Below, in pieces: positions 1 to 64,000 of a stretch of DNA of 64,000 nt (its first letter is position 1; every line of letters starts with the position of its first letter). Source of the DNA: Apus apus (lineage: Eukaryota > Chordata > Aves > Apodiformes > Apodidae); assembly GCF_020740795.1 (NCBI RefSeq), contig NC_067286.1, positions 1,855,990 to 1,919,989 on the forward strand, in the 5' to 3' direction. The notes under the pieces are model-generated. The model made no database searches. It was not told where the DNA came from and worked only from the letters and a program-made list of their open reading frames with translations. A program made the translations under genes and the position numbers.

Positions 1-644
1 AATAGATATGAAGTTACCTGAATTTTATTTCTGGTCTTTTCTGGTGCTTTGGTTCTGATATATTAGGAGGGGGTAGGACAAGCAGGAGATAAATGGTTAG
101 AATAGGAGAAACTCTTTACTAACTGTCTGAGTAAACATGGTCAAGAGCATTTCTGAGCCTGAGCATGTGTTCATGTCAGATTACAGGCTGGTCTGGCTAC
201 ACTTAACTCTATGCCAGAATCCTCTGACTTTTTTAGGTACTCCTCACAATGCTTAATACAACATTTGCTTATTTGAAGGCATTTTAAATTGTACAGGATT
301 TGTAATTAATATAGTGGTCCAGCAATGTGCTTGAGTCATAATGAATTATAATAAACTATGTATTGCACTCAGAGTATTGCAATGTGCAGTTGAATAACAG
401 TATAAATGTGTTTCCCATCTCTAGAGCATCCTCATGGTCACAATTCCAGGCCTTCCCAGTTATCTGGAAGGAATACATGGGTTGAAACCAGCTCAAGCCC
501 ACTGCTGTCTTCAAAGTTTCTCTATTCATTGTTTGTTGTTTGTGCTGAGCCATGAGTACACTCCTCCTGCTGGTCTGGCTGAGCTGTTTTTGACAACCAT
601 GAGGTCCCCACTGTCAAGTCTGTGCCCTAAAGGGCTCTTAAACA

Positions 645-690
645 CTTCCTGCCTGTAATCCTTCCTGCCTGTGATCCTTCATGCCTCATC
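645..690 (+). repeat. three-copy 16-bp tandem repeat
   Basis: Units cttcctgcctgtaatc (645-660), cttcctgcctgtgatc (661-676) and a shortened cttcatgcctcatc (677-690). Likely local slippage. Confidence 0.8.
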
Positions 691-3655
691 CTTTGTCCTT
701 GCTTCTCAAAGCTGTGCCTATTATACCTGTATTTCATTATGTTGACACCATACCTCATTCCACATTAAGTAACTGCTCATTACTGCTATCTACATAAGAC
801 TGTTATTGTCCTATAGCAAGATAAACCAAACATGAAATAAATTAGCTATAGACCCTAACACTAGCCTTGACCCCAACAGCTCTAACATCAACCCCAACCC
901 TAATCCATTCAGACAAACAGATCTGATGACTTTTTTTCACTAAATGAAGTAAAATGCATTTTTTACTCCCTATGTCTTTGATACAGAGCAGGAAAAAATG
1001 ACAATTTCTGGAGCTCAGTTGCCTTCCTTGCTTCCTGCTGAGATTTACAGCACTGGAAATGAACCTGAGAGATGGGATTACAAATAAAATCAGGTGGGGG
1101 AGGCTGGATGAGAAAGCAAGGAAGAAGGGAGAGTTGGATAGTTAAGGCAAGTCTGGAGTTATGCAAACTCTGCATCATGCTGTGTGAACACGAGGTGAGG
1201 CAGAGCTGCTTGTGCTCCAGACTTTGTCCCAGCTACCAAAAAAAAAAAATAGAGTATCCACAGTTAAGATCATTTTCTTACAATAATTAAAGTGATGAGG
1301 TTAGTAAATAGAGATTTCACCTGGTTAAAAGATATAAGAAAGCCTCTGATTAGATAATAAATGGACTTTATATTGTTTGTGCAATGATTTTCTGAATTAT
1401 ACATGCCATGCTCAGCACTGGTTGTTACTTAAAAACCTTTAACCTGGTACAGTCAGCCAGAACATACAAAAGATTTGTTATTAAACCATTTTCTACCCTG
1501 TAAAGTCTGCAATTATGTTTAGAGGTTAACAGCACAAAGTACCATTCCCAAACCATGGGAGTAAAAGAAGTAATTCCTGAAAACTCTGTGGGAGAAGTAA
1601 GGAGTGAGGTAGGACTCAGAATGCTATCACTCATTCACACATTTCCACTGTTTTTAAAAGCTTTAAAAAATGACTTTCAGTAGTGTTTTAAAATTATTTC
1701 CTTGGATAGATGAGAGGCCTGATTTTGAAGAACAGCATTTGACTTTTGGACCTTCGATATGACTGGGCTTCTAGTGCAATTTGCAGGAGCCCTGGGAGTC
1801 AAAATGCAGTAGCTAAAAAGAGCTGCAACCATTTCAGCTGAGGAGCCAACAGTGTGCAAGGGAGGAAAGGTGTGCCAGAAGGTTGAGCAAGACAGAGATG
1901 AAGGGCTGTGGATTAATGTGGAACAAAGCCTAAGCAGTTTGGCTTGATGCCAGAGCAAACAGGAGGAGCTGCCAAATTTTCCCCAGGTATCTCTGACCAA
2001 TCTTATCAGGATGGCAGACAGCATAGGTTGGGATGAAAGGCTGCCTCATTACCTGGGAAAAATATTTAATGGCTTGGTGAGATTTTACAAAGAAGATATC
2101 ACTGAGAGGGCCCTCAGGAAGGAAACACATACAAATTAGTTACACAACCCAACAGAAGAGCATAAGAAAAAAAAGAATTATGTAAAGAACTTATGGTACA
2201 TGAACACAGAGTGGAAGTAAAATTAGTATCACCCCTAGAGTATCTTCTCTAAATGTGAAGAATGGTGGAAATAATACAAAATATTAACTGACTTATTCTA
2301 AAATACAACATTTATTCCTGCAGCTCAGAAGTGCAAATTCTATTCTTTTCCAATGGTCATACCTTGAAACTGGAAGTGCAGGACAGATGGTTTCCTCTGG
2401 AAATCATATTTAAAATTTGACTTTAAAACAAAGTGGTTTTTTCTGATAAATTCTCTCTGACAAAAAAGAAGGTATGTTTTCAGAAATAGTGTGCCTGACA
2501 AACAGAGCACCTCGTATTATTAGCTAAATATTAAGTAAACAAAACAAGCACATTCAGTGTCTTCTCTATTATAAAGCTGAATGGTAAATAGATTTTAATA
2601 TTTAAAGAAAAAGCTGTATCTGGTAAAAGGCTGACAGATCTTAGCCAAACTTTTAATAATGTAATGACAGTTTATTTGAAACAGTTCCTCGTGCTGTGGC
2701 CTTCTCAAACTTGTACATGTATGCATATCAGATGCATAACTTCTACTTAAAAATAAGATGTAACTTATCTGTTTTGAATCTAAAGCACCTGGGAAAAGCA
2801 CTGAGTGTCCAAAGCACCTTGGACTATGCACATACACAATAAATAAAGCAGGGAAAATGACCAGAGATTTCTTCCTTTTCACTTTTCCAGCTTCTCTCCA
2901 CAAAGTCAAGGTCATTGTCAGGAGCCCACAGACAACATGGGAGCTGTGATTAGGCAGAGCTACACCATTTTATCTCCTTTACATGTGCCAATTTTGATAT
3001 TTTTCCCCCTCATCTCAAGCTACCCAAAAAGGAACACCAGCCTTATTGCCTTATTTAAGTGGGTTTAACAGCAAGACAGAGGAAAAATTGCAAGTCAGGC
3101 AAAAATACATTACACTTCTGTTGAAGATGACAGCTTTAGGCAGAGCAAGTAGCGTGGCATTTAAAGCAGCACTGGTTTGGCCAGCTTGCCTGCCAGGGTC
3201 TGGTTCTTCTTACCTGAGCAGAGCAGGTTGGAACAGGTCGTGCAGACCTTGGCTGGGGCTGGGGTCAGCCCTGCTCCATCTGGGTAGAGCTTGGCTGCAG
3301 CAGTTGACAAAAGATGCTGTTTGGTCCAACAGGCAACATGCTCTGCACGTTTTCCTCTGACCTGTTCTATCAAGACAAGGCTACTGCAAAGAAAAAACAC
3401 ATTGAATGGAGTTGTTCCCTAAGGGTGAGGGAGAGGTACCGACTTCCCCAGGAACTCAGTTACCTGCTTCTTCACACACTTTCAGTGGCAACCTCAGGAG
3501 CATCTGGGAGGGAAGCCAGACCTAAAGCTGACAACTTGTGCAGTCAGCAGCCCAGGGAAGGCTGCTCTCAGGCATTTTAAGTTTTCTTTCCCTTTTGAGG
3601 GGTGTTGCACCTGCAACTTAAGTCTGTAAAGAGTGTCTTCCATCATCCTTATTAC

Positions 3656-3813
3656 CTACATCCACAAGGCCCAGGAGAGATTCCCGAGTCTTAAGCATAG
3701 AAAACAGATTCTTCTTCCCTTTGCATTTTTGTAGGAGTCTTATCCACTTGCGTGTCAATGCTGTTGCTGTCAATCCTGAATCAACAACCACTGTGAGACA
3801 AGGATTTATTGCT
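3656..3813 (-). other. exon-like open segment, unidentified
   Basis: Minus strand: a strong acceptor (TTTTTTTCAG) precedes 158 open nucleotides ending at a good donor (GTAG|GTAATA). The segment reads AINPCLTVVVDSGLTATA, then a basic stretch TRKWIRLLQKCKGKK, then NLFSMLKTRESLLGLVDV. The frame is open a little beyond both ends (3618-3854). I do not recognise the family. No partner exon was found nearby. It may be a real exon, a fragment of a decayed gene, or chance. Confidence 0.25.
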
Positions 3814-5931
3814 CTGAAAAAAACATAATCAAGGCAAGATAACGAGGTTCCCAATATTGGTCAAAGTTTTTAAATGGTGAAATCTGAGAGGAATGAGCAA
3901 AGAATAAACACCAAAGTTAACAGACATATATATAAAAAAACATATTACACAGTTAACAAATCTATATAAAACATTTTTGTAAGTTATTGCAAGAACAAGA
4001 GATTAATTTTTTCTTCTGACTGGTTTCATTAGATCTTTACAATATCAGAACTGGGTAATTGGATCCAAATTTGGTTACAGCAACCCAGCAAAACTCCTTT
4101 TGTACTCTCATAATGATTTAAATGAGATCGATTCAGACCAAGGTGAATGTTTCTGAGGTTTTCAAGAAACTATGAAACCACTGTGTGCAAGTGCTTCTGA
4201 AAAAATAAATAAAGCAAAGTAACTGGTGTCTAATGTTTTCTCTCAAGGTAAAGAGCAACATATCATCACTTAATGAAACAGGTCAGGCTGAAAAATGTCA
4301 CCATTTATCAGGTAACAGTACTAGACCTCCTTGGCCCAGCTGCTTTGCTCTGTTAAGCAGGATGCAGAAATGTATTTGATTTATTTTAAAAAAGGACAAC
4401 TTTACCCAGCTTTCTGTGTAACCTGAAAATAAATTTTAGCATAGCTCTTAAGGGCCTGTTTACTCTCAAACTGCAATGCAGTTTGATTTCCAGCTGTGCT
4501 GGGATCGAAGTTTGATTTTGGGTCAAACTCCAGGAGGACAAAGTTCAAGCTTTTGTTACACAATGAAATCACACAGGCTCTGCACAGCAACCCAGGCTGT
4601 AAAAATGTCAACATTACCAGCAAACTGAGCATCAAGCTACTTCATTATTTTTACACCACTGCCTCCCTGATTAGCCTTGATTAGCTAGACTATATAAATA
4701 TGTAGCCCTTTACAACCTTTTGCAAACATAAGGCTTTTCCAGGAATCTTCTTCAGTCTAAATGATCTTTCCCCACAACTGAAAAAGTCATGAATCTCAGA
4801 ACTTCTCACAGTTGAGAACTTTTCATCAGGGAAGTATGTTGGTATTTCCTTAATGGGACAGAAGAGAAAGGGAATGGCACAGATGAGTTGCAGGTACCTT
4901 AAACAGTTATTTGTGAGAAGATGCTACAGCTCAGATTATGAAGGTCTTTAGTTTTTAGTTTGGATTCAAGAGCTAAGCAGGAATCTAGCAATTACTGACA
5001 AACAAACCACAAATCTGTAACCATCTCCTCCTTTGGCATCAGGTCAGAAACGGCTCATGCCCTACTGTGATTTTGTGGGAAACTAGTGACTCACAAGCCT
5101 GTCTGCCCAAGAAATCAGGGATCAGATCTCCAAATGGAGAAAACACAAGAGGAGTAACGTGCACATTATTTAGCAAAGGACCACGACTAACTTGGTGGAG
5201 GTTAAAATCATGGTCACCTACACACTGCTTAGATGATTTGCCCTCAGTGGCTTTCAGCAAGCAAGGAGGCAGTTGAGTTCAAGAAAGGAATTCAGGGCTT
5301 ATTTTTTCCAACATACTTAAAGCACTAAAAATCTGATTCAAATCTACCTCACCCCTTTTATACCCTGGAGATTTAGCAACTCCATATACTCAGTTATCTC
5401 CTGGCACAGCCCACTTCAACAAATGTCCATTTAGATTCTGAACTCTGCTGCTGATTTTGTCTACTCAGGTCCAAACACTTTGGAAAAAAAACAATCTAGG
5501 AATAAAGGGTACACACCCCCGAGGACAGGTGCTCCTGAAGAAGCTGGAATTTCAAAACATAAGCTTCAGATTCATTTCCAGTGTTACAGATGTACACCTA
5601 AAATAGCAGCAACATGTTGAACAATTCTCCGTTGTAAACAACTGAAAATGGTATTGCAGTGTTTAATTTTACTTGAGCAGAACACCAAGTCCAAATACAA
5701 ATGAATTGTCCACATGACATGACACAGTCTGTTTTCATGGTAAGCAGCCATAAATTAATTCATTGTCTTGTTTGTTTTAAGGAACAGTATTATTGTTCTT
5801 CATGTGTTGGCAAACCCTCTCGACACCTTTTGAGCAAGGTGAGTTTTACTGTATAATAGTTGTCATGGTCAGTTTAGCAGCACAGAACACAGGTCAGTCT
5901 TCCAAGCACAAGTCCATTGAAACGAGTTAAT

Positions 5932-6025
5932 AGAATAATAGAATATGCTGAGTTAGAAGGGACCCATCAGGATCACCAGTTCCAAGTCCTGTCCCTGTGT
6001 AGGGCACCCCAAGAATCTTTAGTAT
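5932..6025 (-). mobile_element. CR1 LINE 3' end fragment
   Basis: Antisense CR1 tail: agaatatgctgagttagaagg then gacccatcaggatcac, as in CR1 3' ends read in reverse. Truncated to about 90 bp. Confidence 0.85.
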
Positions 6026-6756
6026 AGTTTTCAAAGCAAAGGTAGCTGCAGAAGGTTCCTACTACCTACGTCATTCTATGTCCTCTCAACATTACAGCAG
6101 AAGAGGAAAGTTTCCTCTCTCTTCATTTTCTACTGCTTGATTTTCTTTTCTGATTTGACACCATCCCCATTTTAGCCTACCTACTACTTTAAATTAGTAT
6201 AGCTTACATTAGAATTTATTAGTGATAATCATTTATGGGCATGGGGAGACAAAGGCCATCTGAAGTTAATAAAATACCTGTCCATGTTAAACACTCCACT
6301 AAAACCTCCACAAGGCCACATCACAATGCCCTTTCCCCCCTGTGATCAGTAGGTGTATTTACCCACTGTTTTGTAGAAGTACAATGAGGCATGAGGCCCA
6401 AACTTCCTCACCTGTGGGAAATAAGGCAGGGATTTAGGACAAAAGTAACTGCAATAAGAAAAGCAGGCCAAATAACTAAGTTCTGAAGTAGATACCCATT
6501 ACCCAGAACTTCCAACAGCATCTGCATGATCTCCAAAGAGATGAAGGTATGAACTTCTTAGATGAAAAGAAACTATTTGAAAACATTGCACACAAGACAG
6601 ACAACATCTCACCAAAGGACTTTTAAATTCAGTTTTATTTCAGAAGTAAAAGAGGAAGAAAATATAATTCATTTCAAAATTAAAGGTTCAGCCTTGCTTA
6701 TTCTTTTCCAACATTCATTAGGATTCTAAGCTCCAGCAAGGAAATTCCCACCCATT

Positions 6757-7095
6757 CACAGAATCATAGAGTGGTGAAGGTTGGAAGGGACCTTAAAGAT
6801 CATCAGGTTCCAACCTCCCTGCCATGAGCAGGGACACCTCCCACCAGACCAGGCTGCACAAGCTTCATCCAACCTGCCCTTGAACACCTCCAGGGATGGG
6901 GCTTCCACAACCTCCCTGGGCAACCTACTCCAGTGCCTTCGTACCCTCATGGTGAAGAATTTCTTCCTGATGTCTAACCTAAATCTCCCCTCTTTCAGTT
7001 TAAAACCATTGCCCCTTATCCTATCACTACCCTGGTAAAAAAAAAAAAAAAAAAAAAATCACCTTCCCAGCTTTCCTGAAGGCAAATGTAGCTCT
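6757..7095 (-). mobile_element. CR1 LINE 3' fragment with internal A-run
   Basis: Starts with agaatcatagagtgg and follows the CR1 3' region in reverse through caacctccctgggcaacct to ccagctttcctgaaggc. A run of 22 A at 7037-7058 has expanded inside the element. Its sense strand lies on minus. Confidence 0.93.
7037..7058 (+). repeat. poly(A) run inside CR1
   Basis: 22 consecutive A within a CR1 copy, at a place where related copies have only a short A-rich stretch. Confidence 0.9.
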
Positions 7096-7689
7096 TTCAG
7101 CTCCCACCTGCTTCATCAGCTAAAAATCCCACTGAATCCCAGAACAGAGTGGGGTATCAGTTATTATTATATTGCATCTATATCACAGCTGATTTTTCAC
7201 AACAGGTTAGTAGTTCTTGAAATTCTGTTCTTGCAATTACTGCCATAATTTGATATTGCATCTATTGATCAAGCCAGAGCTAGTTTTCAAAGTGCTTAAT
7301 CTTGAATTTGGCTAAGATAGAAATATTAATGCATTGGGAGATTAATTTCTCAGACACTTGGAAAGTATTTTTCTATTTAAGTTTTTACAGGTTAGAAAGA
7401 ACCATTTCCCCCCTAAAGAACTCTAACATGTAATCAATTTAGTTGTGAAGTGTATGTAACAGGGAAGGCTATTTTCTTATCTCCCTCAGGTCAGCTGTAT
7501 TCCAACCTAGCATTAGTAAGCAAATATGATCTTAAAATATATATTGGGAATAAAATACATATATTAAAGCCTAAGCTTTCTAGTTAGCTTCACTTCAAAC
7601 ATAACAAATGAGACATCACCAATATTTTACTTGCATATAATTGTATTTCTGGAAGGCCAAGAATGAAATTCAAAGGAAGTGCCTACATA

Positions 7690-8133
7690 CATACAGATAA
7701 CTACTTTATTAGAAATACTGAGGATAATAACTTTTTAACATGAACAAGTTTATCCATAAGGATAGTCACAGTATCATTACAGAAGCTCTATTGTGCAATT
7801 TAGCCAGGAAAGTTTTACAGCAAAAAAAATGAAATATTTTGATGAAATTTATGTTTACTTCTAAAAATTAAGACAATTTTAAGAATTGACTTCCTTAAAA
7901 ACACCATGTATTGTTAACAAGTAGTAAAGCACTAGTGATGAAAGGCACTAGAATTGTTAGCTTGTATTACCTAGTTTCCAGTGCAGACACAGGCACTTGA
8001 AAGCTTAATTTATCAAGCCTGTAAAACACTTCTGTATTTGTGTGGAAATCTGCTACATTCATTAACATCTTCATCAGGTTGTCCTTTGCTTGAAAGGATG
8101 CAAAATTCATAGAGTGAATCTCTGCAGCATGCT
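7690..8133 (-). other. CAT: CAT 3' UTR (inferred)
   Basis: AT-rich sequence between the CAT stop and the first good poly(A) signal at 7705-7710. The cleavage point near 7690 is inferred from the signal. A further AATAAA on this strand at 6634-6639 could give a longer transcript. Confidence 0.6.
7705..7710 (-). terminator. CAT poly(A) signal AATAAA
   Basis: Plus-strand tttatt reads AATAAA on the gene strand, about 425 nt past the CAT stop. It is the first canonical hexamer I found downstream of the gene. Confidence 0.6.
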
Positions 8134-25183
<17,050 letters not shown>

Positions 25184-25520
25184 TTTGCAAGCTTAGGCGA
25201 CCCCCAAAGGCAGGGAGGGCGACGCGAAGAGAAGCAGAACGCGGGGACGGCCCGAGAGAGCAGCGACCGCGACGGACGAGACGCCGGGAACAGCGGATGG
25301 GAAGGGGGGGTCACCCCGCCAGGAACCGCAGCACGTCCCACAGCACCCGCAGGTAGCGGGAGCGACCGCACCTTCTACCCCAGCGCTGTGCCCGCCCCCC
25401 GCTACCTCCTTGACCAATAGCGTCACGGGCTGCGGGCAGCGAGGGCTGTGAGTGGCTGAGAGGGACGTCAATCAAGCGCGGTGGCGGGGGGCGGCGCCCG
25501 CGGCCGCTCGCCGCCTCAGG
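25184..25520 (-). promoter_or_regulatory. CAT: CAT promoter and 5' UTR region
   Basis: TATA-less, GC-rich sequence upstream of the CAT start. An NF-Y type CCAAT (CCAATAG) lies on the plus strand at 25414-25418, about 230 bp upstream of the ATG. A GC box (GGGGGGCGGG on the gene strand) lies at 25391-25400, and a CRE-half-like GACGTCA at 25464-25470. Known mammalian CAT promoters also use CCAAT and GC boxes without a TATA box. The transcription start is not determined. Confidence 0.65.
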
Positions 25521-25640
25521 CCGGCGGGGGCTGGTTCCTCGGGTGTCGGGGTAATTAGTTGTGGAAGCGGCTTAATTATTTGGTTCGCGTTTTCAGTTTA
25601 GTGGGTTGGTTGTTTTTTTGTTTTTTTTTTTTTCCCCGAG

Positions 25641-25949
25641 ATGTCAGAACTTTCTCCAGCTGCTGCTGAGGGAGACATGGCCGGCCTGGGAAATGACAGA
25701 GGATGGGGTGAGGGCGCTGCCAAAACTTGCCGTTGCTTCGAGGGAGTTTTGTTTCAGCGTGAAAAGGTGCGATTGCAGATTCAGACTGCAAGTTCAGAGC
25801 GACCGAGTGTGCGGTTCAATGCTCATCCTTGTGCCTGTACCTCAAAGGAGGCACCTGACGTCGTTCATCCTTCGTACGCGCCCGATCGTGAAGGGTGTTT
25901 TCTTTGGAGGCCTGGATTTGTAACCTTAAGCTCCATTCTGAATTCATGA
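25641..25949 (+). other. 102-codon ORF divergent from the CAT promoter
   Basis: Plus-strand ATG with G at -3, about 460 bp upstream of the CAT ATG. The protein starts MSELSPAAAEGDMAGLGNDRG. No family recognised; a second frame (25606-25923) is also open over the same stretch, so coding is unproven. It could lie in a promoter-divergent non-coding transcript. Confidence 0.2.
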
Positions 25950-28900
25950 GAACACTCCCCTGGGTTATACTTACAAAGGATGAGGTACATACAGCTGTCC
26001 TGTTAGGCAGCTGTAGTCCTGCTCCTTCAAGCCCTGTCACCTGCGGAGTTTTCCTGCCCTGTGGCCCACGGGTCCATCCCTTGTCCTGTCACATTAATGA
26101 CTCTGGGGGACATCCCGTGGCTCTGTGCCTGAAGGATGTACGTACAAGTGATGAAAGTGCTTAAGAGGCAGTTATTTTTCCAATTTCTCAGGCAAAACCT
26201 TTCAGCAACCTGAATAACCTACTTTAGACTATTAGGTTGTGTGACACAGGGTGCTTGAAGCATAGATGAAGATCTCCACCTACCAGTAATTCTGTGGACT
26301 TGCACTTCATGGCACATGAAGCTTAGAAAACTAAACTATTTCTTTCCCCTTATTAGCTCTTCCCTAATGACAGTGATTGGGGGTAATCCTAGCAGATAGG
26401 AGACTTCCCTGAACAAGCTGAAATTGCCCAAATGGGGTTGAAGTTTATAAAAGCAAGTGAGCCAGCAAGTTTTGTATGTGTGTTGGTTTGGTTTCCCACC
26501 ACTGTCATTCTTGATAAGAATCCCAATACGGTTCTTTACAGAACAGATACTACAACAATGGAGCAAAGCAGCTCTGCTTACCCTTATCCTGTCAGAAATG
26601 AATGACATGGGGGAAATGCTTAGCTGCAAGTTTATGGCTTCATTTTTTTTCCCTTAACAGGTACAAAGAATAGTCTAGCTCGTTATTTCAATCACACAAT
26701 TGCTTTATCTAGTGTTTGTTATTATGTATTAAGAGTGCTAAGACTCCCAGATTCACATCTGCATTGCCTAGACAATAACACTTTTCCCCCTTTGTTTTTT
26801 TAAGCATGTCATTGATATTTCAGTTTGCTTGACCAGCAGAACGGGGGAAATGTGGATGTTTTCATGAAGAGCAACTGTTTGCTTTTCCTTTAAAGTTTAA
26901 CACTGCCTGTCAACAAAAGTCTGTAGATAAACTTCCTTGTCACAAATATACTTCAAAGTAAGAGTAACTTGCATAAACTGCTTCTTTTTCATTTCCTGAG
27001 AACTCTGCTAGTGTAAGTCTAATGCTAGAGGAAAAGATATATGTGTATAAAGGCAGTTGTAAGTGTGCCTAAAAAAACAAGAGGGGATTAAATATTGCCT
27101 AAAAAAATAAGCAAAAAAAGTTCCAAGAGAGAGCAGGTGGCAACACCAATGCCAAGCATCTTGCCAAAACGTTTGCACTTCAGCTTCACTGCTTGCACTT
27201 AAGCAACTGCTTTTGATAAGAAAGGTCATATACAAAGCTAAGTGTAAAAGAACTATGCTTTTTTTTTTCTCTCATCTTGCCATGATCTTGTAGCTTTTCA
27301 GTGAAGGGAATAGTGAATACAAGTTTGAATTTCACAGGTACCTTGCTGTGGGTATCTATTTCCTTTTCCCCCCCTTCTATTTTAATATTTGTTTCCTGCA
27401 GCATCTTATTTGCCTGCGTAAGCCTCCTGTTAAATATGCATTAAGTAAACAAACTTCAAACAATCCCAATTTAATAATCTCTGTTTACCTGGGGAGACTG
27501 GTTCTGTGTTGCTGTGTGTCTTTCTGAGGCACAACCCAAACCACACTTCACCCTCAGTTCAGATTTTGAGAGATTAAAAGTCATAATGCTTAGCATTTGT
27601 GTTTTGTTTTCTGTATTTAAAGTAGTTTAAATATAAACTACAAGGTCAGTTTCACTCTCACACACAATTGTGCTGTATGTAAAGTTTATGCATAGCTCAG
27701 TCTTTTACACCCAAGGGAATGAGCTAGAATTAGTCAAGCAGAAGGTTAATAGGTCTGTTGCTTTGCTAATTAAGTTCCGTGAGCACTGAAAGCTTCCATG
27801 CTGCAGCCATCTGACTTGGTACCTACCTCGTTCTTATGATTAATCAGATTCATAGATGTTCTCATGTTCTCTACAACTCCTGAGTAGGTCATCCCACCAT
27901 GACTTTTATTCTAAAATATCAGAAAAGAGAAACACAAGACAGAGAGTGCCCAGCAGAGAGAAAACGTGGACTTCTAGGAAAACACATGTAAAAGAAAACC
28001 AGAAAAAGGCACATAGGAAAACTCTGGTTTGGGTTTGAAATTTTGTGCCATCCTCTGCTGTAGTTAGTAGGGCAAGGTTTGAATTAAAACACTAGAGAAA
28101 AAGAGCAATCTAAGAGATTGAAAAGCATGTTAGAATAACGAGAGTTTATATGTTACGAACAACACGTATTTCTTTTATTCTGCTTCTTTTATTAATCACT
28201 TCAGTGATTCTGGAGCAGACATGTTTTCAAATGTTAGTACTGTTTGTGAGTAATGTCAATGGATACACCAGTCCTGGAGTAAAATAAATTTGGCAGTATT
28301 TAAAAAAAAAGAAAAAAAGAGAGAATATTGTTTGTCTATATTAATGTTCTGCAATAATTTATTAATTTTCATAGACATTACTTCTGATCATCATCATCAA
28401 GATGTGTTTCATATTTGTTGCTGGAAAGACAGCTGCAATGTACTTCTGGAGATAACTGAAAGAAGAATAATAGAATAAGAAATGCAGCACTGTTCAGGTG
28501 GTAAGGTATTCAAACGTGTTTAGCATTCTGGTTATTTTAGTTTTGTGGTTTTATTCCTAGAAACTACATTATTAAAAAGACTTCATATCAAAGAAATACA
28601 ATTATCTTTTGTTATTGCATTTGCTTTTATTTTATTTCAAGTTAGAGCACCAATAAGTCAGCTTATGAATGTTTTTCTGCATTTCTGTATTATTAGCAGC
28701 ATTGTCTGAAGCATTTACCTAATAGCAGTTAATGAAGCCTCTATTTTGAAACATTATTTTGTCCATTATTGCTTCATTCTGCATAAGAAAAAAATGAGAC
28801 AAAGCAATATGTTTTTCTGTTGTTAGACTCAGAAGCTCTTAAACTTTTAAATGGGTCAAGCATCCATCATGACTTAGTCACATTGTGCTTTCAATTAGTC

Positions 28901-29956
28901 AAGTGCTTAATTGGCTGGCTGGATGTTTGCATATATAAATATAGATGTTTGATCCAAGAGATACCTTGGATACCTATTATTTTATATGGTCTAATTCTGT
29001 AGGAAGAAGAGAATCATAAGTGAACTGGTTTTCCAAACCAATTAAGTTTTCGGAAACTTAAAGGCAATTCAAAATATTAGCTGCCCAGCAGGACTGGAAA
29101 ATCAGGGTATTATTTCATTGCCAGCAAAAAATTATATATATGCTTTTGAAAATTTTGGATCTATGTCTGTAGCTGAATGCATCAATATGGCTTTTGACTG
29201 ATACACAGAGACTAGTCATGCAATTCATTAACATGCCAGGGAAATGAACTAAACTGAAGCTGCTACTTGGATGAATGCACAGAATTTGTCTGCCCATTAT
29301 ATATGTTCTATGATCTTGAAGTAGAAGAACAGTTTGATGCTGTGCTGAAAAATACCGTGTAACATTTCAGATTAAAATGTAAGATTCCATGCTGCAAGTG
29401 GGAAGGTGGGTGTGGCTTTGTTAGAGGTCTACAGAATGTGCAGTGAACAAAAGAGACTGCAGATCTGCCTAACAATATCAACACTGCTTTATCACCTGGG
29501 CATCCCATTTTGAAAGGAAAACCCTAATTGGTGGCATTTTGAGTGCATGACTGACAGTTAAGTTGTGAGGTGAATAACACAACTAATGATTAATTTAGGC
29601 ATGGTTTGTTACTAAAACCATGTTAAACTTGGTCATCTGATCACACATTGTTCTTTACAGCAGTCATTTCTGTATTTTTTCTATGAATATAGTATCACAG
29701 TTACCACAGGAAGAGACAATAATGGGATCATAGGAAGCTTATGAGGGAAAACAGCAAAGAAACCAGCTAGTGGAATGACACTGAACAAGATGGAGTTGCT
29801 ATAACCACAGCAAATGTGGACACTGGGAAAAGGACAAAGAAGAAGGTATGTTGCATATGTAAGAATGTGTCACTGTCTTTGAAACTAATAGGAAGTAGCT
29901 GGAGGTTCTCCATACATGATCTAGACACTAAGAACTGTCAAACCTGTGGGATTTAT

Positions 29957-30025
29957 CACAGAATCATAGAATGGTTTGAGTTGGAAGGGATAATCTAGTT
30001 CCAACCACCCTGCATGGGCAAGTTA
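29957..30025 (-). mobile_element. CR1 LINE 3' end fragment
   Basis: Reverse CR1 tail, cagaatcatagaatggtttg followed by agttggaaggga and ttccaaccaccctgc. About 70 bp remain. Confidence 0.88.
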
Positions 30026-30757
30026 GGCAACTAAGTAATGTTAGGTATCATCAAAAGAAAGGCTGAATTGATCTATTTAAATAAGTTATGAAAGATGTGA
30101 CTCTCTGCAAGCAGAGATACCTCAAAGACTATTAAATTGCATGTGACAGTTGTAATAGGTACACGTGATAGCTGGATGCTGGAATATCAGTGAGCATTTT
30201 ACATATATAATAACTATCTAGTGTGCTGACTTGATGGGTCAGTTTCCCATGGAATCACCTGGAGGTGATTGTTGCAAATTCCCAGTGTAGAGATTGCCTG
30301 CCAGAATCCCATTAAGATGATAGTATTTTCTGAGTTTATAATCCACATGTAGTTTAATGTGTTTTCTCTTTCACTTTTTTGTCCTGAAAACACAAATACA
30401 CTTTATTTAATGGAACTATCTTGCCACTGATTCATTTTCATTTACTTTAAAGTAGCTGATTAATAGATGTTGAACATAACCCAGATTTTTAAAGATCATT
30501 TCAATGAGTTGTGAAATAAATGCAGTTTTATACATCTGCTTTATTATAGAACAAGAAATGTGGCTGTCTCTTTTGTTGCCTAAGAGCAATAGATGCAAGA
30601 CTTGAGGTGTGTCCCTTGAGATGATCACAAATTCAACCAAGAAAATAATTAATCCTAGGGTGCCAGCACATTAATTAGTATTGTTTGAATTGATAGGAGT
30701 TGTAGGTTCTCAATATCTTTGAAAATCTGTTTTTATTTTGATGTGAATGTTTTAGCC

Positions 30758-30781
30758 TTTTTTTTTTTTTTTTTTTTTTTT
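30758..30781 (+). repeat. poly(T) run
   Basis: 24 consecutive T. No flanking retroelement was recognised. Confidence 0.9.
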
Positions 30782-32223
30782 CACTTTAAATATCTGTCAT
30801 TCTCAGTGTATTTTACATCATAACAGGAAGCATCTAAGGCTGGAATACTAGCAGAAAAGTCTGTTTACCATCTGCTTACATATCTTAATTTTGACAAAAA
30901 GAAAGTCTAGCAAAAAAAATTCCAGGATGAGATTCAAAGAAGCAAGGGTCAGAGAGAAATACAGCACTGTCAGTAGCATATCAGAGAGATACAAAATAGC
31001 TATTTTAGCCTGGAATAATTGGTTCAGCACAGTGCCTGCCATCTGGCCAGCAGCTTGCTGATGCCCTTTGCCCCAGCTGTCTGGGGTACCAGCAGCATTT
31101 GAGCTGTTGTTCCAGTCCCTCTGATAAAAACAGGTTTCCACACTAACTAGTTATGTATCATTCTTGCTTGCAAAGATGACCACGATTTTGTTTAAGACTT
31201 ACACGATTGCCAGGGACTACTTCTGGTTTCTGCTGAAGCAGAGTAAAAGGCCTGGACAAACCCTTGACTGTTTTGACCACAGGTAGATGCATGGAAAATA
31301 AACAGACCTCATTATTTTTTTCTGTTGATAGAAAATTCATTGCCAGAAATAGGGGAGCTGAAATGACAGAAGCATCTAATATACATTAAAAAAAAGGAAA
31401 ATAATTCTCTAACTATGGTAGTCTCTACAGCATTTAATTAGACATTGGGATCAATTATAGACCTCATAAAAAGTCTCTGGTTGTGATATGTATGGAGACC
31501 TATGTTTTTAGAAGGTGTGCCTGCTTTCTAAAAGTTGGTGGAAGAGACAATGGTTATTTTGACATATCAGCACAGCACTTCACTGTTTCATGAGAAGCAA
31601 GAAATGGTAAAAGTTACCTGGAAACTGCAACAAATCATTAGTTTGCTGAGTTTGTTTTGGTTTTGTTTGTTTGCTTGTTTTTGTTTTTTGTTTTTTTCTG
31701 GAGGTTGACATAAAGCTATAAGGTTAATATATTGATATATTTCTTTCTAGCTACTAATAGTCCCTTGCACCCTTGGCTGGCCATTCACAAGTTATTTACA
31801 AGAGGCTTACAAGCCATTTACATTGCCAAAAAACTTATGATGTAGGGATAAGAAGAAATACCAGTCATAACTTAGAGACCATCACATTTATAAACAGGTT
31901 AAAACCTTCTAAACAGACCTCCAGTGATCTATCAGCATTCCTACCCAGCTTTGTTGATGTGCATTTCCTGTTTTTGTTGGGTGAAGTGCAGTGTTTGTTC
32001 TGTGTTTGAGTAGCACACTTGGGTCTTGATCCATAACGTGCACTTCTAAGCAATTTTCAGACGAATCCACGTTTTCCACTGAAAATGCTGCCTTCATTTT
32101 CTTTCAATACTTCTAGTCTAAAAATATTTGGTATGTTTTTACAACTACCAGAAAGAGTTCTATAACAGTCATGTAAATTAGGCCAGTTGTTGACCACCAA
32201 CTACTTTGGATTCACCAGCAGTG

Positions 32224-32484
32224 CATGGGGTAGTGGTTTTAAACTGAAAGAAGAGAGATTTAGGTTAGAGATGAGGAGGAAATTCTTCACTGTGAGGGTG
32301 GTGAGACACTGGCCCAGGTTGCCCAGAGAAGCTGTGGCTGCCCCATCCCTGGCAGTGTTGAAGGGCAGGTTGGATGGGGCTTGGAGCAACCTGGTCTGGT
32401 GGGAGGTGTCCCTGCCCATGCAGGGGGGTTGGGACTGGATGATCGTTAAGGCTCCTTCCAACTCTAACCATTCTGTGATTAACA
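32224..32484 (+). mobile_element. CR1 LINE 3' fragment
   Basis: Sense CR1: tagtggttttaaactgaaag, then ttcttcactgtgagggtggt, then ggttgggactggatgatc and the ccattctgtgatt tail. 5' truncated as is usual for CR1. Confidence 0.93.
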
Positions 32485-34989
32485 GTGAAAACAGCTATTT
32501 TTCAGTAGTCCTGACTACTTTGTTATTAGCATGGTAGAGGGGCTCTTTTTTTTTTTTTTTTACAGTGTGCTAATACCCCTTCTGTTTGATATTGTAACCA
32601 GTATATCCTATTGACAAAAGGCCCCATTGTACTTGAAAGTTAATGCCAATTATTCTTCTAAGAACTGGACATAGACCTTGGTCTATCCTCCTGTATTTTA
32701 GTGCATTTGAACAAGGAGGTTTTTGTTGTGATCCAGTTCTAATGACTTCTCCTATGACATTCACCTACCGTTTAATTCAGTTATTTTGTCAACCTCTGAT
32801 CCATCTCTGACTCATCATTTTCTTGAGTGCTGGGGGATCCTGTACTTCATGATCCTGGCAGCAGCCCCATTTTTACTAAATCATAAAGACTATTCTTATA
32901 TTTTTTCAGGACCAGTGATACTTCCATTACAGATGAGGTGTCACAGGTCAGCCTTCGCAGTGACGTAGGTGGAAAAAAAGGGAGTTGTCATTATCTACCC
33001 TATGCTTACATCATATGTTTATTCCTGAGGGGCAGTGACAACTTGGCCCATGTCAGCAGCCTCCTTGTTGGAAAAATATTCCTGGGTTATATATTAACAA
33101 GCAACCCTGTGTCATAACTGAAACGAGGTACATAAGTTGGTGAACAGCATTACTTTTATGAAGACTATGTGTTGACTAGGTGGTTCTTCAGCCAATAGTA
33201 CTAATTAAGAACTCACCTACACTTGCACATACTGACTGACAATGAGTTTTGAAACCTTATTATGTCATTGTTTCCCTGCTGATTTTCACAGAATTTTAAT
33301 TTTTTGAGTTGTAAGTATGAATTTTAGAACAAAAACATGGTGGTACACACATTCACTATCTTCACAAGAGTAGTGAGATAGTAAAATAACAATCATTCAC
33401 ATAAAAACTAGGAACAAGGACACTGAAAAATCATGAAGAGTGCATAATGTAAGGTACTTTTTGACTGCCATATAAACTCAGAAAGTTTTCATTAATTAGT
33501 TCACTCAGGCAGTAAATTTCAAACCACAAACCCCTGCTCCAACATACTGAGATTAAATCTCCCCATTGAAGAAGGTTTCTTAAAGTTTTTAGTATGGGCA
33601 GTATAATTTGGTGATGAATACTAGAATAACAGGTACTGTGCTGTTAAAATGTTATATGGAATAAAGAAATGTTCTTGTTACAGAATCTTTGGGACAGAAA
33701 CAAAGACTTTTCCTCTATTTCAAATTCTGATGTTTCAGTGGCCTACTAATGTTACAAACTTTGTCTTCTGTTTTGTTTTCCATAAAAATGCCAATGTTAA
33801 TGGTCATGCTAGGTGAGTTATAGCACTTCTCACACATACCTTTTACATTTTAGTTATAATTTCCTTTAAAATTCAGCCTAATTTTTGAACAGTTACCAAT
33901 TAATTTACTAAATTAGCATTATCTGATATTGTCTGTGAGGTATTTAAACCATATGAAGTACACCTCAAACTGAAAAATTTGTAAAATTCTACTCTAGGTT
34001 TATGTGCAGGTAGGCAAGGTTTTCCAGTATATACTGGAAATAGCTAAAATCTCTTGAGTTTATCAGAAATCAGATAAAAGAAAATCAGGGTCACAAAGTA
34101 AAAAGATAGGAAGATCTTAGTGAGGAGAGAAATCTGCAAATGAAGACATTGTTTTGTTGTGGGTTTTTTCCCCCTTATTCTAACACATTTGGCATTCTTT
34201 CAGTAATTATTTTGTTGCTGGAAGTAGAGATTCATTGTAGTTATTTCCCACAAACATGTTTGAACTTTCCTCTCCTACCTTCAAGATGAGTACTGGGGTG
34301 ATACTGCAGCACTCTCTCTGTCTGTCTGCTTCCAAAGCAGAATGGCTTTTTGGAAGGTTGCCAGGTAACCTCGCCACTGCTCAGGGTAACCTGAAATACA
34401 ATCCAATAATTCTGAACACAAACCCATCGAGGGTTTATAGCATTTTGGCCTGGGTTCATTAGGAGACTTGGTCATAGCTCTGTGATGCCTGGAGATGGCC
34501 TAGACTGAAGGTGTCACTTTCAGCACCACCAGCCTAACATGCTGTTATCAAGTCTTAGGATAGCCTTACACTCTTGAAATCTGTCCCTAGTGGTGAGCAG
34601 GGCCATCTTAAGCTTCAGAAAATGAAAATATATGTGAAGGAAAGCACATGACTGCATTAAACACAGTAGCATGCATGTGTCTCCTGGCAAGAGGTCACTC
34701 TGACAGGCATCCATTCATCCCCATGCCTCTGTATGTCTCCTTGGAATATTTTCCGTGCAGATCAGAAAACATTGTGCTCACTGGGAACAAACCCCATTCC
34801 ACCCATACTTCCTGTGGAAACATCATCAACAACGTGCTGGAATACAGTTTATATAAATGATGTGACATCACCTTGGTGAGGGGATAGCTGTCACATCTCC
34901 TCTTTTTTCCCAATGATGCTTTCATGTGCATTTCCTACCTGGCTCCTTTCCAAGGTTCCTAATTGCAGAAGCCATCTTCCCATGGGCCT

Positions 34990-35493
34990 GTCACCCTAGC
35001 AAGGATGGGAGGGAGAATTCTCCAGGAAAGACCTGGAGCTGTTGGAGAGGGTCCAGAGAAGGGCCACGAAGATGATCAAAGGGCTGGAGCACCTCAGCTA
35101 TGGAGACAGGCTGAAGGAGTTGGGGCTGTTCAGCCTGGAGAAGAGAAGGCTCCAGGGAGACCTTAGAGCACCTTCCAGTGCCTGAAGGGGCTCCAGGAAA
35201 GCTAGGGAAGGGCTTTTGACCAGAGAGGGCAGTGACAGGACAAAGAGTAATGGTTTTAAACTAGAAGAGAGGAATAAATTCTTCACCATAAGGGTAGTAA
35301 GACACTGGAACAGGTTGCCCAGGGAGGTTGTGGAAGCTCCATCCCTGGAGGTGTTCAAGGCCAGGTTGGAAGGGGCTTGTGCAGCCTGGTCTGGTGGGAG
35401 GTGTCCCTGCTCATAGCAGGGAGGTTGGAACCTGATTATCTTTAAGGTCTCTTTCAACCTTAACTATTCTGTGATTCTGTGATTCTGTGATTA
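34990..35493 (+). mobile_element. CR1 LINE 3' fragment, the longest recent copy
   Basis: Sense CR1 from about ggagctgttggagagggtcc (end of ORF2) through gaacaggttgcccagggagg to the tail. It ends with tandem ATTCTGTG units at 35467-35493, the diagnostic CR1 3' terminus. The 5' limit is approximate. Confidence 0.93.
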
Positions 35494-37134
35494 GAGTACA
35501 CAGTGTCAGGGTAGGCACTGCTGACCTTTTGGTGTAGGCAGTCTCAAAGCACATAAGGTAAGAACCTTGTGGAATGAGATCCTGCATCAGCCAGGAAGCT
35601 GTTGCTAGACTGATGTATGTCAGTACTCTGCTACATATTGTAGCTGCTGTCCTAAGGTTCTGAATCATTCCAGACAAGGTAGAAAACATTTTTAAGGCTT
35701 GGGTTTTGTCCTTGCCTTTCCCCTATAATTTATCTTCAATTCTTTTCAGCATTGGTTGCTGTTGTATCGAAACATTATTCTCAGCGTGGACTGATACTCT
35801 CTGGGGCAACCACTTCACAACAGTGTTAGAGAATAGTATTTGATTTGGTTTCCTGACAGTTGAGAATTGTGAGAATTACAATATTTACCTATAAATGTCT
35901 GTCTGTGTGGCTATTCTTTCCACTGACTCTGTGACCATAGCGGTTGACTCTTGATAATCTTACTGTCAATACTGGATTATTGGGCTAATAAGAGAGAGTT
36001 GAGGACATGAACATTACTTTGGGACACGTGCCAGGAAGCAGACACACAAGTGTTGCAATGTCTGTGTGTCATTGGTTCTGTCAAGTGCCTCATGAGTTAA
36101 TATTACAGCCAGTGAACAGCTGTAATTAGAAGTGTCCTTTTGATACGAAATTCATCAAAATACAGGAGTACTCTGGCACACAGGACTGTAGCAGGTTTCC
36201 ACACATACATGATGTAGTAGTGAAAATATGACCCATGACCAAATAACTGAGATTATTGCAAGTGCCTCCAAAGAATTATTTTACCCTAGTTGCTAATCAC
36301 ATGTCAGAGCTGTTGTTATATCAGACCTAGATATCTAGGTGACTAGAGAAGTTTGTCCTGCTATAACTTTACAGCTGGATGTTATAAATGAATAGCTGTT
36401 AAATGCTGAAGAACAACATAATTATTTGGAGCTACTTTGGTAATGCCTAATGACTTTATGGATGTTCTAGTTGCTTCATCCTTGTATAAGAAAGAAAATA
36501 CAGGCACCGAAATTTTAATCAACAGTAAGAGATTAAATAAGAAGTGGTGGGGAAATAGGCCTCAGTAAGTTTCAGTACACCACTTGCCTTGAATAGTGTC
36601 AGGTGAGGAAGAAAATACTCTTCTATCCCCTTCATTTGATCTGATTCCAGATGGTATCATGTTATTCCTCCAATCAACCCTCACTGGTAAGAGCTTACTG
36701 CTGGTGATCGAGAAAATCTGATACTGTACCAAGTTATCATCCAGGAATTTACTGCATTTTTCAGATGCTAGTCTCTCTCCTCCTGACAGTTTTCCCCACC
36801 CTTTGTCATTACAATAATTTAATTGTGTTATTCATAGGGAAAACTTAGATCCATCTTCCCAAATAAGGCCAACTATAATACTTTTCAGTTGTCTGATGCA
36901 TTTAAAAGTAACAAGTATTTTTATATCATGTCTTATCTTTATACATTCTGAATTTCTGGGCAGAATTTTTGTTTGTTTGTTGAATATTACATTTTTAAAG
37001 AGGTGAAATCTCATCGGTTATTTCAAAGACCAGCTTCCTTTTCCGACTTTAAACTGTTTTCAAAACAAACATGGAATAAACGCATTATATATGTGAAACA
37101 ACTACTGAGGAAGGCTATTTCCTACACCTAACAA

Positions 37135-37860
37135 GGGTTCCTCTCCCTCCACCTGCTGGCGATGTTTTTCCTGATGCAGTCCAGGGTGCTGTTGGCTGCC
37201 TTTGCCACAAGGATGTACTACTAGTTCATGTTCAACTTGTTTTCCACCGCTACCCTCGGGTCTTTTTATGCAAAGTTGTTTTCCAGCTGGTCAGCCCCTA
37301 GCATGTCGTGACCCGTGGGGTTATTCCTCCCTAGATGCAGAACTTGGTGCTTCACTTTGCTGAACGTCAAAAGCTTCCACAACCATTTCTTCAGCCTGTT
37401 GAGGATCGTCTTACTGGCAAAACCTGCTGTATCAATCACCCCTCCCATTTTTTTGTCACCTGCAGACTTGCTGACTTGGTGATGCTGATCACCACGCTTC
37501 AAGCCCAGCAGCTCAGGCAGCTTTCAGTCCACCTTCCTGACCTCTTGTCTAGGCCATAATTCATCAATTTACCGATGAGGATGTTACGGGAGCGAGTGTC
37601 GAAAGCCTTGCTGAAGTGAAGATAAACAATATCAACTGCTCTTCCCTCATCCATCATGGTTGTGATTTCATCACAGAAGGCTGTCAGGTTAGTCAGGCAT
37701 CATTTCCCTTTCATAAATCAATGCTGACTACTCTAAATAGCTTTTTTGTCCTTAATGTGTTTGCAAATGGTTTCCAAGATTATTTGTTCCACCTCCTTCC
37801 CAAGGATATAGGTGAGGCTGACCAGTTTGTAGCTGGTTGCTTTGAATGACTTCTGGAGGA
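37135..37860 (-). mobile_element. decayed CR1 ORF2 (reverse transcriptase) fragment
   Basis: On minus, 37266-37502 contains VLHLGRNNP and LGADQLENN, like the CR1 ORF2 block after the polymerase core. Further upstream on minus (about 37590-37620) is a KAFDTRS-like block, the SKAFDTVSH motif. The stretch that should lie between them (PQGSVLGP, FADDTK) is largely missing, so there is an internal deletion as well as stops and frameshifts. Not functional. Confidence 0.85.
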
Positions 37861-38265
37861 GCACAGCCAAAGCTGTCCATACAGCACCAGCAGAAAACCA
37901 CTTTCTTGTTCATCTCAGGATATGATGCACATGTGCACAGAGATTTCACTCCAAGTTCTTTATCTTTCTATTTATATCTACTACAAAAGGCAGCTTTTGA
38001 AAGCAGAAAGAATTTTTTTTTAAATTAATTCTCAATGTTTCTTTTGCTTTTCACACCTGAAAATGTGTCAAGCAGGCTCTCCTATAAAATCTTAATGAAT
38101 TGAAGTTTTTTAAATGTTCTTGCATAACAGTCACTATTAGTCATAATGGGATGTGACCCCTTTTTTTCCCCTCAGGAATAATTTTGAGAAGTAGTACCTT
38201 ATCTATCATTACAAATAATAGAAAGGCTGATCTGTGCTGATTTCCTGTGCTAAGCAAACTTACTG

Positions 38266-38316
38266 AAAAAAAAAAAAGGAAAAAAAAAAAAGAGGAGTGA
38301 ATTTTTTTTTTTTTTT
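38266..38316. repeat. A-run followed by T-run
   Basis: A12 (38266-38277), A12 (38280-38291) and T15 (38302-38316) separated by short spacers. The runs could pair as an A/T hairpin. Confidence 0.85.
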
Positions 38317-39298
38317 ATAATAGAAATTCTGTTTCAGCTGATATCTTTAGGTGGAGTAAGTTCTGTAAGGACAGGTAATGTCATTTATTAGACTACTGGT
38401 ACAGGAGAAAAAAGTAGGCAGGATTTTCTAGGCAGGAGCATTTTTGTGGAATTGTTAATAGCAAAATGTAGTTTTAATCTATGCTAAATGACAGATAAAA
38501 CTGACACAGGGAGAAGGTAAGATTGCCATTTATTGCCAATAAGCCTAAAGATTTCTTCTGCTGAAGATTTCCCTGAGTTCTAACTACCTGAAAAGTTTAC
38601 ACAAGGGATGTTTCTGAGGATTCTGAAGAACAAAGGCTTGCTCTGAAATTCTACACTCATGAGATTCTGTGTTCTCTTTTTAAATTTTAATTAGTGCTAT
38701 CGAGTAAATTTACCTATGAAACACCAATTAACACATTCCAAAAATCTAAGTGTTGTAACCTTTGAGAAGGTCATTCTGCACAGAATGAAGGAGAGAAGAC
38801 ATTATATACTGGGGAAAAAAGTCTCTCTTCAGCTGGGAAGATATAGCTGGTCCCTCCATTAATACTTGGTGTTGGTAGGGTCAGCAGTGAGGATTTGGTA
38901 ACTTGCTGAACTGGACCCTCAACACCAATTAGACAATAAATTGGGGCTTGTGCTGGATGGGGGGTTTGCTTTACTATAGAAAACACACCAGATGTGTTCA
39001 CACCAAACTGTCTTCACCAGTGTTGCTTTGAAAGTATGCAAAATGTACTCTCCTAACTGTAGTAAAAAACTTGGGTTTTTTTTAAAGCTTAATTTAGACC
39101 TGATACGTGATTCAGCTGCTCTAGTCATGCTTCATCTCTGATTTCCCCCTACACCCCCACCTGCACTAAATAAAGCTTGGAAATTACTCCTGTGGCAGGT
39201 GCTCTGTAGGTACTACCACAGGGCTTTGGCTGCACCATTCAAACAGCTTTTTGGACTGCTCTGCTGAGGATATTTGTGTTATTTTGGTGTGTGGTTTG

Positions 39299-39373
39299 TT
39301 GTTTTGGGGTTTTTTGTTTTGTTTTCTTTCTTTTTTTTTTTCTTTTTTTTTGTGTGTGGTTTTTTTTTTCCCC
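39299..39373 (+). repeat. T-rich low-complexity tract
   Basis: About 75 bp of T runs interrupted by G and C. Confidence 0.85.
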
Positions 39374-39526
39374 TGGTGGAAAAGCTTCAGTCTTCTTTAC
39401 TACAAGTGAATAAAATGCAACCTCGTGGTAAGGGATGTTTGTGCTGCTCAGCAGTGTTTATGTGAATGCTGTTTTCTAGGAATGATGAACTTTGTTGTTT
39501 GAACAAGTAGCAGATTACTCTAGCTA

Positions 39527-39645
39527 TTAGGATGGGGCTTGGAGCAACCTGATCTATGGGGAGGTGTCCCTGCCTATGCAAGGGGGATGCAACTGAATGA
39601 TCTTTAAGGTCCCTTCCAATCCAAACCATTCCATGGTTTTGTGAC
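39527..39645 (+). mobile_element. CR1 LINE 3' end fragment
   Basis: Sense CR1 tail: gatggggcttggagcaacct, then ggaggtgtccctgcc, then gatctttaaggtcccttcc and ccattccatgg. Confidence 0.9.
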
Positions 39646-42600
39646 TGGTTACTTTTAAAAGTATTGATTTGGAGTCAAGTTTATGGGGGTTTTACATTTG
39701 CTTTGATTGTTATGTTTCCTTAAAAAGTTAAAACAAGTGACTATTTTTAAATGGGTCTGTTATTTGTCTAGTTGCTATTTGTGTATCAGAAAATGATGAT
39801 ACTTTTTAATTCTAATTAATTCTGATGTACTTTAAAGTTAAAGTTTTAAAACTATGTCACAGTCTGTAGTGTATCAGAGCTAGAAGAACACTTGGATCTG
39901 AGCTCTTAACATGAAGGAAGAGCAGGCTTCTAGGGTGCCAGGTTTTTGTTTATGGTGAGGCATCCTTTATCCTATGTTCCTGAAAGTCTTCTGATACCTT
40001 CTACTTTCTTAACCCTTTAATTTTAGGAAGAAATTATTATGAGAAAAATCAGTCTTTATGAAGTTGATTTTTGTTGTATTAAAGCAATTTGCAGTCTCTT
40101 ATGGCTCTAGTTGAAACATATACAAAAAAGCCCAGTGCTTATTGTGTCTTATAAATCAAGGAAAGTAAAGTTGTTCTTATCAGTGTTTTGATGTATAATT
40201 TGTAATCTTGATTGTTTGGGTTGGCAATTTTGTGTTAGTCCAGTATAGTCATTGCTTTCCAAAGGTGCACCTTAGTTTTCATAACATGGTCTATAGTTTT
40301 GTTACAAATATGCATCTGGCCTGAAAGTGAACTATTTTCTTCTTCATATAAATTAAGTTACTTGGTTATTTCCTTCCACACTTCATGCTTCTATTAGCTG
40401 TTCTTGGAAATCTGTTGCAAAATTGCCTATTTCTAGTTGGCTTGTAGAGATAATGAATTAGCATTGAGGAGCACAGCTCATGTGATGAACTTGTCGTGTC
40501 ATGGATAAGTAACACACATGAAATTGAGAAGTGCTGGTAGAGAACCCATATTTATCTGGTCTACTTCCTTCTACCTCAGTTTTAGTTTTATTGTGATGGA
40601 TATATTGGACCTTGAGGTTTAAATCTTCAGTAAGGAATATCCTTTCCATACTTGGGGGCTTCTGTTCCACAGTTGATTTGCTTTTGGAAAAGGCTGATGA
40701 AACCTTTGCAGTGGAGGGGGAGAAGGATTTATCAGGCAGTGTTATTGTATAAGGAAATACTACATGTGAAATTCTAAAAATGGAAACTAGTGTGACTTAA
40801 CAAGGAGAAAACACTCCATGAGGGAAGTAAGAAAGCAGCTGCTGCTGTTAAGCTGGATGATTTTTGTATTGTTAAATTAGTTGGAATGGTAGGAATAACA
40901 GAGTGGGAGTATTGGAGAAGTAGGATAAAGGGAAAGAATAGAAATGACTTGTAGAAATATGGTACTTGCACAGCTGAATTTTTTCCAAATAATGTGAGTT
41001 CCTATTGGCCAACTATGTAGTGATCCTCAGTGGCCATTTATGCCTGTTTTTATGGTTGAAATTAACCTGAAGTAGACAAAAGAGGATTAATTTTAGAGAG
41101 AGCTTTGCAAAGGGCCATCACAAAACAAAGCACAAAGGCTTTTTAGTAAGAAAGGTGATGGAGATGGCTCTTACTGTCTGCTTCCCATTTGTATAGAGTT
41201 CAGTATGAAGACACAAGTGGGGGAATAAAAAGATGTTTCTATGTATTATCTTAGAGATCTGGATGAGGAACTAACATAGTACCCTTGTTTTGAGGAGGCA
41301 GTGGAGAGATGGAAGGAGATGAGGGACAGACACCATGATAAGCTACCAAAAGTCATGATTAAGAAGTCTACATTAGTCCTTGGTACCTAATAGACAGGAT
41401 GAAATACAGATGTAAGAGTGGAAAGATACTATTTTAAAGGAAGTGTATTGATTGAATGCAATGGATGTATGTGAGTTAAGGCTGTTCTTTCAGTCAATAA
41501 TGCCTTGTCTTACATCCAGGTACCTATTTTATCATGTGCACAGTCAGCTATGTTGTCTTTTTTGGGCTCTCACTTCTTAAAAATAGTGCTCAGGCCTGAA
41601 AAATATGACAGAATAGCAGAGTTAGCTTTGATCTGTAAAATGTCAACTGAGTGAGGCATTAGGTATTTTTATTACATAGTTCTATTTCTGAGCTGATGGT
41701 GGAGTACAAACAAAGTGCTGAGGTGTTCAGATCTTTAAATAAGTTGGAACAACTTTGAGAGAATTATGTCTGGTTTTATTAGACAACTTATGCTTCTTGT
41801 TCATGCCATTATGGGGAGAAGCTGTGAAAATGCTGAATTATAGATGGGCTGAGATGTAAGAAAGATAAAAGGAGATACAAGGTTTTTAAAAAGCAGTTTT
41901 AAGGGTCAACTAGTGAGAAGTTATGTCCTGTTAAATAATTTGTCTTTTGGTATATAGAAAGTGCTTGCTCCTGTGAGCAGAAGTGCATAAGTAAAAGATA
42001 TTAGTTTTTCAAGTATTTAAGTAGAATCTAATAGTTGTTCTGATACATATTTTATGGACACTAAGCAATGTGTATAATGCAGTACAACAATACAAAATGA
42101 GATCCCATAAGGCATTCTGCTTTTGAAGGAGGAAATCTCTTGTATCCCAGATAGCACAAAAATCTGTGGACCAGTGACTGGCCAGCCATGCTAATAGCTG
42201 GTCAACAGCAACCATGCTCCAAGTACTTAGCAGCAGGAAAGCACTGCTCTCCAGGTCAGACTGTATGCAAATACAACCCTTCTGCTTCTGTGGCAAGCAG
42301 GCATGAAGGGAAAGTGACTCAGACTGAGAATAGATGCTGCTCCATGAGTGTCACTGTAAAATATGGACCTTTTAGAGATTTAAATGCACCTTTCTAGGCA
42401 CTTTTTAAACCAAATGAAGAAATTGAAGCATTTGATGTCTGTTCTTGCCTGTGAAGTGGATGTCATGGTGGTCAGCCTGCTGGTACAAATTTAGACTACT
42501 TCTAAGTGGAACCTTTAGTCCCCGTGCAACCAAAGGCAACAGCAGATGACACTTGGCATTTTTGATTGAAATCTGTTCAGTCTGAAGAACGAAGAAAATG

Positions 42601-43019
42601 TGTATATTCTGCAAGAGCACAAGAAATATACTAACCAGGCAAAGGTGGAGAGAACTGCTGCTTTGTGCAAGCCATGGCAGTTGTGGTTTAGGTTAAGAGT
42701 GCTGAAATTCCTGACGGAAGTTTTCTTCCACAGATTTTAAATATCTAATGTAACTTTAGAGAGGAAAGGAGCAGAGCTTTTATGTATTTTACAGAAAAGA
42801 AAGAAAACACTGTGTGTGTAAATAAGAAAGCTGTTGAAAAATCAATGCCTGACATATGCTAAATGACAGGTATTTGCAGTCACAGCAGGTTCCTGTATGG
42901 AGGAGTGAAATGAGGTTGGGTGTTAACCAAGTGGATGCTTGGCGACCTTCACTCTCTGTGTTGGGTCCTTGTCACCTACAGCTAATGTATTTAGGGATAT
43001 TAGTCAATAGGTGGTTGAA

Positions 43020-43641
43020 TATGAGCCAGTAATGTGCCCTGGTGGCCAAGGAGGCCACCAGCATCCTGACTTGTACCAGTAATAGTGTGGGCAGCAGGAC
43101 CAAGGCAGGAATTGTCCCCCTGTGCACAGCACCTCAAATCCTGTGTTCAGTTGTGGGCTCCTCACTACAAGAAGGACACTGAGGTGCTGGAAAGTGTCCA
43201 AAGAAGGGGAATGGAGCTGGGGAAGGGGCTGGAGCACAAGACGAGTTTGGAAAACTTAAAAGGAGCAGCTGAGGGAAGTGGGGGTGTTCAGCCTGGAGCA
43301 AAGGAGGTTGAGGGGATACCTTCTCCCTCTCTGCAACTCCCTGAAAGGAGGTTGGAGCTGGGGAGTGGTTGGTCTCTTCTCTCAAGTAATAAGTCATATG
43401 GCCCCGAATTGTGCCAGTGGTGGTTCAGGTTGCATACTAGAAGAAAATTCTTCACTGAAAGCCTTGTCAGGCCCTGGCACCGGCTGCCCAGAGGAGCATC
43501 AGAGTCACCACCCCTGGAGGAATTCAAAGATGTACGGATGTGGTGCTGAGGGACACGGTTTGGTGGTGGGCTTGGCAGTGTGCTAGCTTAACGGCTGGAC
43601 TGGGTGGCTTTAAAGGTCTTTTCCCACCAGAACGGTTCTGT
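43020..43641 (+). mobile_element. CR1 LINE fragment next to the ABTB2 CpG island
   Basis: Sense CR1 covering the end of ORF2 and the 3' UTR. Readable remnants in 43085-43549 include QLWAPHYKKDTEVLESVQRR and the [18 protein letters not shown] block. The tail has gctgagggacacggtttggt and ends near 43641. It belongs to a different CR1 subfamily from the copies at 32.2 and 35.2 kb, judged by the tail. Confidence 0.9.
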
Positions 43642-44510
43642 GACCGTTCAGGAGCTCTGCGATGCTGCACAGAGACACCGTGCCTGCCTGGGCGCTTTGG
43701 GGGGGGGGCCACCAGTAGCAACGCCGTCTGATCTTTGCGGGGGGGAGCTTACTCCTTGTAGGAAGCTGTCACTTAACTTTCAAACGCCGTTTGGACGAGA
43801 ACCTGCCGCGGGGCAGGAAGGTTCCTCCGGCCTTCCCCTCCGCCCGTGGCCGCTCCCCTGCGCGGTCGGGCCGGGAGGAGGCGCCCCCGGCCCGCAGGCC
43901 CGGGCCTCGGGAGGGAGACATCAAACCAGACGCCTCCGCTTCGTACCCAGCTCACGGTTCAAGGTCAGGGCCGTGTAAACGGCCGCACAAAGGCGCCTTT
44001 CAGCCGCCGGCACATCGGCTTCGCGGCCGCCCTCGCGGTCCTCCGTTCAGGCGGTGACACCTCTCGTGGCGTGCGCGACCCTCTCGCCCCGGGGAAGCCG
44101 CCACACGTCTCCGGGCCCGCCCGTGCGCCGCTGCCGAGGGCCGGGCAGGGTGGGCAGCCCGCCGGAGCGGAGCGGAGCGGGCCGGGGGCCGCGGGGTGCG
44201 GGTTGTGCCCGGGCCCCCCGCAACCCGGCGCCGCTCCCCCGGGCTGTCCCCCCCCCCCCCTTCCCCGCGCCGATTTGCATACGGCGCCGCCCAGCTGGGA
44301 TTTGATTGGCGGAGACGTTCTGGATCGGCGTCTCTGATTGGCTCTTCCTTCCCCAGCAGCTCCTTTGCATGCGGCGGGGGGCGGGGCCGCCCCGGCGGAG
44401 AAGTTGAGCCGGAGGAGCCGGCGGCTCCCGAAGTGTCCCGCCGGGCGGCTCGCGCGGAGCCCGCCCTCGCGCCGGGGCCTCGCGACCTGCGGCGGGCGGC
44501 TCGGCGGGAA

Positions 44511-44531
44511 CCCCCCCCAACCCCCCCCCCC
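44511..44531 (+). repeat. C-tract (C8 AA C11)
   Basis: Long C runs in the ABTB2 5' UTR region, with another C13 run at 44248-44260. The complementary strand is G-rich and could form G-quadruplexes. Confidence 0.85.
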
Positions 44532-44559
44532 GCTGCCGTCCCTTCCTCTGAGGGGGAGG

Positions 44560-44649
44560 ATGGAAGGGACCGGTCCTCGGCGGAACCGGCGGGCGGGGAG
44601 CGCTGCCTCCCGCCGTGCTGCCGGTCCAGCGGCGGCCCTGGGGCGGTAG
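44560..44649 (+). other. uORF upstream of ABTB2
   Basis: 29-codon ORF (starting [11 protein letters not shown], stop TAG at 44647-44649), in a different frame from ABTB2 and ending 76 bp before its start codon. The ATG has A at -3 and G at +4, a strong Kozak context. The main ATG has C at -3. A shorter possible uORF lies at 44369-44407 if transcription starts upstream of it. Confidence 0.45.
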
Positions 44650-44725
44650 GCGTTGGGAGGGGACCGGTGCCCGGCCTCACCTTTTTCGTGCTCCTCGGCG
44701 GTTGGGCTTCACCCCGTCTTTTCCT

Positions 44726-45590
44726 ATGGCTGGGATATACAGCTCTACTCTGAAGACCCTGGAGGATTTGACTTTGGACTCTGGTTATGGGGCAGGGGAT
44801 TCCTGCAGGTCCCTTAGTCTCTCTTCTTCCAAGTCCAACTCGCAAGCTTTCACCTCTTCTCAGCACAGAGGCAACTGGTGGTACTACTCGGGCTCCATGA
44901 ACAGTAGGAACAACAGCTGGGATACCGTGAACACTGTCCTGCCAGAAGATCCCGAGGTTGCAGATATCTTCTCCAAGTGTCCTAAGCTGCCGGATCTAGA
45001 GGAATACCCTTGGACTGATGAAGACATGGGAAAAATACTCCGAAAAGGGAAAGGAGATGGCCACGCCAGAGCCTTTTCTCAGGAAGCCGTCAGGCGGCTC
45101 TCGCAGCTCCTCAGGCGCGCCTTGATCAGGGTCTCCAGGGAAGCTCAGCGCCTCAGCGTGATGCACTCCAAGTGCACCCGGTTTGAGGTGCAGAGCGCGA
45201 TCAAGCTCATCCAGAGCTGGTCCTTGTCGGAAAGCTGCGTCTTGGCCACTGTCAAGGCTCTGTCTCTGTACAGCATGAGTGCCGGGGACGGGCTGAGGAA
45301 AGGTAAATCGGCGAGGTGCGGCCTCACCTTCTCCGTGGGGAGGTTTTTCAGGTGGATGGTGGACACGAGGATCTCAGTTAGGATCCACGAGTATGCAGCC
45401 ATCTCTTTAACCGCTTGCATGGAGAACCTCGTAGAAGAGATTAAGGGTAGGGTTTTGGCAAGTCAGAGCCCGGATGGCGGAGGAGGGGAGATCTCTGCTG
45501 AAATCCTGGAGATGGTTATCAACAACGATGCCGAACTTTGGGGAGTATTGCAACCTTATGAGCATCTCATCTGTGGGAAAAATGCCAATG
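44726..45590 (+). CDS. ABTB2: ABTB2 exon 1 (N-terminal histone-fold region), partial gene
   Basis: N-terminal 288 codons plus one base of ankyrin repeat and BTB/POZ domain-containing protein 2 (BPOZ-2), a large scaffold linked in the literature to cullin-type ubiquitylation. The start [20 protein letters not shown] matches the mammalian protein almost exactly, as do the [18 protein letters not shown] block and the end [12 protein letters not shown]. Residues about 125-185 resemble histone H2B (EAQRL 139-143, RFEVQSA 152-158). Residues 197-275 resemble H2A (CGLTFSVGR 198-206, INNDAEL 265-271). A Ser-rich segment lies at 29-45. The donor is ATG|GTAAGA at 45590/45591, phase 1. The frame continues open into the intron to 45706 by chance. 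The ankyrin and BTB domains are outside the window. Upstream in-frame sequence has no ATG, so the start is secure. Confidence 0.95.
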
Positions 45591-48039
45591 GTAAGATCCA
45601 GCTTTTACGATTTCTGATCTTCATACCAGCCAGCTTTACAGTAAAGCTGCTGATATCTGTGGACTTCTGTTGTTTGGTCTTTTTTCTGGTTTTTCTTTTC
45701 ATTTGAATTGTATCCTGGTGGGTGGTTGTGTGTGCGTCGTGCAGGCGTGATGGTTTTACTGGGTGAAAATGATTCTGTTTTATTCTTAAGTTGTACCAGT
45801 TTATAAAAGGTGTAGAGGCTCTGCGAAACCAAACCCTGTTGTCCTAACCAATGTCTCTTGATTTTCTACCAGCTGCAATTTTGAACGTTTTTACTGTAAA
45901 CTGGCATGTAAACACGTCTCTCTGTAACTGTAAGATGATAGGTGCTTTACCAGTACTCTTTAGAAAATACCACTATTGTTTTAAATAAAATTTTTCTGAT
46001 AGTGTCTTGCAGTTTCATCTCCAAGATGCTATTCCCACATACAGCCTGGAGAGGGAAAACAATATTTTTTTCTTTGCAGTAGTAAAATTCAGCTTCTGAG
46101 CAGAAACTGCTAACTGCATGTTACTTAGACTTCCTTCTCCTTTAGCAGAAACCGGTGTTGTAATTACACTCATGCAATAAGCAAGAGCTTGTTCTTGGCT
46201 TGCCAAAGTGGGATGGTGCCTCAGTAATGAGAGTAACATGGCATTAAGGTGCTTACCTCTGTCATTTGTTTAGAAAGCAGTCTTTTTGAACAGTTAAGAA
46301 AATAAGCAGATAGAGGAATGTTGGCATCTTCCGATGAGACTGAGGAGCAGTTTGAAAGGCTTAAGTCCTGACAGTTCTGTTAAGAAGCTGCACTGTTTAT
46401 TTTGCATTGTCACACTGAAGGGTACCACATTTTTCCATGGAAGACTTGAGGAAAGATTCAGTTTAGAAAACTGTTCTCTGTGTGCATTTTCATTACTTTT
46501 GCTGGCCTCATCATTACAGCCAGATATTCCAAGCATAATACCTTTCTCATCTGACTCTTTATAAACCCAAGTGGCTTGGTTGTCTTCGAGAGATCATCTC
46601 ATAACAAGACGTAAGTAAAGAGTGGATTTTCTTTGTGGAAAAAAACACAGCTTAGGTGAATGTCAGTAATGACATGCTTGGTCAGAGAAAGGCTGACTCA
46701 ACTTCTGCTTCCTGGGTGCATTGATTTCCTGCAGTTATTCTATACCAAAGCAGTAATGCCACGATGCAGATCACTGCTAGATAGGTGCAGTGGGTGTCCC
46801 ATTGGGTCAGCCTGGTTCAAATTACAAATGTTATGAAACCCACAATACCTCTCCTGTGCCCTCTCTCTGTCCACTGGCAGGTTTAGTGAATATATGTGAA
46901 ATAAACATGAGGAACCCTTTGGGATGTGCTCTTGGCACTGGTACAAGGTGTTACTGTAACTTTAAAAGTCAAATATAGCCATCTACATTTTTAACTACAA
47001 GCTCTTTGTTGCAAGACCATGAAGGTATGGGGATGTCATGTCCTCTGCCAAAACACTTGTCGTAATTCTTTGTCTACCATGGGGGCATTTATCACCAGCT
47101 CCAAAAAGAGGACTTGCTTCCCTCTTTTGTTCCTTATTGAGGTAAACAGGAGTAAAATATTGTGGTTCTATAAAGTAAAACTACCTTCATTTCAGCTGTT
47201 CACTGCTCAGTGCTTCTGCCACACAAGTTCTGTGAGTAAAACAGAGATGAGGAGTCAGTTCCTCATGGAGTTGGTTTTTTTTCTTAAGAGAAATCTCCTT
47301 GAAAAAATTGCAATGAATGAATGGAAGCTGGACTTCAATGGGAACACGAGTGACTGAGCAGGGAAGTGCTTATAAATATTCAAACCACCAAATGGTCAGT
47401 TATGATAACGCTTGTGCAGCATAACAGCAAGCAGTCACTGGCCGCAGAAGGATTGGCTTCTGTTGCCTCTTTTGTTGTTCTTGTCTTTGAGATCAATTCC
47501 GTCAATAATTTAATGCATTTTTTAAGTCGGGGAAATGGAATAAAAGGGCACATGAAGGTATCCTGTGATTTCCTGTGACAGTCTGTCACTAGTATTTCAC
47601 CTGACACAAGTCAGTGAGTCTTCTAAATGGCTTTTCTTGCAGTTGTAAGGCCATAAATGGTTTTATATGGATGCAAAAAAGCTTGAAATAACTTCTTTAT
47701 TTGTTCTTCCTGTAGGAATTGTAAATCAGTAGTATTCACATCATTCTCCACAGGGCTTTCAAATCGTCTTTTACGTTAATTTAAACCTAAGGTAGATTTA
47801 GCAGTAAAATAACTGGATTTATTCCAGCATAAGGAACAGGAAAACTTGCTTTACTGTCATTTTTTGTTTTCTTTTATAGTAAGAACACTTCAGTTGAGTA
47901 CTTGTAAATTGCAAACTTGGCGTATGTTTGTTGAGCTTTGTTTTATAGCACCGTGTTTGATGCTAGAGATAAAAAGCACTTAGAGGTTGAGGTCTGACTC
48001 CAGTCAAGCACTGCAATCCCTGAATGAAATCCACAGCAG

Positions 48040-48108
48040 TGTGCTATGCAGAAGATTGCACTGGATTATCATAATGGCTCTTTCTAGCACTAAGATCTGT
48101 TGAATACA
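48040..48108 (+). mobile_element. ancient CR1-type LINE tail
   Basis: Contains ggattatcataatggctct then ttctagcactaagatctg, resembling the amniote CR1/L3 3' end (GGATTAGATGATCATAATGG...). Short and diverged. Confidence 0.5.
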
Positions 48109-51100
48109 GTTTTCATTATTAGATCAGGATAGCATCCTTCTTTGGAGTATAAGAAACAGTAGAGTAAATACATAAATCTTAATAAATTCTCAAAGAGGCT
48201 GACGTTTAGACCTGTGTTTCTTCAGTGACTAATCCCCCATTAAAGACAGTAGTCTAGTTATTGTTCTTAAGGCTTGGGAGGCTGAAAGCTTAACATTTCT
48301 ATATTTTAACACATGTGTTTTAATCACCACCTAGTGTGTGAAGGGTTTAGTTTAAAACTCTGTAAATGCTTATGGGGAATTTTGTTGTGTTTTTTAAATT
48401 ATTTTTTCAATAAATAAGGATCTGTGAAATATTTGTTCATCCTCTCTGAAGCTATTCTTTCATCCGCTATTGGCTGCTTCTGAGAGACATTTTCTGCTGT
48501 TAGTGCGAGTTCTGACTTCATCCTTGGGACTCAGTCTCTTTGATTTGGAATGAGGAGCTTGTGGCCATCAGGAGGTCTGTAAAGCTCTTGGTGTTCTCAT
48601 GTCTCCAAGTGCAAGTCTTCTCAAACAGAGTCTAGGTGGGATGATGCAAAAAATGCACTCCAAGCTGGAAAAAAAAAAATAGAACCAGCTTTAAAAGCAG
48701 CAAAACTTATAAGTAGCTACTGAGCAACATAGCAACTGGAAGGTTAAAAAGAAGGTGTAAATTTGAATGTTTTGGTTTCTGTTTTTAATCTGATGGAGGT
48801 ATAGGATATGAATTGGTTTGATATGGCTAAAATAGAGAATGCATTTGGTAGTTTCACAGGGATTTTGAGACAGGCCAATTTGGACTATTAGAGTGTATTA
48901 ATTTCAAATGTTTGTTGAGAGACAAGGAGAATGTACCTTGGAAATGTGATTCTTTTACTTGATGCTTCAGTGTTTGACCAGTGCGTGGTTCATTAGACTC
49001 TGTCCTGTCAGCACTGCAAATACAATTTGATGTTATTGCCCTATTAACTACAACACATATGTTGTACTTAGCTATCTGGCTATTGCCGAACACTCCTGTG
49101 ACAGCCAATACACCTGCTGTGCTATTTAATGCATCAGCACATCCTGATGTTCTAGAGGTTCAAGTGTTGACAGATGTTGTTGCAAAAAAATAAAAATGGG
49201 GAGGGGAATTTAACTTGGTAATTCTCTTTCTTCATGTACCTTGTAGCTGAAACACTTGATGTTCCCCATGGATTAACTAATCCACAAATTAGCCTGTTGA
49301 TTTGCTTAGCTGATGAGTAGTGGAAAGAATTTGAAGTAAACACTGCTTGAGAGATTTTTCTTAGAAAGGGGTTGAGAGGGAAAATGCATAACCTTTCCCC
49401 ACAGTAGGAGGGAATGATTTGGAGTCAATAAAATTAAACCCTCCAGTGCTAAACACTGCTGCACATACTACCAAGGATGGACTTTAGATTTAGTGAGTCT
49501 AAAAGGGGTTTTATTTTAATTTTTTTTTTAGAGCCACACCATTGTAATGATTCTTTTTTTATGGCTATCAACATTCTCTGAAATAACTTTTTCTTTCAGT
49601 GTAGTCATGGTGCTGTACTGAAATCCAGCATAGCGGAAAAAAAGAACTATGACATTTCAACAAATAGAATGTCCTTTTGTTATCTGAACTGAACAAACTG
49701 GTGTGCTCATAAAGAGCCTCATCAATTTTAATAAGCTGTCAGCTTCACAACTATTCAGGAAAAAACCTGCATGCTGGAAGGGGTGTGTTTTGAGGCAGAG
49801 AGCTGCAAATGCAATCAATAAGCTAAGCTGAGGAGAAGAGCAAGGCTGGTACAGAGATACCACAGGTGGTTTGCAAATAATTAAAATAAAGAAAAATTAA
49901 ACACCTCTGTCTTGGGTGACATAATCAAGCATTAGTTTGAAGTAATGTTGGTTACTGGGGTTCCTGGGCAAGAATGTGATAGACCTACACCCACATTTCC
50001 GTGTGAAATGAGCTGGTTGTAGCTATGATCCTATTTGAGCTACGGCTTCATTCACCTCTGTACAAACATACCCCCAGAACACCTTGTGTGTTTCTACAAA
50101 TTGAACAAGTTGGATTTATATCCACAAACCCACAGGGACAAGTTCTTTAAGACTAAATGTTAGTGCTTGTAAATACATGCTCACCTCCTCCTGCAAAAGC
50201 AAACCACTAGATGCACAATACAAAATACAAATGTCTGCTGTTGTTTAAGGGTTGATCAACTAAAGCTAAAATACATATTTTTTGTCCCTAGAGTGGATTT
50301 TGTGTGTATGTATATATATAATTCATTCAGTGATACTAAAGGAAAACTTCATTAATGAAGTAATAATGCTGTCTTAAATTAATCCTTCCAATTGTTGGTA
50401 TTACCCCGTGGCAATAAAATTTGTGTCCTTTCAATTCAGTTGTTTAAAGAACAAGTGCTGGAACTCCCTCAGTGTATAATTACTAGCAGCAAAATGCTGA
50501 TATTTGGCTTTCAGATGGAATTGGTGTCAATGAAACTTAGCACTGAGTGGAACTGGGGAGCTAGGCCTGTGAAGAAGGAACCTCTTGGATAGAAAAGTCT
50601 GTGATCTGTTGTTGAGACAAGTCTGAAGCCAGGGGTTTGAACTGAGCAAATAATGTTGAGGCTAGGACAGAATTTTATCCTTTGTATGTAAACCCCTAAG
50701 TTATAACAGGGTTTTGTGATGTTGTTTTTTATTTTTCAAGTGGAAAATCTGCTTTGGCTCAAAGTTTAGCAGAGAACAGCTGTGTGATTTTTGGGGTGTT
50801 CTTTCATATTTTTGTGTCTGCAGAAAATCAGGAATGGGCTTTGAGTGTTCAGATCCTTGATAATAAAATATGATGTGGTTGATGTAGATATTTGAACAGT
50901 TTAAACTAAATTGTTTCATTTCCAGTTTGAAGCTCTTGAAGCATTACAGTTAGCTAGTCTTGCTGAACTCAGCCACTAGAGTTTTTTTCATGTACCTGTC
51001 CATTTTCTGATTTGATTTGAAACCAAAACTTACCAGATCTGGGGAGAGTTGATGGTTGTCAGTGAAATTCCCTGACTGATCCCTCCCTAGCATTACAAAT

Positions 51101-54100
51101 TGTCTCTACTTTCTTGAGATCAACACTGACCCAGTGAATGGATGATCTGTGTATTCTAGCTGTTTTGATATCCTGAACCTTTCTAATTTGGGGCTATTCC
51201 AAAGCTAAATGCAGTGGTTACATAGGGTGGCAGTGAATTTTGTTTTGATAATGGGGTTTAGGTGAAAGATCTTTTTACACTGAAAAACCTTGAGTGTTAA
51301 TTTCATGTTGTAATAATTTTTCTGCTGATGTATCTGGTGTGATTCAGTTAGTCTGGTTAATGGTCCATTTAGAGCTTCCTTCCTTATCAGTAATTTTTCT
51401 GTCCCTTTCCCTAGCTTGATGTTTTAAAACCCTCTGTTGTATGAAATGTAACAAGTAAAGTGCTGAACGTACTTCTTTACAATAGACCGCTTAAAATTAA
51501 CTTTTTGCACAATTACCCAAGTTGCACTTGGGAGCTTGAATCCAAGATCTAAATGCTGGACTAGATATAAGTTCATTTTTAAACAGAACTCATCTTACAG
51601 CAATGCAAGACAATGGAAAAGTAACGCCAAGAGTAATATTCTGTGATCTTCACTAAGTTGATATGTTGTCCTTTTTCAAAGTAAAATATAGAATTAACAG
51701 GCGTTTACCTTGAGCAATTTTTTCATGGTGCCAGCAGAATTCAAAACAAGAGAAACACAAGCTTCTAAACATAAGAAAAGCACTAGATGCTCAGAAATGC
51801 CCAGCATATCCTTCAGCAGTCTCTGTTCTTCTGATTGTTTGGAAACAAGATCAAAATAATTCTTTGTTTACATTTTAGCTCTCATTTAGCATGTAGTCAG
51901 TGCTCAGCTTTTCAAGTCAATATATGTGATCCTTATTTATAAACATTTTCACATCATCACAGGCTCAGAAGTCCTGCTTTGCAGTCTTGCCCTCTGAACA
52001 TTAAGAAGAACCTCTCATTGACTAAGTTCTGCTCCACCAGTATTCAACATAAAATAATGTCCATTTGCTCCCATTGAACTATGAGAATTTGGGCCGATGG
52101 ACAAAAGAATAAAAACAATGTCCAATGCTCTTCTTGGTTTAATGGCATTAATTTGTATATTTTGAATCTAAGTGTCTAACACTTTGACATTTGGTTAAAT
52201 CTAAGCAAGCCTGAGGCAGTCATAAAACCAGTACAATGGTGGCTTCATGCTTTCTTAATTTTCTAATTGAGACAAAAGTATTTCAACAACTCTAATTCCT
52301 TCCCTAACAGAGCAAGAGTACATTTGAAAAACAAAGCCAAACAGCTGCTGGACCTTTTTGAGTGCATCTAAGTCAGTTTAAAGATTCCAAGCTGTGCGTT
52401 TGTGAGCGAGGAGAGTCTTCTAACTGGACTCATCTTGTTGGCAGCATGGACCTTGTCACAAGAAAGAAATAATAGAAAGAGGAAAAGATACACAAATGCT
52501 GCAAAGTTTGTTCCTTTCATACAAACGCATCCAGACTTGCCTTCTGACAGGCCACAAACCAAGCTGAGCCTGTGAGCTCATTCTGGTTCTTAGGAAACGT
52601 TTGGTACAGTGGGTGTGACTTTGGTATGCTTGGCAATTGGAGCAGGGAGAGACCAGAGCTGGGACAGGCAGGGTATGGCTGAGGGTTGTTTGTCAACCTG
52701 TAATTAAAGTGTCTGCCTGCAGCCTGCCAGGGTGGTGGTTGCAGCTTTTGTGAGCATGGATTGTGTGGGATAGAAGTAATAGTGTGAATGGAACTTCTGA
52801 GGGAAGGTATGCTGCAATTGCTGCTGTCTTCAGGAGTGGAAACTAAGGAGCAGTCCTTTTACATTCAAGTTAAATGGAATTCTGAGCTATAAAATCCTTG
52901 TCTAGTAAAACCTACTTACTTATGTGTTGCTTGCAGATGAAAGTCCCTTAGAATTGTAAACTTCCTCCTCATTTGCTCAGAACCTGTTACTTAATGATGT
53001 GATTTCATTAGCTATAGTCTAGCTGATGTCTCTTGTGGTGGTCCTCCAGGAAGCAATTATTTGGATTAGTCTTACATAAAACATTTCTTTGAAATAGCCC
53101 TTCAGCAACACTGAGATTGTGGACTGGAACCTGTGAGAATCATTACATCTGGTCACAGGGATTGCTGTGAATGTGCTTTGCCTTCTTCCTGATGATCAAG
53201 CAACAACTGTCCCATGTTTATATGGGTTTGACCTAGATAATTAATAGATTAGTTGTAAGCCTGAGCACTTGTCTGTCTTGTTCTGGTTGTTTAATTGTTA
53301 CACTTGGACCATTTCTTTGTTAAAACTTGTTTGATGTTCAGTAGGCCACTTGACCTGTTTCACATCTGAATTGAGCAAAATACCGACTTCTGGGGGATGC
53401 CGCAAGGTTTCAATTAGTCACTTGTGTAAAGTGCTTTCAGGCTGTGGAGTGATAGGACAGTAGAAGAGAAAGCATCTTCTTAATCATCCTGGGTCAGTGT
53501 ACATGGATCATGTATTTCATGTGAGGCTTTCTCTCTAACTATGCCATCTCACACTGACAATCTGTATCTCCATTTGTTTGCTTGTCTTATGCACAGGTAG
53601 CAAGTCAGCTATTTGACAGGCTGCTACGTTTGTGTGTCATTGAAGTCTAAGATTAATTTTTAATTAGTGTTGTATTTTTTAAAAATTTAGAAGAAAGCTA
53701 GAAGAGTTTCCAAGTGACCAAAGTGATGCTTTTTGTAGTGTTACAATACCACAGCAGTCTATCAGGAGGTTGCATTTGGCCCTCCCTGTCCAAAAACCCA
53801 AAAATTTTTACATAAGCAAAAAAGAAAGAAACTGGAAAATGTGCTTAAGTAATTGCTGTAGTTTTTGTGTAGTGACACCAAAACGCTTGAGATGATTAAG
53901 GGTATTTGTGGTAAAGTCATGGGCTAGAGACTAAGAACTGAAGCCAAATAAACATTTCAGACCAGCTTTTCAGTTCATGCATGCAGATTTATAACAACTG
54001 ATAAATTTGCTATGGAGCTATGCAAGATCAAAGCAAATGTTGTTTATGAAATTTCGGGGATGAGAGGAAAGGAACACTATAATCTGCTTGTCCCATTCTA

Positions 54101-57100
54101 TAGTGTTTATAACATTATAGTCCATGTTGGATACTTACTTTCATTTCTAGCCCAGTCTGCAATCTGTAGCTTGGGACCTGGAGAATAAAGAAGAAAATAT
54201 GACTGCATGTTTATGCTGGGATTTATACATTAAAAAGATAAACATGCAGAGGCATAATTATATATTATTTTCCTGATCCTGTATAGCTCTGTTTTTTTTC
54301 CTGATTAATTTTAAGATGACAGTGAATAGATTTTCTTCTAATATTTACTTTTATTTTGTTTATGAATAAAGCACACAGCTCTCTCAGCCAAAGGGCAAGA
54401 GTTGAATATTGTCAACCAGCTAAAGTAGAAAATTAGACCAGTTTTGCCTCATTATTTTTTTTTTTCAAACTGTTTTGGACTTCTGTTGTTTAAAAGAATT
54501 TAGCAGGAATCAATTTCTTGTTTGCTTGTCTTATGTAAATGACTACCCAATGATCCAGGCAGCACAGACTGATGTCAAAGCTAGTAGATTAAAGCAAAAC
54601 ATCCCAGTTTTATGGTTGCTTTTAGGCAGGTCACTCATCTTTAACTTTGATTCCACTTGGATGGTCCACTGATGATCCTGCAGATTCTTTTAATCTGAAA
54701 CAGTGTCTGAGCCTTCCCTGATAGGTGTGGAAGTGGTGTCAGGATGCTGCTGTGGCAGGTGAGGAAGAGGGGATGAGCAGGTATAGTGTTTCTGCAGTAG
54801 GTACCTATGCAGGCAGAGAGCAGCCCTCTGTGTACTGTTATGCTGGAGTGTTGGCTTCAGAGTTGTCTTTTTGGAGTGTTTTATTGCATGTTGAATTTGG
54901 GAAGAACAGGTGATGTGAGTCATGGCAAACGTAATGGGCTGTTGCACATTGTAGACTTGTCCTCTGAAGCATTCCTCTATTTCTGCAGCACAAATGGTTG
55001 AGAGGTTTCCTTTTCCTTTACTTTTTTAGTTTTTGTGCAGTTTCCTGAGCTAATACCACAGGTCTATCCAAAACATTAGGGACGTATCTGTTTTTGTTGT
55101 AATAGCATAAGAGATAATATATAATGAAATGTATTTCCTCTGTGGGGGTGATACAATTTCTGGTTAATTGCACATGAAATATCTGCTCTTTGGTTTGAAT
55201 CTTATCTTCCCTCCACCCTGTTTTACATTCAACTTGCACTGACAGTTTTGTTTAGTCTAGAGATCATAAAAATCGGTCCAGAGTTGAACTGACACAGTTT
55301 TATTACAGTCTTAATACGGTTTTGAGTACTTTTAGGTTGTTATATCAAATTTATAAGGTGTCTTTGGCTATTTTCATTGAAGTGACAGTTTAACTTGGCA
55401 TGGGAGGAAGAAGATGGAGAACCGTAATAGCAGCAACCAAGACACATCATCTTTATTAGTTGTTTCTAATAAACCATTTAATTCTATTGTCAATATATAT
55501 AGGCTTCTACAGCTTTTTGATGGGTTCTTTTTTTATTTTTTTTGTTTCAAGAAATATTATTAAAAGTTCTCTTATGCTTTGGCAGTGTATGTGGAAATTT
55601 TGGCTTGAGTGATTATTGGTTTTGTTTGAACTTGTAAGATAATTGGGGGCGATGACAGAAAGATCATCAAGGGGGAAATTTGTCAGAATTATTGTCAATG
55701 AATTGCTACTGAAAGCAAGCTTGGAATCCATGCAAAAAGTACTGCTTAGCTTGAAGTTTATTCTTGCTGAAGCCAAAGGAATAATTTCCATTAGCTTTAG
55801 TAGGATTTTGCTTGGTATCCAGACTAGGTTTGTGAATCTCTTAGTTCTGGATAATACTTCTGCCTGGTGTGGTATAGATGGAAGAAGAGATTGTCGAGGA
55901 AGTTGATCCAAATTGTGAACTAAACTCTAGGGGGAAAAAATAGTGAGTTTATTTACCAGTGCTGAGAGACCTGAGTGTTTCATTATGGAATAAAGCAGTG
56001 GCTTATGAATTTTAGGCTGAGAGTCCTTAAAATAGGAAAAGAATGATTTTTCTTATCAGAAAAGACTGAATTCTTTCTGAATCAGCTGCCCAGGCTTTTC
56101 TGCAGAAATCACTTTTGTCTGAGGTAGTTTTATTTTAGTGCTTTGTAATAAACTTCAGGGCTTTACACCTTGAGGTGGGAGAAGCTTTGATGGCGACCAT
56201 TCATTCAATGAAAAACCTGGATATCCTGTTTTATGTGCTGGAGGTGGGAGGGATTTAGAGCATCTGTACACTGAGGTGGTTTTCTAGTGAGTGTGAAGTG
56301 GATGGCTGGTGTATTCTTGTTAATATTATTCCTTGAAAAACGTGTTCTTCTCTCTGCTACCTCTCCCTCCTTCCCCCGCCAGCCTCGTTCTCTCAGGGCA
56401 ATGCCAGATGCAGAGTCTCTTGTTAAAGCTACTCAAAGAAGATTCATGTTTAATGCTACATTTCCTGATGGAAAGCAACCCTGAAATTGTTTCTGGCACC
56501 TTTTCCCTGTGCATATAATCTTGGGTCTCAAATTTTTGTCACAGATGTGGAAATGCAGCTTTTGGTTTAGATTATTTTGTGGGATCATATACGTGCTGCA
56601 CATCAATACATTTGGGGACGGTTTTGCTTTATTTTTGAGCAGTCTGTGACCTGCTGGAATTGAGTGACAAAGCTGTGTGAATTTTCTTATACCTTAACAG
56701 CAGTTCAGAATATAGTTTTCCTTTTATAGTATGATGATGTATATGTAAAGCTGTGTGACTGTGTTTTTTTAATATTCACAGCAGAAGGCCAGAGCTTCCC
56801 TGAGGCAAGCACAATGTATAGATTAAAATGGATATAATTTATTAGCATGAAGGTAACTCTTGCTATATAGTCAAGACTTAGATAATGCATATGTTCTGGA
56901 AGAAGATACTAAATTGGCACAGGGCATTTGACCTACCACCATCTGCAAAGCCTGCACTCCAATTTTCTGCTGTTGCCATGGGCTGCAGACTCAGACAGGA
57001 AATCATGGTAGAATGGGAAAGGGTCCAAAATATACACAGCTAGAATAAGGTCTGCAGTTAAGTGAGAGTCAGAGAACAGACTATCTGTTCTACTGAACAG

Positions 57101-57246
57101 GCAGTGCAAAGTAAAACTGGCTTGTGTGTGTGTGCCCGCGCACTTTAAATGTCATTTTAGATTTTATATGCTCGTTTTTTAAAAGCTTGAATTTTTTCCA
57201 CGTGGAGTAACGTGTATAACTTCAAATGATCCATTTATATATAAGA

Positions 57247-57317
57247 GGCCTGATTCAACCCTCACTTAATTGGCCACGCTGGTCTGACAGAAGAGTAAAA
57301 TGGAGGAGAATCAGGCC
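57247..57317. repeat. 71-bp element with perfect 10-bp inverted ends
   Basis: GGCCTGATTC at 57247-57256 and GAATCAGGCC at 57308-57317 are exact inverted repeats. The GAATCAGGCCC end resembles an old interspersed repeat seen in reptiles and birds, perhaps a MITE-like DNA element. Family assignment is uncertain. Confidence 0.45.
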
Positions 57318-60300
57318 CCTGACACATGTGAAGTAACCACACACGGTTTTGTTTTGTCAGGTGAAACGAAGCAACCTCCTGCCTCCCCTTTTCCCCCCAG
57401 AGTTGCCACTGCTTTAGGATTTGGTTTTGTTTTCAGGGAACAAGACCTGTGTTCTGTGTACTACTCAAATGTGTAGAGTTCAGAGTAGAGCTATAGGAGG
57501 CTTTGTGTATGATCCATCAATAGACAGGGACACAAAGCGTTTGGTTAGCAGAGCTGGATCACTTTCTAGCACCGGGTAAATTGTAGGGACAGGGTTACCA
57601 ATGTATTTCCTTTGAACTGTAGGTTGAAATAGAGTACTGGGACAACCTGCTCTGGAGAGAAATGATTTTCCTATCTGTCAATCAGAGGTAAGCATAATGA
57701 TCAACAGGCAATGAGCTGCACTCTTTGAAAGCTTCCGCTGGTCTGAAGAGTAGTGTGCAACTGGTCAATTTACACTCCCTTGACAGATGATGGGAGAGAA
57801 GAATTTCTCCATCAGTTGCTAATTTAATCTTTGTATAAAAGATGCTTCTTAATTAAAAAATAACACTGAGTGTCATGGTAGGAATGCTTTTTGGACTTAA
57901 AGAACAGGAGCTCAGCAAACTTCTTGTGGTGAAAAACAGAACTAAAACTTTTTCTCTCAGGCTCATCTGTGGTTTTTAGTTCTGACTGAAGGGAACCATA
58001 CAAGAGGGTGGTTTGTTCTCCAGGCATTTTCCAACCATAGCTTGTATTAGGCTGTAACAACTGCTTCTTGCTTGCCTTCATTGTGTATGTAGTCCCTTTT
58101 CAGCTGCATGTGAACAGGAGTAAGGTGAGGTCTGCATGTTACAGTGCCAAATATTGCTGGATGCAATAGTGATGCATCTGCCAAGAATGAGACTGAAGCT
58201 ACCAATTAATCCAACTGAGAAATCAAATAACTAAGGTAGCATTTAACCCTGGGGCTGAGATCAGTGAATGAGGCAGTCTACTTCATGACCCTTTATCTTC
58301 CAGTAACTGCTGCTATTTTGTGTGTAATACAATCTCAAAAAGACTTGCTGATTATTACTTTAAATGAAGTTTGACTGGATACAATTTCCAAATAGAACTG
58401 TCTCAGCCAAGCCATCTGCCTGAGTCTTCAGCAGCACATTGTATTTCTGAAAAGCATTCTAGTGAAACATCATAATTCTGCAAAGTTTGAGCTGATTCTA
58501 CATTAAAAGAGGTGATCCAAAAAGCTGCTGCTGATTTGCATGTGAACACTGCCAAGTATTTCTCTGATGAGAGTACATAACAAAGAAGTGCTGGAGTGAT
58601 TAAGGCTGATTTGAACAATCTGTCGTGAGTTATAGCTCCTGATATTCCACAACTGGGAGAAGCTACTGTCACTTGTATTTTCAATCTGTGTTTTGCTTAG
58701 AAGTATGAGATCTTTTGTTGTCAAGTTCCTTGAGCCACTTGGGGGGGGACATATAATATTTCCTGCTTAATATATATTCATAAAGCTTGCATGGGCTAGC
58801 TTCCTCTGATTTTGTCACCCGTAGTTGTTTTTCGAAGGTGACAGAAAATTGTATTTGATTTGTCTTAATTAGGGATTGTTAGACAACTAATTTGACTTCT
58901 GGGTCCAAATATGGATACGTATTAAGAATCAATTGCTCTCCTAACCTTGCTATTTCCTTAACTGTTTCTAAGGAGCTTGCCCAGTGAATATCTGTAAAAA
59001 TGTATAGTATTCATTTTATAGGATTGGTTCATCTGAGGACACTTTCCTGTTCAGGGACAACAGGTTACTTTCTGTGCTTGTTCTGTGATGAACAACATGA
59101 GATGTAAAAGATTCGTGTGGGAGTGATTTCTTCTGCTTTTTGTGATTTGCTGTTGGAGAGAAATGAAGCCGTTTATATAAAGCAGCTGCTTATTTTGGAA
59201 CAAAATCAGCATAGCACATTAAAGAACCCATTAATCACTTAGCTTGACCTTAATTTATTATTGAAAAAAAAACAACCCAAACAACCAACAACCACTTCTT
59301 GCCTCTATTGTTCATTTCAGAATGCTAGGGATGCTGAGAAATATGTATTCACATCCATAGGCTAAAAGCATCAAATTAAGTTGTAATAGGGAGAAAAACA
59401 AAAATGGATTTCTGTGGAAGTGTTGTCCTTCCTCTTATTAATTTTTCAGAGTAAAAGGTGGCTGTATAAATACCTGCACAATAAAGAACTGTTGCAAATT
59501 CTCATTCCATGGTTGCTATGTGTAAATTTTTGTCCTGAGGTAGTGGCTTCTTCTCTTCTTTCAATCCTTGCCAACACAAAAACCTTCACTTTTCTGCAAG
59601 TCTTCCAGGAGGGAAAAAGAGGAATAAACCAACTTCTCCATCTGCCCCACCCCCCAAAAAAACCCCAAGGAAACCAACAACAAAAAAACCAAAAACCCAA
59701 CTCTAATTTTACAAGAGCACAAATTCTGTGTTTAGACTCAGTTCCTTGGCACAGTGTCTTTCTCATGTCCCCTGTGTAGTTATAATGGTATCAGAAGAGC
59801 TTACTACTTTATAGTCACGTTAACTTCTTGCAGTTATTTTTGAGTACTGTGGATAAGTGGATCAACCATTAAAACCTAGATGAGTTCTGAGATGGAGAAG
59901 TGGTCAGTAAATGACTTTTCAAATATATTGTATGATTTGGTCAGAATCCTGCTCTATATTGTGTAGGAGCATAATACAATAATATATTTCTGCAAATCAA
60001 AATGTAATCGTAACCACAGGATCAAGCTTTCATTGAGCTTTTAAGGAAGGTACTCAAACAACATTCTCATTGTATTGGGAGAGTACAATCAGGTTTGTGA
60101 TGTTCTCTAATATATAGTAGTTCATAAAACTGGCAGTCTTAATTGGATGTAGCAGTTAGTAGAAGCATATGAGGTGAACCAGAATGAGATCTCTTGGGGT
60201 TTGAATTGCCTCTTCTCTTAAAATACGCATGACTTGTCACAGTGAGTAGCTAAGGTCAAGAAAAATGTATATAATTTTGTTTGAATAATGGCATTCCTGT

Positions 60301-61079
60301 AGCTATGCTAATGAGCTGTATTCTGCTGTCTGTCCTACAGATTGTGGACTGGACTCTGGGTTTATTTTACATCTGTCATGGCTTCTGTCTGCAGTAGAGC
60401 TTGTCTCAATGCACAGTGATGTAATGGATCAGGATCTGACTTTAGTGCACTGCTTTCCCACAACTCTTGTGCAACAGTCACACAGCTGTTCACGGATTTT
60501 TTTCCAGTTGGCTGCTTAGGGAGACATTATTCTTTGGCCCCAACTTCCTAATGCAAATAATCAGCCACTCTTTGGTAACAATGTTCAGACAGAGCAGGCA
60601 GTAGTGTTGAAGGAAATAAGCATTGCTTAGGTATTTGGTTCTGTGCAGGGTGTTCAGACCTTTAATGAATATTAAGTTTATTTTTATGGGCAGTGAATTA
60701 TGTGCTTCCTCCCTCCCTTTGCCCCTGTCTTTTCTGAGAAGCTAAGACAAAAACAGCACTTCAGAAGGGAATGAGCTGTTTCATATAGATATGTCTTGTA
60801 GGCTTTTTTTCATTAATGTCACAGACATGCTCTGTTACATTCAGCCTCCCCACTGACAGCAGGGAAGTTGCATAGAGTAGCAGTTTTCAGCTAGAGTTTT
60901 GGGTTTTTGGTGTTTTTTTTTTTTTAAAAAAAAGGTATCTTTGATTCATTCATTGTGAAAACACTGTGAGCTTATGAATTAGATCCAAGAAAGGGTAGGA
61001 GGAGGAATACAAATGAACATTTTAGGAACTGGAAATCCTTACTGTATAACTACTTGGTTGCCTTACAATGATGTAAATG

Positions 61080-61445
61080 CTGGTTAAGAGGAGCTCCTGG
61101 AGGTCATCTAGTCCCACGTCCAACCTATAGTTGGACTTCTTCCAGAACTACATCAGATAAGCATGGCTTTGCATTTCTAAATCTTGAAAATGTCTGTGTG
61201 GTAGATCCCACAGCCTCTCTGAGCAACCTGCTCATTTTTTAGTGATTCTCCTAATGTCTAGCCTGAGCCTCCCAAGCCACAGTTGTGCACCATCTGACAA
61301 TCCTGAGAAGAATTTGACTCTGTTGGAAGGGTAGCTACAAAAACTACAGTTGTAGGTTTATTTTAAATTGGCCCTTAGCATCCTCAAAGCTATCCTATAT
61401 AAGCCCAGCTCCCTCACCATCTCCTTGAAGGCTGATTATGAAGAT
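61080..61445 (-). mobile_element. old, diverged CR1 LINE 3' fragment
   Basis: Antisense CR1: ggaggtcatctagtcccac, then cacagcctctctgagcaacc, then aatgtctagcctgagcctcc and cctgagaagaatttgactct. More diverged than the other copies and containing short indels. Confidence 0.75.
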
Positions 61446-63759
61446 AATAAACAGCAGGGATCCCCCAGACACTTACATGAATGCTGCCTGTAAGTACTTG
61501 GAAAAGTGGAGAACTGGATTATGTTTTAGCCTCACATAACCCTTAAAAACAGAGCATCACCTACAAAAAATAATGAACTAATATATGGATAAACAGTCGA
61601 AGAGATTTTTATACCAATTAAAATAACAGTGTTGATGAGTGTGCAAATTTCAGTATACCCCCACTGCTTTTCTTGCCTTTTCTTTTTATTTTGTTCTAGG
61701 TTATAAATTTCTGAAGAGAGTAGTGTGCAGATCAGGACACTGAAGGTTACTCTGTATTGACTTTGTTCAGTTCTTGAACAAAGCTCTTAATATAACTTAA
61801 ACTCTTAAAGTGATTAGTAAAAATAAAGGATCAGACTTTTCACTTTCTCTTCCGTGGAAAATGTTGAAATTACGCTGAAATGTTCCTCAAAGAGGCCAGA
61901 TCCCATTAGCCAGCAGTATCAGTTCTGGATGTGAGGTCCCCTCTGAGGCTGACAATACTGGTGGAAAAGTAGTAGAGAAACATCTTTTGACATACTTAAA
62001 CTCTGGAGATGTCAGCAGATATAATTCTGCGTAATAGATTTTATTTAACAGTGAGATATAGGCTGCAAATATTGGTATACCCCAGAAATGGTGTTCTCCT
62101 GTCCTGAGCAGTGTAACTAAATTAAGTCTGCTAGTAGCAAGAGGAAACTTGCTCCCTACGTACAAATTTATGTCTTTCTCTAATTGAACTAAACCCTCTG
62201 TGAAATTGCTACCCAGGAATGACCTCACTAAGGTTGTTTGCTCAAGCTTTTGCCAATCAGTTTTGAATACTCAATGTAGTAGCTAAAAAGCAGCAAAAAA
62301 CCCTGTGAGCTAGAGAATAAATGTGATGGTGCCCATGATCCCAAAATGCTCTCTAAGTTCTTCTCTGCTTTTAGTTAAAAAAAAAAAAATGATTAAAATA
62401 GTATTCTAATGTTGTATTTATTAGTTACACCCTGCCATGTGAAATCCAAAGAAATGGCTCTATATAGAATGCTAAAATGCCAGAGGTTAACTGTGCTTCA
62501 GTATTTCATATTAATCCAAGTAACTGTAGTGAGCTACTTAAATAGAAACATTAAGAAAAAAAACCTGCACTATTGGAAGTCTCTTGCCAGCAAGTCTTTG
62601 AATTTAGGTAATTTCATGCATGCAGAGGTAGACTTTATTTTTCCTTCATCAGCTAAAATAACAATAAAGCTGAACTTGGTGTATTTATTTAATGAAACAC
62701 AGGATCTCTGCCCTGATGGTTTTAATCAGTACCCTCGCTATGTGGTAATTAGGGGTTCTCTCCCATGGTTCTGTTTTTACTTAACTTTCAGAATGTGTAA
62801 CCAGTTTAAGTTTCCAGAGATACTTTCAACTAACATTGCCTCATTTACATGCAGATTATCCAGAGGGGACTCTTAAACACACACTCACGTTACAGAAATG
62901 CAGACGTTTTCAGCACTTTCTTATTCAGTGAACACTGTACTTGAGTAAAATGTTATCTTTTGTGAGTAACTAATTCATTCCACTATGTGGATGTGACCAG
63001 CTCTTTCATTTCTTGCACACAAGGATTCAGAAGCTGAAGAGGGCTGAGAGCCAGGATTGCCTGCTCTACAGCATGCCACTGAATATAACTCTGCTTGTTT
63101 AAAAGTACATGCCTGAAATCGGGTTCAGGCTGTAAATTTGCCACTGAGAAGCCCTATGTGCAGTGCAGGTCAAGAAATGGGACATTGCTTTCTCTGGCTA
63201 GACTGAGCACATCAGTGCAAAAGAGGTTACGGCAGGCTTCTTGTCTTGAGCCTTCATAGCCAACTCCTGAAAGTGACCTGAGAAATGTCCATGTTTTTGT
63301 ATCTAACTGTACAGCTGGGTACTATTTGCTCCTGGCAGTTACGGAATTGCTGGAGACGTGAGGAAGTAAAGCAAACATAAAGCACTTAATGCCCTCTAAA
63401 ACAGCTTCCCTGCATAATATGTGATGTTAAAATACTAGGTGGCAGTTTGGTCTGATGTAAAAGTTTTATTGGTATGAGTTTGAGCCAGCCACATTATTCA
63501 GGAAGCCACTACTGAGTTTTCAAGTCGCCTGAAGTGTGTGCTAGTAAAACCCTTTTATAAAGCAATACAGCCTCATGCAAGCTCCCTGTATGACTAGTCA
63601 TACGTGTGCTGGGATTTTAGCTAGTGGGATGTTTGCTGTGACAGTCTCTCTGTAGCTGGTTTGTACAAGTATACTGCTTGTAAAGCCAGGCAGAAGCAGT
63701 GAGCTTCTTCTGATCCCACACTTTAGCAAAGGGATTACAGAGAAACCACCTTTGTAGCG

Positions 63760-63900
63760 TGCCTTCAGAAGTGTTCAAGGCCAGATTGGATGGGGTTTGG
63801 AGCAACCTTGGTCTAGGGGAACGTGTCCCTGCCCATGAAGGGGAGTTGAAACTAGATCATCTTTTAGGTCCCTTCCAACCCAAACCATTCTATAATTATG
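63760..63900 (+). mobile_element. CR1 LINE 3' end fragment
   Basis: Sense CR1 tail: aagtgttcaaggccagattg, then ggatggggtttggagcaacc, then gtcccttccaacccaaacc and attctataat. Confidence 0.92.
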
Positions 63901-64000
63901 CTGAAACCTATTAATTAAACCTATCTCATTGCTCAACTCAGTCTTGCTGCTAATTTCTTTCCCTTCATGAGCATTAAGATTAAGAGGGAATTTGTCAGGT

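What the first reader, a model, noticed from the sequence alone, without database searches (positions are those of the whole stretch)
45089..45560. ABTB2 exon 1 looks like a fused H2B-H2A histone pair
Seen in the translation: residues 139-143 EAQRL, 152-158 RFEVQSA and the [10 protein letters not shown] block (174-183) line up in order with H2B (EASRL, SREIQTA, EGTKAVTKYTS). Immediately after, 198-206 CGLTFSVGR, 225-239 ending ENLVEEI and 265-271 INNDAEL line up with H2A (AGLQFPVGR, EYLTAEI, IRNDEEL). By this alignment the H2A acidic-patch positions E56, E61, D90 and E92 are kept as E233, E238, D268 and E270, while E64 and E91 are lost; H2A Arg29 is kept as Arg206. This suggests an intramolecular H2B-H2A-like dimer in a cytosolic ankyrin/BTB protein, with a possible acidic-patch-like binding surface. 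A histone-fold assignment in this family is, as I recall, already in domain databases; the ordered H2B then H2A reading and the acidic-patch retention are my own observations.
Basis: partly seen in the sequence, partly recalled or inferred. Interest (0 to 1): 0.75.

Follow-up and report, generated by a model that had tools for sequence, protein, structure and literature searches.

The report
H2B-H2A-like double histone fold, ABTB2
The first coding exon of a bird ABTB2 gene encodes two histone-like halves in the order H2B then H2A, a protein shape already described for this family, and the suggested acidic binding patch is only half kept, no better than in a relative not known to use one.

Summary
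Window 44726-45590 (+) is exon 1 of ABTB2 (288 codons and one base, then a GT donor). Residues 116-273 match single-chain H2B-H2A constructs in the PDB (best E 5.7e-12). The N half scores with H2B and the C half with H2A, each well above other histone folds. A reversed fusion gives two pieces totalling 30 bits instead of one 50-bit alignment. The paralogue ABTB3/BTBD11 behaves alike, more weakly. A 2026 review (PMC13088155) dates the double histone fold of ABTB2/Cca3 to 2005 and compares the two halves of a close relative with H2B and H2A, so the ordered reading is not new. Four of eight acidic-patch positions are acidic in ABTB2, four in ABTB3, but also four in human SOS1. E56/E61 are acidic even in archaeal HMfB, and retention is not enriched over general identity (P 0.10-0.19). 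What separates ABTB2/3 from human SOS1 is E92, completing the E61/D90/E92 arginine-anchor triad, and a one-sided set of histone DNA-contact positions. AlphaFold models were too poor to test geometry. Orthologue conservation could not be tested.

The parts
44726..45590 (+). ABTB2 exon 1 coding part, 288 codons plus one base; GT splice donor at 45591
   Evidence: open frame and donor read directly; paralogue frame has a GT donor after the matching residues GKNAS and one base
45008..45277 (+). first histone fold, H2B-like, residues 95-184; helix 1 (about 95-107) only weakly supported
   Evidence: match starts at residue 116-118; helix 1 placed by MAFFT only
45278..45301 (+). short linker between the folds, residues 185-192
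   Evidence: boundaries are my choice from the alignment; 3 of 8 identical to ABTB3
45302..45553 (+). second histone fold, H2A-like, residues 193-276
45422..45439 (+). E233 (H2A E56) and E238 (H2A E61), acidic-patch positions kept; acidic too in SOS1 and HMfB
45527..45535 (+). D268 (H2A D90) and E270 (H2A E92) kept, A269 (H2A E91) lost
45221..45223 (+). S166 at H2B E105, patch acid lost (T in ABTB3)
45245..45247 (+). A174 at H2B E113, patch acid lost (A in ABTB3)
45305..45382 (+). basic edge K194, R197, R206, R209, R219 at H2A R17, R20, R29, R32, R42 (histone DNA-contact positions, recalled)
   Evidence: same charge in ABTB3 at these five
45170..45178 (+). K149, C150, T151 at H2B R86, S87, T88 (loop L2, DNA-contact positions, recalled)
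45521..45589 (+). H2A-like helix alpha-C and its extension [23 protein letters not shown], residues 266-288, 19 of 23 identical to ABTB3

Best explanation
Exon 1 of this bird ABTB2 encodes an intramolecular H2B-H2A-like histone pseudodimer (double histone fold) at the head of an ankyrin/BTB protein. Shown by sequence: two folds, order H2B then H2A, the same in the paralogue ABTB3, with BTB exon matches about 118 kb downstream on the same strand. Inferred: the pseudodimer is a rigid recognition head. Its H2A-like alpha-C and extension pack on the part that follows (ankyrin repeats, not looked for here), and its exposed faces bind a partner, while the BTB domain binds cullin 3. The face most likely used is the one-sided basic edge (H2A alphaN-alpha1-L1 plus H2B L2), which keeps histone DNA-contact residues in both paralogues and could bind DNA or an acidic partner. 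The acidic-patch face is a weaker candidate because half of it is gone.
For: Fold and order. Reversed fusion 30.0 bits in two pieces against 50.2 in one. hhalign of the ABTB2+ABTB3 halves: C half with H2A 95.7% (E 9.6e-9), N half with H2B 36.1% (E 3.8e-4), the other 16 comparisons at most 2.2%. Paralogue: 53% identical over residues 7-247; its peptide MHSRHNSFDTVNT equals the BTBD11 peptide printed in PMC7886700, so the identity is not only recalled. Architecture: five matches in order to a BTB/C-terminal query at C6:2019534-2024033. Conserved regions between paralogues: alphaN-alpha1-L1 23 of 30, alpha-C plus extension 19 of 23, against L2 4 of 13 and H2B alpha1+L1 6 of 22. Basic edge: H2A R17, R20, R29, R32, R42 all K/R in both paralogues. 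Net charge of the fold +6 and +7, SOS1 1-179 -2. Cullin 3 and ubiquitination: PMC12664368, passages only. Prior double-fold assignment and DNA-binding reports for Cca3: PMC13088155.
Against: No usable model: pLDDT 36 alone, 43 with histone rows; Foldseek 0 matches at E <= 0.001. Pfam gives no family for the exon at E <= 10, and Pfam Histone does not list ABTB2 or ABTB3 among 39 matches in the genome. In the order test an H2A-H2A fusion sums to 38.9 bits in two pieces (best piece 20.7), above the reversed fusion; for ABTB3 it is 33.4 against 38.2 for H2B-H2A, so most of the signal is the H2A half. The ABTB3 N half is weak (7.2 bits with H2B, shuffle maximum 5.7; one of its shuffles reached 14.0 with H2A). 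The five basic positions were picked after the fact: of ten DNA-contact positions listed, 5 keep their charge in ABTB2 and 6 in ABTB3, and basic residues overall are not enriched (4 of 14 identical). Packing on the ankyrin repeats is inference.
Confidence: 0.6

Rival explanations
1. Acidic-patch mimic: the kept E238/D268/E270 triad (H2A E61/D90/E92) forms an arginine-anchor pocket that binds an arginine of a partner or of ABTB2 itself.
For: Triad acidic in ABTB2 (E, D, E) and ABTB3 (D, D, E); human SOS1 has V at E92. PMC10606924 (passages) gives E61, D90, E92 as the anchor pocket. E237 adds an acid beside the pocket in ABTB2.
Against: H2B E105 and E113, H2A E64 and E91 are lost in both paralogues. 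ABTB3 puts R at A60 and at H2B H109. E56/E61 are acidic in HMfB and SOS1, so are not patch-specific. Not enriched. N89..E92 could be conserved as a helix cap (inference).
Confidence: 0.12
2. Structural and autoinhibitory module like the Sos H domain: the pseudodimer only contacts other parts of its own chain; acidic and basic residues serve folding and packing.
For: Sos is an animal double histone fold with a solved structure and an intramolecular role (PMC13088155, sections 3.4 and 4). Highest paralogue identity is in alpha-C and its extension (19 of 23), the part that leads into the rest of the chain. Four of eight patch positions acidic in both SOS1 and ABTB2.
Against: No direct sequence match between ABTB2 and SOS1; SOS1 1-179 has net charge -2, ABTB2 fold +6, and ABTB2 keeps a basic edge.
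Confidence: 0.25
3. DNA or chromatin binding: the pseudodimer binds DNA through its one retained histone-type edge and brings the cullin 3 ligase to chromatin.
For: H2A R17, R20, R29, R32, R42 kept as K/R in both paralogues, H2B R86 as K and T88 as T. PMC13088155 reports DNA binding of Cca3 in specific cell-cycle states (source papers not read).
Against: The opposite edge is degenerate: K74, K75, R77 are G, G, E in ABTB2 and E, A, R in ABTB3, with a long insertion in ABTB3 L2. The substrate reported in PMC12664368, TRAP1, is called a mitochondrial chaperone there.
Confidence: 0.2
4. Chance similarity of helical, charged sequence.
For: Pfam silent; structure models uninformative.
Against: E 5.7e-12, class specificity and order specificity, the same in the paralogue.
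Confidence: 0.01

Closest known systems
ABTB2/Cca3-type double histone fold proteins (Greco, Sacco et al. 2005, cited in PMC13088155; original not read)
   Same: This is that family: double histone fold in an ankyrin/BTB protein, H2B-like and H2A-like halves; identities here 17 of 67 = 25% and 26 of 75 = 35%, about 25% and 30% in the review for the related Cca3S proteins
   Different: Nothing categorical; the patch and DNA-contact residue counts are added here
Sos H domain (PDB 1q9c, 3ksy)
   Same: Single-chain H2B-like then H2A-like pseudodimer in a signalling protein; four of eight patch positions acidic
   Different: No direct sequence match; net charge -2 against +6; E92 is V in human SOS1; in this genome the H domain is matched as four separate pieces at each of two loci, while that of ABTB2 and ABTB3 lies in one exon
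Viral H2B-H2A doublets (Marseilleviridae; recalled)
   Same: Same order of the two folds in one chain (recalled)
   Different: Those package DNA (recalled); none was recovered in viral contigs with these queries, so not compared by sequence
Nucleosomal H2A-H2B dimer
   Same: Halves match H2B and H2A specifically
   Different: One chain, 25-35% identity, no histone-like tail sequence matched, half of the acidic patch and one DNA edge lost

Membership tests
H2B-H2A-type double histone fold | two histone folds in one chain, N half H2B-like and C half H2A-like | tested here: met
   (sequence only)
H2B-H2A-type double histone fold | the two folds pair antiparallel into a pseudodimer in three dimensions | tested here: inconclusive
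ABTB2/Cca3 family | double histone fold followed by BTB on the same gene | tested here: met
ABTB2/Cca3 family | ankyrin repeats between fold and BTB | not tested
   the stretch between exon 1 and the BTB matches could not be fetched
Nucleosome acidic patch | eight acidic residues: H2A E56, E61, E64, D90, E91, E92 and two H2B glutamates | tested here: not met
   four of eight acidic in ABTB2 and in ABTB3
Nucleosome acidic patch | arginine-anchor triad E61, D90, E92 | tested here: met
   E, D, E in ABTB2; D, D, E in ABTB3; binding not testable here
Sos H domain family | sequence relationship to Sos | tested here: not met
   no similarity above noise with human SOS1
Core or variant histone | separate chain, over Pfam Histone cut-off | tested here: not met
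   no Pfam family; not among 39 matches
Acidic-position conservation | positions conserved across ABTB2 and BTBD11 orthologues | not testable with these tools
   no other animal genome could be searched; only the paralogue in the same genome was compared

The most novel reading that the evidence does not exclude
ABTB2 and ABTB3 keep a stripped-down arginine-anchor pocket (H2A E61/D90/E92 triad) without the rest of the acidic patch, and use it outside the nucleosome to grip an arginine motif, so that nucleosome-binding proteins or histone-H4-tail-like peptides become partners or substrates of a cullin 3 ligase.
Probability: 0.08. Interest if true: 0.7.

Novelty: already known. Interest (0 to 1): 0.25.

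Why it matters
It gives the known double histone fold of ABTB2 a quantitative H2B/H2A order test and a residue table with controls. It turns the acidic-patch idea into a specific test, three residues and one basic edge, and shows that patch letters alone are not evidence, since SOS1 and an archaeal histone share several of them. If the triad pocket did bind arginine anchors, nucleosome-type recognition would be at work in a ubiquitin-ligase adaptor.

Tried and rejected

Viral relatives: two scans of viral contigs found none. The scan of prokaryote genome contigs gave four loci with core histones of eukaryotic type (read as contamination, my judgement), used only as histone references. PHROGs and NCBIfam gave no family for the exon.

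Patch enrichment: P 0.046 for ABTB2 when only the five alignable H2A positions are counted was rejected as too kind. With E64 counted as lost it is 0.10, and with both H2B acids 0.19. In one search the first HMfB block (H2A 23-40) is set one residue out of register; only its alpha2 block was used. SOS1 counts use the H2A side and the H2B 90-120 block. An earlier reading that SOS2 in this genome has V at E92 was dropped: in both own-genome SOS exons the V codon is the GT of the splice donor, so E92 is not readable there; the human SOS1 residue comes from the sequence checked.

Pfam BTB in the own genome did not list the ABTB2 locus among 124 matches (150 of 170 candidates scored), probably because the domain is split over exons. 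'Acidic patch' does not occur in the held text of PMC13088155, and none of the 14 papers listed holds both it and an ABTB name; these are open-licence papers only, so this does not show that the idea is unpublished. Greco, Sacco et al. 2005 and Miyake et al. 2026 were not read. PMC1866393 (passages) concerns an H3-H4-like viral double fold and was not used.

Full report
WHAT IS THERE. The window lies at C6:1855990-1919989 of a 1.1 Gb genome; that it is a bird is my judgement from gene content and repeats, not a tool result. An open frame from ATG 44726 runs 288 codons to 45589, followed by G and the donor GTAAGA. Two catalase exons lie on the minus strand at 14662-14781 and 13673-13783 (Pfam Catalase); catalase as the neighbour of ABTB2 is recalled. 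BTB and C-terminal matches lie about 118 kb downstream on the same strand, C6:2019534-2024033, five in order. A paralogous exon lies at C1:149616166-149617122; its peptide MHSRHNSFDTVNT is identical to the BTBD11 peptide printed in PMC7886700 (passages), so it is ABTB3/BTBD11.

THE HISTONE MATCH. phmmer against the PDB gives 335 sequences at E <= 10, 60 shown. The best are single-chain H2B-H2A constructs, E 5.7e-12 over residues 116-273. Split in two, the first half alone gives H2B or H2B-H2A fusions in all 60 rows shown of 181 (best 2.4e-5, a chain with two H2B copies; the best single stretch is weaker, E 1.2e-3 for 7ybf_A). The second half gives H2A or such fusions in all 60 shown of 207 (best 5.1e-6). 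Models of H2B, H2A, H3, H4, HMfB and the two SOS1 halves were scored against each half. ABTB2 N half: 13.0 bits with H2B, at most 2.3 with the others. C half: 27.8 with H2A, at most 4.3 with the others. 500 shuffles per half reached 5.4 and 3.2 with the matching model. ABTB3 gives 7.2 and 22.0; its N half is weak, and one of its shuffles reached 14.0 with H2A. As artificial fusions, H2B-H2A scores 50.2 bits in one alignment, H2A-H2B 30.0 in two pieces, H2B-H2B 29.5, H2A-H2A 38.9 in two pieces (best 20.7), H4-H3 and H3-H4 below zero. For ABTB3: 38.2, 22.6, 19.1 and 33.4, and the H3/H4 fusions below zero. Profile against profile, ABTB C half with H2A 95.7% (E 9.6e-9), N half with H2B 36.1% (E 3.8e-4), the other 16 of 18 comparisons at most 2.2%.

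STRUCTURE. Both AlphaFold runs failed to reach useful confidence. Fold searches are inconclusive. The second run was given histone rows and is not independent. The fold rests on sequence and on the published assignment; PMC13088155 Table 1 lists no experimental structure for the ABTB2 type.

THE ACIDIC PATCH. The eight patch residues are H2A E56, E61, E64, D90, E91, E92 and two H2B glutamates; the arginine anchor sits between E61, D90 and E92 (PMC10606924, passages). In that order, ABTB2: E, E, lost, D, A, E and S, A. ABTB3: E, D, lost, D, P, E and T, A. Human SOS1: E, D, K, D, K, V and P, D. So 4 of 8, 4 of 8 and 4 of 8 are acidic. The two SOS loci of this genome read E, D, K, D, K at the first five H2A positions and end at a splice donor before E92. 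HMfB has E33 and D38 at E56 and E61. Against the general identity (26 of 75 on the H2A side, 17 of 67 on the H2B side) retention in ABTB2 is P 0.10 (H2A side, E64 as a loss) or 0.19 (both sides); in ABTB3, identical letters only, 0.34 and 0.46. Counting only the five alignable H2A positions it is 0.046 in ABTB2 and 0.23 in ABTB3. The remaining specific point is E92, which with E61 and D90 leaves the anchor triad acidic in both paralogues and incomplete in human SOS1. A plain alternative is that N-D-x-E-L caps helix alpha-C (inference).

ANOTHER FACE. H2A R17, R20, R29, R32 and R42 are K/R in both paralogues, and H2B R86 and T88 are K and T. In histones these belong to the DNA-contact edge made by H2A alphaN-alpha1-L1 and H2B L2 (recalled). 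The opposite edge, H2A L2 with H2B L1, is degenerate: K74, K75, R77 are G, G, E in ABTB2 and E, A, R in ABTB3, and ABTB3 carries a long proline/alanine-rich insertion there. H2A R35 and K36 are V and D in both. Of the ten H2A DNA-contact positions listed, 5 keep their charge in ABTB2 and 6 in ABTB3. Basic positions as a whole are not enriched (ABTB2: 4 of 14 identical, 5 of 14 same charge), so this is a local pattern seen after the fact. Paralogue identity is highest in alpha-C with its extension (19 of 23) and in alphaN-alpha1-L1 (23 of 30), lowest in H2B alpha1+L1 (6 of 22) and H2A L2 (4 of 13).

FUNCTION. PMC12664368 (passages, with parts of its abstract) reports that ABTB2 binds cullin 3 and promotes ubiquitin-dependent loss of TRAP1. 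PMC13088155 reports cell-cycle-dependent DNA binding for Cca3. The most likely mechanism is a recognition head on a cullin 3 adaptor; which face it uses is open. All of this is inference from anatomy and papers.

NOVELTY. The double histone fold of ABTB2/Cca3 is in print, and the halves of the related Cca3S are compared with H2B and H2A in that order (PMC13088155 citing Greco, Sacco et al. 2005). Searches that could have shown the patch idea: listings only (one search showed 20 of 47, 20 of 45), open-licence papers only; nothing seen, which does not show it is new. Verdict: already known, with a small testable addition.

Noticed in passing
window 44897-44935, residues 58-70: [13 protein letters not shown] aligns with MHSRHNSFDTVNT of ABTB3, a peptide that PMC7886700 (passages) tested as an AKT1 substrate in vitro (BTBD11 S65) and found active. 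Residues 1-94 are 52% identical between paralogues (49 of 94), with the block [12 protein letters not shown] (residues 11-22) kept whole.
   Followed up: partly
L002, ABTB3 exon 1: Long proline/alanine-rich insertion in the H2A-like loop L2 and a shorter one in the H2B-like loop L1, both absent from ABTB2.
   Followed up: partly
window 44726-45590 and L002: The whole double histone fold lies in one exon in both paralogues, while the SOS H domain is matched as four pieces at each of two loci (C4 and C6) in the same genome.
   Followed up: no
G000:C4:41514182-41514478: A 257-residue open frame just over the Pfam Histone cut-off (28.4 bits, E 0.0013), not identified.
   Followed up: no
window 13673-13783 and 14662-14781, minus strand: Catalase exons, divergent from ABTB2; a GC-rich stretch at 24001-26000 may be the catalase promoter region (guess).
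   Followed up: partly
window 6756-7058 (-), 32166-32537 (+), 43070-43549 (+): Two open frames share a peptide of the form GFKLKE.RFRL..R.KFFT.RV.RHW.RLPRE, and the third has a more diverged version ([21 protein letters not shown]); they look like remnants of a CR1-type retrotransposon (recalled). The first gives no Pfam match at E <= 0.01.
   Followed up: partly
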